NCBI RefSeq assembly: GCF_000754095.2
Contig: NZ_JQSG02000003.1
Span: 237,397 to 301,396, forward strand
From: Acidihalobacter prosperus
Lineage (GTDB): Bacteria > Pseudomonadota > Gammaproteobacteria > DSM-5130 > Acidihalobacteraceae
DNA length: 64,000 nucleotides
Direction: 5' to 3'
The notes under the pieces were generated by a model. It was given only the letters and a program-made list of their open reading frames with translations, was not told the origin of the DNA and did not search any database. The position numbers and the translations under genes were made by a program. Shown piece by piece: positions 1-64,000 of this stretch; the stretch's first letter is position 1, and every line of letters starts with the position of its first letter.

Positions 1-516
1 CCAGACGATATTCTGGGGTGTCGTCCGCTTCAGAAACCCGGTGTATATGATGGCGTAGCCGATCATCGCAGACAGCGTCAGCACGGCCGTCTCGACATTC
101 ACCCACTCGACCAGCACGATCATCGACAATACCGCGAGCAGCGCGGCGAAACCCAGCCCCTGGAAGGTACCCAGCCCGCCGGTCGCGATCGGACGCCAGG
201 CCGTACGCGACATTTTCGCGTCCATATGCTGGTCGATCACGTGATTGACGGCCGCCGCGGAGGCCGCACCCAGACCGATTCCGATCGTGCCGAGAAGCAG
301 AGTACCGATTGCGATGATGCCCGGCGTCGCCAACAGCATGCCCACGATGGCGGTAAACAGGATCAGCGCCACCACGCGCGGCTTCGTCAATGCGTAATAG
401 GCCTGAATCTGGCGCCAGATGCTCGCCCAACGCCACTCCGCGACACCGGGCGCGCCGACGTCGGCAATGGGCAGATCGGCTTCGCCGGCCAGACTGCGCT
501 CCTCATCTTGACGCAT
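1..516 (-). CDS. ctaB: Protoheme IX farnesyltransferase (heme O synthase), 3' part outside window
   Basis: Integral membrane UbiA-family prenyltransferase that adds a farnesyl group to heme b to make heme O, the precursor of heme A for the aa3 oxidase encoded just upstream. The visible 172 codons hold the N-terminal half: a soluble leader, then hydrophobic helices from about residue 45. The prenyl-diphosphate/Mg site is visible as N-H-V-I-D-Q-H-M-D at residues 91-99 (NxxxDxxxD). The start ATG at 516 follows a GAGGAGAG ribosome site. It lies 47 bp after ctaA in the same direction, so the two are probably cotranscribed. The C-terminus runs off the left window edge. Confidence 0.93.
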   Translation of the reverse strand, partial: MRQDEERSLAGEADLPIADVGAPGVAEWRWASIWRQIQAYYALTKPRVVALILFTAIVGMLLATPGIIAIGTLLLGTIGIGLGAASAAAVNHVIDQHMDAKMSRTAWRPIATGGLGTFQGLGFAALLAVLSMIVLVEWVNVETAVLTLSAMIGYAIIYTGFLKRTTPQNIVW

Positions 517-563
517 ATTCGACTCTCCTCGAGATGTACTGTTTTAGTGTGACCGGCACGTGC

Positions 564-1673
564 CTAAACCGGACGTACCGCCGCCGACCCGATCCGTTCG
601 TACGCATTGACGTTCCGGAACGACCACAACAGAAAATTCACGGCCAGAACTGCCGAAAGCAGCAAGGCCGCGCCGGGTGTGTGCGCCCATTCCACGTAGA
701 ACGGCAAACCGAGGCTCACCATCGATATTCCCAGCGTGAGCTGTAGTCCCAACGCCGCAAGCAGCAACCCACCAAGCAGACGTAGCTTGCGGATACGTGC
801 GCGCGTCAGCAGGAACAAACCCAGCCCGCCCGCCACGATCGTGGTCACCATTGCGCCGATCCTGTGCACGACCTGTATGGCGACGCGAGCACCGCCGTCG
901 AGAATGCCACCCTGATAATCGACACCCAGCCGGTGCCAGAAAACGAATGCCTTATCGAAATCCATACCCGCCGGCCACCATTGACCGTTACACGTCGGGA
1001 ATCCGTAGCACGCCCATGCAGCGTAATTGGTACTGGTCCAGGCACCCAGAAATATCTGTGCGGCCACGACCAGCAGCGCCAGCCCGGCCCACAACCGCAG
1101 GCCGGTCAGGGTGGCTATTTTTTGTTGATCGGCCCGATTCAATTGCAGCAGACGGCTGCTTCTGAAAACCAGCCACCATAACGTGGCCAGCATCACCATG
1201 CCGCCGATCAAATGACCAGTCACGATCAGCGGGTCGAGTAGCATCGTCACAGTCACCATCCCCAGCAGTGCCTGCACCACGACCCACAGCGCCACGAATA
1301 CAACGAGTTTCAGCGGTTGCTCGGCCTGCCTGCGGTTACGCAGCGCTACTAGCAGCATCGCAAAAATGACCATGCCCAGCGTGCCGGCCACATAGCGATG
1401 CAACATTTCCTTCCATTCGCGCGCCGTGGTGTCCATCACGGCGGCGGGCGCCTGCGGCACCGCGGCTGCAACGGGTGGCGCGCCAGGCGGCAGCACGTGC
1501 CCATAGCACAGCGGCCAACTTGGGCAGCTCAACCCCGCCTTTGACAGACGCACATAGGAGCCGAGCACGATCATCACGAAGGTCAACGCCAGCGCGACAA
1601 TGGCGAGCCGACGCGTCCAGCGCATCGAGTCTCTCATTGTTTCGCGGTATCGCTGTTCCATCGCAATGTCCAT
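564..1673 (-). CDS. ctaA: Heme A synthase CtaA
   Basis: Membrane heme A synthase (COX15/CtaA family), which oxidises the C8 methyl of heme O to a formyl group. The 369-residue protein has about eight hydrophobic segments. The heme-binding histidines sit in the expected contexts: WKEMLHRYVAG, GHLIGG, FWHRLGVDY, QVVHRIGA and EWAHTPGA. A Cys pair in the first loop (LSCPSWPLCYG) matches the redox-active cysteines of the family. The start is uncertain: the ATG at 1673 has no clear ribosome site, and Met residues a few codons later could also be used. A hairpin with a T-run separates it from the cox genes, so ctaAB expression may be lower than or independent of cox. Confidence 0.94.
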   Translation of the reverse strand: MDIAMEQRYRETMRDSMRWTRRLAIVALALTFVMIVLGSYVRLSKAGLSCPSWPLCYGHVLPPGAPPVAAAVPQAPAAVMDTTAREWKEMLHRYVAGTLGMVIFAMLLVALRNRRQAEQPLKLVVFVALWVVVQALLGMVTVTMLLDPLIVTGHLIGGMVMLATLWWLVFRSSRLLQLNRADQQKIATLTGLRLWAGLALLVVAAQIFLGAWTSTNYAAWACYGFPTCNGQWWPAGMDFDKAFVFWHRLGVDYQGGILDGGARVAIQVVHRIGAMVTTIVAGGLGLFLLTRARIRKLRLLGGLLLAALGLQLTLGISMVSLGLPFYVEWAHTPGAALLLSAVLAVNFLLWSFRNVNAYERIGSAAVRPV

Positions 1674-1711
1674 GAATGCTTGTGTTATGCGTTTAAAAAA
1701 TACCCGGATGA

Positions 1712-1744
1712 CAACCCGGTGTCGGAATCCCCGACACCGGGTTG
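1712..1744 (-). terminator. Terminator-like hairpin between the cox genes and ctaA
   Basis: A perfect 14-bp stem (arms 1712-1725 and 1731-1744, loop AATCC) lies just downstream of the last cox gene on the minus strand. Nine bases beyond the stem the minus strand reads TATTTTTT. The T-run is further from the stem than in a textbook intrinsic terminator, so it may be partial and let some transcripts run into ctaA-ctaB. Confidence 0.6.
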
Positions 1745-1750
1745 CAGGTG

Positions 1751-1969
1751 TTAACTCAGCACATCCTCGATATTGCGGATGCGCGCCTCTTCTTCCTTAC
1801 GGGCATTTCTGTAGAACCACATCAGAAAGACGACGAAACAAGTCCAAGGCACCAGAATGAACGTACCGGTCCACCACCAGGCGGGCAGATCGACCGTGTG
1901 CGGCACAATAAAGTGCAGCGCAGGGATATGTACGTGAGGCAATGCATGCGAATGCGCTGGAATATCCAT
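1751..1969 (-). CDS. Small single-helix membrane protein, coxD position
   Basis: A 72-residue protein at the place where coxD (oxidase subunit IV) lies in the A. ferrooxidans rus operon. It has a His-rich start (six His in the first 20 residues), one hydrophobic helix at about residues 31-50 (WWWTGTFILVPWTCFVVFLMW) and a charged C-terminal tail. It follows coxC by 18 bp on the same strand, which supports cotranscription. I infer a small accessory subunit of the oxidase from position; the sequence alone is too short to assign a family. Confidence 0.75.
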   Translation of the reverse strand: MDIPAHSHALPHVHIPALHFIVPHTVDLPAWWWTGTFILVPWTCFVVFLMWFYRNARKEEEARIRNIEDVLS

Positions 1970-1987
1970 CAGTTTTCCTCCTCGCGC

Positions 1988-2557
1988 TCAGATAATGAAA
2001 TAAATCACGTAGAACAGAACCCACATGACAACGAGCAGACGCCAGAAATCGACGGCGTTGTGCACCTTCCAGGCCTGTTCCGCCCGGATCTTGCCCTTCG
2101 AGCTCGCCGACACGTACGCCATGAAGGCGAAGTGCGCAAGACTCATCATCAGCAGGAATGCAACCGTGTCGGTGTACAGATTTTCACCGTATCGGCTACC
2201 CACGGGGATCGGGCTGCTGAACCAGTCGTAGATCACGCCAATGGCCACCAACGTGATCATCGCCAGCGCAATCGAAAGATTGCGCGCGATTGCACCGTTT
2301 TCCCCCTGATAGGCGGCTTTGACCGCCGACGAGGTCGGAAACAGGCTGGCGATCATGATCAGTGTCAGCACGGTCCACAGGACATAATTGATTCCGGCGG
2401 GCTTGTCGGCATATGCCCACAGGAAACGGGCCGCAAACAGCGGAATGAAAAATATTGTCGATGACAGCAGGATCAATCCGAATGCGCCGCGTTTTGCCCG
2501 CATCGGCGCGGGATCGAGGATGCCGTTGACATAGGCTTTCGATTCGTCGAGTTCCAT
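1988..2557 (-). CDS. coxC: Cytochrome c oxidase subunit III
   Basis: Heme-copper oxidase subunit III, 189 residues, with five hydrophobic segments, typical of the short five-helix bacterial form. It stabilises the catalytic core and proton uptake and carries no metal centre. It follows coxA by about 50 bp on the minus strand and precedes the small coxD-like gene. The assignment rests on length, helix count, the region around WKVHNAVDFWRLLVVMW near the C-terminus, and operon position. Confidence 0.9.
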   Translation of the reverse strand: MELDESKAYVNGILDPAPMRAKRGAFGLILLSSTIFFIPLFAARFLWAYADKPAGINYVLWTVLTLIMIASLFPTSSAVKAAYQGENGAIARNLSIALAMITLVAIGVIYDWFSSPIPVGSRYGENLYTDTVAFLLMMSLAHFAFMAYVSASSKGKIRAEQAWKVHNAVDFWRLLVVMWVLFYVIYFII

Positions 2558-2607
2558 TACATTGATTCCTCAGCTTGTAGAGATCATGTCGCGATCCGCA
2601 GAGCACA

Positions 2608-4503
2608 CTAGGTGCTCTGCTTGGACTCCACCCAGATCACCGGATCGGGCGCGTTCTCTTCGTAGTTGTAGAAATCCGCAACCACGACGGGGTCCTTGCC
2701 GAACGGGAAATTCTCGTACGGCGGCGGCGACGGCATCTGCCACTCCAGAGTCTTGCCACCCCACGGGTTGGTGCTCGCGATCGGGCCACGGTAGTAGCTG
2801 TACACCAGATTGACCAACGGAATCAGGAAGCCGGCGCCCAGCAGGAACGCGTTGATCGAGATCCACTCGTTCATCGGCTGCAGGTACGGCAGGTAGGTCG
2901 CGATACGGCGGTTCATGCCGTCGATGCCCACGATATACATGCCGAAGAAAGTGAAGTTGAAGAAAATGAAGAACCACCAGGCGTGAAACTTCGCCCAGAA
3001 CTCATTCACCATCCGCCCCGTGACCTTGGGGAAGTAGTAGTAAAGCGCGGCAATCCAGGTGAACAGCATGCCGCCGAGAATGGTGTAGTGGAAATGCCCG
3101 ATGACGAAGAACGTATTGTGGATCTGCAGGTTGGCAGGCACGTCGGAATTGAACACGCCGGTCAGACCGCCGATCAGGAAGTTCACCATCGACATCAGCA
3201 CGAGCAGCATCGGTGAGGTCAAACGGATGCGGCCACCCCAGAGTGTGCCGATCGCGGCCAGATAGAAGAAGCCTGTCGGCACCGACACCATTTCGGTCAA
3301 ACCCATGATGATCGGCAGACGGACGTCACCCACCTGAGTGAAGAAGTGATGCACGCCGACGGCGCCGGAAATGGCCACGATGCCTACGAAACCGGCAGCG
3401 GCCCAGCCACGACCAAAAAGACTGCGGCGCGAGAACACCACGATGATCTCCAGCCACAACGCCCAGGCCGGCAGCACGAACACATACACCTCGGGATGGA
3501 ACAACCACCAGAACATATCCTGGTAGGCCAGCGTCAAACCACCCTTGAGGGCATAGAACTGCGTGCCGACCACCATGTCGAACAGATTGAACAGGAAGGC
3601 ACTCGCCGTATAGGGCACGAAGATGATCAGCAGCACCGAAGCCGAGGCAATGCCATAGACGAACATCGGCACGCGTGACAGCGTCATGCCCTTGGCGCGC
3701 ATGAACACCATCGTGGCGACGAAATTGATCGCGCCTGCCCACGACGACAGCAGCAGCGTGGCGCCACCCATGAAGTAGAAAATAATACCGGTGCCACCCA
3801 GAGTGGAGAGAGGCGGGAAACCCATCCAGCCAGACTCATAACCACCCACCATCGGACTCATCGCCACGGCGATCACCGCAGGCGGCACGAACCAGGAGCT
3901 GATACCCATCAACTTCGGATACACCACCTGACGCGCACCGATCATCGGCGGCAGCATGAAATTACCGATACCACCGAGAATTGCCAGCGCAGCCACCGCC
4001 AGCAGCATCAACGTGCCATGAATGCTGAAGGCCTCGTTGTACTGTTCCTTATTGGCGAAAAACATGCCATGCGGCGACAGCAGGTCGATGCGGATCGCCA
4101 TTGCCAGCATGCCGGCGATAAAAAAAGTGGCGATCGCGAAGATCGTGTAGCGGGTTGCAGTGGCCTTAGCTTCGGTACCGAAGCGGAAGTAACGCCCCAC
4201 TCCTTTATTGATCCAGGTTTCCTCACCACCGAAGGATGGTTTGACCCAACCTTCCCAGACGCCGATACCCATGAACCAACCGATCAGACCAAAAATATAG
4301 CCTACGGTCAGTTCTCTCGGTGATGCCAGCGAGCCATGCCCGCGCCCATTGAGGGAAAATTCGATAAATGCAACGAGCAGTGTACCGATCAGATATCCGA
4401 TTCCGGCCCACAGCACGCCTCTTGCGAGCGGCCACCAGTCCGCGAAGGTAATCCCCCGCGGGCTCTCGGCCCTATCCTGATTTGTTGAAATAACCGATGA
4501 CAT
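2608..4503 (-). CDS. coxA: Cytochrome c oxidase subunit I (aa3-type)
   Basis: Catalytic subunit that reduces O2 to water; in iron oxidisers the electrons come from Fe(II) through periplasmic carriers. The metal ligands are present: heme a His162 (SIHGTLM) with His472, CuB ligands in HPEVY (336-340, with Glu338 and Tyr340) and HH385-386, and heme a3 His470 (GHFHYT). It is 631 residues, longer than usual, with two additional N-terminal hydrophobic segments before residue 90. The usual D-channel aspartate region reads MIGARQVVYPK and the segment that normally carries the K-channel lysine reads RRSLFGRGW, so the canonical proton-channel residues look replaced. It sits 46 bp after coxB. Confidence 0.97.
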   Translation of the reverse strand: MSSVISTNQDRAESPRGITFADWWPLARGVLWAGIGYLIGTLLVAFIEFSLNGRGHGSLASPRELTVGYIFGLIGWFMGIGVWEGWVKPSFGGEETWINKGVGRYFRFGTEAKATATRYTIFAIATFFIAGMLAMAIRIDLLSPHGMFFANKEQYNEAFSIHGTLMLLAVAALAILGGIGNFMLPPMIGARQVVYPKLMGISSWFVPPAVIAVAMSPMVGGYESGWMGFPPLSTLGGTGIIFYFMGGATLLLSSWAGAINFVATMVFMRAKGMTLSRVPMFVYGIASASVLLIIFVPYTASAFLFNLFDMVVGTQFYALKGGLTLAYQDMFWWLFHPEVYVFVLPAWALWLEIIVVFSRRSLFGRGWAAAGFVGIVAISGAVGVHHFFTQVGDVRLPIIMGLTEMVSVPTGFFYLAAIGTLWGGRIRLTSPMLLVLMSMVNFLIGGLTGVFNSDVPANLQIHNTFFVIGHFHYTILGGMLFTWIAALYYYFPKVTGRMVNEFWAKFHAWWFFIFFNFTFFGMYIVGIDGMNRRIATYLPYLQPMNEWISINAFLLGAGFLIPLVNLVYSYYRGPIASTNPWGGKTLEWQMPSPPPYENFPFGKDPVVVADFYNYEENAPDPVIWVESKQST

Positions 4504-4549
4504 TTCATTTACCTCTTGTCATGACTGAGCATTCTTGAAAGGAGCGCGA

Positions 4550-5305
4550 CTAGAAACTCTGGCTGGCAACCCAGGCCTTGAATTCCTTGTCTGAAACCAC
4601 CTTCACCACGGCCCGCATCTGCGCATGACCGAGACCGCAATCCCAGCTGCACTGCACGCGTGCGAGCGGATTCTGGTCAGTGGTCACCTCCTCGGTGGGT
4701 GTGATGACGATCGAACGGGTCATGCCTGGCACCAGGGCTTGTTTAATGCCCCAGATCGGCACCCAGAAGGAATGCATGACGTCATCGGATTTGACGATGA
4801 ATTTGATCGGCTGATCGACCGGCACTTCCAAAACAGGCGAATTCATAATGCCTTGCTTGGGGTAGCTGAACGACCACTGCCACTGTTGCCCAGTCACATC
4901 CACCACCAGCGGATCCTTGGCGTCGGCAGATATATTCCAGAGCTGCTCGAGGCCAACCATGCCCGGATACACGAAAACAACCGTGTTGATCATGATCGAC
5001 ACGCCAAGCCACACGAACGTGAAGGGGCTGAATGCGTGGGTATGGATCTGCGCGCTTTGCTTATCGTCCAAGGGCACCCGATGAACGATGGCCGCATACA
5101 CGAACGGCACGGTGACCAGAATGAACACCATCACCGTCACGTGGTAAATGAAGGTAAGAGCATCCTTAGTGATCTCGCCCTGCAGGCTGCCCACGGCAGG
5201 CCACAGATGGTCGATCGACCAGAAGACGAACGTCTGCGCGATCGGGATCAAGATCGCCCAGATGATCACCACATTGATGAAGTCTCTCCAAAGATTTCTT
5301 TTCAT
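4550..5305 (-). CDS. coxB: Cytochrome c oxidase subunit II with CuA site
   Basis: Electron-entry subunit of the oxidase, 251 residues: three hydrophobic segments (about 10-30, 50-72 and 95-115), then a periplasmic cupredoxin domain. CuA ligands are visible as His178 (DVMHSFWVP) and Cys219, Cys223, His227 and Met230 in CSWDCGLGHAQM. The residue between the cysteines that is normally Glu (CSExCG) is Trp here. Only its backbone binds copper, so CuA can still form, but the Glu side chain that bridges to the Mg site is lost. The aromatic stretch GQQWQWSF is the expected electron-transfer patch. It lies between acoP and coxA on the minus strand. Confidence 0.96.
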   Translation of the reverse strand: MKRNLWRDFINVVIIWAILIPIAQTFVFWSIDHLWPAVGSLQGEITKDALTFIYHVTVMVFILVTVPFVYAAIVHRVPLDDKQSAQIHTHAFSPFTFVWLGVSIMINTVVFVYPGMVGLEQLWNISADAKDPLVVDVTGQQWQWSFSYPKQGIMNSPVLEVPVDQPIKFIVKSDDVMHSFWVPIWGIKQALVPGMTRSIVITPTEEVTTDQNPLARVQCSWDCGLGHAQMRAVVKVVSDKEFKAWVASQSF

Positions 5306-5372
5306 GCGCTGAATACCTCAGTCAAGGCTCGAAGGCCCGCTCCTGTATTGCGTTGTTGTTTTCAGGCGCGGC

Positions 5373-5945
5373 TCAACCTGCGGTGGCGGCAACGACGTCG
5401 ACTGTTCCTTGCATGCCGTCGAGGAAATGCTGCCCGTTCTGCAGGAAGCAACCGTAAGTCCACTTGCCCGGCTTGTCCGGGACGGTAAACCGGAAAGTGA
5501 AATGCTGGCCAGGCGTAAGGCTCACGGAAAAATCCTTCTGGATTTTTTCATCACCTGATTTTGTATGAATCGTGACACCCGCGAAAAAGCCTGTCTTCCA
5601 GCCATCGGGTTCGCGATGCTGCTTGAAGCCCGTCGCACTAGTACGGAGGTCACGCCCCATATTCCACTGATGGTTCTGACCGGGCTGCCCGTGATTGACG
5701 TTCATCAGCGTCAGCTCGACCTTTTCGCCCACATGCCAGGTCAAATGCCCAGGCTCGTAATAGAAATTGTGTTCGTCGATGATGTAGTGGTGATATCCGT
5801 CGGCCAGAACCTTGCCTTGGGACGTCGGCTGCGTCGTACGGGTCCAATACCATCCTGCGACGAACAAAATGGCGAAGATGATCAGCGCGATGAGCACATG
5901 ACCACCACCCTTCGGTGCAACCCCGGGTGTGCTTGACTGAGCCAT
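5373..5945 (-). CDS. acoP: AcoP-like membrane-anchored cupredoxin
   Basis: 190-residue cupredoxin anchored by one N-terminal helix (about residues 16-32), with the copper domain in the periplasm. Putative type-1 copper ligands are His92, Cys166, His173 and Met178, giving C-X6-H-X4-M. Rusticyanin has C-X4-H-X4-M; the wider loop is the hallmark of AcoP, the cytochrome-oxidase-associated cupredoxin of A. ferrooxidans, encoded just before coxB. Ligand spacing agrees with what I recall for that protein. The start at 5945 is chosen because GGAGAG lies 7 bases upstream; an earlier in-frame ATG at 5960 overlaps that ribosome site. It probably passes electrons between cytochromes and the oxidase or stabilises the complex. 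Confidence 0.88.
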   Translation of the reverse strand: MAQSSTPGVAPKGGGHVLIALIIFAILFVAGWYWTRTTQPTSQGKVLADGYHHYIIDEHNFYYEPGHLTWHVGEKVELTLMNVNHGQPGQNHQWNMGRDLRTSATGFKQHREPDGWKTGFFAGVTIHTKSGDEKIQKDFSVSLTPGQHFTFRFTVPDKPGKWTYGCFLQNGQHFLDGMQGTVDVVAATAG

Positions 5946-6020
5946 TATCGATCTCTCCAAGATTAAACACGGGTTTTAGAAAAACGGCTTTCTCGGGCCG
6001 GAATTAATCATTTTCAAAGC

Positions 6021-6056
6021 CCTTCTGCCGCAGACAGGACCGCCCGCGGCAGAAGG
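6021..6056. terminator. Hairpin between cyc2 and acoP
   Basis: An 11-bp inverted repeat (6021-6031 and 6046-6056, 14-base loop) lies directly after the cyc2 stop. In the minus direction only a short CTTTG follows, while on the plus strand five T follow, so it is not a clean terminator for cyc2. A partial terminator or mRNA 3' stabiliser would make cyc2 more abundant than the downstream cox genes, as is known in A. ferrooxidans. Confidence 0.5.
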
Positions 6057-6065
6057 TTTTTCACA

Positions 6066-7451
6066 TCACATCATGATCCAGGTGAAGAACGACAAGGTGT
6101 TGTTGTCGGAGGCATTGCGGCCCAGACCATCGTAGTTCGATGACGCGCCATCGAACTTGGTGTAGGCAACGTACTGCACACCGAACTTGGTGTTGATCCA
6201 CGGCACATAGTTGAACTGCAGGACATAGCCGTTGGTGTTCGGCTTGCCGTTGGCGGACACGCCGTCGGACTGCGCAACGCCGTACTGGTCACCGCCACCC
6301 CAAACAGCGGCGTTCTTCTTGCCGGTATGGGTGAAGTACTGAGCCAGCACGCCGTATTTTCGGTGCCAGTAGTATTCGCCATTGACCTGGAAGTCGTTGA
6401 CGTCAGCCTTGGTGTTCGGCGCACCCGGGATGGTCATGTTTTCGTGGATATAGGACGCGTGGAACGTATAGCTGTAATTCGTAGCCACGTGCTCGTACTG
6501 ACCGTCGAGCGCCGTATCCACGTAGTGGTTCTCAGGCCCGGTATTGCCGTTCTGGTACATCTTGGCATCGATACCAAAGGTGCCGATTTCCCAGGAATTG
6601 ACGCCACCCTCGTGGGAGTAAGCCAGTCGCCAATATGGTGCGACACCCGCCAGACCACCGGAGTTGGTCTGATCGCCCGGGATCATAGCCCGATAGGCCA
6701 TAACCTGCGCGTACCAGGTATTGTTGTACCAGACATACGCACCGGCACCGGCGGAAGTCTGCTGCAACACCACCTGACCCAGCAGCGTACCGTCATTCGG
6801 GCCGCCCTGACCGGCGTTCGGACCGGTGAAGGGATAACCCCAGATCGGGGTGCTCTGCCAGAGATCACCCACACCCGGCGCATTGTTCACGTCGAGACCC
6901 CAGACCAGGTTACCGCCACCCACCTGCGACTCCTTCGCATAACGCACGTCGGTGTTGTCGATAGTGATGTGATCGGCGGTCGGATCGTAGGTCAACTGCG
7001 AGAAAACACCGAGGTCCGTACCCGCGCGGCCCGCATAGAACAGGCTGTACTGCACGGGAAATTCGGTTGCGGGATTGGAGACTGCCGCACCCGTAGTATA
7101 GGCCGTCGCAGTACTGTTGTATCCCGCAGGCGCCTGCTTGCTCTCCTGCACCTGGTCGGCCACGAGCATCAGTGCAATCGGCGGAATTTTGTCGATCGCA
7201 AGACGCTTCTGATTGTCCTGCTCATACCCGATGGTGTTGTTGCTACCGGAATTGAAGGTATAGGCCAGCGATTTGAACTGTCGGCCAAACGAGGTCAGCT
7301 GCGGCTCAACGGTGTGGCACGCCGCACAAGACACGCCGAGCTGCCGAGCAAATGCGGGCACGGCATGCGCTTCCTGCGCGCCGACCATCGCAGCGCCACC
7401 GACCACGAGGGCCGTGACCAGCTTGCCAGCTGAAAATTGCTTTCGATTCAT
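6066..7451 (-). CDS. cyc2: Cyc2-like cytochrome-porin fusion, outer-membrane Fe(II) oxidase
   Basis: 461-residue precursor. The signal peptide ends near AQEAHA (residue 30). A single c-type heme motif CAACH follows at residues 42-46 in the family context VPAFARQLGVSCAACHT. The rest is rich in alternating aromatic and polar stretches ending in FFTWIMM, typical of an outer-membrane beta-barrel. This is the Cyc2 architecture: a monoheme cytochrome inside a porin that accepts electrons from extracellular Fe(II). A strong GGGAGGAGAG ribosome site precedes the ATG at 7451. It is the first gene of the cyc2-acoP-coxBAC cluster; neither a cyc1 nor a rusticyanin gene lies between it and acoP. Confidence 0.93.
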   Translation of the reverse strand: MNRKQFSAGKLVTALVVGGAAMVGAQEAHAVPAFARQLGVSCAACHTVEPQLTSFGRQFKSLAYTFNSGSNNTIGYEQDNQKRLAIDKIPPIALMLVADQVQESKQAPAGYNSTATAYTTGAAVSNPATEFPVQYSLFYAGRAGTDLGVFSQLTYDPTADHITIDNTDVRYAKESQVGGGNLVWGLDVNNAPGVGDLWQSTPIWGYPFTGPNAGQGGPNDGTLLGQVVLQQTSAGAGAYVWYNNTWYAQVMAYRAMIPGDQTNSGGLAGVAPYWRLAYSHEGGVNSWEIGTFGIDAKMYQNGNTGPENHYVDTALDGQYEHVATNYSYTFHASYIHENMTIPGAPNTKADVNDFQVNGEYYWHRKYGVLAQYFTHTGKKNAAVWGGGDQYGVAQSDGVSANGKPNTNGYVLQFNYVPWINTKFGVQYVAYTKFDGASSNYDGLGRNASDNNTLSFFTWIMM

Positions 7452-7702
7452 ACTCTCCTCCCAAAATGAACAAAGTCACACGTTCAAGCACAATCACCGG
7501 CGACGGACCACCGATTCTTCGAATACACCTCAGGACCCGACCTCTGCGAGGCCCGTTCCGAGCGAGGGCGGGCGGGCTGCGACCCCTAGGCAGCAGCTCT
7601 TGCTTCAAAAACTTCCAATCGGAAACGGGATTTCGGAACTACGGACAGACGCCATCGAACCGACACGGTTGTCGCGTCGGCTGGGCGTCTAGAGAAGGGG
7701 TG

Positions 7703-8134
7703 CTAAATACGGAGGCGGAGGGTCGCCAGGTATACTGCCGAGTGCTTGCGCTGCAAACCGCCTTCTAGCGGATCGCGTAGGCTACGCCCTACAGCCGCGT
7801 TGAGCAGTGCAGCGAGCAGGATAAGAAGGGCAAAACAGAGGAAGCCGAAACCCACCACATCGAACGCATGCCTGGGCTCGGTAAATTCGAACACGCCCCG
7901 GCTATCCTCCATGACCGCCCGGTCTACCACGCTGGCACGGGTGTGCTCTCCATGAGAGGTCACCCGGTCGCGACGCAAAACCGTGGCATGCGCGTGCGTG
8001 GAGGGCGGGGCATTGTTCTGGGCGATTGCAGCCAGGGAGGCAAGCGCAGGCTTCACAAGTACGGAAAACAGCAACACGATAAATACCGCGCCGCCGAGTT
8101 TCATCCACCTGTATTGATCGAAACCTGTAATCAT
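7703..8134 (-). CDS. Hypothetical membrane protein upstream of cyc2
   Basis: 143 residues with a hydrophobic N-terminal segment (about 11-32, possibly a signal anchor) and a second at about 92-115. The loop between them is charged and His-containing. I do not recognise the family. It is transcribed toward cyc2, 251 bp before it, and has its own AT-rich upstream region. It could belong to the iron-oxidation regulon by position, but nothing in the sequence shows a role. Confidence 0.6.
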   Translation of the reverse strand: MITGFDQYRWMKLGGAVFIVLLFSVLVKPALASLAAIAQNNAPPSTHAHATVLRRDRVTSHGEHTRASVVDRAVMEDSRGVFEFTEPRHAFDVVGFGFLCFALLILLAALLNAAVGRSLRDPLEGGLQRKHSAVYLATLRLRI

Positions 8135-8443
8135 GGGTCTCTATGCCGGGGAAGCGACAGCGGCTTGAAACCGACCTGCGCGTCCCTGCGTCGCTCCTGA
8201 CTTTTGGTTATCGATTACCGGGAACCTTTTCGCTCCTGGCAACGTGTTAGTAGTGTTTCGCCTTCACCGTGGTCGCTTTTATATCCCAATAATCTTTGCG
8301 ATCAAAATCAAAGTTTATGATAAGACCTATCAGTTCATATTATTCTCTGATATGGGAATATTATAGTTTTCTGATATAAGGACAAGGCAAAGCCGTGCCA
8401 CACGCTTCAAGCGCGACACGCTCGATATGACAGGATATTGAAA
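8135..8443. promoter_or_regulatory. AT-rich regulatory region upstream of the 7703-8134 gene
   Basis: About 310 bases without a gene, clearly AT-richer than the flanks. It holds two direct copies of TCTGATAT (8346-8353 and 8370-8377), 24 bp apart, about two and a half helical turns. Between them the minus strand reads CTATAAT, a good -10 match, but no -35 lies at proper spacing. It is the only upstream region available to the minus-strand gene ending at 7703 and may bind an activator. Confidence 0.45.
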
Positions 8444-9640
8444 TCAGAAAGATTTCAGGCGCTCTCGCATCCGCGACAAGCCGTCGTCCAGCCCGAGATC
8501 GAGCTGCCTGTTACCAAAAACGAGCAAGGGATACAAGCGGATCATCAGACGCTTGAGCTGCGTGCCGACCTTCGCCGTTTCGCCAGCGCGTACCAGCACA
8601 AGCGCCTCGTCCAGGGTTAGCGACTCTTCCTGCGGCAGCATCATCGGCCCCTGATCGGCCTCCGCCTCGAAGATCAACTGGTCGCCACCTTCCCGCATTC
8701 CACGCATCAGGCGCGATTCAGCAACCTTGAGCACCTCCTCGAACTGCAGCGATTCCGTGAGCGCCGGCGTCACCAGCCCCTCGCTGACCGTCATGCGGAA
8801 ACGCGTCTGCCCGCTTCGGTAGCCCGTCTTGCGCATGATCTGGTGTATTTTCTCGGCGGTGCCACGCGCCGAAGCCGCACCAGCGCCCAACATGAGCACG
8901 GCAAAATCGGCTCGCCCGATGCGGGCAACTGTATCCTCGCTGCGCACACATGAAGCGATGATCCGCGAGATGTTGACCATGACCTTCTCGGCCACGCCCT
9001 CGCCCTTCTTGCGCTCGAGCACGTCGAAACGATCGATATTGATCCGCAGCAGTGAAATCGCCGTCGCGTGCCGGATCGCGAATGACAGCAGTTCGGGACC
9101 ATGCTTCATCAGATACTGGCGGTTGGCCAGCCCGGTCAGCGGGTCGATGGTCGACTCCAACTCCAGCGCCTTGGTCGCGCGCTGCAGCTTGCGGGTCGTC
9201 TGGTCCAGGTGGACGTACGAGCGCGCGCGCGCTCGCAATTGCAGGGAATCGAAGGGCTTGGTGATGAAATCGGTGGCGCCGAGGTGCATGGCGCGGTGCT
9301 GCATGCGTTCGTCATCGCTGTGACCGGTGATGATGACCACCGGCAGCTGATTGATGCGCGGATGCACCGACTCGCGGATCAGCCGCAGCAGCTGGAAGCC
9401 GTTCAGCGACGGCATCATGAGATCGGTAAAGACCACCTGGATGCTGGCATCGCTGCTGATGATGTCCCAGGCGGCGTCGCCGTCGTTGGCCTCGACCACT
9501 TCGAAGTCGCCCGCCAGCAGGCGGCTCATCGCAAGACACATCGTCGGCGAATCGTCGACGATCAGTATCCGCGGTCGCTGCAGCGCCACGTCATCGGGGA
9601 CGCCCGCAGCGGGGCGCTTCAACGGTACTGCTTGCGACAT
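8444..9640 (-). CDS. Response regulator with degenerate GGDEF domain
   Basis: 398 residues: a CheY-like receiver at about 20-145 (ILIVDDS, phosphoacceptor region VVFTDLMMPSLNG, conserved Lys in FITKPF), then a diguanylate-cyclase-like domain from about 165 (DPLTGLANR). The signature GGDEF position reads RIGRADF, so catalysis is unlikely; it may bind c-di-GMP or a partner, or be inert. About 100 residues follow without a recognised domain. The start at 9640 follows a perfect GGAGGTGATC ribosome site; a start eight codons earlier lacks one. It stands alone, downstream of typA on the same strand. Confidence 0.88.
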   Translation of the reverse strand: MSQAVPLKRPAAGVPDDVALQRPRILIVDDSPTMCLAMSRLLAGDFEVVEANDGDAAWDIISSDASIQVVFTDLMMPSLNGFQLLRLIRESVHPRINQLPVVIITGHSDDERMQHRAMHLGATDFITKPFDSLQLRARARSYVHLDQTTRKLQRATKALELESTIDPLTGLANRQYLMKHGPELLSFAIRHATAISLLRINIDRFDVLERKKGEGVAEKVMVNISRIIASCVRSEDTVARIGRADFAVLMLGAGAASARGTAEKIHQIMRKTGYRSGQTRFRMTVSEGLVTPALTESLQFEEVLKVAESRLMRGMREGGDQLIFEAEADQGPMMLPQEESLTLDEALVLVRAGETAKVGTQLKRLMIRLYPLLVFGNRQLDLGLDDGLSRMRERLKSF

Positions 9641-9696
9641 GCGATCACCTCCCGCAAACCTCACAGGGACTACGGGGAGGCCGGATCAGATGCTGA

Positions 9697-11514
<1,818 letters not shown>

Positions 11515-11613
11515 ATATGTTACGGTTATCTCAAGGGCCCGCAATTGTATCTGGAAAGCTTGCGCGGCGCATGCAAATCATTGAATGGTCATCCACGCAC
11601 CCCCGGAATTTCC

Positions 11614-12015
11614 ATGTCCCAACCCACGCTCCCCGTGGTCTCCCCCTACGAACGCCTCGGCGGCGAGGCCGGCCTGCGCAGCTTGGTGCATCGTTTCTAT
11701 ACCCTCATGGACACGCTGCCGGAGGCGAAAGGGATCCGCGCGTTGCATCCCGCCTCGCTCGCGGGATCCGAGGACAAGCTGTTCAAGTTCCTCTCCGGCT
11801 GGCTCGGCGGCCCGCCGCTGTACACGCAGGAATACGGCCACCCCATGCTGCGCAGGCGTCACCTGCCCTTCGCCATCGGCGACCGCGAGCGCGACGCCTG
11901 GATGCTGTGCATGGACCGCGCGCTTGCCGAACGGGATCTGGAGGACGCGTTCGTCGCCGCGCTCCGCGAAGCCCTGTATCGCACCGCGGATCACATGCGC
12001 AACCAGCCCGAATAG
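11614..12015 (+). CDS. Group II truncated hemoglobin
   Basis: 133-residue 2-on-2 globin (trHbO/GlbO type). It begins SPYERLGGEAGLRSLVHRFYTLMD and continues through FLSGWLGGPPLYTQEYGHPMLRRRHLPF, which carries the proximal His of the family, then WMLCMDRAL. Members bind O2 or NO and are linked to redox or nitrosative stress. The start at 11614 matches the family; an upstream in-frame ATG would add a non-conserved 23-residue leader. It converges on a hemerythrin-like gene 18 bp away, so two diatomic-gas-binding proteins sit side by side. Confidence 0.93.
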   Translation: MSQPTLPVVSPYERLGGEAGLRSLVHRFYTLMDTLPEAKGIRALHPASLAGSEDKLFKFLSGWLGGPPLYTQEYGHPMLRRRHLPFAIGDRERDAWMLCMDRALAERDLEDAFVAALREALYRTADHMRNQPE

Positions 12016-12033
12016 AACCGCTACCCGACCGCG

Positions 12034-12765
12034 TTATTCGATGCCGAGCGTCGCCGCGGCTTCGTCGCCGGCCCGCACCAGGCCCTGAACCCGCGGGAAC
12101 AACTCGTCGGCGATCGCCGGTTCGTGCCGCAACGCGCGCATCCAGTGCGGAAACAGATTGTTCTCCTCGCGCCACTCATGCTTGGCCAGCTGGCCCGAAA
12201 TGATGGCGAAGAAGGGCGCGAGCATGCCGGCATCGTCCATGCCCTCGTCCAGCATCTCCTCGATCATGACCGTGTGTTCGATGATTTCCTCATGCTCGCG
12301 CAACATGATGGAGGTGGGGTCGTCGCCACGCGCGGATCGCGGCAGCGACAGCACCGGCACCACGAGGTCGTTCTCCGCCTCGACGTGGCGCCGCAGGCAG
12401 GCCGCGTAGACGCGAAAGTGCGCCAGCGCGGTGTCCATGTCGCCCGCGTTGCTGCGATGCAGGGCGGTGGCGAACAGATGATCCACCCGCACGTGATCGC
12501 GGGTCAGCAGGTCGACGAGATCGCTGGCGGCCACGTCCTCGCGGCGGCGCACGCGCACGCGCCAGACGGGCGGCCCCGCTTCCACCACATCCCAATAGAT
12601 GCCGTTGCGCAGCTCCAGCGTCAGCGCGTCAAGCAGGATGCGAGGGTCGTCATAGGCCAGAATTTCGGTCTGCTGGCCGCGAACAAGACCGCGCAGCCGG
12701 CCGAGCAGGTAGCTGTGTTCGGTCTGCTCGCCGCGCGCGGCCAGGTCAATCTGCTGCGAATTCAT
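12034..12765 (-). CDS. Hemerythrin-like protein (DUF2249-type N-terminus plus HHE domain)
   Basis: 243 residues. The C-terminal half is an HHE cation-binding four-helix bundle with iron-ligand-type motifs: DHVRVDHLF, RRHVEAENDLVVP, REHEEIIEHTVMIEEML and KHEWREENNLFPHWM. The N-terminal part (about 1-80) resembles the small DUF2249 domain often fused to HHE proteins. Such proteins are linked to O2 or NO sensing and iron-sulfur repair. The start at 12765 has GAGG upstream and leaves 8 bp to the SirB2 gene, so the two are probably cotranscribed. Confidence 0.85.
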   Translation of the reverse strand: MNSQQIDLAARGEQTEHSYLLGRLRGLVRGQQTEILAYDDPRILLDALTLELRNGIYWDVVEAGPPVWRVRVRRREDVAASDLVDLLTRDHVRVDHLFATALHRSNAGDMDTALAHFRVYAACLRRHVEAENDLVVPVLSLPRSARGDDPTSIMLREHEEIIEHTVMIEEMLDEGMDDAGMLAPFFAIISGQLAKHEWREENNLFPHWMRALRHEPAIADELFPRVQGLVRAGDEAAATLGIE

Positions 12766-12773
12766 CCTGCCTC

Positions 12774-13154
12774 CTATCCGGGCATCAGCGGCATGGGCCG
12801 ATGGGTCAACGCCACGCTCGCGATATAGAAAAACACCGCCAGCGCGGCAATCCACGCCGTGGCGCGCACGGTCTTCGTACGGCCGCGGCGCAGCGCGACC
12901 ACGCCTAATCCGATGTAGACCACGACCGCGGTCAACTTGGCGGAGAACCAGACGTGCTGCATCGGCGAAAGACGCAGACGAAACGCCAGCCACAGGCCGC
13001 TGAGCAGCAGCACGGTATCGATCACATGCGGCAGCACGCGCGTCAGCGGCGCACGCAGCCGCGACGAACCGCGGAGCATCCACACCCCGCGCGTGACGAA
13101 ACCACCCAGCGATAGCATCGCGCTGGTGATATGCACCTTCAGCAACCAGTCCAC
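12774..13154 (-). CDS. SirB2-family membrane protein
   Basis: 126 residues with four hydrophobic segments and the family features KVHITSAMLSLGGFVTRG and VLPHVIDTVLLLSGL; conserved His residues lie in the helices. The biochemical function of SirB2 proteins is not established. The GTG start at 13154 is chosen because GGGAGGG lies 6 bases upstream. It sits 40 bp after ureG and 8 bp before the hemerythrin-like gene on the same strand. Confidence 0.85.
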   Translation of the reverse strand: MDWLLKVHITSAMLSLGGFVTRGVWMLRGSSRLRAPLTRVLPHVIDTVLLLSGLWLAFRLRLSPMQHVWFSAKLTAVVVYIGLGVVALRRGRTKTVRATAWIAALAVFFYIASVALTHRPMPLMPG

Positions 13155-13194
13155 GGCTTGCCCTCCCGAATGCGGTCCCGCCCCGCTGGCCGGC

Positions 13195-13830
13195 TCAGGC
13201 CAGCATGCCCCGCGCCACGATGAAATCGACGATCTGCTGCACGCCCTCGCCCGCGCGGATGTTGGTGAACACGAACGGATGCTCGCCGCGCATCCGGCGC
13301 GCGTCACGATCCATCACCTCCAGCGAGGCGCCCACGTGGGGCGCGAGATCGATCTTGTTGATCACCAGCAGATCGGACCTGGTAATCCCCGGCCCGCCCT
13401 TACGCGGAATCTTGTCGCCGGCGGATACGTCGATCACGTAGATCGTCAGGTCCGAAAGTTCCGGGCTGAAGGTCGCGCTGAGGTTGTCACCGCCGCTTTC
13501 CACGAATACCAGGTCCAGCGACGGTATGCGCGCAACCAGCTCATCCACGGCCGCCAGATTCATGGAGGCATCCTCGCGGATCGCGGTATGCGGACATCCC
13601 CCCGTCTCCACGCCGACGATACGCTCCGTCGGCAGCGCGTCGTGGCGGATCAGGAACTCGGCGTCCTCGCGCGTGTAGATGTCGTTGGTGACCACGGCCA
13701 GCTCGTAGTCCGCGCGCATGCGCTTGCACAAGGCCTCGACCAGCGCCGTCTTGCCCGAGCCGACCGGGCCGCCGATGCCCACGCGCAATACCGCCGAATT
13801 CTGCCCCACCTCGTTCTCCCGTGCGTTCAT
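13195..13830 (-). CDS. ureG: Urease accessory GTPase UreG
   Basis: 211-residue SIMIBI-class GTPase that delivers nickel during urease maturation with UreE, UreF and UreD. Visible motifs: P-loop GGPVGSGKT near the N-terminus, the metal-binding [13 protein letters not shown], switch region [10 protein letters not shown], and VINKIDLAP for guanine specificity. It overlaps ureF by 4 bp (ATGA), so translation is coupled. The catalytic subunit ureC is about 50 kb away at the right edge. Confidence 0.97.
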
Positions 13831-14516
13831 GACCGGAACAGACGCGAATACTGGCGTGCGTGCGCCGTGCTCGCGAGCGCGTAGCCGGGCGCCGAACGCC
13901 CGAGCGCCGCATCGGGCACGTCCAGCGCGATGTCGGCCACGCGAGGCAGCATCGCGACCAGCGTGCTCAATATCCGCTGCCCTGCCGATTGTCCGAGCGG
14001 CACCAGCTTGATCGCCGCCGCCACCTGGTTTTCGGCCCAGGACCATGCGTAGCCTAACACCGCCTGGCGCGGCGCAATGCCCCAATGCGAGGCCGCCAGC
14101 GCAAACAGGGTCGCGAAGGTCAGCGGCCGCTGCGTCAGCCAGTCCGCCGCCTCAGGCACGTCCAGCCCCGCGAGCACGCGCGCCAGCGCAGCGCCGAGAT
14201 GGACATCCTCCTCGCGCAGCTCGCCGGTTTCGCGCAACGCGTAGAGTAGCGCCGTCCAGCTCTGGACCGCCGCCCGATCGCCAGCCTCCCAGGCGGCCTG
14301 CAGCCGGACCAGCAGCGGCAGATCGGCATGAGCCTGCCCTTGTCTCAGCACGCCGCCGATCCACTCCGCCGCCGTCGCCTCGTCGCGCACCCAACCGGCC
14401 TCCACGGCTGCCTCCAGCCCCTGAGAATAGGCATAGGCGCCGACCGGCAGCGCCGGACTGACCAGCTGCAGCAGGCGCAGCAGCGCGAGATCGCCCCCCA
14501 GACCCTCAGTGCCCAT
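13827..14516 (-). CDS. ureF: Urease accessory protein UreF
   Basis: 229-residue all-helical chaperone that forms the UreD-UreF-UreG complex and acts as a gate for nickel insertion. Diagnostic motifs: [21 protein letters not shown] near the N-terminus and the C-terminal region [22 protein letters not shown]. Length is normal. It overlaps ureE by 11 bp and ureG by 4 bp. It may also help load nickel into the nearby guanidine hydrolase, but that is speculation. Confidence 0.96.
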
Positions 14517-14970
14517 GTGCGTGTCCGTGTGCGTGCTCGCCGCCGTAGGCGCCGGCCTCGGGTTCGAAGGGCGCCTGCTCGACGCTTACCGTCAGCCCCA
14601 GCCCGCGCACCATGTCGTCCAGCACATGATCGTGCGCGTAGCGCAGCCAATCCTCCGCCACCTGCAGCGCCACATGGCGGTTGCCAAGATGATAGGCGGC
14701 ACGCAGCAGGTCGAGCGGCTGCTCCGCGCGCACGGTGGAGACCGTCTCCGTCGCCGCACGCACCTCGACGATACGACCATCGTCCGCGCGCAGCCGATCG
14801 CCGTGTCGCAGCACCCGGCCGCGCGGCAGGAACAGCCCCACCTCGCCGCCGTCGTCAAGCCGCGTGCGCAGACGGCTGCGCTGGCGCAGCTCGAAAGGCA
14901 GCGTCAGGCTCGCATCCGGCGTCGCGCCGGCATCGGCCAGGGCCTCGATTCGGATCAGATCCGCAGACAT
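14506..14970 (-). CDS. ureE: Urease accessory nickel chaperone UreE
   Basis: 154-residue dimeric nickel carrier that hands Ni(II) to UreG. The N-terminal peptide-binding domain includes the family motif [21 protein letters not shown], and the metal-binding domain carries the AYHLGNRHV His site. The C-terminus is His-rich (HAHGHAHGH), the extra nickel-storage tail seen in Klebsiella-type UreE. It is the first gene of ureEFG here, whereas in most operons it directly follows ureC. Confidence 0.96.
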
Positions 14971-15162
14971 CCGCGCACTCCATCAACATCCGTCCGCACA
15001 GCTTATCGGAGCGCCGCGCCAATGTGTACGGCCCGCCCCAATGAGGTGCGCACGCGAGCGGATGCCAGCCGCGAATGACGCGCACCCCGGGCTATAATCG
15101 GCCGTTCGTGCGGGGCATGGCGCTTGCATGCCCCGCCACCGTCACCACCGAAAGGCCTGCCG

Positions 15163-18750
<3,588 letters not shown>

Positions 18751-18793
18751 AAACCGCCAACCGGCTCGCGCCGATGCACCGGGGCGAAGCGCA

Positions 18794-18834
18794 CGCGCCA
18801 TCGGCTGCCCCGGCGCGAGGCAGCCGATGGCGCG
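18794..18834. terminator. Perfect hairpin downstream of the oxoprolinase gene
   Basis: Arms 18794-18809 and 18819-18834 form a perfect 16-bp GC-rich stem with a 9-base loop, 43 bp after the stop codon. No T-run follows, so it may act with Rho or as a 3' stabiliser rather than as an intrinsic terminator. It marks the boundary before the riboswitch transcript. The following bases up to 19000 are AT-richer and must contain the riboswitch promoter, but I see no convincing -35/-10 pair. Confidence 0.6.
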
Positions 18835-19000
18835 ACAGGTAGCGCCCAAGTCCAGCCAAGCCTCCAATATCCCACTGAAAACAAAAAATATTTTTACTGC
18901 ACGCCGGACAAGCGGCGCGCTGGCACCAAACGTGCTAACGATTAACTTATCGAAACTGCGAGCACATCCATCGCAAACAAGCACCGAATCAAACGTTTCT

Positions 19001-19132
19001 AAAGGCGACTAGGGTTCCGCCCGGACGACCGGGGTCTGGTCCGAGAGTCGCCGGCCCCGGCGGCGGGGCTACACGGCGGGACAAAAGCCCGGGAGAGCGA
19101 ATACGCAGTCGTATTCACTCCCCGGGTTTTTT
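19001..19132 (+). ncRNA. Guanidine-I (ykkC) riboswitch, copy 1
   Basis: The conserved guanidine-I aptamer blocks appear in order: ACTAGGGTTCCG, a short variable hairpin (CCCGG/CCGGG), CTGGTCCGAGAG, the GC-rich P2/P3 region, and ACGGCGGGACAAAAGCCCGGGAGA. The last block also forms the 5' arm of a terminator hairpin ending in six T (19127-19132). Guanidinium binding is expected to hold this segment in the aptamer and prevent the terminator, so genes turn on with guanidine. It lies 36 bp before the binding-protein gene at 19169. Confidence 0.96.
19087..19132 (+). terminator. Riboswitch expression-platform terminator, copy 1
   Basis: Arm GCCCGGGAG (19087-19095) pairs with the CTCCCCGGG region (19118-19126), with an inner GAATAC/GTATTC stem, followed by TTTTTT. 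The 5' arm overlaps the ligand-binding core, giving mutually exclusive folds. Confidence 0.9.
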
Positions 19133-19168
19133 CGTTTTTCGGCTGGGCCAACTTCGGGAGAAAGCACG

Positions 19169-20170
19169 ATGAACTCGACACTCAAGATCAAACTCGCAAC
19201 GGCGTGCCTGCTCGGCGTCTCCATGCTGATGGGCGGCACCGCCTCGGCCATGCCGACCGTCAGCATCGGCACGGTGGTCTGGATCGGCTACGCGCCGCTC
19301 TACGTGGCCGAACACATCCAAGCCTTCGAGAAGCACGGCGTCAAGGTCAAGTTCACCAACTTCTCCGACAACGCCACCATGCCGGCCGCCGTCGAAGGCG
19401 GTTCGATCGACGGCGCCACCCTGACCTACGACCAGGTGCTGCCGGGCGCCGCCAAGGGCTGGGACCTGCAGGTCGCGCTGCCCATCGACTATTCCAGCGG
19501 CGCCGACGCCATGGTCTCCACCGACGACATCACCAGCATCAAGCAGATCCGCGGCATGAACGTCGCCTACAACGCCCTTTCGCCGTCCGCCTTCCTGCTC
19601 GCCTACGCGCTGCAGAAGAACGGCATGAGCCTCAAGGACGTGCGCTCGGTGAACATGGATCCCGGCGCGGTGCCGGCGGCCCTGATCGGCGGCAACGTCA
19701 AGGTCGGCGTGACCTACGAACCCAGCGTCTCCTCGGTGGTCAAGGCCGACGGCGGCAAGCGCTTCCACGTGCTCTTCTCCAGTCGCGAGGCGCCGGGGCT
19801 GATCACCGACGTGCTGGTGTTCAAGCACAGCTACATCGTCAAGCACAAGGCCGAGGTCAGGGGCATCATCGAGGCCTACTACGACGGACTGGCCTACATG
19901 AAGGCGCACCCGAAGGAGGCCGCGGTATACATCGCCAAATCCATGGGCATCAAGCCCGACGAGGTCGCCGACCAACTCGCCGGCATCCACAATCCGACCC
20001 CGGCGCAGGCGGTGATGAACTTCAAGCCGTCCAAGGCCATCGACTCCTTCTACACCAGCGGCAAGGTGATCGGCGGCATCCTCATCGCCAACGGCACGAT
20101 GCACAAGATGCCCGACCTCGCCAAGACGCTGTACCCCCACTTCGTGGAGGCCATCGCCGCCGGCCATTGA
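19169..20170 (+). CDS. ABC transporter substrate-binding protein, NMT1/SsuA-like
   Basis: 333 residues with a signal peptide (LATACLLGVSMLMGGTASA, cleavage near residue 27) and a two-lobe type-II periplasmic binding fold of the nitrate/sulfonate/taurine class (VSIGTVVWIGYAPLYVAEH at the start; KAHPKEAAVYIAKSMGI near the end). First gene after a guanidine-I riboswitch, with ribosome site GGGAGAAAG. No permease or ATPase follows, so it probably docks on an importer encoded elsewhere, perhaps the riboswitch-controlled permease at 39.8 kb. The ligand is unknown; a guanidine-containing compound is the natural guess. Confidence 0.9.
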   Translation: MNSTLKIKLATACLLGVSMLMGGTASAMPTVSIGTVVWIGYAPLYVAEHIQAFEKHGVKVKFTNFSDNATMPAAVEGGSIDGATLTYDQVLPGAAKGWDLQVALPIDYSSGADAMVSTDDITSIKQIRGMNVAYNALSPSAFLLAYALQKNGMSLKDVRSVNMDPGAVPAALIGGNVKVGVTYEPSVSSVVKADGGKRFHVLFSSREAPGLITDVLVFKHSYIVKHKAEVRGIIEAYYDGLAYMKAHPKEAAVYIAKSMGIKPDEVADQLAGIHNPTPAQAVMNFKPSKAIDSFYTSGKVIGGILIANGTMHKMPDLAKTLYPHFVEAIAAGH

Positions 20171-20201
20171 GGCGGCGGCACGGTCCATTCGGAGGACGAC
20201 C

Positions 20202-21233
20202 ATGCAAACCTGGACCACGAGACTCGCGGCGCTGGCGCCGCGCGAACCCGGCGGCACCCTGGCGACCTGGGCCTTCCTCGCCTATGCGACCCTGGGTTAT
20301 GCGCTCGGCGTCTGGCTGCTCACGCGGCCGGCGCCGTGGCTCGCCGCCCTCGGCGTGCTGCTGACGGCACACACCCTGGTGATCGCGGCCTATTTCATCC
20401 ACGAATTCGCGCACCTGACGATCTTCCGCAGCCGCACGACGAACGACCGCTTCGGCACGCTGATGACCTGGATCACCGGTGCCTGCTACGCGCCCTTCGA
20501 CAATTTGCGCCGCAAGCATCTGCGCCATCATGCGGACCGTGCCGATGTCGTCACCTTCGATTACCTTGCCTTTCTCAAGCGCCTGCCCGTCCCGCTGCGC
20601 AAGCTCGTCGTCGCGCTCGAATGGCTGCACGTGCCGGCGGTGGAGCTGATCATGCACGGCTTCGTCATCGTCATGCCCTTCATTTCGCACGAGCAGCAAG
20701 CGCGGCGCGGCCGTGTGCTCGCGATCCTGGCGATCCGCGTGGTGCTGTTCGGCGCGCTCGGTCTTTATGCTCCGCGCGCGCTGTGGCTGTACGCCCTCGC
20801 CTACCTGCTGTTCCTCGCGGTGCTGCGTTTCGTCGACGCCTTCCAGCACACCTATGTGGCCTACCCGCTGCTGGCCAGCGGCAAACCGCCCGACATGCCG
20901 GCGCGCGACCGCGAATACGAATACCGCAACACCTACTCCAATCTGGTGTCGGTCGCGCACCCCTGGCTCAACCTGCTGACCCTCAACTTCGTCTACCACA
21001 ACGCCCACCACGCGCGCGCCAGCGTGCCCTGGTTCCGCCTGCCCGCGCTGCATCGCGAACTGTACGGCGCGTCCGACCCGCAAGTGCTGCCGATGCGCGA
21101 ACTGCTGCGCACCTACCACCGCAACCGGCTCGCCCGCGTGCTCGGCGGCGACTACGGTGCGGTCGGCGAAGGTCGGGGACGGGCCGACGGCTTCGTCGGC
21201 GCGGTCGGCGTCTCCTTCCTCACGGCGGTGTGA
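20202..21233 (+). CDS. Membrane di-iron desaturase/hydroxylase family protein
   Basis: 343 residues, fatty-acid-desaturase superfamily. All three histidine boxes are present: HEFAH (67-71), HLRHH (106-110) and HNAHH (about 266-270), with four or more hydrophobic stretches around them. These bind a di-iron centre that activates O2 for desaturation or hydroxylation. In this riboswitch-controlled nitrogen-compound operon, hydroxylation of a small substrate, for example next to a guanidine nitrogen, seems more likely than lipid desaturation, but that is inference. GGAGGACGACC precedes the ATG; 31 bp after the binding-protein gene and 1 bp before the SDR gene. Confidence 0.88.
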   Translation: MQTWTTRLAALAPREPGGTLATWAFLAYATLGYALGVWLLTRPAPWLAALGVLLTAHTLVIAAYFIHEFAHLTIFRSRTTNDRFGTLMTWITGACYAPFDNLRRKHLRHHADRADVVTFDYLAFLKRLPVPLRKLVVALEWLHVPAVELIMHGFVIVMPFISHEQQARRGRVLAILAIRVVLFGALGLYAPRALWLYALAYLLFLAVLRFVDAFQHTYVAYPLLASGKPPDMPARDREYEYRNTYSNLVSVAHPWLNLLTLNFVYHNAHHARASVPWFRLPALHRELYGASDPQVLPMRELLRTYHRNRLARVLGGDYGAVGEGRGRADGFVGAVGVSFLTAV

Positions 21234-21234
21234 C

Positions 21235-21987
21235 GTGCAGATCGACCTGAGCGGCAGGACCGCCCTGGTCACCGGCGCCGCCAGCGGCATCGGCCGGGCC
21301 ACCGCGCTGGCCCTCGGCGAGGCCGGCGCGCGCGTGGCGGTCAACCACCTCGACCGCGCGGCCGAGGCCGATGAAGTGGTCGACCGGCTGCGCGCGCTGG
21401 GCGCGCGCGCCATCGCCTGCGAGGCGGACGTTACCGACGGCGCCCAGGTCGGCGCGATGATCGACAAGGTCGTGGCCGCGCTCGACGGCATCGACATCCT
21501 GGTCAACAACGCCGGCATCATCCTCGAACGCCCCTTCCTCGACATGGACGAGGCGGACTGGGACCGCGTACTCGGCACCGACCTCAAGTCCGTGTTCCTG
21601 TGCTGCCGCGCCGCCCTGCCGGACATGCTGGCCCGCGGCGGCGGCTGCATCGTCAACGTCGCCTCGGAGCTGGGCTATCTCGGCCGCGCCGGTTACGCCG
21701 CCTACGCCAGCGCCAAGGCCGGCGTGATCGGGCTCACCCGCTCGCTGGCGCGCGAGTTCGCGCCCACGATCCGCGTCAACGCGGTCGCGCCCGGCCCCGT
21801 CGCCACGGCCATGCTCGACCCCTCGCTGATGAGCCCCGAGGTGATCGCCCGCGAAACGGACATTCCCCTCGGCCGCCTCGGCCACCCCGAGGAGATCGCC
21901 GCCAGCGTCGTCTTCCTCGCCTCGCCGCTCGCCTCGTTCTACTGCGGACAGACGCTGGGGCCGAACGGCGGCGCACTGATGACCTGA
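21235..21987 (+). CDS. Short-chain dehydrogenase/reductase
   Basis: 250-residue SDR of the FabG-like classical type: cofactor motif TGAASGIG near residue 12, NNAG near 88, catalytic Ser (VNVASELG) and Y-x-x-x-K (YASAK), and family ending FYCGQTLGPNGG. The start is GTG at 21235, one base after the stop of the desaturase gene, which suggests translational coupling. It would oxidise or reduce an alcohol/carbonyl, plausibly the product of the upstream oxygenase. The position after NAVNHLDR suggests NADP(H) preference, not certain. Confidence 0.9.
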   Translation: MQIDLSGRTALVTGAASGIGRATALALGEAGARVAVNHLDRAAEADEVVDRLRALGARAIACEADVTDGAQVGAMIDKVVAALDGIDILVNNAGIILERPFLDMDEADWDRVLGTDLKSVFLCCRAALPDMLARGGGCIVNVASELGYLGRAGYAAYASAKAGVIGLTRSLAREFAPTIRVNAVAPGPVATAMLDPSLMSPEVIARETDIPLGRLGHPEEIAASVVFLASPLASFYCGQTLGPNGGALMT

Positions 21988-22004
21988 CCCCGGAGCCGAA
22001 ACCG

Positions 22005-22775
22005 ATGAGCGAAGTCCGCATGGAGCGCATGAGCTGGGTGGAGTACCGCCGCCGCGTCGAGACCGACGATCCGGTGGTGTTCCTGCCCTGCGGGTCGCTG
22101 GAACAGCACGGGCCGCACCTGCCGCTGGGGGTGGATGCGATGCTCTCCACCGCGGTCGCCTGCGAGGCGGCGCGCCGCTGCGGCGGCATCGTCGCCCCCG
22201 CGCTGGCCTACGGCTACAAGTCGCAGCCGCGCTGCGGCGGCGGCCAGCATTTCCCCGGCACCACCAGCCTCGACGGCGACCACCTCAGCCAGCTCGCGCG
22301 CGACGTGATCCGCGAGTTCGCCCGTCACGGCGTGCGCAAGCTCGCCCTCGTCGACGGCCACTACGAAAACCAGTGGTTCCTGATCGAGGGCATCGATCTT
22401 GCCCTGCGCGACCTCGGCCGCGACTGCGGCCTGCGCGTGCTGCGCACCGAATACTGGGATTTCTGCACCGAGGACGTGCTCGGCGAGGTGTTCCCCGACG
22501 GCTTTCCCGGCTTCGCCCTGGAGCACGCCGCCGTCATCGAAACCTCGCTGATGCTGCACTTCCACCCGGACCTGGTATGGACCGACCGCATTCCCGACGA
22601 CGGCCCCGCCGAATTCCCGCCCTACGACCTCTACCCGCCCGAGACCGAACGCGTGCCGCCCTCCGGCGTATTGTCCTCGGCGCGCGGCGCCAGCGCCGGC
22701 AAGGGCGCCCTGCTGGCCGAGGCGGTCTGCGGCGGGCTGGCCGGTGCCGTGCACACGGCCTTCGTCGCATCATGA
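22005..22775 (+). CDS. Creatininase-family amidohydrolase
   Basis: 256 residues with the two-metal site of creatininase: Glu33, His35, Asp44 (GSLEQHGPHLPLGVD), His119 and Glu121 (DGHYEN). This is the same spacing as the Pseudomonas enzyme (34, 36, 45, 120, 122) shifted by one. The family opens cyclic or N-formyl amides such as creatinine or guanidine-derived lactams. A C-terminal Glu in LEHAAVIETSLML is also kept. It starts 17 bp after the SDR gene and overlaps the next gene by 4 bp. In this guanidine-controlled operon a creatinine-like substrate is attractive but untested. Confidence 0.88.
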   Translation: MSEVRMERMSWVEYRRRVETDDPVVFLPCGSLEQHGPHLPLGVDAMLSTAVACEAARRCGGIVAPALAYGYKSQPRCGGGQHFPGTTSLDGDHLSQLARDVIREFARHGVRKLALVDGHYENQWFLIEGIDLALRDLGRDCGLRVLRTEYWDFCTEDVLGEVFPDGFPGFALEHAAVIETSLMLHFHPDLVWTDRIPDDGPAEFPPYDLYPPETERVPPSGVLSSARGASAGKGALLAEAVCGGLAGAVHTAFVAS

Positions 22776-23443
22776 GCCTGCCACACGCCCCGCTGCACGG
22801 CACCGCGTTGATGGTGATCGACATGCAGCGAGACTTCTGCGAAGCAGGCGGCTACGCCGACCGGGCCGGCCTCGACATCGCCCGACTGCGCGCGCCGATC
22901 GCCAACATCACCCGGCTGCTGGCCGCCGCGCGCGAATACGGCGTGGCCGTGCTCTACACCCGTGAAGGCCATCGTCCCGATCTTGCCGACCTGACCGCGA
23001 CCAAGCGCGAACGCAGCGCGGCCGCAGGCGCGCCGGTCGGCAGCCGCGGGCCGCTGGGCCGGCTGCTGGTACGCGGCGAATACGGCCAGGATGTCATCGA
23101 CGAACTGGCGCCGCGGGCGGGCGAACCGGTGATCGACAAACCCGGTTACAGCGCCTTCCACGCCACCGGCCTCGCCCGTCTGCTCGACGATGCCGGCATA
23201 CGCCACCTCATCCTGACCGGCATCACCACGGACGTCTGCGTGCACTCCACGCTGCGCGCCGCCGTCGATCGCGGCTACCGCTGCATCACCGTCGGCGATG
23301 CCTGTGCCGCATCCGACACCGCGCTGCATGACGCGGCCATCGCCATGATCGGCGGCGAAGGCGGCATCTTCGGCGGTGTTGCCAGTACCGAATCGCTGCT
23401 GCAAGCCTGGAAAAAGATCGCCGCGCCGGGAGCGCCCGCATGA
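22772..23443 (+). CDS. Isochorismatase-like cysteine hydrolase, biuret/guanylurea hydrolase type
   Basis: 223 residues. Catalytic triad Asp17 (MVIDMQRDF), Lys123 (VIDKPGYSAF) and Cys156 (GITTDVCVHST). The spacing equals that of Rhizobium biuret hydrolase BiuH (36, 142, 175, from memory). Other shared stretches include YTREGHRPDL and GRLLVRGEYG. The same subfamily contains guanylurea hydrolase, which releases guanidine, and N-carbamoylsarcosine amidohydrolase. Since the operon is guanidine-switched, a guanidine- or urea-releasing amidase is the best guess; which substrate cannot be told here. ATGA overlaps on both sides imply coupled translation. Confidence 0.88.
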   Translation: MSLPHAPLHGTALMVIDMQRDFCEAGGYADRAGLDIARLRAPIANITRLLAAAREYGVAVLYTREGHRPDLADLTATKRERSAAAGAPVGSRGPLGRLLVRGEYGQDVIDELAPRAGEPVIDKPGYSAFHATGLARLLDDAGIRHLILTGITTDVCVHSTLRAAVDRGYRCITVGDACAASDTALHDAAIAMIGGEGGIFGGVASTESLLQAWKKIAAPGAPA

Positions 23444-24222
23444 CCCGCAGCATCCGACTCGCCCCGCTGCTGACCGGCATCCACCGCTACGAGAAGACCC
23501 TGTCCACCCGCAACCGCGGGCATGGGATATTCATCGAGGCGCCCATCCTCGCCTACCTGATCGAGACGCCGCAGGGGCGCATCCTGTACGACGTCGGCTG
23601 CGACTACGGCAAGCTCAGCGATCCCGCGCTGCGCGCGCGCTATTACGACTCTGCGGCCTTTCCGTTCGGACCGCCCCAGATGCGCGAGGAGGACCGCCTG
23701 CCGAGCCGGCTCGCGCGTCTCGGGCTCGCCCCCGCCGACATCGACCTCGTGTTCGTCGGCCACCTGCACTTCGATCACGCCGGCGGGCTGTGCGAGGTCT
23801 GCGGCGCGGAAATCCACGTGCACCGGCGCGAATGGGAGGCGGCGCGCGCGCAGGCCGACGAGGCCTATTTCCAGGACGATTTCGCCGGCGACTACCGCTG
23901 GCGTTATGCAGACGGCGAATACGAACTCGCCCCCGGCGTGCGCGCCATCGAAAGCCCCGGCCATACCGCCGGACACATGTCGCTGTACGTCGAGCTGCCC
24001 AAGGGTCCGCCGATCATTCTCGCCGGCGACGCGGCCGATCTCACCGAGAACCTGGAGGACGAGATCGCGCCGGGGCTGTGCTGGCAGGACCGAGAGGACA
24101 TGGCGGTCGCGAGCATCCGCAAGCTCAAGCGCACGGCGCATGAGACCGGCGCCGTGCTCTGGCCCAACCACGACATGGCCTTCTGGCGCTCGCGCAAGCC
24201 CTTCCCCGGCTTTTACACCTGA
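23440..24222 (+). CDS. Metallo-beta-lactamase-fold hydrolase, lactonase-like
   Basis: 260 residues with the di-zinc motif HLHFDH at about 108-113, a later GHTAGH and AGDAAD, and a terminal His region (WPNHDMAFW), arranged as in N-acyl-homoserine lactonases (AttM/AiiA group). In this operon it more likely opens a ring or thio/oxo-ester of a catabolic intermediate than acts in quorum quenching, by inference. It overlaps the previous gene by 4 bp and ends the six-gene operon, its tail overlapping the convergent sensor gene by 10 bp. Confidence 0.88.
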   Translation: MTRSIRLAPLLTGIHRYEKTLSTRNRGHGIFIEAPILAYLIETPQGRILYDVGCDYGKLSDPALRARYYDSAAFPFGPPQMREEDRLPSRLARLGLAPADIDLVFVGHLHFDHAGGLCEVCGAEIHVHRREWEAARAQADEAYFQDDFAGDYRWRYADGEYELAPGVRAIESPGHTAGHMSLYVELPKGPPIILAGDAADLTENLEDEIAPGLCWQDREDMAVASIRKLKRTAHETGAVLWPNHDMAFWRSRKPFPGFYT

Positions 24223-26321
24223 ACCACAGCATGCGTCTGGCGCGTGCGATCGCGCAGGATATCGAGGCCGTAGGCAAGATTGCCGCTCAGTTCCTCCAGC
24301 AACGCCACCTCCTGCTCGTCGAACACGCCCAGCTTCGCGCTGTAGAGCGTAAGCGCGCCGAGTACGCCGTCGCGGCCGATCAGGGGCAGCGAAACCATGC
24401 AGGCGAAGCCACGATCCAGCGCGCGCTGCGCCCAGATTTCCGTCGCCCCCATCTCGATCAGATCCCCGATCACGCAGGCCCGGCGCTCGCGCATAGCGTA
24501 GTTGTGGGGCAGTAGATCCTGCGCCGGTTCGCTGCTGGCCGCCGCCTGCGCGACGAAGGCGGCATCGGCACCAAGATAGGCCGCCACGCGTACCGGCTGA
24601 TCCGGGCGCGCGGGATCGAGCAGGCCGATCCAGACGCAGGTGTAGACGTCGCCGTCGACGAGCCCCTCGCATACGCCGTGAACCCATTCCGACTCGCTGC
24701 CCGCGCGGGCCAGCAGGCGATCGTAGCTTTGCATCAGATTCAAGGCCCGGTTGGCCTTCGCGAGCGCCTGCTCGCGTTCCTTGCGTTTGGAGATATCGGT
24801 CATCAAGCCGAACAGTCCGACGATTTCGCCCTGCTCGTCGCGCTCCCAGCGTCCTCGATCCTCGATCCAGCGCACGGTGCGACCGTCACGATGACGCATG
24901 CGGTAATTGAGGACGAAATCCTCGCCGGTCTTCTTCGCGTCGACGATCTGCGCGAGCACGCGCTCGCGGTCCTCGTCGACGATCAGGCGGCCGCGCAGCC
25001 CCGGGTCGGCGGCGAAATCATCGGCGCCGAAACCCAGCAGCGGCTCGGCGGCCTGACTGACGAAGGTCAGGCGCAGCCCCGGCGGCGAGGCTGTGTAGAG
25101 CACGCCCGGTACCGTTTCGACGATGCCCTGGATACGTTGCCGCGCAGCGACCAGTTCGGCCTCGTGGGCCTGCAGGTGCGCGGCCATGGCGTTGAAGCTG
25201 GCGGCCAGCGTGCCGACCTCGTCGTGCCCGCCGTAGTGCACCCGCTCGCGGTAGTCGCCACGCCCGATATACTCGGCGATGCGCGCAAGGCGGTTGAGCG
25301 GACGGGTCAGCCGGTAACCGAACAATGTCACGATCAGCGCCAGCAGCAGCATGACGCCGACGACGGTCCAGGCGGCCTGCCAGGCGAGACGCTGCGCGGG
25401 CGCGAATATCATCGACTCGGGCTGCTCGATGACCAGGCTCCAGTCGCGGCTCGACGCATTGCTGCCGGGCATCACCACGTGCGTGGACAACATCGTGCGG
25501 CCGCTGGCGTCCCGCGCGTGCAGCACCTCGTGTCGGAGCGACCCGGACGATGCGCGCATCAGCTCATCGCCCGTCTCGAAACCCGCTCCGTGCACACCGC
25601 TCATCTTCGCCCCATGCCGGGCGATTACATGGCCGAGCGCATCGAGCAGATAGATGCCGCCCTCCGGCGGCGCGGCGCGCGCGATCTCTTCCGCGATCAC
25701 CGGCCAGCGGTATTGCGCGAGCATCACGCCGATCACCTGGCCCTCGTCGGCGCCGCCGCCTGGCCCCTTGTCCTGGTCCTCGGTGCCGCTCGCGGTCTCG
25801 TCCTCGGGCGCCAATATCGGCGCCGCGAAGATCAGCGTCTTTTCATCGCCTTTGCCCGGCTCGACCAGGCTGGAGCCGTAGAAACGCCCGCTCATCGCCG
25901 TGCGGTAGGCGATCGCCACCACCGGATTTTCGAGCGTGCGGATCGCGGCATAGGGATCGGTCGACAGCAAGAACCCGCGTTTGGCATCGAACACGCTCAG
26001 GCCATACCAGGGACCGGTGTATTCGCCGCGGGTGCGCAGCTCGCTTTGCAGCAAACGCTGATTGACCGGCGTGCGATAGCCCGGAGAACCGACATACAGC
26101 TTGAGGAATTCGTCGCCGGCCAGTATGCGCATGTCGCGCTGCGCGTAGCTCAAGGCGTCGCCGATCTTGGCGAGCACGCCTTGCGCGGTCGCTACCTGCG
26201 CATTGATCGCATCGCGCTCCAGCAGGACACTGACCTGCCGGTAGATCAATCCGCCCAGCACCAGGCCGGCGATCACCGCCGCAGCGGTCACCAGCAGCCC
26301 GAACTTCGCGCTCAGTTTCAT
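24213..26321 (-). CDS. Membrane sensor with Cache, HAMP, PAS and GAF domains, no output domain
   Basis: 702 residues: first transmembrane helix about 7-28, large periplasmic region (about 30-335) of double-Cache type, second helix about 341-361, HAMP (YRLTRPLNRLARIAEYIGRGDY), coiled linker, PAS at about 410-530 (ending FGLMTDISKRKERE) and GAF at about 545-690. No histidine kinase, GGDEF, EAL or methyl-accepting module follows; the protein ends after GAF. Domain order is like that of c-di-GMP enzymes whose GGDEF/EAL part is missing here. Strong ribosome site GAGGAGC. Divergent from the GGDEF/EAL gene at 26769. Confidence 0.86.
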   Translation of the reverse strand: MKLSAKFGLLVTAAAVIAGLVLGGLIYRQVSVLLERDAINAQVATAQGVLAKIGDALSYAQRDMRILAGDEFLKLYVGSPGYRTPVNQRLLQSELRTRGEYTGPWYGLSVFDAKRGFLLSTDPYAAIRTLENPVVAIAYRTAMSGRFYGSSLVEPGKGDEKTLIFAAPILAPEDETASGTEDQDKGPGGGADEGQVIGVMLAQYRWPVIAEEIARAAPPEGGIYLLDALGHVIARHGAKMSGVHGAGFETGDELMRASSGSLRHEVLHARDASGRTMLSTHVVMPGSNASSRDWSLVIEQPESMIFAPAQRLAWQAAWTVVGVMLLLALIVTLFGYRLTRPLNRLARIAEYIGRGDYRERVHYGGHDEVGTLAASFNAMAAHLQAHEAELVAARQRIQGIVETVPGVLYTASPPGLRLTFVSQAAEPLLGFGADDFAADPGLRGRLIVDEDRERVLAQIVDAKKTGEDFVLNYRMRHRDGRTVRWIEDRGRWERDEQGEIVGLFGLMTDISKRKEREQALAKANRALNLMQSYDRLLARAGSESEWVHGVCEGLVDGDVYTCVWIGLLDPARPDQPVRVAAYLGADAAFVAQAAASSEPAQDLLPHNYAMRERRACVIGDLIEMGATEIWAQRALDRGFACMVSLPLIGRDGVLGALTLYSAKLGVFDEQEVALLEELSGNLAYGLDILRDRTRQTHAVVQV

Positions 26322-26768
26322 GTTGCTCCTCGGTTCGGCCGCCCTGCGACGGCGCTGCCCGGCATTGCCCGGCTCCGGTCATTGGCATTCTTCGCTCTAC
26401 CGATTGAGCCTAATACCCGTGTGGACAACTTGCCACCCGCCGCCGCGCAAAGATGCCGCCGACGGACAAACGGCGCCGTCTGGCCGCCGCACAACGCTCA
26501 TGTTCTCATGGATATGACGGAGGACGCGCATCGGCGCCGTCCCATGTCCCGCCGCCCGCCGGGTAGGCGCCTTGAAGGACCACTCCGGACCCCGGAGGCA
26601 TGCGCGCACTTCAGTATCCGCGTAAACGGTCGATAAGCCGTCTATCTTGATAGAAGCGTGAAGCGCACGCGCCAGGCACTCGGCACTCCAAGCACGCGCC
26701 AGGCCCAACTGACAACTCCGGATCGGGCCTGCCACACCGGTATGGTCCGGTCTGGCTGTGGAGAATCT
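26322..26768. other. 447-base divergent intergenic region
   Basis: No convincing gene. It separates two divergently transcribed signalling genes and must hold both promoters. A small palindrome TCTATCTTGATAGA lies at about 26640-26653. I see no clear -35/-10 pair. Short reading frames here have no ribosome site and no recognisable product. Confidence 0.5.
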
Positions 26769-29384
26769 ATGCGCCAGGATGGACCGGCGGGCCCTCAAGG
26801 TCTGCGGCTCATGGACGTATTACGCGGACGCGGCGGTCTCGGCCTGCTGTTCGTCTGCCTGCTGTCGCTGATCGCCGGCGGCGTTTCGGGCGCCCCCCGG
26901 GCCGTAAGGGTCGGCGTCTATCAGAACCCGCCCAAGATCTTTCTGGAACATGGGCGGATTTCCGGCATCTTCGGCGATCTGCTCTACGCCATCGCGGACC
27001 GCGAGGGCTGGACCATCGAGCCGGTCGTCTGCAATTGGCAGCAATGCCTTAAGATGCTGCGGGACGGACGCATCGATCTGATGCCCGATGTCGCCTACAG
27101 CGCACTGCGCGCGCAGACCCTCGGTTTCGGCCGCGTCCCCGCGCTCTACAGCTGGTCCGAACTGTACAGCAATCCCGGCGTCCATTTGGTTTCGATCCGC
27201 GATCTCGCCGGCAAGCGCATCGTCGTGCTCGCGGGCTCGGTGCAGATGGGCTACCTGACCGAAATGATCCGCAGCTTCGGCCTTCACGACGTCACCCTCT
27301 TGTCCACCGACACGCTGGCCGCCGCATTCGAGATGACCGCCAGTGGCGATGCCGATGCGGTGGCCACGAACAAGTTCTTCGGCGACAGCGAAGCGCGCCG
27401 CTACCACCTCGACAACACACCCATCATCTTTCAACCCTCGCGGCTCTATTTCGCCACCGCCAAGGAGCGCGGCCAGGGCTTGCTCGACGCCATCGACTTC
27501 TATCTCAAGCAATGGCAGGCCTCGGCCAACTCCCCTTATTACCGCATTCTCGATCACTGGAAAGAGATTCAGCGCAAGACGCCGATCCCGCCGCTGGTCT
27601 GGTGGGGCGGCGGCGCACTGGTCATGCTGCTGATCGCGGCGCTGCTGTCGATGTGGCTGCAGCGGCGGCACGTACTGGCACAGGGGCGTCACCTGCGCAT
27701 CACCGAGGCCAAGCTTGCGCTGATCCTCGACGGGGTCGATGCCGGCATTTACATCAAGGACCGGCAGCTTCGATATCAGTACGTCAACCACCGTCATGCC
27801 GAACACCTGGGCCTGCCGGCGCAGGCCATCATCGGGCGGACCGACGACGCCCTGTACGATGCCGAAACCGCAGCGCGCACGCAGGCCGACGACCGCCGCG
27901 TGCTCGATGACGGAGAGCGCCTGACCCTGGAGGAGGAAAACCAGCGCGCGGACGGTACGTCACGGCATACCTACCTGACCGTCAAGCAGCCGCTGCGCGA
28001 TGAAAACGACGAGATTTACGCCCTCTGCGGCATTTCCACCGACTTCACCGAGCAGAAGCTCAATCAGGCGGAAATTCACCGGCTGGCCTTCTACGACCCC
28101 CTGACCGGGCTGCCCAATCGCAGCCTGCTGCTCGACCGCACCCGGCACGCGCTCGACAATTACGAACGCACGCGTTTACTCGGCGCCTTGCTGTTCATCG
28201 ATCTGGACAACTTCAAGGTGCTCAACGACACCCTCGGCCACGGACAAGGCGATCGGCTGCTGGAACAGGTCGCCGCGCGCATCGGTGCCGAGGTACGCCG
28301 TAACGACACCCTGGCACGGCTCGGCGGCGACGAGTTCGTCCTGCTGATGGAAAATCTGGGCGAAACCCCGGACGCGGCGATACGCGACATCGAGGCCACG
28401 GGACGCAAGCTGCTGCATGCCTTCGGCGACCCCTTCCCGCTGCTGGACGAGCAGTACAACATCACCGCCAGTATCGGCGTGGCGCTGTTCTCGGAAGCGG
28501 ACAACCACGTCGACGAACTGCTCAAGCGTGCCGACATGGCCATGTACGAGGCCAAGGCCGCCGGGCGCAACCAGATCAAATTCTTCGATCCCGTGATGCA
28601 GGATTCGTTGACCGCACGCGCGGCGCTCGAATCCGAGCTGCACGTGGCCCTCAAACAGGAACAGTTCCTGCTGCTCTATCAGCCGCAGACCGGCCGCGAC
28701 GGGCAGGTGCTCGGGGCAGAGGCGCTGGTGCGCTGGCGGCATCCGCAGGAAGGCCTGATCTCGCCCGCCGTCTTCATTCCCGTGGCCGAATCCACCGGCC
28801 AGATACTGACGCTGGGCCGCTGGGTACTGCGCACCGCCTGCGAGCAGCTGGTCGCCTGGCAGCGGAGCCCCGCGCATGCCGGGCTGGCCCTGTCGGTCAA
28901 CGTCAGCGCCCGCCAGTTCCACCACCCGGATTTCGTTTCCGAAGTGCTGACCCTGCTCGACGAGACCGGCGCCGCCCCCGACCGCCTGACGCTTGAACTG
29001 ACGGAAAGCCTGTTCATCGACGACCTCGACAATCTGGTCGGCAAAATGAAGGCGCTCAAGGCGCGCGGCGTGCGCTTCTCGCTGGACGACTTCGGCACCG
29101 GCTATTCCTCGCTGAGCCATCTCAAGCGCCTGCCGTTGGATCAGCTCAAGATCGACCAGTCCTTCGTGCGCGACCTGCTCGTCGACCCCAACGACGCCGC
29201 CATCGTGCGTACCATCCTCGCCCTCGGCAAAAGCCTGGATCTCGAGGTCATGGCCGAAGGCGTGGAAACCGCGCAGCAACGCGAAGCCCTGGTCGCGCAC
29301 GGCTGCCATCTGCAACAGGGCTACCTCCACGGCTACCCCGGCCCCGCAGACGCCGTGCTGGAAGGACAAGCGGGCAGGCGCTGA
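26769..29384 (+). CDS. Periplasmic-binding-domain PAS-GGDEF-EAL signalling protein
   Basis: 871 residues. An N-terminal signal/anchor (about 20-40) is followed by an SBP_bac_3-type ligand-binding domain in the periplasm (VRVGVYQNPPKIF to about 270) and a transmembrane helix near 280-300 (ALVMLLIAALLSMWL). PAS comes next (about 325-440), then GGDEF with intact RLGGDEF and EAL with EALVRW, DDFGTGYSSL and AEGVET. Both c-di-GMP domains look catalytically competent. It would sense a small amino-acid-like molecule and change c-di-GMP level. The start at 26769 has GGAGAA upstream; an earlier in-frame ATG gives an unlikely leader. Confidence 0.92.
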   Translation: MRQDGPAGPQGLRLMDVLRGRGGLGLLFVCLLSLIAGGVSGAPRAVRVGVYQNPPKIFLEHGRISGIFGDLLYAIADREGWTIEPVVCNWQQCLKMLRDGRIDLMPDVAYSALRAQTLGFGRVPALYSWSELYSNPGVHLVSIRDLAGKRIVVLAGSVQMGYLTEMIRSFGLHDVTLLSTDTLAAAFEMTASGDADAVATNKFFGDSEARRYHLDNTPIIFQPSRLYFATAKERGQGLLDAIDFYLKQWQASANSPYYRILDHWKEIQRKTPIPPLVWWGGGALVMLLIAALLSMWLQRRHVLAQGRHLRITEAKLALILDGVDAGIYIKDRQLRYQYVNHRHAEHLGLPAQAIIGRTDDALYDAETAARTQADDRRVLDDGERLTLEEENQRADGTSRHTYLTVKQPLRDENDEIYALCGISTDFTEQKLNQAEIHRLAFYDPLTGLPNRSLLLDRTRHALDNYERTRLLGALLFIDLDNFKVLNDTLGHGQGDRLLEQVAARIGAEVRRNDTLARLGGDEFVLLMENLGETPDAAIRDIEATGRKLLHAFGDPFPLLDEQYNITASIGVALFSEADNHVDELLKRADMAMYEAKAAGRNQIKFFDPVMQDSLTARAALESELHVALKQEQFLLLYQPQTGRDGQVLGAEALVRWRHPQEGLISPAVFIPVAESTGQILTLGRWVLRTACEQLVAWQRSPAHAGLALSVNVSARQFHHPDFVSEVLTLLDETGAAPDRLTLELTESLFIDDLDNLVGKMKALKARGVRFSLDDFGTGYSSLSHLKRLPLDQLKIDQSFVRDLLVDPNDAAIVRTILALGKSLDLEVMAEGVETAQQREALVAHGCHLQQGYLHGYPGPADAVLEGQAGRR

Positions 29385-29531
29385 TTCTGGCGCACCATCG
29401 CGCGGGAACCGCACGCGCGTAGCATGGTCTGATTTCCACACGGTCGCGCGGGTCATCCGGCGGCGATGCCGCGGCGGCAGCGGGGGAGGGCGCCGGGCAC
29501 CTGAATCCAGCGCCCCCTAGGGGGTTAGATC

Positions 29532-30545
29532 GTGGATCAACGACGACTGGGCAGCAACGGACCGCACAGCGGCACGCTCGGGCTCGGCTGCATGGGCATG
29601 TCCGGCATGTACGGCCCGGCCGACCGCGCCGCCGCCATACGCACCATTCACGCCGCGCTGGAATCCGGCATCAACCTGCTCGACACCGGCGACTTCTATG
29701 GCATGGGCCACAACGAGCTGCTCATCGCCGAAGCCCTGCGAGGCCGCCCGCGCGAAGATGCGCTTTTGAGCGTGAAGTTCGGCGCCCTGCGCGATCCCGC
29801 CGGCGGCTGGTCGGGCTTCGACGCCAGGCCCATCGCCGTGAAAAACGACCTCGCCTACTCGCTGCAGCGGCTCGGTGTCGACCATATCGACATTTATCGC
29901 CCCGCGCGCCTCGACCCACAGGTCCCCATCGAGGACACGGTCGGCGCCATCGCGGACATGGTCCAGGCCGGCTACGTGCGCTATATCGGCCTTTCAGAAG
30001 TCGGCCCGGAAACCCTGCGCCGTGCCGCCGCCGTGCACCCGATCTGCGACCTGCAGATCGAGTATTCGCTGATTTCGCGCGGCATCGAACACGGCATCCT
30101 GCGCACCTGTCGCGAACTCGGCATCGGCATCACGGCCTACGGCGTGCTTTCGCGCGGACTGCTCGGCGGCCACTGGCGGCCCGGCGCCGCCTCGGCGGGC
30201 GACGGACGCGCCCGTTTCCCGCGGTTCCAGCCGGGCAACGTGGAACGCAACCTCGTGCTCGTCGAGACCCTCGAACGCATCGCCGCCCTCAAGGGCGCCA
30301 CCGTGGCCCAGCTCGCCATCGCCTGGGTTGCCGCGCAGGGCGTCGACATCGTGCCGCTGGTCGGCGCGCGGACGCCCGCGCAGCTCGGCGAGGCGCTCGG
30401 CGCCCTCAAGCTGACGCTCGATGCAGCCGACCTCGTCACCCTCGAACGCGCCACCCCCGAGGAAGCCGTGGCCGGCGAACGCTACCCCTTGCCCCTGATG
30501 GCCGGGCTGGACAGCGAGCGGGCGACCGGCTGCCCGGAGGCATGA
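29532..30545 (+). CDS. Aldo/keto reductase
   Basis: 337-residue (alpha/beta)8 NADPH-dependent oxidoreductase of the Tas/YakC type. Catalytic tetrad region: NLLDTGDFYGMGHNE carries Asp and Tyr, and LLSVKFG carries Lys. The usual HYQ/His position reads IYRPARLD, so the catalytic His of the tetrad appears absent. NADPH-binding segment VPLVGARTPAQLGEAL near the end. The GTG start at 29532 follows AGGGGGTTAGATC. Substrate unknown; probably monocistronic upstream of katG. Confidence 0.88.
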   Translation: MDQRRLGSNGPHSGTLGLGCMGMSGMYGPADRAAAIRTIHAALESGINLLDTGDFYGMGHNELLIAEALRGRPREDALLSVKFGALRDPAGGWSGFDARPIAVKNDLAYSLQRLGVDHIDIYRPARLDPQVPIEDTVGAIADMVQAGYVRYIGLSEVGPETLRRAAAVHPICDLQIEYSLISRGIEHGILRTCRELGIGITAYGVLSRGLLGGHWRPGAASAGDGRARFPRFQPGNVERNLVLVETLERIAALKGATVAQLAIAWVAAQGVDIVPLVGARTPAQLGEALGALKLTLDAADLVTLERATPEEAVAGERYPLPLMAGLDSERATGCPEA

Positions 30546-32879
<2,334 letters not shown>

Positions 32880-32897
32880 GGCCACGGCCATCGATCT

Positions 32898-32930
32898 GCC
32901 GGCGGCGCACCCGTTCGGTGCGCCGCCGGC
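32898..32930. terminator. Hairpin after katG
   Basis: A perfect 14-bp GC stem (32898-32911 with 32917-32930, loop CGTTC) lies 18 bp after the katG stop. No T-run follows, so termination is probably not purely intrinsic. Confidence 0.6.
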
Positions 32931-33007
32931 GTTCGCCAGCGACCCGCCGATCGGCGTATTGTCCGTTAGGTCACACCGGGCGGAATGCCCCCACGAGGAA
33001 CGACGAC

Positions 33008-33250
33008 ATGAACGCACAACCCAAAATCGCCCGCAAGGGCCCGTATGCAGTGACGGTCGAGGCCAACAAATCCTACTTCTGGTGCGCCTGCGGTTTCAGC
33101 CGCCGGCAGCCCTTCTGCGACGGCGCGCACACGCGCAACGGCTTCACGCCGGTGCAGTTCACCGCCGAACGCACGGAGACCGTCTACCTGTGCGGCTGCA
33201 AGCGCACCGGCAACCCGCCCTTCTGCGACGGCACGCACGAAACCCTGTAA
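33008..33250 (+). CDS. CDGSH iron-sulfur protein with two clusters
   Basis: 80 residues with two CDGSH (mitoNEET-like) motifs: FWCACGFSRRQPFCDGAH and LCGCKRTGNPPFCDGTH. Each offers three Cys and one His for a redox-active 2Fe-2S cluster, so the small protein should carry two clusters. Function in bacteria is poorly known; iron or redox homeostasis is suggested. Located just after katG on the same strand with ribosome site GAGGAACGAC. The downstream transporter is separated by about 95 bp. Confidence 0.93.
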   Translation: MNAQPKIARKGPYAVTVEANKSYFWCACGFSRRQPFCDGAHTRNGFTPVQFTAERTETVYLCGCKRTGNPPFCDGTHETL

Positions 33251-33344
33251 TCGCGCGCGGAAGCCGTTGCGAGCCTGTTGGCCGTCTCGTGCCGCTCGGC
33301 TACGCTAGACGACTCGGATCGATCCGCAGGACAGAGGCAATCAG

Positions 33345-34394
33345 GTGGACACCCCATCGGGCTTACGCAACCCGGGCGTCATGGCCGCGCTGGCCGCCGC
33401 CCTGCTGTTCGGCGCGGGCACGCCGCTGGCCAAGGCGCTGCTGAACGACGTCGGGCCGTGGCTGCTCGCCGGCCTGCTCTACCTCGGCTCGGGCATCGGC
33501 CTGATGGCCTACCGCATCGTCACGCGCGCCCCGCGCGTGTCCATTTCGCGCACCGAAGTCCTCTGGTTCGCCGGCGCCGTGGCTGCCGGCGGCATCGTCG
33601 GGCCGGTACTGCTGATGTTCGGCCTGACCCGCATGCCGGCCACCGGGGCGTCGCTGCTGCTCAATGCCGAGAGCGTGTTCACCGCACTGCTGGCCTGGTT
33701 CGCCTTCAAGGAGAATTTCGACCGGCGCATCGCCCTGGGCATGGCCGCCATCGTTCTGGGCGCGGTGGTAATCAGCTGGCCGGGCGAGGCCCGCTTCGCC
33801 GGATGGTGGCCCGCACTGGCGATCCTGGGCGCCTGCCTTGCCTGGAGCATCGACAACAATCTGACACGCAAGGTCTCGCTCAGCGACGCCGCGTGGATCG
33901 CCGGCATCAAGGGCCTGGTCGCGGGCATCGTCAATCTCGGGCTGGCACTGGCGCTGGGCGCCTCCCTGCCGAGCCCGCCCGCGATCGCCGGGGCGATGCT
34001 CGTCGGCCTGATGGCCTACGGCGTCAGCCTGACGCTGTTCGTCGCCGGTCTGCGCCACCTCGGCACGGCCCGCACCGGCGCGTATTTCTCGGTGGCGCCG
34101 TTTTTCGGCGCCGCCCTCGCGGTGCTGATGGGCGAACCCTTCACCCTCAAGCTGCTGGTCGCCGGCGCGTTGATGGGCCTGGGCACCTGGCTGCACCTGA
34201 CCGAGCATCACGCACACCGGCATACGCACGAGGCGCTGCTGCACGAGCACGCGCACGTCCACGACGAACACCACCGGCACACGCACCCGTTTCCCGTCGC
34301 CCCCGGCACCCGGCACAGCCATGCCCACCGGCACGAGCCGCAGACGCATGCCCACGCACACTTTCCCGACGCGCATCACCGCCATGGCCACTGA
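33345..34394 (+). CDS. EamA/DMT-family transporter with long histidine-rich tail
   Basis: 349 residues: ten hydrophobic segments in two EamA repeats (about 10-140 and 150-285), then a cytosolic tail from about 288 made largely of His with Glu, Ala and Thr (over 20 His in about 60 residues). The GTG start at 33345 follows AGAGG. DMT proteins export small metabolites, but such a tail usually marks divalent-metal handling, and the window is rich in nickel genes. Metal efflux or metal-regulated transport is an inference. An acetyltransferase remnant follows. Confidence 0.87.
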   Translation: MDTPSGLRNPGVMAALAAALLFGAGTPLAKALLNDVGPWLLAGLLYLGSGIGLMAYRIVTRAPRVSISRTEVLWFAGAVAAGGIVGPVLLMFGLTRMPATGASLLLNAESVFTALLAWFAFKENFDRRIALGMAAIVLGAVVISWPGEARFAGWWPALAILGACLAWSIDNNLTRKVSLSDAAWIAGIKGLVAGIVNLGLALALGASLPSPPAIAGAMLVGLMAYGVSLTLFVAGLRHLGTARTGAYFSVAPFFGAALAVLMGEPFTLKLLVAGALMGLGTWLHLTEHHAHRHTHEALLHEHAHVHDEHHRHTHPFPVAPGTRHSHAHRHEPQTHAHAHFPDAHHRHGH

Positions 34395-34453
34395 CTGCGG
34401 CGACGCGGGCGCGTTGGCCCCACAAACCGCCATGCGCCAATCGGCCTGAGCCG

Positions 34454-34723
34454 ATGCACAGCCGTTCCCGGCCGCCCGCTAGGCGCATACCGATCCCGAG
34501 CCCCGAGTGGGACGCGATCGCCGCCGACGTCAAACAGGCCATGCGCCTGACCGCGGAGCTGAACCGGCTCGGCTTCGAGGACGATGCGCAAATCCGGACG
34601 CTGTTCGGCGAATTGACCGGCCAACCGGTCGACGAGACCTTCAAGCTGTTCCCGCCGTTTCATACGGAATGCGGACGCAACATCCGCATCGGGCGCAAGG
34701 TATTCATCAACCAGGGCTGCACC
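34454..34723 (+). pseudogene. Maltose O-acetyltransferase-like gene truncated by an IS element
   Basis: About 90 codons of a hexapeptide acyltransferase (Maa/NodL/LacA type): the Mac domain region (EWDAIAADVKQAMRLTAELNRL, DDAQIRTLFGELTG) and the start of the left-handed beta helix (PPFHTECGRNIRIGRKVFINQGCT). The frame is cut at 34723/34724 by the IS element and stops in its left inverted repeat at 34759. The missing C-terminal half does not reappear on the other side of the element. Confidence 0.85.
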
Positions 34724-34759
34724 GGTAATCCCCCCCTTTTTAACGGTGCGCAAAGGTAG
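34724..34759 (+). repeat. IS left inverted repeat
   Basis: 36-base terminal repeat. Its first 12 bases equal the reverse complement of the other end. Confidence 0.88.
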
Positions 34760-34762
34760 GGT

Positions 34763-35551
34763 TCACGCCACCATCAGTGGCGGCTTGCCGCCATTGGCTT
34801 TGTGGGGGCGACGGTGATTGTAGAACCAGAGCCATTGGGTCGCATAATCTTGAACTTCCTCCAAACTGTCGAACAGGTGTTTGCTCAGCCAGCTGTAGCG
34901 AATGGTTCGGTTCGCGCGCTCGATGTAGGCGTTCTGCTGCGGCTTGCCAGGCTGGATATAGTCGATGCGGATGTCCCGCCTCATGGCCCAGCTGACGAAC
35001 TCATGGCTGACAAACTCTGGCCCATTGTCGCAGCGAATGGCGGTGGGTTTTCTCCGCCATTCCAGCAACTGGTCCAGCACTCGGATCACTCGCAGCGTCG
35101 GCAAGGAGAAGCCCGCTTCAATGGCCAGACCCTCTCGCCGGTAATCGTCAATCACGTTGAATAGCCTGAAGCACCTGCCATCGCTGAGCTGGTCGTGCAT
35201 GAAGTCCATCGACCAGACCTGATCCGGCTTGATTGGCTCTTTCAGGGGCTCAGGCGTCTGCCGCTTCAGGCGACGCCGGGGCTTGATCCGAAGGTTCAGT
35301 GCCAGCGCGCAGTAAATCCGATAGACACGCTTGTGATTCCAGCCCTGATGCTCGACGTTACGTAGATAGTGAAAGCATCGGCCAAAGCCCCAATCGCTTC
35401 CCTGCGCAGTCAGCTTGACCAGCCAATCAGCTATTTCGGCGTTCTCATCGCTGAGCGTAGCCTGGTAGCGGTAGCAGGTTTCACTGATCCGGAATGCCGC
35501 ACACACCAGGCGAACAGAAACGCCTCGGACCGCGACCGTTTGCTGAGCCAT
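34763..35551 (-). CDS. IS3-family transposase OrfB (integrase catalytic region)
   Basis: 263 residues from the internal ATG at 35551, though most product is probably made as an OrfAB fusion by frameshift at 35578-35584. The HTH_21-type N-terminus (VRLVCAAFRISETCYRYQA) is followed by the rve DDE domain: first Asp in WSMDFMHDQLSDGR, second in AIRCDNGPEF, Glu in PQQNAYIERANRTIR, ending FYNHRRPHKANGGKPP. The catalytic triad looks intact, so the element may be active. Confidence 0.93.
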   Translation of the reverse strand: MAQQTVAVRGVSVRLVCAAFRISETCYRYQATLSDENAEIADWLVKLTAQGSDWGFGRCFHYLRNVEHQGWNHKRVYRIYCALALNLRIKPRRRLKRQTPEPLKEPIKPDQVWSMDFMHDQLSDGRCFRLFNVIDDYRREGLAIEAGFSLPTLRVIRVLDQLLEWRRKPTAIRCDNGPEFVSHEFVSWAMRRDIRIDYIQPGKPQQNAYIERANRTIRYSWLSKHLFDSLEEVQDYATQWLWFYNHRRPHKANGGKPPLMVA

Positions 35552-35571
35552 CTCCTTGCGTCGGGATGGCT

Positions 35572-35838
35572 TTACCACTTTTTTGTGAGCGCCTCCTGGA
35601 CGATTTCGGCCTTGAGGCGTTCCTCGGCGTACATCTTCTTGAGCCGGCGGTTCTCGTCTTCGAGTTCCTTCAGCCGGGCCATCAGGGAAGCATCCATGCC
35701 GCCGTACCGGGCGCGCCATTTGTAAAAGCTGGCGCTGCTCATGCCATGCTCGCGGCACAGCTCGGGGACGGGCACCCCGTTTTCCGCTTGCTTGAGGATC
35801 GCCAGTATCTGGCTGTCCGAAAATCGCGATCTCTTCAT
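35572..35838 (-). CDS. IS3-family transposase OrfA
   Basis: 88 residues, HTH_Tnp_1 type: RSRFSDSQILAILKQAENGVP, ELCREHGMSSASFYKWRARYGG, then a leucine-zipper-like coiled coil (RLKELEDENRRLKKMYAEERLKAEIVQ). It binds the element ends and, fused to OrfB, forms the transposase. Stop TAA at 35572-35574, a few bases after the slippery run. Confidence 0.93.
   Translation of the reverse strand: MKRSRFSDSQILAILKQAENGVPVPELCREHGMSSASFYKWRARYGGMDASLMARLKELEDENRRLKKMYAEERLKAEIVQEALTKKW
35578..35584 (-). other. Programmed -1 frameshift site in the IS element
   Basis: The minus strand reads A-AAA-AAG in the orfA frame (Lys-Lys before TGG-TAA). A -1 slip gives Lys-Val-Val-Lys and continues into the orfB frame without a stop. 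This is the standard IS3-family signal for producing OrfAB. Confidence 0.85.
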
Positions 35839-35873
35839 GCAGAATCTCCTTCGTGCTAGGTTACGAGAAAATT

Positions 35874-35910
35874 CTACTTTTGAGCACCGCTAATTCTTGG
35901 GGGGATTACC
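35874..35910 (+). repeat. IS right inverted repeat
   Basis: 37-base terminal repeat, imperfect match to the left end. Confidence 0.88.
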
Positions 35911-36121
35911 TGCGAGCGAAGTAAGTTTGAGGCGGCAAAAACCCATTTCGACACTAACCATCATCTGACAGTTGTTTGGGATTCAACCACTCCTGATCAC
36001 GCCGCCGAAGCTTTGAAGGTCACCATTCGAGCCACGTTGCCCCAACTTGCGAAGCAACGTGATGGCGACGTATAACACTGCGGCCCACTGAAAACGCAGC
36101 TAACGATAATTAGGCGGGCGT

Positions 36122-36427
36122 ATGAAGATTAAAATTGTACTTACAATCCTCATCTCTCTGTCCTTGGTGGGTTGCGCAACGACTCTAACCCAGCAAGCAA
36201 TGAATGTGCGCGATGCGGTAGCGAATACAGTTTCCAATTGTAAATTTATTGGCACTGTCAGCGGAACATCTGGGTGGGGAAATCTTGCGGCATCTGTTGG
36301 TATCAAGAGCGCTAAAAATCAGGCTCGTAACAAGGCGGCACAACTCGGTGCGAACAGAATAGTTTGGACAAGTATTCAAGGTGGCTACTCGCCTTATGTG
36401 TCAGGGAACGCATACGAATGCAAATAG
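36122..36427 (+). CDS. Small lipoprotein, DUF4156-like
   Basis: 101 residues with a type-II signal peptide and lipobox LVGC (Cys18). The rest holds AGT-like small residues and NKAAQLGANRIVWTSIQGG, a pattern of the DUF4156/YjeI lipoproteins. Function unknown. It lies in a segment (about 35911-36600) with lower GC and different codon use than the rest of the window, next to the IS element, so it was probably acquired by transfer. The 230 bases after it show nothing recognisable. Confidence 0.8.
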   Translation: MKIKIVLTILISLSLVGCATTLTQQAMNVRDAVANTVSNCKFIGTVSGTSGWGNLAASVGIKSAKNQARNKAAQLGANRIVWTSIQGGYSPYVSGNAYECK

Positions 36428-36657
36428 GAATCCGACCCCGTCGAACTGAATCGCCACCGATTTTCAAGACGCTGCAAGCTGTTCCTGTAGCGTTCGATGT
36501 CTGCAAAGTGCTACATAGCCGCCGATCAATCTGGAACATGCCAATGGCTGCTCAGGGTCGATTACAGCCCTCTCGTTCCACGTAACGTCATCACACCCAG
36601 ACTACACGTATCGGCCGATTCCCAGCATGGCATCGCGTGCAGCCTCGACCGATGCGC

Positions 36658-37059
36658 TCAGGCCGCCTGTTTCGGTGCGAAGCGCCGGTCGAGGTAGGCG
36701 ATGATGTCCGTGGATTCGTACATCCAGCGCACGCTGCCGTCGCCTTCCTCGATACGCAGGCAGGGCACCTTCACCTCGCCGCCGCCGGCCTGGAGTTCTG
36801 CGCGGCTGGCCGGGTCGTGCTGGGCGTCGCGCAGAGCGATGTCGAGCGACAGCCGCTTCATCGCGCGCCGCGTCTTGATGCAGAACGGGCACGACTGGAA
36901 GTGATAGAGCCGGAGCGCACGGGTCTCGGCGTCGACCTTCGCCTGTTCCTCGGCCGGACGCTCGATGCCCTTGGGCGTGGTCATCCGGTCGGCGGCGATC
37001 ATGATCGGCGTCGCCACCAGACGCACGGTGCGGAAAAAGAGTCGGATCAGCGGTCTCAT
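36658..37059 (-). CDS. Thioredoxin-fold protein, glutaredoxin/GST N-terminal type
   Basis: 133 residues: an amphipathic/hydrophobic leader (about 1-25), then a glutaredoxin-like domain with active site CPFC (FQSCPFCIKTRRAM, about residues 57-60), cis-Pro context KVPCLRI and ESTDIIAYLDRRF at the end. It would act as a monothiol/dithiol reductant, possibly membrane-associated through the leader. Single gene. Confidence 0.87.
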   Translation of the reverse strand: MRPLIRLFFRTVRLVATPIMIAADRMTTPKGIERPAEEQAKVDAETRALRLYHFQSCPFCIKTRRAMKRLSLDIALRDAQHDPASRAELQAGGGEVKVPCLRIEEGDGSVRWMYESTDIIAYLDRRFAPKQAA

Positions 37060-37147
37060 GGTCTACCCTGGAAATTCAAAACGGCTCAGTTTACCGGTCC
37101 GCGGGCACAAGTCCACCGTCGCCCCGAATAGCCCTCTCGGAAGGATT

Positions 37148-37732
37148 TCAGCGCCAACCCAGGGCACAGATCAATGGGTGTCGCGGGTCCCCGTTGCGCC
37201 GCACATCGACGGACGCAAACCCGGACGCACGCAACAGCTCGGTCAGGGCCTCAGAATCGAAGGGCCGGTATGCTTCGCGTTGGCGGTCGTGCACGGTGAC
37301 GGCGAGCACGCCGCCTGGACTGAGTACGCGCAGGATTTCGCGCAACGCCGTAACCGGATCATTCCAGAAATAGATGCTGTTCACGGCCAGCGCCTTGTCG
37401 AAACTCGCATCGCCGTAGGGCAACGCGTCCACACTACCGAGTTCGAGTCGCACCCGCCCAGCCTCGATGAACCGGCGATTGCGTGCGTTCGCCGCGCGCA
37501 GCATTTCGGCGGAATGATCGATGCCGGCGACGCTGACGTCAGGCCGGGCACGGCAGGCCAGTTCCACGGCCATCCCGGGCCCGAAACCGATCTCGAGCAG
37601 GCGGTCGCCGGCGGCCAGCTCCAGCAGATCGAGTGTCCAACGATTGTCCTGGGCGTTGTGCCAGGTCATCAGTTGCCCGAGCAGGCGACCGACCAATCCA
37701 CGCGGATGTCCCGCCTGCCCAGGCCCGCTCAT
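37148..37732 (-). CDS. Class I SAM-dependent methyltransferase
   Basis: 194 residues with motif I LLEIGFGPG, the acidic residue in AGIDHSAEML, then SVDALPYGDASFDKALAVNSIYFW and LREILRVLSPGG, as in Methyltransf_11 proteins (UbiE-like small-molecule methylation). Substrate unknown. Its start overlaps the stop of the preceding methyltransferase gene by 4 bp, so the two form an operon. Confidence 0.88.
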   Translation of the reverse strand: MSGPGQAGHPRGLVGRLLGQLMTWHNAQDNRWTLDLLELAAGDRLLEIGFGPGMAVELACRARPDVSVAGIDHSAEMLRAANARNRRFIEAGRVRLELGSVDALPYGDASFDKALAVNSIYFWNDPVTALREILRVLSPGGVLAVTVHDRQREAYRPFDSEALTELLRASGFASVDVRRNGDPRHPLICALGWR

Positions 37733-38352
37733 GTCGCGGCGGATCGTCGGATCAGTCGAAAATAGCCGAAGCGCTGGATCATGCCGCCCGGCGTACGATG
37801 CGACTCCTCGCGCGTCTCGATGAGGTCGAACGCGTCGCCGAACTGTTCGAGTATCTGCGGCGCGTCGTACTGCACGATCTCAAGCCCGCTGCAGCGGTCC
37901 GGGCCGCCCACCGCGAAGGCCGCCAGGATGAGATGGCCGCCGGGACGCAGGGTCCGCAGCAGGGTCTGGCGATAGCGGCGTCGGTCGTCCGCTTCGGTGA
38001 GAAAGTGGAACACGGCGCGGTCGTGCCAGACATCGAAGCGATGCGGCGGGGCGAAGGTGGTGGCATCGGCCTCGAACCACTCGACCGCCTCGGCGCGGTC
38101 GCCCAGACGCTGGCGGGCGTGTTCGAGTGCCGCGCCAGCGAGGTCGAGCACCGCCGGGTGCCGGTATCCGGCATCGAGCAGGCGGTCGACCAGCCGCGAT
38201 GCGCCGCCGCCGACATCGATGATCTCCGCGCTCCGCGGGCAACCCGCGGCCTCGATCAGCGACAGCGACAATGTCGGATCGGCCTGATACCAGCTCACCT
38301 CCAACGGCGATTTTTCGCGATAGATCCGTTCCCAGTGCGCCTTGCGGTCCAT
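37729..38352 (-). CDS. Class I SAM-dependent methyltransferase
   Basis: 207 residues. It begins HWERIYREKSPLEVSWYQADPTLSLSLI, a recognisable family start; motif I is AEIIDVGGGASRLVD, followed by LDLAGAALEHARQRL and DVWHDRAVFHFLT. Family members are annotated as small-molecule or thiol/metalloid methyltransferases, without firm substrate. It is divergent from the second guanidine riboswitch, sharing a 240-base intergenic region (38353-38592). Confidence 0.88.
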   Translation of the reverse strand: MDRKAHWERIYREKSPLEVSWYQADPTLSLSLIEAAGCPRSAEIIDVGGGASRLVDRLLDAGYRHPAVLDLAGAALEHARQRLGDRAEAVEWFEADATTFAPPHRFDVWHDRAVFHFLTEADDRRRYRQTLLRTLRPGGHLILAAFAVGGPDRCSGLEIVQYDAPQILEQFGDAFDLIETREESHRTPGGMIQRFGYFRLIRRSAAT

Positions 38353-38592
38353 CCGCCCCCCGACGTCGTGACATCAACCGATTATGCCCCTGCTCGCGAG
38401 AGGTGTCGCGCACCAGCACGGGGCGCGACGACGGGCGCGCGCACCGCAGCGAAGCGAACGGCCACGCATTCGCCCCGTTCCAGCCCTTCTGGAGCATGTT
38501 GCGAGGCTGGCACCCATTCTGCATAGACGGAATCAGGACATTCTGAACGCACGGAGTCTTCGCGCAGACAGCGGCTTTATCAAACAGCATTC

Positions 38593-38726
38593 AAGGCGAC
38601 TAGGGTTCCGCCCGCATCCATGCGGGGCCTGGACCGAGAGTCGCCGGCCCCGGCGGCGGGGCTACACGGCGGGATAAAAGCCCGGGAGAGCGAATACGCG
38701 ATGTATTCCTCCCCGGGCTTTTTTTT
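38593..38726 (+). ncRNA. Guanidine-I (ykkC) riboswitch, copy 2
   Basis: Same conserved blocks as copy 1: ACTAGGGTTCCG, a variable hairpin (CCCGCA/TGCGGG, compensatory relative to copy 1), CCTGGACCGAGAG, and ACGGCGGGATAAAAGCCCGGGAGA. The 3' end is a terminator hairpin with eight T (38719-38726). Covariation in the variable stem supports the fold. It lies 56 bp before an ABC importer operon with a guanidine-hydrolase-type enzyme, the expected target of a guanidine ON switch. Confidence 0.97.
38680..38726 (+). terminator. Riboswitch expression-platform terminator, copy 2
   Basis: AGCCCGGGAG pairs with CTCCCCGGGCT around an inner GAATAC/GTATTC stem, followed by a T-run. It competes with the aptamer 3' segment. 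Confidence 0.9.
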
Positions 38727-38782
38727 CGCGCGGGTCCGTGACGCGCGGAATCATCGGCTCACCTCAACATGGAGCGCATGCC

Positions 38783-39763
38783 ATGAAACGCAGCAAGAAA
38801 CTGATCGCCACCCTGATGCTTACCCTGCTTGCCCCGGTGATGTTCATGTCCACCGCACGCGCCGAGATCACCCTCGGCATCAGCGACTGGCCCGGCTGGG
38901 TGGCCTGGTACATCGCCCAGGAGAAGGGTTACTTCAAGAAGTACGGGGCGCACGTGAAGCTGGTGTGGTTCCCGAACTACATCGACTCGGTCAACGCGCT
39001 CTCCGCCGGCCAGCTCGACGCCAACAGCCAGGCTCTGATCGACACCCTGGCGCCGTTGGAGAAGGGCGTGCCGATCAAGACCATCCTGGTCACCGACAAC
39101 TCGGCCGGCAACGACGCGCTGATGGTGAGCAACAGCATCAAGAGCTTCGCCGACCTCAAGGGCAAGACCATCGGACTCGAGCAGTACTCGATCGAGAACT
39201 ACCTCGCCGACACCGCCCTGGCGCGCCACGGCATGTCCGAGAAGGACGTGAAGATCGTCAACATGAGCACCGGCGACGCCGCCGCCGCGCTGATCTCCGG
39301 GCGCATCGACGGCGCCGGCGTGTGGAATCCCTGGATCAACCGCATCGAGAACAGCCACAAGGGCCATCCGCTGTTCACCAGCAAGGACGCACCCGGCCTG
39401 ATCCCCGACATCGTCGCCGCGCGCGAGTCCTCGCTCAAGAAGCACGCCAAGGACTTCGAGGGCATGGTCAAGGCCTGGTTCGCGGTGGTCCGCTTCGTGC
39501 ACGCCCATCCCGAGGCCGCGGCGAAGATCATGGCGCCGCATGTGGGTCTCGATCCCAAGGAGTATGCCTTGTCGCTGGCGGGAACGCGCCTGTTCGGCGC
39601 CGAACTGAACCGCGAGGCGATGAAGCCGGGCAGCTCCTCGGTGTCGCTGTACAACAGCACGGCGGATACCGGGAAGTTCCTGATCAAGGCGAAGGCGATC
39701 GCCAAGACGCCGGACCCTTCGATGTTCATCGACCCGAAGTTCGTCGACATGGCGTCGAAGTGA
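38783..39763 (+). CDS. ABC transporter substrate-binding protein for guanidine-type importer
   Basis: 326 residues, signal peptide (LIATLMLTLLAPVMFMSTARA, cleavage near residue 27), then an NMT1/SsuA-like fold starting ITLGISDWPGWVAWYIAQEKGYF. Acidic and aromatic residues near the N-terminal lobe could bind a cation such as guanidinium. Start at 38783 with GGAG upstream. First gene of riboswitch-2 operon, 50 bp before its permease. Binding proteins of this type are common after guanidine-I riboswitches; the exact ligand is inferred. Confidence 0.92.
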   Translation: MKRSKKLIATLMLTLLAPVMFMSTARAEITLGISDWPGWVAWYIAQEKGYFKKYGAHVKLVWFPNYIDSVNALSAGQLDANSQALIDTLAPLEKGVPIKTILVTDNSAGNDALMVSNSIKSFADLKGKTIGLEQYSIENYLADTALARHGMSEKDVKIVNMSTGDAAAALISGRIDGAGVWNPWINRIENSHKGHPLFTSKDAPGLIPDIVAARESSLKKHAKDFEGMVKAWFAVVRFVHAHPEAAAKIMAPHVGLDPKEYALSLAGTRLFGAELNREAMKPGSSSVSLYNSTADTGKFLIKAKAIAKTPDPSMFIDPKFVDMASK

Positions 39764-39813
39764 GCTGACACCCCCGCGCGGCCCGGCAACCCAACCCAAG
39801 AGCGAGGTGCGAG

Positions 39814-40704
39814 ATGAGCGCAATACGTGAGACCTCCCTGAATCCGGCGACCGATACCCTGGCCCCCGCACCCGCTGCGGCGGGCACGGGCAGCGGCGCC
39901 GGCCGGGCCGCGCGGCGGGCCACCCTTTGGGTCGTGCGCGGCACGCTGCCGCGCCGGCACTACGTAGCCATCGCCCTGTTCAGCTTCCTGCTGATGCTGG
40001 GCGGTTGGTGGGGGCTGTCCGACAGCGGCCTGGTGCCGCAACTGTTCCTACCCTCGCCGCCCCAGGTGCTGGCGCGTCTGCAGGCCTGGTACGGGCAGGG
40101 CAACCTGATCGCCGACACCGAGATCAGCATCTACCGCGTCACCGCCGGCTTCGTGCTCTCCGCGGTGATGGCGATCCCGCTCGGCCTGTACATCGGCAGC
40201 TACCGGCCGGTGCAGGCCTTCTTCGAGCCCATGGTCGAGTTCGCCCGCTACCTGCCGGCGGTGGCCTTCGTGCCGCTGGTGCTGCTGTGGGTGGGCATCG
40301 GCGAGGGCGCCAAGATCAGCATCATCTGGATCGGCACCTTCTTCCAGATGGTGCTGATGATTTCCGAGAACGTGCGCCACGTGCCGACCGCGCAGATCGA
40401 GGCCGCGCAGACCATGGGCGCCAACCGCGCCGAAATCGTGTCGCGGGTGATCTTCCGCTCCGCCCTGCCGGACATCGTCGACACCCTGCGCGTCACCCTC
40501 GGCTGGGCCTGGACCTACCTCGTCGTGGCCGAAATGGTGGCCGCCAACTCCGGCCTCGGCTACGCGATCCTGCAGGCGCAGCGCTTCCTGCAGACCGGCA
40601 AGATCTTCGGCGGCATCCTGCTGATCGGCACCATCGGCCTGATCATGGATCAGCTGTTCCGCTTCCTGCACCGCCGGGCCTTCCCCTGGCTGCACCGCGC
40701 CTGA
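39814..40704 (+). CDS. ABC transporter permease
   Basis: 296 residues, SsuC/TauC class, six hydrophobic segments after an alanine/proline-rich N-terminal extension of about 45 residues. The EAA loop that contacts the ATPase is EAAQTMGANRAEIVSRVIFRSALPDI. It ends 10 bp before the ATPase gene. Function: inner-membrane channel of the guanidine-regulated importer; it may also serve the orphan binding protein at 19169. Confidence 0.95.
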   Translation: MSAIRETSLNPATDTLAPAPAAAGTGSGAGRAARRATLWVVRGTLPRRHYVAIALFSFLLMLGGWWGLSDSGLVPQLFLPSPPQVLARLQAWYGQGNLIADTEISIYRVTAGFVLSAVMAIPLGLYIGSYRPVQAFFEPMVEFARYLPAVAFVPLVLLWVGIGEGAKISIIWIGTFFQMVLMISENVRHVPTAQIEAAQTMGANRAEIVSRVIFRSALPDIVDTLRVTLGWAWTYLVVAEMVAANSGLGYAILQAQRFLQTGKIFGGILLIGTIGLIMDQLFRFLHRRAFPWLHRA

Positions 40705-40714
40705 GGAGACCGGC

Positions 40715-41593
40715 ATGAATCCCGCCAGCGAACCCAAGATCGCCGTCCGCGGCCTCGGCAAGCATTTCTACACCAAGGGCCGCGAGTTTCACGCCCTCGA
40801 CAACATCGATCTCGAGGTGCGCCCCAACGAATTCCTCGCCCTGGTCGGCGCCTCCGGCTGCGGCAAATCGACCCTGCTGCGCATCATCGGCGGCCTGGAA
40901 ACCCTCACCGAGGGCGAGATCCTGGTCGACGGCCGCGCCGTGCACGGCCCCGGCAGGGACCGCGTGATGGTATTCCAGGACTACAGCCTCTATCCCTGGC
41001 TGACGGTGATCGAGAACATCCGCTTCTGCCGCCAGCTCGACGCCCACGCACGCGGCGCGACCACCGCCGACGCCGCCTCGGCGGTGGACCGCTCCTACGC
41101 CCTGCTCGCGCTGATGGGCCTGGAGAAGGTCAAGGACAGCTACCCCAACGCCCTCTCCGGCGGCATGCGCCAGCGCGTGGCCATCGCCCGCGCGCTCATG
41201 TCGCGCCCCGAGGTGCTGCTGATGGACGAGCCCTTCGGCGCGCTGGACGCGCAGACGCGCGAGGTGATGCACGACCTCATCCTGCACGTCTTCGAACTGG
41301 AAAAGACCACCATCGTGTTCGTCACTCACGACGTCGACGAAGCGGTGTATCTCGCCGACCGTGTGGTGGTACTCGCCCCCAATCCCGGGCATGTCGATTC
41401 GATTCACGACATCGACCTGCCGCCCCCGCTGGAACGCGATCAGGACCTCAAGCTGGCGCCGGATTTCCTCGCGCAGAAGAAGACCATCCTCGACCGCATC
41501 CGGCAGACCACCGGCGTACAGCGCGACCTGGAAATGCTCGAACGCATGACCCGGCACCTGCGCGACACCGCCTCCACGAACCAAGGAGACTGA
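40715..41593 (+). CDS. ABC transporter ATP-binding protein
   Basis: 292 residues, SsuB/TauB class: Walker A GASGCGKST, Q-loop FQDYSLYPWLTV, signature LSGGMRQR, Walker B VLLMDEPFGALD and switch His FVTHDVDEA. About 40 C-terminal residues follow the nucleotide domain. It ends 2 bp before the hydrolase gene, whose ribosome site (GGAGA) lies inside the end of this gene. Confidence 0.96.
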   Translation: MNPASEPKIAVRGLGKHFYTKGREFHALDNIDLEVRPNEFLALVGASGCGKSTLLRIIGGLETLTEGEILVDGRAVHGPGRDRVMVFQDYSLYPWLTVIENIRFCRQLDAHARGATTADAASAVDRSYALLALMGLEKVKDSYPNALSGGMRQRVAIARALMSRPEVLLMDEPFGALDAQTREVMHDLILHVFELEKTTIVFVTHDVDEAVYLADRVVVLAPNPGHVDSIHDIDLPPPLERDQDLKLAPDFLAQKKTILDRIRQTTGVQRDLEMLERMTRHLRDTASTNQGD

Positions 41594-41595
41594 GC

Positions 41596-42786
41596 ATGTT
41601 CGTCAAAAAACCCCGTCAACCTGGGTTCGCCCGCCCGGCCACCGGCCACCGTCATCACCCGTCGTTCGACCGCTCCGGTCTGCAGGGCTGGAAGATGGCG
41701 CACCACGAGAAGGATATTCCCGACGTCGCCTGGCAGGCCGAGCAGGAACGCTGTCTGCGCCTGGGCCTGCCCGGTGCGGAAAGCATCGAGGACAAGAGCA
41801 TCCCGACCTTCGCACGCGGCGAACTGCCCCACTTCGCCGGCATCAACACCTTCATGAAGGCGCCCTACGTCGAGGACGTGCGCGACGTCGGCAAGTACGA
41901 CGCCGCGATCATCGGCGCGCCCTTCGACGGCGGCACCACCTACCGCCCCGGCGCGCGCTTCGGACCGCAGGGCATCCGCCGCATATCCGCGCTGTACACG
42001 CCGTACAACTACGAGATCGGCGTCGACCTGCGCGAGCAGATGAAGCTGTGCGACGCCGGCGATATCTTCACCATCCCCGCCAACATCGAGAAGACCTTCG
42101 ACCAGATCAGCAACGCCGTCGGCCACGTGTTCGCCAGCGGCGCCCTGCCGATCATCCTCGGCGGCGACCACTCGATCGGCTTCGCCACCGTGCGCGGCAT
42201 CGCCCGGCAGACCGACAAGCGCATCGGCATCATCCACTTCGACCGCCACGCCGACATCCAGGAAAAGGATCTCGACGAGCGCATGCACACCACGCCGTGG
42301 TTCCACGCCACCAACCTGCCCAACGTGCCGGCCACCAATCTGGTGCAGATCGGCATCGGCGGCTGGCAGGTGCCGCGCGAGGCGGTCAAGGAGGCGCGCA
42401 ATCGCGAGACCACCATCATCACCATGCACGACGTCGAGCGCCTCGGCCTCGACAAGGTCGCCGAGATCGCCCTGGAATACGCCTGGAAGGATGCCGACGC
42501 GGTCTACCTGAGCTTCGACATCGACAGCGTGGACGCCGGCTTCGTGCCCGGCACCGGCTGGCCCGAGCCGGGCGGCTTCCTGCCGCGCGAAATCCTCTAC
42601 CTGCTCGGCGCGGTGGCCAAGGAAGGCATCTGCGGCATGGAGGTGGTCGAGGTCTCGCCGCCCTACGACATCTCCGACATCACCTCGCTGATGGCCACCC
42701 GCGCGATCGTCGACGTGCTCGGTACGCTGGTCGCGCACGGCAAGATGGGCGCCCACCGCCACATCATCCGCGGCTGGGGCGAATAG
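41596..42786 (+). CDS. gdmH: Guanidine hydrolase (GdmH-type ureohydrolase)
   Basis: 396-residue arginase/agmatinase-family protein with a long N-terminal extension (about 95 residues) as in the Ni-dependent guanidine hydrolase GdmH of Synechocystis. Metal ligands: His192 (GGDHS), Asp216, His218 and Asp220 (FDRHAD, not the usual DAHxD), Asp308 and Asp310 (SFDIDSVD). The stretch DAGFVPGTGWPEPGG, with Trp, separates this clade from agmatinases. Reaction: guanidine + H2O to urea + NH3. Riboswitch, importer and nickel permease around it all fit. No HypA/HypB-like helpers (GhaA/GhaB) are in the window. Confidence 0.93.
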   Translation: MFVKKPRQPGFARPATGHRHHPSFDRSGLQGWKMAHHEKDIPDVAWQAEQERCLRLGLPGAESIEDKSIPTFARGELPHFAGINTFMKAPYVEDVRDVGKYDAAIIGAPFDGGTTYRPGARFGPQGIRRISALYTPYNYEIGVDLREQMKLCDAGDIFTIPANIEKTFDQISNAVGHVFASGALPIILGGDHSIGFATVRGIARQTDKRIGIIHFDRHADIQEKDLDERMHTTPWFHATNLPNVPATNLVQIGIGGWQVPREAVKEARNRETTIITMHDVERLGLDKVAEIALEYAWKDADAVYLSFDIDSVDAGFVPGTGWPEPGGFLPREILYLLGAVAKEGICGMEVVEVSPPYDISDITSLMATRAIVDVLGTLVAHGKMGAHRHIIRGWGE

Positions 42787-42878
42787 CCGGCCACAGGATT
42801 GCGGTATAGGCTTGACCTGGCCACCCGCCCGGGCGCGGGCGGCCGGGCCACCGCAAGAACCGAGACAAGGAGCTCTGC

Positions 42879-43907
42879 ATGTCCGTCACCACGACACCGC
42901 GCCGGACACGACCCTCCTGGGTCATCGCCACCCTGCTGGTCGCCCTCAACCTGCTCGCCTGGGGCCTGCTCGCCGGTCTCGGCCGCGCCGATGCGGCGCT
43001 GCTCGGCATCGGCGCGCTGGCCTACGGCTTCGGCCTGCGCCACGCCTTCGACGCCGACCACATCGCGGCCATCGACAACGTCACCCGCAAGCTACGCCAC
43101 GAGGGCCAGCGGCCGCTGGGGGTCGGTCTGTTCTTCTCCCTCGGCCACTCCACCGTGGTCTTCGGGCTGTCCGCCGCGCTGGTGCTCGCGGTGCGCGCCA
43201 CCCAGGCGCAGCTGCCCATGCTGCAGCACTGGGGCGGGCTGGTCGGCACCCTGGTCTCGGCCGCTTTTCTCACCCTGATCGGGCTGATCAACCTGTTCGT
43301 GTTCTCGCGTCTGTGGCGCGCCTTCCGCGCGCGGCGCCGCTGGGGCGAGCCGGCGCCGTCCGACGCCGAGCTCGAATCGCTGCTGCAGCGTCGCGGGCTG
43401 TTCGCGCGCCTGTTGCGCGGCGTCTACCGGCGCATCGACCGCAGCTGGAAGATGTATCCCGTCGGCCTGCTGTTCGGTCTCGGCTTCGACACCGCGAGCG
43501 AGATCGCCATTCTCGGCATCTCCGCCGCCGCGGCGCAGAACGGCCATCTGCCGCTGTGGGGCGTGATGGTGTTCCCGCTGCTGTTCACGGCGGCGATGAG
43601 CCTGATGGACACGCTGGACGGCATCGTCATGCTGCGCGCCTACGACTGGGCGCTGGCCGACGCCGAGCGCAAGCTCTATTTCAACACCGCGCTCACCGGC
43701 CTCTCCGTACTGCTGGCGCTGGCCATCGGGCTGATCGAATGGCTGCAGCTGCTGGCCCCCGCGCTCGGTCTGCGACACGGCCTGTGGGCCTCGCTGGAGA
43801 CGCTGGACTTCAGCCAGATCGGGATTGCCGTGACCGTGATCATGCTGGCGGGCTGGGCGCTGGCCTTCGTCTACTACCGCCGCGCGCTGACGCCGGCGCG
43901 CGCGTGA
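42879..43907 (+). CDS. Nickel/cobalt permease, NixA/HoxN (NiCoT) family
   Basis: 342 residues, eight hydrophobic segments. Signature motif HX4DH at 55-61 (RHAFDADHI), followed by LGHSTVVFG, LLFGLGFDTASE and FTAAMSLMDTLDG. These transporters take up Ni(II) or Co(II) with high affinity. Ribosome site AAGGAG. It follows gdmH by 92 bp in the riboswitch operon, which makes sense since GdmH and urease both need nickel. Confidence 0.95.
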   Translation: MSVTTTPRRTRPSWVIATLLVALNLLAWGLLAGLGRADAALLGIGALAYGFGLRHAFDADHIAAIDNVTRKLRHEGQRPLGVGLFFSLGHSTVVFGLSAALVLAVRATQAQLPMLQHWGGLVGTLVSAAFLTLIGLINLFVFSRLWRAFRARRRWGEPAPSDAELESLLQRRGLFARLLRGVYRRIDRSWKMYPVGLLFGLGFDTASEIAILGISAAAAQNGHLPLWGVMVFPLLFTAAMSLMDTLDGIVMLRAYDWALADAERKLYFNTALTGLSVLLALAIGLIEWLQLLAPALGLRHGLWASLETLDFSQIGIAVTVIMLAGWALAFVYYRRALTPARA

Positions 43908-45085
43908 CCGCCGCGGACGCCGCACGCGTCACCCGGCTGGGCAACGGCGTACGCGTTGCCAGCCGTCGCCTGCCGGGTCGGGCAGGCGCCGCGGCGGCTA
44001 TCGTGTGGCACGCCGGCGCGCGCGCCGAGCGCGCCGGCGAAGCCGGCTGCGCGCATCTGGCCGAACACCTGCTGTTCCCCGACGACGCGCGCGATCTCGC
44101 CGCCATCGACGCCATGGGTGGGCAGGTCAATGCCTGGAGCGCACGCGACCACTGTGTGTTCCATGCCTACGTGCCCGTCGCGCGACTGGGCGAAGCGCTC
44201 GGTCTGCTCGCCGCCCGGCTGGCACACGGCAGCCGGGTTGTCGATCCCATCGCCTTCGAACGCGAACGCGAGGTCATCCGCCGCGAACGATTCGCCGAGG
44301 CCGACGACACGCTCGAACGCGCCCTGCACCACTGTCTCGACCATGCCGGCCCCGCGCCGGCCGATGGCGCCATCGACGCCACATCCGCCGGCCTACGCCG
44401 GTTCATCGAACGCGAACTGCACGGCGGCGCCCTGAGCGTGGGCGTGGCCGGCGATCTGCCGCATGACGATGCCGTCACCGCCTGCGCGGAACTCGCCTGC
44501 CTGCCTGCCGCCGCGGTCGCCGAGCCTGCGCCGCGCGCACCGGTATGGCGCGACGGCGTCCACGAGGCCTTGCAGGACAGCGGCCCGCCGGGGCTGCTAT
44601 GGCTGATGCCGACAGCGCCGGCCGGCACGCCGGAAGCCGCCGCGCTGGCAGTAGCCGAACGTGCGCTCTGCGGCGGCCTGGCCGCACCGCTGTTCGCCGC
44701 CTTGCGCGCACGGCGTCTTGCCTATGGCGTGCACTCGGCTATCGAAACCTGGCGCGACGGCGGCTTCTGGGCACTGCAGGTCGTCTGTCTGCCATCGATG
44801 CAACCTGCGGTGAACGATCTGGTGGAAAGGGCGCTGGCGACGGCAAGCGGCCCGGCGCCCGTGGCACTCGATATCGCCCGCGCCGGCCTCGCCGGTGACG
44901 CGCATCTGGCGGACGACGATCCGGCCGCGCTGGCCGAACGTCTGGCGCGCTTCGGCGCGCACGGCCACGCACGGCCGCCCACCGACGCCGAGGCGGTGCG
45001 CGCGGCATTGCACACGGCCTGGAGGCGATGCGCGCGCTTCGTCACCGGCGCGACCGCGACGACATCGGTACCGGCAAGGCGTTGA
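43904..45085 (+). CDS. M16-family (insulinase-like) zinc peptidase homologue
   Basis: 393 residues with the inverted zinc motif HLAEH (51-55) and the downstream Glu region EREREVIRRERF (about 119-130), the M16 active-site pattern. The C-terminal half is an M16_C-like repeat (LAYGVHSAIETWRDGGFWALQ). GTG start overlaps the nickel-permease stop by 4 bp, so translation is coupled. Single-chain M16 proteins often act as pairs; no partner is visible. Role in a guanidine/nickel operon is unknown; processing of an enzyme or peptide is possible. Confidence 0.88.
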   Translation: MTAADAARVTRLGNGVRVASRRLPGRAGAAAAIVWHAGARAERAGEAGCAHLAEHLLFPDDARDLAAIDAMGGQVNAWSARDHCVFHAYVPVARLGEALGLLAARLAHGSRVVDPIAFEREREVIRRERFAEADDTLERALHHCLDHAGPAPADGAIDATSAGLRRFIERELHGGALSVGVAGDLPHDDAVTACAELACLPAAAVAEPAPRAPVWRDGVHEALQDSGPPGLLWLMPTAPAGTPEAAALAVAERALCGGLAAPLFAALRARRLAYGVHSAIETWRDGGFWALQVVCLPSMQPAVNDLVERALATASGPAPVALDIARAGLAGDAHLADDDPAALAERLARFGAHGHARPPTDAEAVRAALHTAWRRCARFVTGATATTSVPARR

Positions 45086-45094
45086 CAATCCCGG

Positions 45095-46276
45095 CTAACG
45101 CGCCGCCGCGCGCCAGCGCCCCTCGCGCCGGCGCACCCACAAGGCCACCGCGAAGGTACCGGCCACGATCAGGCTGAGCCCCGCATAGACCGGCGTGGCG
45201 CCGAAGCGCAGGCACAGATCGAGCCCGACCACCGGACCCAGGCTGCCGCCGATGTCGCCGAATATCTGATACACGCCCATCGCGCGACCGTAGGCCGAGG
45301 GCGGCGTGACGTCGCCGAGCAGGGCGAGCAACGGCAGGGTCACGCCGTTGAAGGAAAGCCCGATCAGCATCACGCCGAGCATCACCGTCTCGCTGCGCTG
45401 CGCCAGCGCGAGTACCGCAAAGCCTGCGGCCAGTCCGAGCAGCGAGGGCAGCAACAGGCTGCTGCGCAGATGCAGACGGTCGATCAACCGTCCGAGCAGC
45501 AGGCCGGCCAGCGAGCCGCTGCCCATCATCACCGCCATCACCAGCCCGGCGCTGCCCTGGTCGGCAAGACCGAGCACGCGAATGCCGCGCGCCTGCACCA
45601 GCAGCACCAGGGTCGCCAGCATCACGCCCTGCACGCTGAGAAAGATCAACAGATTGAAGCCCCAGGCGGTGGCCATGAAGGGGAATGCGGGCAACCGGGC
45701 CAAGGTGCGCAGGCGCGCGAGCAGACCCTCGCGGGGGCCGCTCTGACGCGGACCGCGCGGCACAGGCGGAATCAGCCGCGCGGCGATGCCCGCGGCCGCG
45801 AAGGTGCTGGCGGCACCGGCGAGAAAGGCGGTGTCGTCCGAATAGCGCTCGGCCAGCAAACCGCCCAGCACCATGCCCAGCGGCATCCCGAGACTCATGG
45901 CGATACGCACGCCGGCCATCTTGCGGCCGCGATCCTCGCGCGTGGACAGCCCCAGTGCGGTCGCCTGCACGCCGACCATCAGCATCGCCGAACCCACGCC
46001 GAACACCGCGCGACCGAACAGCAACCAGCCGGCGGGCGGGCCGACGCGCAGGGCCAGGCTGTAACAGAGGATGCCGAGCGCCTCGATGAGCAGGCCGAGG
46101 GTGATCGGCCCGCGCCCGCCCAGGCGGTCGACCAGGTGTCCGGCGGGTGCGTCGAAGGCGAGGCGGGTGATGCGGTTGGCCGACAGGATCAGCCCGATCA
46201 TCAAGCCCGAAATCCCCAGCGCCGGGCCCAGCGCCGGCAGGATCGGGAACACCAGCCCGCCGCCCAGGCCGCCCAT
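45095..46276 (-). CDS. MFS transporter
   Basis: 393 residues from the first ATG, twelve hydrophobic segments, MFS_1 drug/sugar type with the A-like motif ANRITRLAFDAPAGHLVDRLGGR between helices 2 and 3. The true start is uncertain: the first helix (LAPVALMGGLGGGLVFPILP) begins before this ATG, and a CTG overlapping the stop of the upstream hydrolase gene (around 46328) would give a complete helix. Substrate unknown. Follows the cysteine hydrolase gene on the minus strand. Confidence 0.87.
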   Translation of the reverse strand: MGGLGGGLVFPILPALGPALGISGLMIGLILSANRITRLAFDAPAGHLVDRLGGRGPITLGLLIEALGILCYSLALRVGPPAGWLLFGRAVFGVGSAMLMVGVQATALGLSTREDRGRKMAGVRIAMSLGMPLGMVLGGLLAERYSDDTAFLAGAASTFAAAGIAARLIPPVPRGPRQSGPREGLLARLRTLARLPAFPFMATAWGFNLLIFLSVQGVMLATLVLLVQARGIRVLGLADQGSAGLVMAVMMGSGSLAGLLLGRLIDRLHLRSSLLLPSLLGLAAGFAVLALAQRSETVMLGVMLIGLSFNGVTLPLLALLGDVTPPSAYGRAMGVYQIFGDIGGSLGPVVGLDLCLRFGATPVYAGLSLIVAGTFAVALWVRRREGRWRAAAR

Positions 46277-46323
46277 CAGCGCAACCGGGGCCAGGCGCCA
46301 CAGACCGCCGAAGGCGGTTCCGC

Positions 46324-46914
46324 TCAGCGCCCGGCTCCGAGCGCCGCGACCACCGTCTGCGTCTCGCGCACCAGGCCGATGCGCGGAAAGATGCGGTGCA
46401 GGGCGTTTTCGTGTCCCTCGACACTGCGCCCGTTCATCGCGTCGGCGGCGAAGATCAGGCGGTAGCCGCGCTCGTAGGCGTCGCGCGCGGTGCTTTCCAC
46501 GCCGATCTCGGTCGCGATGCCGCACAGGATCACCGTGTCGATGCCGCGACGGCGCAGCTGCAGATCGAGGTCGGTGCCGTAGAAGGCGCCCCACTGGCGC
46601 TTGAGGATCACGAGGTCGCCGGCCTCGGGGCCGACCTCGGGCACGAGATCGGAAAAACCCGCGGGCGGCGGACCGGCCGGTGCCGGCTCGTCGGCCTCGG
46701 GGCTCAGACGGTCGCGTCCGTCCGCGCCGCCGCCGACGTGCACCAGCACGCGCAGGGCACCGGCCGCGCGGGCCGCCCGGAGCAGGCTGACGCTGCGCGC
46801 GACCACCTCGGCCGGCGCATGCGGTTTCGTCTGCATGCCGACGATGCCGCGCTGCAGGTCGATGACGACCAGCGCGCTGCGCGCCGGGTCGATGTTCAGG
46901 GAGCCAGTCATCAC
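46324..46914 (-). CDS. Isochorismatase-family cysteine hydrolase
   Basis: 196 residues: Asp in VVIDLQRGI, Lys in VILKRQWGAFYGTDL, Cys in VILCGIATEIGVEST. A general isochorismatase-fold amidase (PncA/YcaC relatives) and clearly different from the biuret-hydrolase-like paralogue at 22772. Flanked by MFS and DMT transporter genes on the same strand, so uptake or export of a related metabolite is plausible. Confidence 0.88.
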   Translation of the reverse strand: MMTGSLNIDPARSALVVIDLQRGIVGMQTKPHAPAEVVARSVSLLRAARAAGALRVLVHVGGGADGRDRLSPEADEPAPAGPPPAGFSDLVPEVGPEAGDLVILKRQWGAFYGTDLDLQLRRRGIDTVILCGIATEIGVESTARDAYERGYRLIFAADAMNGRSVEGHENALHRIFPRIGLVRETQTVVAALGAGR

Positions 46915-46924
46915 GATTACTCCT

Positions 46925-47845
46925 TCATTCGGGTTGAGGGCGGGCGGCGCGGTTGGCGAGCAGGATGCCGGAGACGATCAGCCCGGCGCTGGCCGCATCC
47001 GCCGCGGTTACCGGCTCGTGCAGCAGCAGCCAGCCGCCCAGGCCGCTGAACAGCGGAATCGCGTAGTAGATCAGCGAGGCGCGCGACGGCCCGATACGCG
47101 CGATGGCCGCGTTCCATGCCAGATAAGCCACCACCGAGGCGAACACGCCTACGTACAGCACGCCCAGCAGCGCCGCAGGCTCCGGCATGTACAGCGGCCG
47201 CCTCCACGAGGTCCACAGGTAGACCGGCAGCAGGAACAGCAGCCCGAGCGCGAAGCTGCCGAGCGCGAAACTCTGCAGGCGCACGCCCGGCGGACGCCGC
47301 CGCAGCAGCAGGGTGTAGCCGGCGAAGCTCAGCGCGGCACCGAGCATCACCCATTCGCCGCGCCCAGGCCTCAGTGTCAGCAGGTGCGTCGGCCGCCCGT
47401 TGGTGACCAGCCAGACCACGCCGGCAAACGCCAACGCCACGCCGGCGATACGCCCCGCGGTCAGGCGCTCGCCGTGAAACACGCGCGCCAGCAGGATCAC
47501 GAACACAGGCGAGCTGGCGGCGATGATCGACAGGTCGACCGCCGCCACCGTGCGCCCGGCGATATAGATCGCCGTGTTGAAGACGGAAACGCCGAGCAGC
47601 GCAGTCAGCGCGAAATGGCGCCCATGCGCCCGCAGCGCGGGCCAGTCCTGCCGCAGCCCACGCCAGGCGAAGGGCGTCAGCACCGCGACGGCCACCGTCC
47701 AGCGCCAGAAGGCCAGGCTCACCGGCGGCAGGCTACCCGCAAGCCCTCGCGCCACCAGGAAATTCCCCGACCACACCAGCGTCGCCAGCAGGGCGAAAAC
47801 ATATCCGGCGGTCAGCCGGCGGGGCCCCGTCGCCACGTCATCCAT
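46925..47845 (-). CDS. EamA/DMT-family transporter
   Basis: 306 residues with ten hydrophobic segments in two EamA repeats. The start at 47845 is chosen for GGGAG eight bases upstream; an in-frame ATG 11 codons earlier lacks one. It ends 10 bp before the hydrolase gene. Substrate unknown. Confidence 0.9.
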   Translation of the reverse strand: MDDVATGPRRLTAGYVFALLATLVWSGNFLVARGLAGSLPPVSLAFWRWTVAVAVLTPFAWRGLRQDWPALRAHGRHFALTALLGVSVFNTAIYIAGRTVAAVDLSIIAASSPVFVILLARVFHGERLTAGRIAGVALAFAGVVWLVTNGRPTHLLTLRPGRGEWVMLGAALSFAGYTLLLRRRPPGVRLQSFALGSFALGLLFLLPVYLWTSWRRPLYMPEPAALLGVLYVGVFASVVAYLAWNAAIARIGPSRASLIYYAIPLFSGLGGWLLLHEPVTAADAASAGLIVSGILLANRAARPQPE

Positions 47846-47950
47846 GTATCGATCTCCCGTCCGCCCCCTGTCTGACAATGGATGCGCGGCTGGGTTCTGC
47901 GCCGGGATTCGCTCGGCGCGACCCGCGCGCCGCCTATGCGCCGCCCGACT

Positions 47951-48913
47951 TCATAAGCCAGGCGTGCCCGCGCCGGCCGCCACGGGCGCATCCAGCGCCG
48001 GTTCGTGCGCCAGCCCCGCCGCCAGATGGTCGATGAACACCCGGAACTTGAGCGGCATGTAGCGCGTCGGCGTGTACAGCAGCCACAGATCGCCGCAGTA
48101 GCCGGTGATGAACTCCCACTCGGGCAGGACGCGCATGATGTCGCCGCGCTGCAACGCGCGCCTCGCCGTGAAAAAGGGCAGGCTGCCGATACCCAGGTGC
48201 GACTGCACGGCCTCGAGCCGCACCTCCGTGTGATTGGCCCAGTAGCGTCCGCGCACGTTGACCGTCGCCATTTCGTCGCCACGCTTGAAACGCCAGCGCG
48301 CGTCGCCCGGCATTTCACCCAGACACAGGCAGCTGTGTCCGGCCAGATCGCGCGGGTGCGTCGGTACCCCGTGGGTGCGAAGGTATTGCGGCGTGGCGCA
48401 GACCGCGTGTTCGATGCGGGCGAGGCGCCGCCCGGCCAGCCCCGGCGGCGGGCGGTCCGTGACCCGCAGCACCATGTCGACGTCGCCGTCGATTAGGTCG
48501 ACCTGACGGTCGTCGAGCACCAGCCTGACATCGGCCTGCGGATAGGTGTCGAGAAACGCGAGGATGTGCGGATGGATCAGCACGCGCCCGATCGCCTTCG
48601 GCGCGCTGACCCGAATCGTGCCGCTGACCTCGCGGCCGTATTCCTCGCTGATCGCCACGATCGATCGGGCCGCACTCACCATGTCGAGGCAGCGCTCGTG
48701 TATCGCCTGGCCGCTCTCGCTCAGACGCAGGCTGCGGGTCGTGCGCTGCAGCAACCGCGTGCCCAGCGCTCGTTCGAGCCGCGAGATGCTGCGACTGACC
48801 GAGGAGGTCGACATGCCCAGCTCGCGCGCCGTCCGCGTGAAGCTTCCCAGCTCCACGACACGCACGAATATGGCCATTTCGGCCAACAGCGATATCGGCA
48901 GATTATTGCTCAT
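47951..48913 (-). CDS. LysR-family transcriptional regulator
   Basis: 320 residues: N-terminal winged helix-turn-helix (MAIFVRVVELGSFTRTARELGMSTSSVSRSISRLE) followed by a LysR substrate-binding domain. It resembles the DmlR/AaeR-type group. Its gene is divergent from alaX across 88 bp and precedes the DMT-hydrolase-MFS genes on the same strand, which it may control together with itself. Confidence 0.94.
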   Translation of the reverse strand: MSNNLPISLLAEMAIFVRVVELGSFTRTARELGMSTSSVSRSISRLERALGTRLLQRTTRSLRLSESGQAIHERCLDMVSAARSIVAISEEYGREVSGTIRVSAPKAIGRVLIHPHILAFLDTYPQADVRLVLDDRQVDLIDGDVDMVLRVTDRPPPGLAGRRLARIEHAVCATPQYLRTHGVPTHPRDLAGHSCLCLGEMPGDARWRFKRGDEMATVNVRGRYWANHTEVRLEAVQSHLGIGSLPFFTARRALQRGDIMRVLPEWEFITGYCGDLWLLYTPTRYMPLKFRVFIDHLAAGLAHEPALDAPVAAGAGTPGL

Positions 48914-49001
48914 GACGCAACAGCCATTTGACGAAACACCATGTTATCAGCTTGCCGGGCGGTCGATATACTCGTATACGCATCAACCGGATACCGCGAC
49001 G

Positions 49002-49640
49002 ATGACCCTGCGCAAATATTTTCTCAGCGACGAGCTGGCCTCCCATGCTCGCGTACTCTCGTGCAGCGGCAGCGACGATGGCAATACCTACCGCATCGTC
49101 ATGGACGAAACCCTGTTTCACCCCCAGGGCGGCGGCCAGCCCGCCGACCAGGGCTGGATCGGCGGCGTTCGCGTGCTGCACGTCAGCCAGGAACAGGGCG
49201 ACATCGTGCACCATGCCGAGGCGCCGGTCGCGCGTGGCGAAATTGACATTCACGTCGACGAGGCACTGCGTCATCTGCATTCGCGGCTGCATTCGGCAGG
49301 GCATCTCATCGGCCACGTGGGCGCGCTGCTCGGCTGGCAGCCAATCAAGGCCCAGCACGCGCGCGATCAGGCCAGCGTGACCTTCAAGCCCGGCGAGCAG
49401 GCGCAGCCGCTCGACGAGGCCACGCTACAGGCGCACCTCGACGACCTGCTGCGCCGCAACCTGCCAAAACAGACGATCGTCGACGCGAAAGGCTTTCGCA
49501 CCGTCGGCTTCGGCGAACTGCCGCCCTTTCCCTGCGGCGGCACGCACGTCGCCTCGACGGGGGAGATCGGCGGCATCGTGCTGAAAGGCGTCCACGATTC
49601 GAAGGGCACGGCCACCCTTCGCTATGACGTACGCACATAA
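49002..49640 (+). CDS. Alanyl-tRNA editing protein AlaX
   Basis: 212-residue free-standing editing domain that removes Ser or Gly mis-charged on tRNA-Ala. Features: HPQGGGQPADQGWIGG, zinc-site His region HSRLHSAGHL and the C-x-x-x-H of FPCGGTHVASTGEIG. Start ATG at 49002; an upstream open frame has no family similarity. Confidence 0.93.
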   Translation: MTLRKYFLSDELASHARVLSCSGSDDGNTYRIVMDETLFHPQGGGQPADQGWIGGVRVLHVSQEQGDIVHHAEAPVARGEIDIHVDEALRHLHSRLHSAGHLIGHVGALLGWQPIKAQHARDQASVTFKPGEQAQPLDEATLQAHLDDLLRRNLPKQTIVDAKGFRTVGFGELPPFPCGGTHVASTGEIGGIVLKGVHDSKGTATLRYDVRT

Positions 49641-49704
49641 CGCCGCGTACCGGCTCAAGCCGGAAATCGCCGCACCGGGACCCCTGCGATCCACCGGAGG
49701 CGTC

Positions 49705-50475
49705 ATGTACAGCGAGCACAGCACCTTGAATTTGCCCCTGCTCGAACGGCTGGTCGGCGGTACGGACGTCGCGGCCGTGGTCCGATCCTTCATCCCCCCC
49801 GACCTTGCCTTCCGGATCGGCGAGCGCATCCTCTGCGGCGGTTTTTCCCGCTACATCAACGCGCCGAGCATCGGGCGCATCGGCATGGCCTTCTACGAAA
49901 CGGAACGCAGGCCGGCGTTGGTGGAAAAGTATTTCGACGAGGCCTTGAGGGGCATCCGCGAACTGCGCGCACGATGCGCGCCCTATCTCTCGCCGATGGA
50001 CATGTTGCGCTGCATGCTCGACGAACTGTGGCCGGCCGGCGCCCATCTCGCCACCCTGTACGGCCGCAAGATGCACGTCGGGCTGTCGCGCGTCGTGGAG
50101 CCTGGCGTGCACTTCCTCGCCCATCACGACATCTTCGCCAAGGACGCGCCGGACACGCAGGAGGCGCACAGCCTGCGGGCGCAACTCGCCTGCAACGTCT
50201 ACCTGCAGATGCCGGAGCGCGGCGGCGCCCTGCAGATCTGGGACCGCCTCATGACGCCTGCGGATTTCGATGCGCGGCGCGGCGACTGCTACGGCATCCA
50301 CCCGGACCTGCTCGGCCGACCCGATGTCGAGCTGCGCCCGCAGGCGGGCGATCTGATTCTCTTCGACTCGACGAAAATGCACGCCGTGACGCCCGGTCAG
50401 CCGCAACCGCGGCTGAGCCTGTCATGTTTCATCGGATACCGCGACCGCGCCTCGCCGCTGGTCTTCTGGAGCTGA
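49705..50475 (+). CDS. Fe(II)/2-oxoglutarate-dependent oxygenase-type protein
   Basis: 256 residues with a double-stranded beta-helix iron site: H-x-D in FLAHHDIF (about residue 140), distal His in FDSTKMHAVTPG and Arg in PQPRLSLS, as in prolyl-4-hydroxylase/2OG-Fe oxygenases. Substrate unknown; length and ending (FIGYRDRASPLVFWS) suggest hydroxylation of a small molecule or protein side chain. Strong GGAGG before the ATG. A LysE-type exporter starts 2 bp downstream, so a product exporter is possible. Confidence 0.85.
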   Translation: MYSEHSTLNLPLLERLVGGTDVAAVVRSFIPPDLAFRIGERILCGGFSRYINAPSIGRIGMAFYETERRPALVEKYFDEALRGIRELRARCAPYLSPMDMLRCMLDELWPAGAHLATLYGRKMHVGLSRVVEPGVHFLAHHDIFAKDAPDTQEAHSLRAQLACNVYLQMPERGGALQIWDRLMTPADFDARRGDCYGIHPDLLGRPDVELRPQAGDLILFDSTKMHAVTPGQPQPRLSLSCFIGYRDRASPLVFWS

Positions 50476-50477
50476 CC

Positions 50478-51134
50478 ATGTCCATCGACTACCTGCACGA
50501 ATTCATCACGCTGGCCACGATCCACTTCATGGCCGTGGTCATCCCCGGCCCGGACTTCGTGATCACAGTGCGTCAAAGCATCCGCCACGGCCGGCTGGCC
50601 GGGATCGTCACCGCCATCGGCATCGGCGCCGGCATTTCGCTGCACGTGCTGTATACCCTGATTGGCGTGGGCGCCCTGATCCACGCCACGCCATGGCTGC
50701 TGGGCACGGCGAAGATCGTCGGCGGCGCCTATATCGTGTATCTCGGCATCAACATGCTGCGCAGCCATGCCAGCCCGATCCAGTCGATCCCGGAACTGGC
50801 GACCGGCGACGGGCGGGCGGCGGCGCGGGTGCCGGCACAGAGCATCAGGAAGGCATTCTGGACCGGCTTTCTCACCAACGCGACCAACCCCAAGGCCACG
50901 CTGTTCTTCCTCGCCATCTTCACGACCGTGATCAATCCGGGCACGCCGATGAAAATTCAGATCCTGTTCGGCGCCTGGATGTGCATGGTCAACGCGCTGT
51001 GGTTCGTGTTCGTGAGCGTGTTCTTCACGCATCCGCGCACGCGGCGGGTCTTCGAACGCATGGGTCCCTGGTTCGAGCGCACCATGGGTGCCGTGCTCAT
51101 CGTCTTCGCGGGCAAGCTGATGCTGTCGCTGTAG
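50478..51134 (+). CDS. LysE/RhtB-family exporter
   Basis: 218 residues, six hydrophobic segments, family start FMAVVIPGPDFVITVRQSIRHGR (conserved PGPxx) and NATNPKATLFFLAIF. Members export amino acids such as lysine, threonine or homoserine lactone. It begins 2 bp after the oxygenase gene, indicating one operon. Confidence 0.93.
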   Translation: MSIDYLHEFITLATIHFMAVVIPGPDFVITVRQSIRHGRLAGIVTAIGIGAGISLHVLYTLIGVGALIHATPWLLGTAKIVGGAYIVYLGINMLRSHASPIQSIPELATGDGRAAARVPAQSIRKAFWTGFLTNATNPKATLFFLAIFTTVINPGTPMKIQILFGAWMCMVNALWFVFVSVFFTHPRTRRVFERMGPWFERTMGAVLIVFAGKLMLSL

Positions 51135-51146
51135 GCGCGGACGGCC

Positions 51147-51743
51147 TCACACCCCCACACGTCGCCATTCGAAATCCATCTGCCGGGCGGTGGCGAGCGC
51201 CAGGGCGTCGCCGTCCAGGCGGGCGACCAGATGCAGGCTCATGTCGATGCCGGCGGTGATCCCGGCGGAAGTGACGCGATCGCCGCCATCCACCCAGCGC
51301 ATGCCGGAAACCACCTCCAGCCTGGGGTAAGCACGCGCGAGATCGTCGACGTCCTCCCAGTGCGTGGTCACCCGACGGCCGTCCAGCAAGCCGGCCTCGG
51401 CCAGCAGGAAGGCACCGGTGCACACGGAAGCCGTGAGCGAGGCCGGCGCCGAAGTCTGCGCGATCCAGTCGATCAGCGCCGGCTGACGCAACGCACCGCT
51501 CACGTCGCCTCCCGGCACCAGCAGCAGATCGGCCTTGGGGCAATCGGCCAACGCGTGGTCGGGCGTCACGCGCAGGCCGCCGCGCGCCCGCACCGGCGCG
51601 GCCGTCAGCGCCGCGGTGGCGACCGTAAAGGGCGCCTCGCGGCCCTCGCGACGCGCCACGCGCGAGGCGGTCGAAAAGACTTCGAATGGACCGGCGAAGT
51701 CGAGCACCTCGACTTCGTCGAACAACAAGATGACGATCTGCAT
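51147..51743 (-). CDS. DJ-1/PfpI-family protein, isonitrile-hydratase-like
   Basis: 198 residues: class-I glutamine amidotransferase-like fold, nucleophile elbow ASVCTGAFLLAEAG with Cys, early Glu in EVEVLDFAGPFEVF, and HWEDVDDLARAYP. Closest by pattern to isonitrile hydratases and the N-domain of GATase-AraC regulators. No AraC domain follows. Substrate unknown; convergent with the exporter gene. Confidence 0.88.
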   Translation of the reverse strand: MQIVILLFDEVEVLDFAGPFEVFSTASRVARREGREAPFTVATAALTAAPVRARGGLRVTPDHALADCPKADLLLVPGGDVSGALRQPALIDWIAQTSAPASLTASVCTGAFLLAEAGLLDGRRVTTHWEDVDDLARAYPRLEVVSGMRWVDGGDRVTSAGITAGIDMSLHLVARLDGDALALATARQMDFEWRRVGV

Positions 51744-51808
51744 GACCTTCCCTCCTTGTCCGTACGGGTCTTGCGGCGCAGTCCGTCGTCTCCGCCGCGC
51801 GCGTCGCT

Positions 51809-52873
51809 TCAGCGTGCGCCGTCCCTGTCGTCATGCCGCTGTTCGTGGCGCGGCGTCAGCACGAAGGCATGCTCCTCGCCATGGAAGCGCCCCACGCCCA
51901 CGATCTGGCCGCGCGCATTGATCGCATTGGCCATCACCAGCGTCCAGCCGCTGCCTTTCGGGATCAGCGCATCGAGCGCACGCATGCCCGTCGCCGGCGT
52001 CCACAGGAAGGCGCGCATGGCCCCTTTGGCGGTCATCGACATGCCGACCACCTCGTCGTGCCCGTTGACGCCGAGGCCGGTGCTGGTACCGCCGAGGCTG
52101 CCAAGATCGCGCATGCCGGCATCCGGCGTCCACAGGAAGGCGTGCATCACATGGGCCGAGGTTTCGGCGGCACCGGTGATCGCGCCGCGATCGTCGATCG
52201 CCGTGGCGTTGCTGTTGCGTCCGCCCAGGGTGCCGAGGTCGGTCATGCCGCGCGAATGGGTCCAGATGAAGGCGCGCATCGAGCCGGCGCGCGTGGTCGA
52301 CTGGCCCACGACTTCGCCGCGCGCGTTGATCGCGATGCCATCGCTGCCGTGCCCGCCGAGCGTACCGAGATCGCGCATGCCGCGCCCCGGTCGCCACAGG
52401 AAGGCGTGCCCCCGGCCCTTGCGGGTGTCGGCCGTGCCGGTCACCTCGCCGACGGCATTGATGCCGAATCCGACGCTGTTGCGCCCGCCCAGGGTGCCGA
52501 GGGCCCGCAGCCCGTAGCGCGGGCGCCACACAAAGGCCTGCTCGTCACCGCTGCGCATGCCCATTTCACCGGTCACCTCGCCGCGTGCGCTGATGCCGAA
52601 GGCGCGCGCGTTGTGCGCCCCCGGCAGCAAGCCCAGATCCTGCGCTTCGCGGCGGGGTCGCCAGCGCACCGCATGCAGCACGCCGTGACGATTCACCGCA
52701 GAACCGGCCACCTCGCCACGCGCGTTGATGGCCGTGGCCTGGCTGCCGCGGCCACCGGGCAGCAGATCGAGATCGGTAATGCGGTAAAGCGCGTCGGCCT
52801 GCGCGCCGCTGCCGAGCGTCAGTCCGGCCAGCATGGCGAAGGCGAGCGCGCGTGAGGGTCTACATCGATTCAT
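51809..52873 (-). CDS. Secreted HAF-repeat protein
   Basis: 354 residues with a signal peptide (AFAMLAGLTLGSGAQA), then seven or so tandem copies of a 40-50 residue unit of the form AINARGEVVG...HAFLWRPGRGMRDLGTLGG. This is the HAF (extracellular repeat) family, probably a beta-propeller-like secreted or periplasmic protein of unknown role. The repeats are well conserved among themselves, suggesting recent internal duplication. Its stop overlaps no neighbour; the SMR gene start region lies 5 bp behind its start. Confidence 0.9.
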   Translation of the reverse strand: MNRCRPSRALAFAMLAGLTLGSGAQADALYRITDLDLLPGGRGSQATAINARGEVAGSAVNRHGVLHAVRWRPRREAQDLGLLPGAHNARAFGISARGEVTGEMGMRSGDEQAFVWRPRYGLRALGTLGGRNSVGFGINAVGEVTGTADTRKGRGHAFLWRPGRGMRDLGTLGGHGSDGIAINARGEVVGQSTTRAGSMRAFIWTHSRGMTDLGTLGGRNSNATAIDDRGAITGAAETSAHVMHAFLWTPDAGMRDLGSLGGTSTGLGVNGHDEVVGMSMTAKGAMRAFLWTPATGMRALDALIPKGSGWTLVMANAINARGQIVGVGRFHGEEHAFVLTPRHEQRHDDRDGAR

Positions 52874-53202
52874 GGGTGCACCACGGTACGGGAATAGAGA
52901 TTGATGACGAGCACCCCGGCCACGATCAGGCCCATGCCGATCCAGGCGGGGCCGTCAGGCACCTGACGGTAGACCACGGCCCCGGCAAGGGTCACCAGGA
53001 CGATGCCGAGACCGGACCAGATCGCATAGGTGATGCTGACCGGCAGGCTGCGCAGCACTTGGCTGAGGCAATAGAACGCCGTGCCGTAGCCGATCACCAC
53101 GATCAGGCTGGGCAGCGGACGGGTGAATCCGGCCGCCGCCTTGAGGGCGGTGGTGGCGACGACCTCGCTCAGGATCGCCACCATGAGATAGACATACGCC
53201 AT
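52870..53202 (-). CDS. SMR-family efflux transporter, EmrE/Qac type
   Basis: 110 residues, four helices, essential Glu in AILSEVVATTALK and YAIWSGLGIVLVTLAG. These follow the EmrE/Qac pattern rather than the Gdx guanidinium-exporter pattern (which has LEVxWAxGLK). It probably pumps out cationic compounds by proton exchange. Overlaps the HAF gene by 4 bp. Not under a riboswitch. Confidence 0.93.
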   Translation of the reverse strand: MAYVYLMVAILSEVVATTALKAAAGFTRPLPSLIVVIGYGTAFYCLSQVLRSLPVSITYAIWSGLGIVLVTLAGAVVYRQVPDGPAWIGMGLIVAGVLVINLYSRTVVHP

Positions 53203-53265
53203 GCGGAAGTGCCCGTTGCGGTGGCGGCCGGCGGCAACGCCCGCCCGACCCGAAGTGGGCTGAGC

Positions 53266-53856
53266 TTACCCGAGCGCGGAGATCGGGGAAATAGACGGCA
53301 GCATGACCACCAGCACCCGGCCGGGGCCATGCACGCCCTGCACCAGCACACCGCCGATGTCGGCGGAGCGCGAGGGACCGGAGTGCAGGCCGAGCGCGGA
53401 GGGCAGCGCGCCGCCGAGGCGCGCAAGCGCCGTGGGCAGGTCCGCAACCACGTCATCGGCCGCCAGCCAGATCAGATGCACGGGCGGCAGCAGGTGCGTG
53501 CGCCGGCCTTCGCGCGCATCGAGGATCAGCGTGCCCGACTCGGCCACCGCCAGCCGCGCCCGGCTGACGCCGAGCGCGGCGGTCTCCGGCGGCATTTCCG
53601 GCAGGGGCGGCGCCAGCGACGCCGGCACCCATTCGCTGACCGCAGCACCGTCGAAATCGGCCGCGAATCCCGCCAGCCATGTGCGCGCCTCCGCCTCGCT
53701 CGCGAACACCAGCCATTCGATACCGTTGTCGCCGAAACGCTGCTCGAGCAATGCACGAGGGTCATCCACCGGCGGCCGCGTCGGCGCGGCGGCCAGGCCG
53801 GGATCGGGACGGCGCGCCGAGGTGGCACGTAAACGCGCACGCATCGCCGACTTCAT
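53266..53856 (-). CDS. lutC: Lactate utilization protein C (LUD domain)
   Basis: 196 residues, LUD/YkgG domain (PPVDDPRALLEQRFGDNGIEWLVF, SGPSRSADIGGVLVQGVHGPGRVLVVML). Part of the LutABC complex that oxidises L-lactate to pyruvate. Overlaps lutB by 4 bp. Confidence 0.93.
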   Translation of the reverse strand: MKSAMRARLRATSARRPDPGLAAAPTRPPVDDPRALLEQRFGDNGIEWLVFASEAEARTWLAGFAADFDGAAVSEWVPASLAPPLPEMPPETAALGVSRARLAVAESGTLILDAREGRRTHLLPPVHLIWLAADDVVADLPTALARLGGALPSALGLHSGPSRSADIGGVLVQGVHGPGRVLVVMLPSISPISALG

Positions 53857-55226
53857 GTCTCGTCTCTCCCGTCATCGTCCGCGCCCGGGAGATCGCGATA
53901 ACGCGTCCATTCCCGAAGCACCGGCGCACTGCCGAGGGCCTGTCCGAGTGGCCCGCCCACGAGCCGGGTCGCGCGGTGGAACAGCCCTGGCCGAGCGGCC
54001 ATCCAGCGGTAGGCCTTGACCGCCATCGCCTCGCCGGCGAAGCCGTACCCGGCGGCGGCCGCGCGCTGACGCCAGGTGACCAGCATCCGCGGCAGCGGGA
54101 TGCGTACCGGGCAGACGTCCTCGCAGGCGCCGCACAGGGTCGAGGCCTGCGGCAGCATCCAGGCGCGCTCCAGCCCGAGCAGCGCAGGGGCGAGCACCGC
54201 GCCGATCGGCCCCGAGTAGGCCCATTGATAGGGGTGTCCGCCGGTCTGACGGAACACCGGGCAGGTATTGAGGCAGGCGCCGCAGCGGATGCAAGCCAGT
54301 GCCTCGCCCTGCTCCGGGTCGTCGAGCAGCGCGCTGCGACCGTTGTCGACGAAGATCACATGCACCGCCTCCGGGCCATGCGGCTCGTCGGCGCGGCGCG
54401 GGCCGGAAATCAGGCTGACATAGTTGCCGAGCCGCTGGCCGGTGGCGGCGCGGCTGATCAGCGGCAGCAGGCCGCCGAGATCGGCCAGCCGCGGCACCAC
54501 CTTTTCGATGCCGACGAAGGCTACGTGCACGCGCGGGACCGATGTACTGATGCGGATATTGCCTTCGTTCTCGACCAGGGCCACGGTACCGCTGTCGGCG
54601 GCCACGAAATTGGCGCCGGTGATGCCCATGTCGGCCGTGAGAAAGGCCTCGCGCAGGCGCGCCCGGGCGGCGGCGGCCAGCGCGTCCGGGTCCGCGTTCG
54701 GCGCGGTGCCGAGCTGGGTCTCGAACTGTGCCGCGATATCCTCCACCGAGCGATGGATCGCGGGCGCGATGATGTGGCTCGGGTGCTCGTGGGCAAGCTG
54801 GATGATGTATTCGCCGAGATCGGTCTCGAACACCTCGACGCCGAGTCCTTCGAGGGCGGCATTGGTGCCGATCTCTTCGGACAGCATGCTCTTGCCCTTG
54901 ACCACGCGACGCACCTCATGTCGCTGCACCAGCGTTTCGAGGATCGCAAGCGCATCCTCGGCATCGTCCGCCCAGTGCACCTCGACGCCGTTGGCCGTCA
55001 GGCGTTCCTCGGCCTGAAGCAGGTAGCGCTCAAGGTTTGCGAGCACATGGCGGCGCAGGCCGGCCGCCCAGTCGCGCAGCGCGGTTTCATCGACCTCGCC
55101 GTAGGCGCGTTCGCGGCTGCCGTCGAAATGCGTGGTGGCGCGGGTCACGGCCTCGCGCACCCCCGGCGTATCGCGCAGGATGGTCTCCGCGTTCACGCGG
55201 TAGTCGATACGCGGCTCATGGGCCAT
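53853..55226 (-). CDS. lutB: Lactate utilization iron-sulfur protein B
   Basis: 457 residues: LUD domain in the first 300 (VKGKSMLSEEIGTNAALEGLG, GITGANFVAADSGTVALVENEGN), then two 4Fe-4S motifs CIRCGACLNTCPVF and CGACEDVCPVRIPLP, as in YkgF/LutB. Central electron-carrying subunit of the lactate oxidase. Overlaps lutA by 11 bp. Confidence 0.96.
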   Translation of the reverse strand: MAHEPRIDYRVNAETILRDTPGVREAVTRATTHFDGSRERAYGEVDETALRDWAAGLRRHVLANLERYLLQAEERLTANGVEVHWADDAEDALAILETLVQRHEVRRVVKGKSMLSEEIGTNAALEGLGVEVFETDLGEYIIQLAHEHPSHIIAPAIHRSVEDIAAQFETQLGTAPNADPDALAAAARARLREAFLTADMGITGANFVAADSGTVALVENEGNIRISTSVPRVHVAFVGIEKVVPRLADLGGLLPLISRAATGQRLGNYVSLISGPRRADEPHGPEAVHVIFVDNGRSALLDDPEQGEALACIRCGACLNTCPVFRQTGGHPYQWAYSGPIGAVLAPALLGLERAWMLPQASTLCGACEDVCPVRIPLPRMLVTWRQRAAAAGYGFAGEAMAVKAYRWMAARPGLFHRATRLVGGPLGQALGSAPVLREWTRYRDLPGADDDGRDET

Positions 55227-55938
55227 CGGCGGCCTCCCGCAGCAGGCTGGCCAGATGCCGTACAGTCAGGCCCAGCCCGCGCGCGCCGGCGCGGCCCGCC
55301 AGCTGCAGCAGACAGCCGGGGTCGGCGCTGACCAGCATTTCCGCCGCCGGCAAGGTATCGAGCTTGCGATCGGCCATGGCGGCCGAAACCGCCGGCATTT
55401 TCACCGCGAAAGCACCGCCGAAGCCGCAGCATTCCGTTTGCGCCTCCCAGGGCAACAGCTCCGCACCGGCGGCCTGCAGTAGGCGTTCGGCGGCACCGGC
55501 CGCATGCAGCTCGCGCAGGGCGTGGCAGCCATGGTGCATGACCAACCGCCGGCCTGCCAGCGCATCCGCCGGAGGATGCCAGCCGATCACGCCGTCTAGG
55601 AACTGCGCCAGCTCGTAGCTGCGCACGGCCAGCGCGTCGGCTGCGGCCGCCGTATCCGTGGCGGCCATCAGACCGGGCGCGAAGCGGCGTAGCATGCTGG
55701 CGCAGCTGCCCGACGGCAGCACGACATAATCCGCGTCCGCGAAGGCGTCGACGCACTGCGCCACCATCTCGACCGCCTCGGCTGAATACCCCGTGCTGTA
55801 GGCCGGCTGACCGCAACAGGTGGCGGCGGGCGGCGTCGTCACCTCCGCGCCTGCGCGCTCGAGCAGCCAGCGGGCATCCTCGGCCGCCTGAGGGAAAAAG
55901 CCTTCGGTCATGCAGGACGGAAACAGGGCGACGCGCAT
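55216..55938 (-). CDS. lutA: Lactate utilization protein A (CCG-domain)
   Basis: 240 residues with two cysteine-rich CCG domains: ATCCGQPAYSTGY and ECCGFGGAFAVKMP, the pattern of LutA/YkgE and GlcF subunits. The start at 55938 (MRVALFPSC) is the family start. First gene of lutABC; no lactate permease or regulator gene is adjacent. Confidence 0.95.
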   Translation of the reverse strand: MRVALFPSCMTEGFFPQAAEDARWLLERAGAEVTTPPAATCCGQPAYSTGYSAEAVEMVAQCVDAFADADYVVLPSGSCASMLRRFAPGLMAATDTAAAADALAVRSYELAQFLDGVIGWHPPADALAGRRLVMHHGCHALRELHAAGAAERLLQAAGAELLPWEAQTECCGFGGAFAVKMPAVSAAMADRKLDTLPAAEMLVSADPGCLLQLAGRAGARGLGLTVRHLASLLREAADGP

Positions 55939-56165
55939 GTTGACGCTCAGCGGATGCGGCCGCGGTGGCGGCGCAGTAGTCGTGACGTGGCGGTCTGGCT
56001 GCTCATGCTGACACTCTTGTTGTTCTCGGCGGGTACGACGGCTGCGCCAGGCAAGCTTATACCTGCCGAGATTACCCCCGCACCGCCGATCGATAAAGAG
56101 GGCGGGCGTTTCCCATCCGTCACGCATCCCGTAAAGTCGCGCTATCGAAGCCCCCCGGAGAGACC

Positions 56166-57269
56166 ATGCAAGAGCAGAACTGTGTGATCGTCGGCGCCGG
56201 CCTCAGCGGGCTCTACGTCGCCCGCGCGCTGACCCGTTCGGCTGCCGCTTTCTGCGTTCTGGAAGCCCGCGAAAGGGCCGGCGGGCGTATTCTGAGCCGC
56301 GCCGCCGCTGCGTCCGTCTTGCCAGACGCGCGCTTCGATCTGGGGCCGGCCTGGGTCTGGCCCGCCTTCCAGCCGTTGATGACGGAGCTGATCGGACAAC
56401 TCGGACTGCCGCTGTTCCAGCAGGCGACATCCGGCGACAGCCTCTACGAAGAGGCGGCCCAGCCAGAACCGCTGCGCCTGTCGGATCAGTCGCCGCATGC
56501 CGAGTCGCGCCGCTTCGTCGGCGGCGCCGGACGCCTGATCGAGGCCTTGTGCGCCAGCCTGCCGGCCGACCGGCTGCGGCTGGGGCAGACCGTCACCCGT
56601 GTGACCGCGACCGACACCGGCGTGACCGTTCACCATCGCGATGCCGCCGGCCCGTCGATTCTGCGGGCGCGCCGCGCCGTGCTGGCCCTGCCGCCGCGCC
56701 TGCTCGCGGCGACGGTCGCATTCGACCCGCCGCTGCCCCCGGCTCTACGCCGCAGGCTTGCGGCCACACCCACCTGGATGGCCGCGCACGCCAAACTCCT
56801 GGCCCTGTACGACCGCCCCTTCTGGCGCGAGCAGGGCCTGTCGGGAGAAGCCTTCAGCCGCCGCGGCCCGCTCACCGAAATCTACGACGCCTCGCCCGCC
56901 GAAGGAGGCCCGTACGCGCTGTTCGGCTTCTACGGCATGCCGGCCGCCGCGCGCCGCGCGATTGGCCGCGAGGGTCTGATCGCACGCGGCCTGGCGCAAC
57001 TCGAGCGCCTATTCGGCGGCGCCGCCGCCCGGCCGATCGAGTGTTTGCTCAAGGACTGGAGCGACAGCCCGCTGACCGCCACGCCGGAAGACGCCATCCC
57101 CCCGCCAGGGCATCCCGAATACGGACTCGGCGACCAGACGCGCACGCTGTGGGACGGGCGTCTGATGCTCGCCGGCACCGAATCGTCGGCGCGCAGCGGC
57201 GGTTATCTGGAAGGCGCGCTCGAAGCGGGCAGGGAGGTTGCCGATCTGCTCTCCGACCGTCACGCTTAG
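56166..57269 (+). CDS. FAD-dependent amine oxidase
   Basis: 367 residues, amino-oxidase/protoporphyrinogen-oxidase fold: N-terminal dinucleotide motif VIVGAGLSGLYVARAL, FAD ribityl motif ERAGGRILS, C-terminal FAD motif LMLAGTESSARSGGYLEGALEAG. Slightly short for a monoamine oxidase (about 450), so the substrate domain is reduced. Substrate unknown; amines from the nearby nitrogen pathways are possible. The 5' end lies 228 bp from the divergent lutA. Confidence 0.9.
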   Translation: MQEQNCVIVGAGLSGLYVARALTRSAAAFCVLEARERAGGRILSRAAAASVLPDARFDLGPAWVWPAFQPLMTELIGQLGLPLFQQATSGDSLYEEAAQPEPLRLSDQSPHAESRRFVGGAGRLIEALCASLPADRLRLGQTVTRVTATDTGVTVHHRDAAGPSILRARRAVLALPPRLLAATVAFDPPLPPALRRRLAATPTWMAAHAKLLALYDRPFWREQGLSGEAFSRRGPLTEIYDASPAEGGPYALFGFYGMPAAARRAIGREGLIARGLAQLERLFGGAAARPIECLLKDWSDSPLTATPEDAIPPPGHPEYGLGDQTRTLWDGRLMLAGTESSARSGGYLEGALEAGREVADLLSDRHA

Positions 57270-57339
57270 CCGATCCTCCGCTTTTGACGGCGCTGCGTTA
57301 TGCTGCGCGCCCGCCCTCCGGCACCGCAACGAAACGCCC

Positions 57340-58281
57340 ATGTCACGCCCGTCCGAACGCGCCGCCGCACTCAATCTCTCGATGACGCCCACCGAATGGG
57401 CACTGCTCGGGCTGTTGTCCTTGCTCTGGGGCAGCTCCTTTTTCTTCATCCGCGTATCGGTGCTGGAGCTGCCGCCCCTCGTGGTCGTACTGCTGCGCGT
57501 CGGGCTTGCCGCGCTGGTGCTCAACTTGCTGCTGGCGCTGCGCGGCAAAACCCTGCCGCGCAGCGCCACGCTGTGGCAGGCCTTCCTGGTAATGGGGCTG
57601 ATCAACAATGCCCTGCCGTTCACCCTGATCGTATGGGGCGAGGCGCACATCGGCAGTGGACTGGCGGCCATACTCAACGCGACCACCCCCATGTTCACCG
57701 CGGCTGTGGCGCACGCGTTCACGCGGGACGAGAAACTGACCCACGGGCGCGTGACCGGCATCCTCATCGGTCTGGCCGGCGTCGCGGTGATGATCGGCCC
57801 CAGCGCGTTCGCGCCGGGACACGGCGTCCTGCTCGCCCAGCTGGCGATTCTGGGCGCGGCCACCAGCTATGCGTTCGGCACGGTATTCGGACGCCGTTTC
57901 CGAACCCTCGGCCTGTCGCCACTGGTCGCCGCCGCCGGTCAGGTCACCGCCTCCAGCCTGATCCTGCTGCCGTTGACTTTCGCGATCGATCACCCGCTGG
58001 CACTGCCCATGCCTTCCTGGCCGGCCATCGGCGCGGTATTCGGACTCGGTGTACTGTCCACCGCGCTCGCCTTCATTCTGTATTTCCGTATCCTTGCGAC
58101 CGCCGGCGCGACCAACGTCTCGCTGGTGACGCTGCTCGTGCCGGTTACCGCCATCCTCCTCGGCACGAGCCTGCTGGGCGAACACCTCGGCAGGGTGCAA
58201 ATCCTGGGTATGGGCCTCATCCTGCTCGGTCTCGTTGTGATCGACGGACGCTTGCTACGACACCTGACGCGCTGGCGCTAG
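57340..58281 (+). CDS. EamA/DMT-family transporter
   Basis: 313 residues, ten hydrophobic segments (WALLGLLSLLWGSSFFFIRVSVLELPP at the start), two EamA repeats, RhaT-like. Third DMT member in the window. The start at 57340 agrees with the family start. It follows the amine oxidase by 70 bp on the same strand. Confidence 0.92.
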   Translation: MSRPSERAAALNLSMTPTEWALLGLLSLLWGSSFFFIRVSVLELPPLVVVLLRVGLAALVLNLLLALRGKTLPRSATLWQAFLVMGLINNALPFTLIVWGEAHIGSGLAAILNATTPMFTAAVAHAFTRDEKLTHGRVTGILIGLAGVAVMIGPSAFAPGHGVLLAQLAILGAATSYAFGTVFGRRFRTLGLSPLVAAAGQVTASSLILLPLTFAIDHPLALPMPSWPAIGAVFGLGVLSTALAFILYFRILATAGATNVSLVTLLVPVTAILLGTSLLGEHLGRVQILGMGLILLGLVVIDGRLLRHLTRWR

Positions 58282-58358
58282 GGGCACGCCCGAACGCACG
58301 TGGGTTTTGATATACTGCGGATACCTCATAAATTATACCCATAAAAGAGAGTAACGCC

Positions 58359-60719
58359 TTGACTGGTAAGGCTTTGAATCTTTCATTTGCCGCCGCCGCG
58401 CACGGCCCTGACGCCACGCAGATACGGGCCGACCAGCTCAGCATCCTGTACAGCGCGCTGCCCATTGCCCTGCTGGCGACACTAATCAACGCGGCAGTGC
58501 TGGGGGCGGTGCAAAGCCCTTTGATCCCCAAGCACATCGTCGGCGGCTGGCTGGGTGCAATCGTGCTGCTGACCGCCTGGCGCTTCGTCGGCTACTACCG
58601 CTATACCCGTGGACTTACCCGACTCTCCGCCACGCGCGGCTGGACAATCCGCTTCCTCACGGAAGTCCTGATTTCGGGCGCACTGTGGGGCGCCGCCGCC
58701 TTCCTGCTCTATCCACCCGGCGACCCGCTGCATCAAATGTTCCTGGTTTTCGTGCTGGCCGGCATGGGCGCGGGCGCGGTCACCACGTTGTCGGCCATGT
58801 GGGCGGCGGCGCTCTCCTATCTGTTGCCTTCGTTGCTGCCGCTGATCGCACATCTGCTGCTCGAACACAGCACCGTCAGCCTGGCGATGGCCTGCATGGC
58901 CATGCTGTTCCTGGTCATGATGGCGGTCGCGGCCCTGCGCGCACGCAACACCCTGCTAGAATTGCTCCGCGCACGCCATGCCCAGGTGCGCGCGGATGCC
59001 GATCTGCGTCTCGCGGCCACCGCCTTCCGCAGCCAGGAAGGCATTTTGATAGCCGACCGCGCAGGCAACATTTTGCGCATCAACGAAGCAGCTGCGCGGC
59101 TATCGGGTTTTGCCGAAACTGCCTTGGTGGGACGCCCTGCGCGCGAACTGCTGTCGCCGGACGACGCTGGCGAGGCCGCACGGCGTTCGATGTTCGAGGC
59201 GCTGGAACGCAGCGGCTTCTGGGCCGGTGAATGCCGGCTCGTCACGCGTGACGGCGGTCGATTGCCGATCAGCGCGACCGTGGCGACCGTGCGCGACCCG
59301 AATGGCGAAACCAGCCACTATGTCGGCCACTTTCAGGACATCTCCGCCTACAAACAAGCCCAGGCGAATCTCGATTTTCAAGCACGCCACGACACTCTCA
59401 CCGCCCTACCCAACCGCCGCATGCTCAGCGAGCGCCTCGCCCGCGATATCACGCGCTGCCGACGCCACCGACACCACGGCGCCGCCGTATTCATCGACAT
59501 CGACCACTTCAAACGCGTCAACGACGCGCTCGGACACCGGGTCGGCGACCACCTACTGCAGACCATTGCCTTCCGGCTCCTGGAGAACATCCGCGGCGAG
59601 GACATCGCCGCGCGTTTCGGCGGCGACGAGTTCGTGGTTGTGCTCACTGGGCTGGACGCTCAACCCGCGCGTGCCATGGAACAGGCGCAACAGGCAGCCG
59701 AAAAGTTGCGCACTTTGTTCGCGACGCCCTTCCGCCACCACAGCGCGCCATTACACCTGACGGCCAGTTTCGGCATCGCCCTGTATCCGCAAGACGATCA
59801 CGACGAGGATGCGGAAAGCGTGCTGACACGCGCCGACACCGCTCTCTACCAGGTCAAGGAACGTGGACGCAATGCCCTGGCCTTCTACCAACCCGGCATG
59901 CTGGATGCGGTACGCACGCGCCTGAGCATCGAAAATGCCCTGCGCAACGCCCTGGAAGAAAATACCTTCGAGCTGTTCTTCCAGCCGCAGGTGGACACGA
60001 CCTACCTGCGGATGGTGGGTGTCGAGGCACTGCTGCGCTGGAACCGCCCCGGGCACGGACGGGTGATGCCGGGCGAATTCATCCCCGTGGCGGAAGACAG
60101 CGGCCTGATCCTGCCGGTAGGCGACTGGGTGATGCAGTCCGCCTGCTCGGCACTCGCTCGATGGAGGGGTTTGCCGATCGGCGCGCCGGATTTCGCCCTG
60201 TCGATCAACGTCAGCCCTCGCCAGTTCTTCCAGGCCGATTTCGTCTCGCGGGTGCTGGGCTGCCTGGAGGCGCACGACCTGAACGGTCGATGCCTGGAGC
60301 TGGAACTGACCGAAAGCGTGTTGCTGGACGATATCGGCGAGACCCGCGCCAAGATGCGTCAGCTCGCCGAACACGGCATCCGGTTCGCGCTCGACGATTT
60401 CGGCACCGGCTACTCCTCGCTGCGCTATCTGCAGCAGCTGCCGATCACCACGCTCAAGATCGACCAGTCCTTCGTGCGCGAGTTGCGCGAGGACGACGGC
60501 GACGGCAATACCGCAATCATCCGCTCCATCCTGTCGGTGGCGCGGCATCTGGGCCTGAAGGTGGTGGCGGAAGGCGTCGAGACGCGGATGCAGGCGGAGA
60601 TGCTCGACGCGCTCGGTTGCCGCGTGCACCAAGGCTATCGCTACAGCCGCCCGATCGGCGAATCCGAGATACTCTCCTGGCTGGGCGGGCGGACGCCCGC
60701 GTCAGCCGCCGACCATTAG
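58359..60719 (+). CDS. Membrane-bound PAS-GGDEF-EAL protein
   Basis: 786 residues: an N-terminal integral-membrane sensor region (about 25-205, five or six helices, MASE-like), PAS at about 215-340, GGDEF with intact RFGGDEF near residue 425, and EAL with EALLRW, DDFGTGYSSL and AEGVET. Probably bifunctional in c-di-GMP turnover. The start is TTG at 58359 with AGAGAG upstream; no ATG lies nearby in frame. An AT-rich upstream stretch (TATACTGCGGATACC, AAATTATACCC) probably holds the promoter. Confidence 0.93.
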   Translation: MTGKALNLSFAAAAHGPDATQIRADQLSILYSALPIALLATLINAAVLGAVQSPLIPKHIVGGWLGAIVLLTAWRFVGYYRYTRGLTRLSATRGWTIRFLTEVLISGALWGAAAFLLYPPGDPLHQMFLVFVLAGMGAGAVTTLSAMWAAALSYLLPSLLPLIAHLLLEHSTVSLAMACMAMLFLVMMAVAALRARNTLLELLRARHAQVRADADLRLAATAFRSQEGILIADRAGNILRINEAAARLSGFAETALVGRPARELLSPDDAGEAARRSMFEALERSGFWAGECRLVTRDGGRLPISATVATVRDPNGETSHYVGHFQDISAYKQAQANLDFQARHDTLTALPNRRMLSERLARDITRCRRHRHHGAAVFIDIDHFKRVNDALGHRVGDHLLQTIAFRLLENIRGEDIAARFGGDEFVVVLTGLDAQPARAMEQAQQAAEKLRTLFATPFRHHSAPLHLTASFGIALYPQDDHDEDAESVLTRADTALYQVKERGRNALAFYQPGMLDAVRTRLSIENALRNALEENTFELFFQPQVDTTYLRMVGVEALLRWNRPGHGRVMPGEFIPVAEDSGLILPVGDWVMQSACSALARWRGLPIGAPDFALSINVSPRQFFQADFVSRVLGCLEAHDLNGRCLELELTESVLLDDIGETRAKMRQLAEHGIRFALDDFGTGYSSLRYLQQLPITTLKIDQSFVRELREDDGDGNTAIIRSILSVARHLGLKVVAEGVETRMQAEMLDALGCRVHQGYRYSRPIGESEILSWLGGRTPASAADH

Positions 60720-60734
60720 CCGGCGCCGGCGGCG

Positions 60735-61589
60735 CTAAAGACCGCCGGCCGGAGGCACGTGATCCGCACCGGGCATGCCCGGCAGCTTCAGCAGGGAAGC
60801 GATGAAACGCATCAGCTCGCCGTTGGATACGGTGCTGGCGTCGGGGATACGCGCCCAGATGTGGTCGCGCGGCCCGACGACGACGAGTTCATCGTGACCG
60901 ATCACATGGTAATCCGGCCTGTATTGCGCGCTCAACGGGTTGACCGCCTTGGCGTACAAATATTCGCCGTCCTCGCGCTGCTTGGCGGACAGCTTGGCGT
61001 ACGCTGCGTCGCCGATCTGGCGGTAGTGCACGCCATAGCCCTCGGTGACCAGCTTGCGCACCGTTGCCGGCTGGGCCGTGAGAAAATGCCAATCCGCGGT
61101 ACGCGGATCGATGCCGGCAATCTGCTTGAAGAAATCGGCCATCTGCGCTGGGCCTGTATGCGCCGGATCGACATTGTAGGACACAAAGGTCACCTGCTTG
61201 CCCAACATGCCGTCGTCCTTGAGTTCCTGGTACAGGTTCATCAGATTGGACACCACGAGCGGACTGTAGCGATCGCCTAACGGCGACAGGAAGGTGACGA
61301 TGCGCACCTTGCCGAGCAGGTCGTGCGTGGTCACCGGCTTGCCGTTCTGGTCGACGAAGCCCGTGACGAACGGCGCCAGCGGACCTCGGTGCAAGGCGAT
61401 GGCCGGCGCCGGCGGCTTGCGGGTGTCGGCGGAAAGCCGCCCGTCCTCATGCGCACGCACGATACTCCAAAGACTGGTCATTGCAGCACCGATGAGCAAC
61501 CCCACGAACGCACCGATCGCCGCACTGTACCAAAAGGCCTGGCGATCCGAATCGTCGCGCAATACCGAACTGAACAGGCTCATCGTCAC
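60735..61589 (-). CDS. SCO1/SenC-like protein lacking the CXXXC copper motif
   Basis: 284 residues: one N-terminal helix (about 20-42), then a thioredoxin-like SCO domain aligned to its neighbour (VRIVTFLSPLGDRYSPLVVSNLMN, then VSYNVDPAHTGPAQMADFFK). Where SCO proteins have CXXXC, this one reads PLGDRYSP with no Cys. The later conserved His (HVIGHDELVVVG) seems kept. It may bind copper differently or act as a partner of the intact SCO. Overlaps it by 4 bp (ATGA). Confidence 0.87.
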   Translation of the reverse strand: MTMSLFSSVLRDDSDRQAFWYSAAIGAFVGLLIGAAMTSLWSIVRAHEDGRLSADTRKPPAPAIALHRGPLAPFVTGFVDQNGKPVTTHDLLGKVRIVTFLSPLGDRYSPLVVSNLMNLYQELKDDGMLGKQVTFVSYNVDPAHTGPAQMADFFKQIAGIDPRTADWHFLTAQPATVRKLVTEGYGVHYRQIGDAAYAKLSAKQREDGEYLYAKAVNPLSAQYRPDYHVIGHDELVVVGPRDHIWARIPDASTVSNGELMRFIASLLKLPGMPGADHVPPAGGL

Positions 61590-62395
61590 GCTCCCCGGGC
61601 CTTGAGCAGGCCTTCGATCTTCTTGAGCAATACAGGCACGGGTACCGTGTCGGCGTCGTTCATCACATAGCGTACGTTGCCGTGCGGCCCCACCAGGATG
61701 ATCGAACTGCTGTGAGTGACGTCGAAATCCGCATTCACCTTGTCGGCCAGCTTGTTCTGCATATTGGGCATGTAATTGTACGTACCGGCCTTCTGTTGCT
61801 GGGCGAATATCTTGTTCTCGGCCTCCAGCGAGATCATCTGGAAATATTCATGGTAGCCCTGCCTGACCACGCGGTCGATTTCCGCCGGGCTGGCCGTCAG
61901 GAACTGCCACCCTGAGCTGGACGGCCTGCCGCCGTACTCGCGCATGAAGTCGGCCATTTCTTCCGGGCTGGTCTTCCCTGGCGCAACATTGAAGGACACC
62001 ATGCGCACGCGACCCGCGAGGCCCGCCTGCTGCACCTGATGCTCCAGATTCACGATGTGCGACGCGATCACGGGGCACATGCTCGAACACAGCGGGAATA
62101 GGAATGAAACCACCTGTACCTTGCCGTCGAAATCGCTGGAGGCCACCTTGTCGCCATTCTGGTTGACGAAGCCGGTGAAGCGGGGTGCCTTGAAGATGAC
62201 GTCAGGCACGTTGCTGGCCAAGGGGGCGTCCTGCGGGTGGGCGGGCGGTTTCGCCGGCCCCAGAGTGAGCAGAAGCGAAAGCCCCAGCATGACGACGATG
62301 CCGAAGACCGTGCCGCTCGTCAGTCCCAGCAGATGAGCCCTTCCGAGGCCCACGATGGGCGCACGGGTCGGTTTGTCCGATACCCATTCCGACAC
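61586..62395 (-). CDS. SCO1/SenC copper chaperone
   Basis: 269 residues, anchored by one helix (about 28-48). The SCO domain carries CXXXC in FPLCSSMCPVI and the distal His in DFDVTHSSSIILVGP. SCO proteins deliver copper to, or reduce, the CuA site of oxidase subunit II, so this likely serves the CoxB at 4.5 kb. The start is GTG at 62395 with AGGAGG 7 bases upstream; an ATG 14 codons earlier is less likely. Confidence 0.92.
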   Translation of the reverse strand: MSEWVSDKPTRAPIVGLGRAHLLGLTSGTVFGIVVMLGLSLLLTLGPAKPPAHPQDAPLASNVPDVIFKAPRFTGFVNQNGDKVASSDFDGKVQVVSFLFPLCSSMCPVIASHIVNLEHQVQQAGLAGRVRMVSFNVAPGKTSPEEMADFMREYGGRPSSSGWQFLTASPAEIDRVVRQGYHEYFQMISLEAENKIFAQQQKAGTYNYMPNMQNKLADKVNADFDVTHSSSIILVGPHGNVRYVMNDADTVPVPVLLKKIEGLLKARGA

Positions 62396-62498
62396 GCTGT
62401 TTCCTCCTGTAGTGGTCGTGGCGGGCCGTGCCCGCAAATCCCCTAAGCACCAGGGATCAGGCCATCTTTGGGGCCTTCGAGTTCACTATAAAGTGGGT

Positions 62499-62521
62499 TT
62501 TGTCACCGATACAGTGACAAA
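62499..62521. promoter_or_regulatory. Palindromic operator upstream of the sco genes
   Basis: TTTGTCAC, 7 bases, GTGACAAA: an 8-bp perfect inverted repeat about 105 bp before the sco start. Its length and symmetry suggest a dimeric repressor or activator site. Confidence 0.55.
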
Positions 62522-62611
62522 GTGTCGCACGAATGATCCGCCGCGTCGCGCGACCCGCGGCGGACCTGCCGGCGGAACCCCGCCGATGCCACGGGCATCG
62601 ACGGGGAGCGC

Positions 62612-63175
62612 TCACCAGTTCCCGGAAAACATGGCGGCGATGATCCAGGTGGCGTTATCGGCCACCAGGAAACCAGCAATGATGGCGGAACCGAGTGCCA
62701 GCCCGCTCAGGGTCTGGTAAGCCGAGGCGGTTTCCAGCGGCAGCTGTTCATGCACGTAACGCCGGTCCGCGCTGCGCAGAATGTTGGGCACCCTTCGCCG
62801 GCCCGGCATGGGCTCGGCCACGCCGCGTGCCAGGGCGCGCAAGTACAGTGTCAGCGCCAACGCGATCTCGACCGCCCCCAGCAGAACGGCCACATCGGCC
62901 ATCATCCACTTGAGCAGCATGCCGGTGGACAGCAGGTAGCCCTTGGCCTGCATATGAATGGTGTGGTCCTGACTTTCCCAGCCGATCTGCGGCCCTGTGG
63001 GAGCGGCCGGCATGGCGCGTAGTCCCTCGAGACTGGCGGTTGCGAACAGTGCCGACAACACCAGCGCGACGGCGAGAAACATCAGCCAAAAGTTCCTGAT
63101 CCTGCGTAACGCGCGCAGGCACGTGGGGTCTGGGCTGCCGAGCGACCCCGGCAGAGTCTGTTCCTGAACGATCAT
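62612..63175 (-). CDS. Hypothetical membrane protein upstream of sco
   Basis: 187 residues with four hydrophobic segments (about 29-47, 80-107, 145-165 and 170-185). Conserved-looking parts: DHTIHMQAKGYLLSTGMLLKWMMADVAVLL. Family not recognised. Same strand as the sco pair, so it might be part of the copper/oxidase maturation group; no motif proves that. Confidence 0.75.
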   Translation of the reverse strand: MIVQEQTLPGSLGSPDPTCLRALRRIRNFWLMFLAVALVLSALFATASLEGLRAMPAAPTGPQIGWESQDHTIHMQAKGYLLSTGMLLKWMMADVAVLLGAVEIALALTLYLRALARGVAEPMPGRRRVPNILRSADRRYVHEQLPLETASAYQTLSGLALGSAIIAGFLVADNATWIIAAMFSGNW

Positions 63176-63363
63176 TCGATTCTCTCCCTGATGGCGTACA
63201 GCATTGCTTGTTGTGTGCCGTCCGGGAGGGCGGTTGGTTGGCTCCACAAACGGCAATCGAGTATATGCTCGCGCGGGCCCACTGCGCCATCTCTGCGACA
63301 TGCCCGGAAGGCGAAGCCAGGCAAGGCGATACGGGCACCCCCTTGTCTGCGCCCGAGGGATGT

Positions 63364-64000
<637 letters not shown>

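Follow-up and report, generated by a model that had tools for sequence, protein, structure and literature searches.

Cyc1 is the accepted link between rusticyanin and the terminal oxidase in acidophilic iron oxidation, and in Acidithiobacillus ferrooxidans the transfer from rusticyanin to the CuA center is performed by this cytochrome. The corresponding operon of Acidihalobacter was reportedly first described by Nicolle et al. in 2009, in strain V6. In PMC10654088, the rus operon of Acidithiobacillus is printed as cyc2-cyc1-cup-coxBACD-rus-ctaT-ctaB-ctaA, and that of Acidihalobacter as cyc2-cyc1-cup-coxBACD-ctaA-ctaB-rus. Cyc1 was also named in PMC5216662 as the predicted partner of A. prosperus rusticyanin Form I, on the basis of sequence and gene neighborhood. 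For the genome of strain DSM 5130, both pet and rus operon genes have been reported (PMC4208320); therefore, the rus operon as such is already known. Our literature search found no statement that cyc1 is absent from this operon; such a statement may already stand in the 2009 description.

The window analyzed here is a stretch of 64,000 nucleotides from the A. prosperus genome (G000:C3:237397-301396). It was compared with the congeners G001 and G002, all three being Acidihalobacter genomes (GTDB genus g1) that carry Cyc2, and with two genomes of a sister genus (G003 and G004), in which no Cyc2 match was obtained at E ≤ 0.001. The genes of the cluster lie on one strand with mostly short gaps, forming a predicted operon. 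Positions 5373-7451 comprise two minus-strand genes, cyc2 and acoP, which are followed by coxB, coxA, coxC, coxD, and ctaA. Positions below are those of the window unless a contig is given.

6066..7451, minus strand: cyc2, an ORF for a predicted outer-membrane monoheme cytochrome-porin of 461 amino acids with a single CxxCH motif (CAACH)
5946..6065, minus strand: cyc2-acoP gap of 120 bases, the site of cyc1 in relatives, with a predicted RNA hairpin of 16 pairs
5373..5945, minus strand: acoP, cupredoxin; the ATG at 5945 was taken as the start, and the best PDB match is AcoP 7z3b (E = 8e-45)
4550..5305, minus strand: coxB, oxidase subunit II; PF00116 above its cut-off and TIGR02866 below; CuA motif CSWDCGLGHAQM
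2608..4503, minus strand: coxA, aa3-type oxidase subunit I (PF00115, E = 8e-109)
1988..2557, minus strand: coxC, oxidase subunit III, assigned from its place and from identity to the CoxC place elsewhere
1751..1969, minus strand: coxD, an ORF for a small oxidase subunit of 72 amino acids
564..1673, minus strand: ctaA, heme A synthase (PF02628, E = 3e-68)
1..516, minus strand: ctaB, heme O synthase, 5' part only; the gene extends 465 bases to the left of the window
C3:236055-236687, minus strand: rus, an ORF whose probable start codon is the ATG at 236621 (gene C3:236055-236621); the rusticyanin model matched C3:236058-236486

A sequence-only reading of this DNA had placed cyc2 directly before acoP and coxBAC, and this arrangement was confirmed, as all of these genes are on the minus strand and no gene lies between cyc2 and acoP. 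The full order, cyc2-acoP-coxBACD-ctaA-ctaB-rus, was the same in G001 and G002. The cyc2 product was 73% and 76% identical to those of the two congeners, and its assignment is based on the single CAACH motif together with 30-33% identity, over nearly the full length, to Cyc2 of seven rus-type loci. No Pfam or NCBIfam model matched Cyc2, AcoP, or CoxC at E ≤ 0.001. The coxC product was 28-34% identical, along almost its whole length, to the proteins encoded in the CoxC position in other rus-type loci (41% in one locus, where the match was partial), and the coxD product shared 74% and 85% identity with the proteins at the same place in the congeners and was matched in 6 of the 12 loci of relatives described below. 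Both congeners contained ctaA, for which no match was found at E ≤ 1e-4 among these 12 loci. G002 also harbored two extra acoP-coxBAC copies (L040 and L041), one of them with coxD; in the L041 copy, acoP is cut at its start, the coxA match is in two pieces, and the upstream ORFs appear transposase-like by eye. A second Cyc2 homologue, 40-43% identical, was present in all three g1 genomes, and in G000, where its surroundings were viewed, it stands alone (C3:429173; L026:9123-10433).

The same reading had held that the cluster lacks rusticyanin, which was not borne out. The rus gene ends the operon approximately 0.78 kb to the left of window base 1, with ctaB straddling the window edge between ctaA and rus; the supposed lack was an artifact of where the window was cut. 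The best PDB match of the rus product was rusticyanin 1rcy (E = 9e-38), and the type 1 copper ligand motif (H and C-x4-H-x4-M) was present. Its TIGR03095 score of 137.2 bits was just below the cut-off of 146.7, which none of the five genomes of the family passed. A rusticyanin-model search of G000, which had been proposed as a check, returned five places, including the rus gene of the operon itself; a second rusticyanin gene at C1:738631 scored 113.4 bits and carried the full ligand motif, and two further weak matches were located on C1. The remaining place, G000:C3:742814-743137 (L005), held a broken rusticyanin-like sequence interrupted by four in-frame stops.

Consequently, the rus half of the contrast that had been drawn with A. 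ferrooxidans falls because rus closes the operon, whereas the cyc1 half stands. The gene cyc1 is missing from the Acidihalobacter operon, being absent from its place between cyc2 and acoP in all three genomes with Cyc2. The cyc2-acoP gaps measured 120, 125, and 107 bases in G000, G001, and G002, and 120 bases could not accommodate a gene for a diheme cytochrome. When the genome_contigs collection was scanned with a pattern derived from an AcoP alignment, 12 loci in relatives were obtained. Seven of these held Cyc2 and represented six genomes, since two came from one strain; four others had no Cyc2 match, and one was uninformative because its contig starts at acoP. A diheme c4 cytochrome was located between cyc2 and acoP in every one of the seven other loci with Cyc2 (six genomes).

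We consider it probable (roughly 60%) that this is an iron-oxidation operon of Cyc2, AcoP, oxidase, and Rus without cyc1, in which electrons would pass from Fe(II) to Cyc2, Rus, AcoP, and the aa3 oxidase in turn. By analogy with the A. ferrooxidans model, Fe(II) would be oxidized by Cyc2 at the outer membrane, after which rusticyanin would ferry the electrons across the periplasm and the aa3 oxidase would hand them to oxygen. A carrier other than Cyc1 probably feeds the oxidase in Acidihalobacter; the sequence-only reading had offered a carrier gene at another site or a greater part for AcoP, and either may apply. The Rus-to-CuA step, which is less sure than the others, may be performed by AcoP; the anatomy of the operon makes AcoP the favored donor to the oxidase because it is the only carrier encoded there besides Cyc2, Rus, and the oxidase. 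AcoP contains one hydrophobic segment near the N-terminus (residues 17-35) and looks membrane-anchored, and CoxB retains its CuA motif. The columns H, C, H, and M, which presumably hold the copper-binding residues (H, C, H, and with them M) and whose positions were read off the alignment, were kept in all five Acidihalobacter copies of AcoP and in 16 of the 19 rows overall.

The three exceptional rows were G003, G004, and L076 (judged by length, L076 is the G004 contig again), in which E, S, and Q replace H, C, and H, such that three of the four ligands are gone. In the operons of G003 and G004, the rusticyanin-like protein also lacked the C-H-M copper motif, as judged by a motif search and by eye on unaligned sequences, and a ligand-bearing rusticyanin-like protein was encoded elsewhere in each genome. 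The genes whose products have lost ligands are as follows.

L042:9797-10465 and L042:15317-16087 (G003): AcoP-like gene and rusticyanin-like gene
L043:5430-6098 and L043:11016-11798 (G004): AcoP-like gene and rusticyanin-like gene

The CuA motif of CoxB was intact beside these ligand-poor AcoP-like proteins, which indicates that this kind of oxidase can work without a copper-bearing AcoP. AcoP is therefore not the redox carrier in every such cluster, and the notion that it always serves as such was rejected as a general rule. As judged from these sequences, the place of AcoP beside the oxidase can outlast its copper, which calls for caution in assuming a carrier role. Following the rusticyanin-like gene, both genomes of the sister genus encoded a protein of ~455-471 amino acids with one CxxCH (L042:16353-17720 and L043:12122-13537), for which Pfam returned only Sel1 repeats in G003.

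Other candidates for the donor to the oxidase are the c4 cytochromes. The genome search for diheme cytochromes that the sequence-only reading had recommended was successful in that four diheme c4s were detected in G000, but none of these fell inside the Cyc1 clade. In a c4 tree of 29 rows, 11 of them from Acidihalobacter, the eight Cyc1-type rows (six from between cyc2 and acoP, and two from beside cyc2 without acoP) formed one clade with a support of 100/100, and none of the 11 Acidihalobacter rows was inside it. A Cyc1 profile (alignment A2), run on G000 without a known Cyc1 as positive control, gave the four diheme c4s scores of 136.1, 134.9, 134.2, and 120.3 bits, with one further match scoring 57.4 bits; no c4 stood out. 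The idea that cyc1 had simply moved elsewhere was largely set aside, as the profile retrieved only general c4s and none of these was in the Cyc1 clade, but AU tests rejected joint clades for just two of three c4 groups, and weakly, and did not reject one for the c4 linked to a pet operon near rus.

This pet-linked c4 lies beyond rus, where a thioredoxin-like gene on the opposite strand and two SCO1-type genes are followed, 3.3 kb from rus, by a bc-type operon. The operon encodes, in order, a Rieske protein, the N-terminal half of cytochrome b, a fusion protein of 659 residues, cytochrome c1, a protein of 116 residues that no Pfam model matched, and the diheme c4 (C3:227466-228227). It is possible, though we lean against it, that this c4 fills the role of Cyc1, perhaps as a diverged or displaced Cyc1. 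The three Acidihalobacter genomes all carry the gene in this position, its product belongs to the c4 family by PDB matches that include cytochrome c-552 1h1o, and it may be a sister of Cyc1, since forcing the two into one clade cost only 2 log-likelihood units and was not rejected (p-AU 0.365). On the other hand, it is the last gene of an operon of the petA-petB-c1 type, and its product is 39-47% identical to Acidithiobacillus c4s encoded beside petA, compared with 30-37% to Cyc1; this better match and this place suggest that the protein is the entry to the bc complex. In the free tree it belonged to neither the Cyc1 nor the CycA clade, and a clade with the ten CycA-type rows was likewise not rejected (p-AU 0.269).

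It is unlikely that the oxidase is instead fed by a c4 unlinked to the rus operon, such as the pair at C3:210967-212234 or the c4 of a second pet operon on C1, or by some other c-type cytochrome. Cytochromes of the c4 family donate to oxidases in other bacteria, and G000 contained intact diheme c4 genes and 16 Cytochrom_C stretches. However, the unlinked c4s show no linkage to the rus operon, and joint clades with Cyc1 were weakly rejected both for the C1 c4 group (p-AU 0.037) and for the group of the C3:210967-212234 pair (p-AU 0.028), although a rejected Cyc1 ancestry does not decide function. An assembly error as the cause of the missing cyc1 is hardly credible, because the same cyc2-acoP junction occurs in three genomes of three species, which refutes it unless the error is common to all three.

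The hairpin between cyc2 and acoP comprised 16, 13, and 16 pairs close to acoP in G000, G001, and G002, with folding-energy z-scores of -2.9 in G000 and of -3.1 and -4.8 in the congeners; the cyc1-acoP gap of four relatives gave z-scores of -1.5, -3.0, -4.0, and -2.0. The helix length was equalled by 6, 21, and 10 of 100 simple shuffles in the Acidihalobacter genomes, and the corresponding figure for the seven loci with cyc1 was 7 to 42 of 100. Among the 14 rows in total, one extra G002 copy, L074, G003, and G004 had no such hairpin or a helix of another shape. A terminator was rejected, as the hairpin was absent from a consensus terminator scan and its length was unexceptional, although its energy was below that of the shuffles. 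The predicted folds are suggestive of a meaningful element before acoP, which, if real, would divide the transcript between cyc2 (plus cyc1 where relatives have it) and the genes for the oxidase.

The 659-residue fusion of the bc-type operon is the part of this system that is likeliest to be new. It was located 6 kb to the left of the window and at the following places.

L025:3474-5453 (G000:C3:229374-231353): fusion gene, 659 amino acids
L119:5469-7448: fusion gene, 659 amino acids
L120:6038-8017: fusion gene, 659 amino acids

The length of 659 residues and the gene order were the same in all three Acidihalobacter genomes, with 90% identity between G000 and G001. Residues 8-477 correspond to the first 476 of the 794 positions in the NirB model, the siroheme half of NirB being absent, and the C-terminal half of cytochrome b is matched by residues 529-634. 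Motifs that we take to be those for FAD, NAD(P)H, and a BFD [2Fe-2S] cluster were recognised in the sequence, and the petAB-type operon therefore contains a predicted NAD(P) oxidoreductase module. The cytochrome c1 of the operon has one CxxCH, and no multiheme c subunit is encoded. Among the matches listed for 369 sampled genomes of the class, none extended beyond residue 496 except those of G000 and G001, and of 398 genomes sampled from the phylum G000 alone matched at E ≤ 1e-165; uniqueness of the fusion is not shown by these samples because both are partial, they overlap, and at most three candidates were scored per genome. A literature search for a fusion of NirB and cytochrome b returned only one unrelated paper.

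The usual Qo-site motif of cytochrome b is PEWY. Both cytochrome b proteins of G000 (L025:3474-5453 and L028:9953-11398) carried PLFF or PLWF in its place, and the Qo-site glutamate is therefore missing from both. Given the usual topology of Rieske/cytochrome b complexes, the fused domain would lie on the cytoplasmic side, with access to NAD(P)+. A tentative and rather doubtful proposal is that Fe(II) oxidation without Cyc1 would divide into a downhill branch, in which AcoP would connect Rus with the aa3 oxidase, and an uphill branch through the fusion complex, in which the proton gradient would drive NAD(P)+ reduction, bypassing quinol and NDH-1. If active, the fusion would shorten the most demanding task in this mode of growth, that of lifting Fe(II) electrons to NAD(P)+.

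The closest printed precedent found for the fusion operon was the Rieske/cytochrome b complexes of the anammox bacterium Kuenenia (PMC12954380). These share with Acidihalobacter a split b6-like cytochrome b, a subunit IV-like part, and an NAD(P) oxidoreductase module. The Acidihalobacter module, however, is the N-terminal half of NirB with a BFD [2Fe-2S] site, forms one chain with the C-terminal half of cytochrome b, and is accompanied by a c1 with one heme motif. In contrast, the published model of the Kuenenia subunit contains several [4/3Fe-4S] clusters together with multiheme cytochromes.

If cyc1 is absent, the Cyc1 path fails for these salt-tolerant biomining bacteria, and Acidihalobacter becomes a natural test of the role of AcoP. 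Relative to the Acidithiobacillus operon in PMC10654088, the window operon has in common Cyc2, AcoP (cup), CoxBACD, CtaA, CtaB, and Rus, as well as the acoP-coxBACD order; it differs in lacking cyc1 and in having ctaA-ctaB before rus rather than after it. The Acidihalobacter order printed there matches the genomes except for cyc1, which was absent in all three genomes with Cyc2, and Cyc1 was apparently misreported for the Acidihalobacter operon. As for PMC5216662, the two rusticyanins that it describes for A. prosperus, Forms I and II, compare with two full-motif genes in G000 (C3:236055 and C1:738631), whereas the Cyc1 named as partner of Form I has no counterpart in the operon of G000. The operon itself is published, and the missing cyc1 is its one true difference from what has been described.
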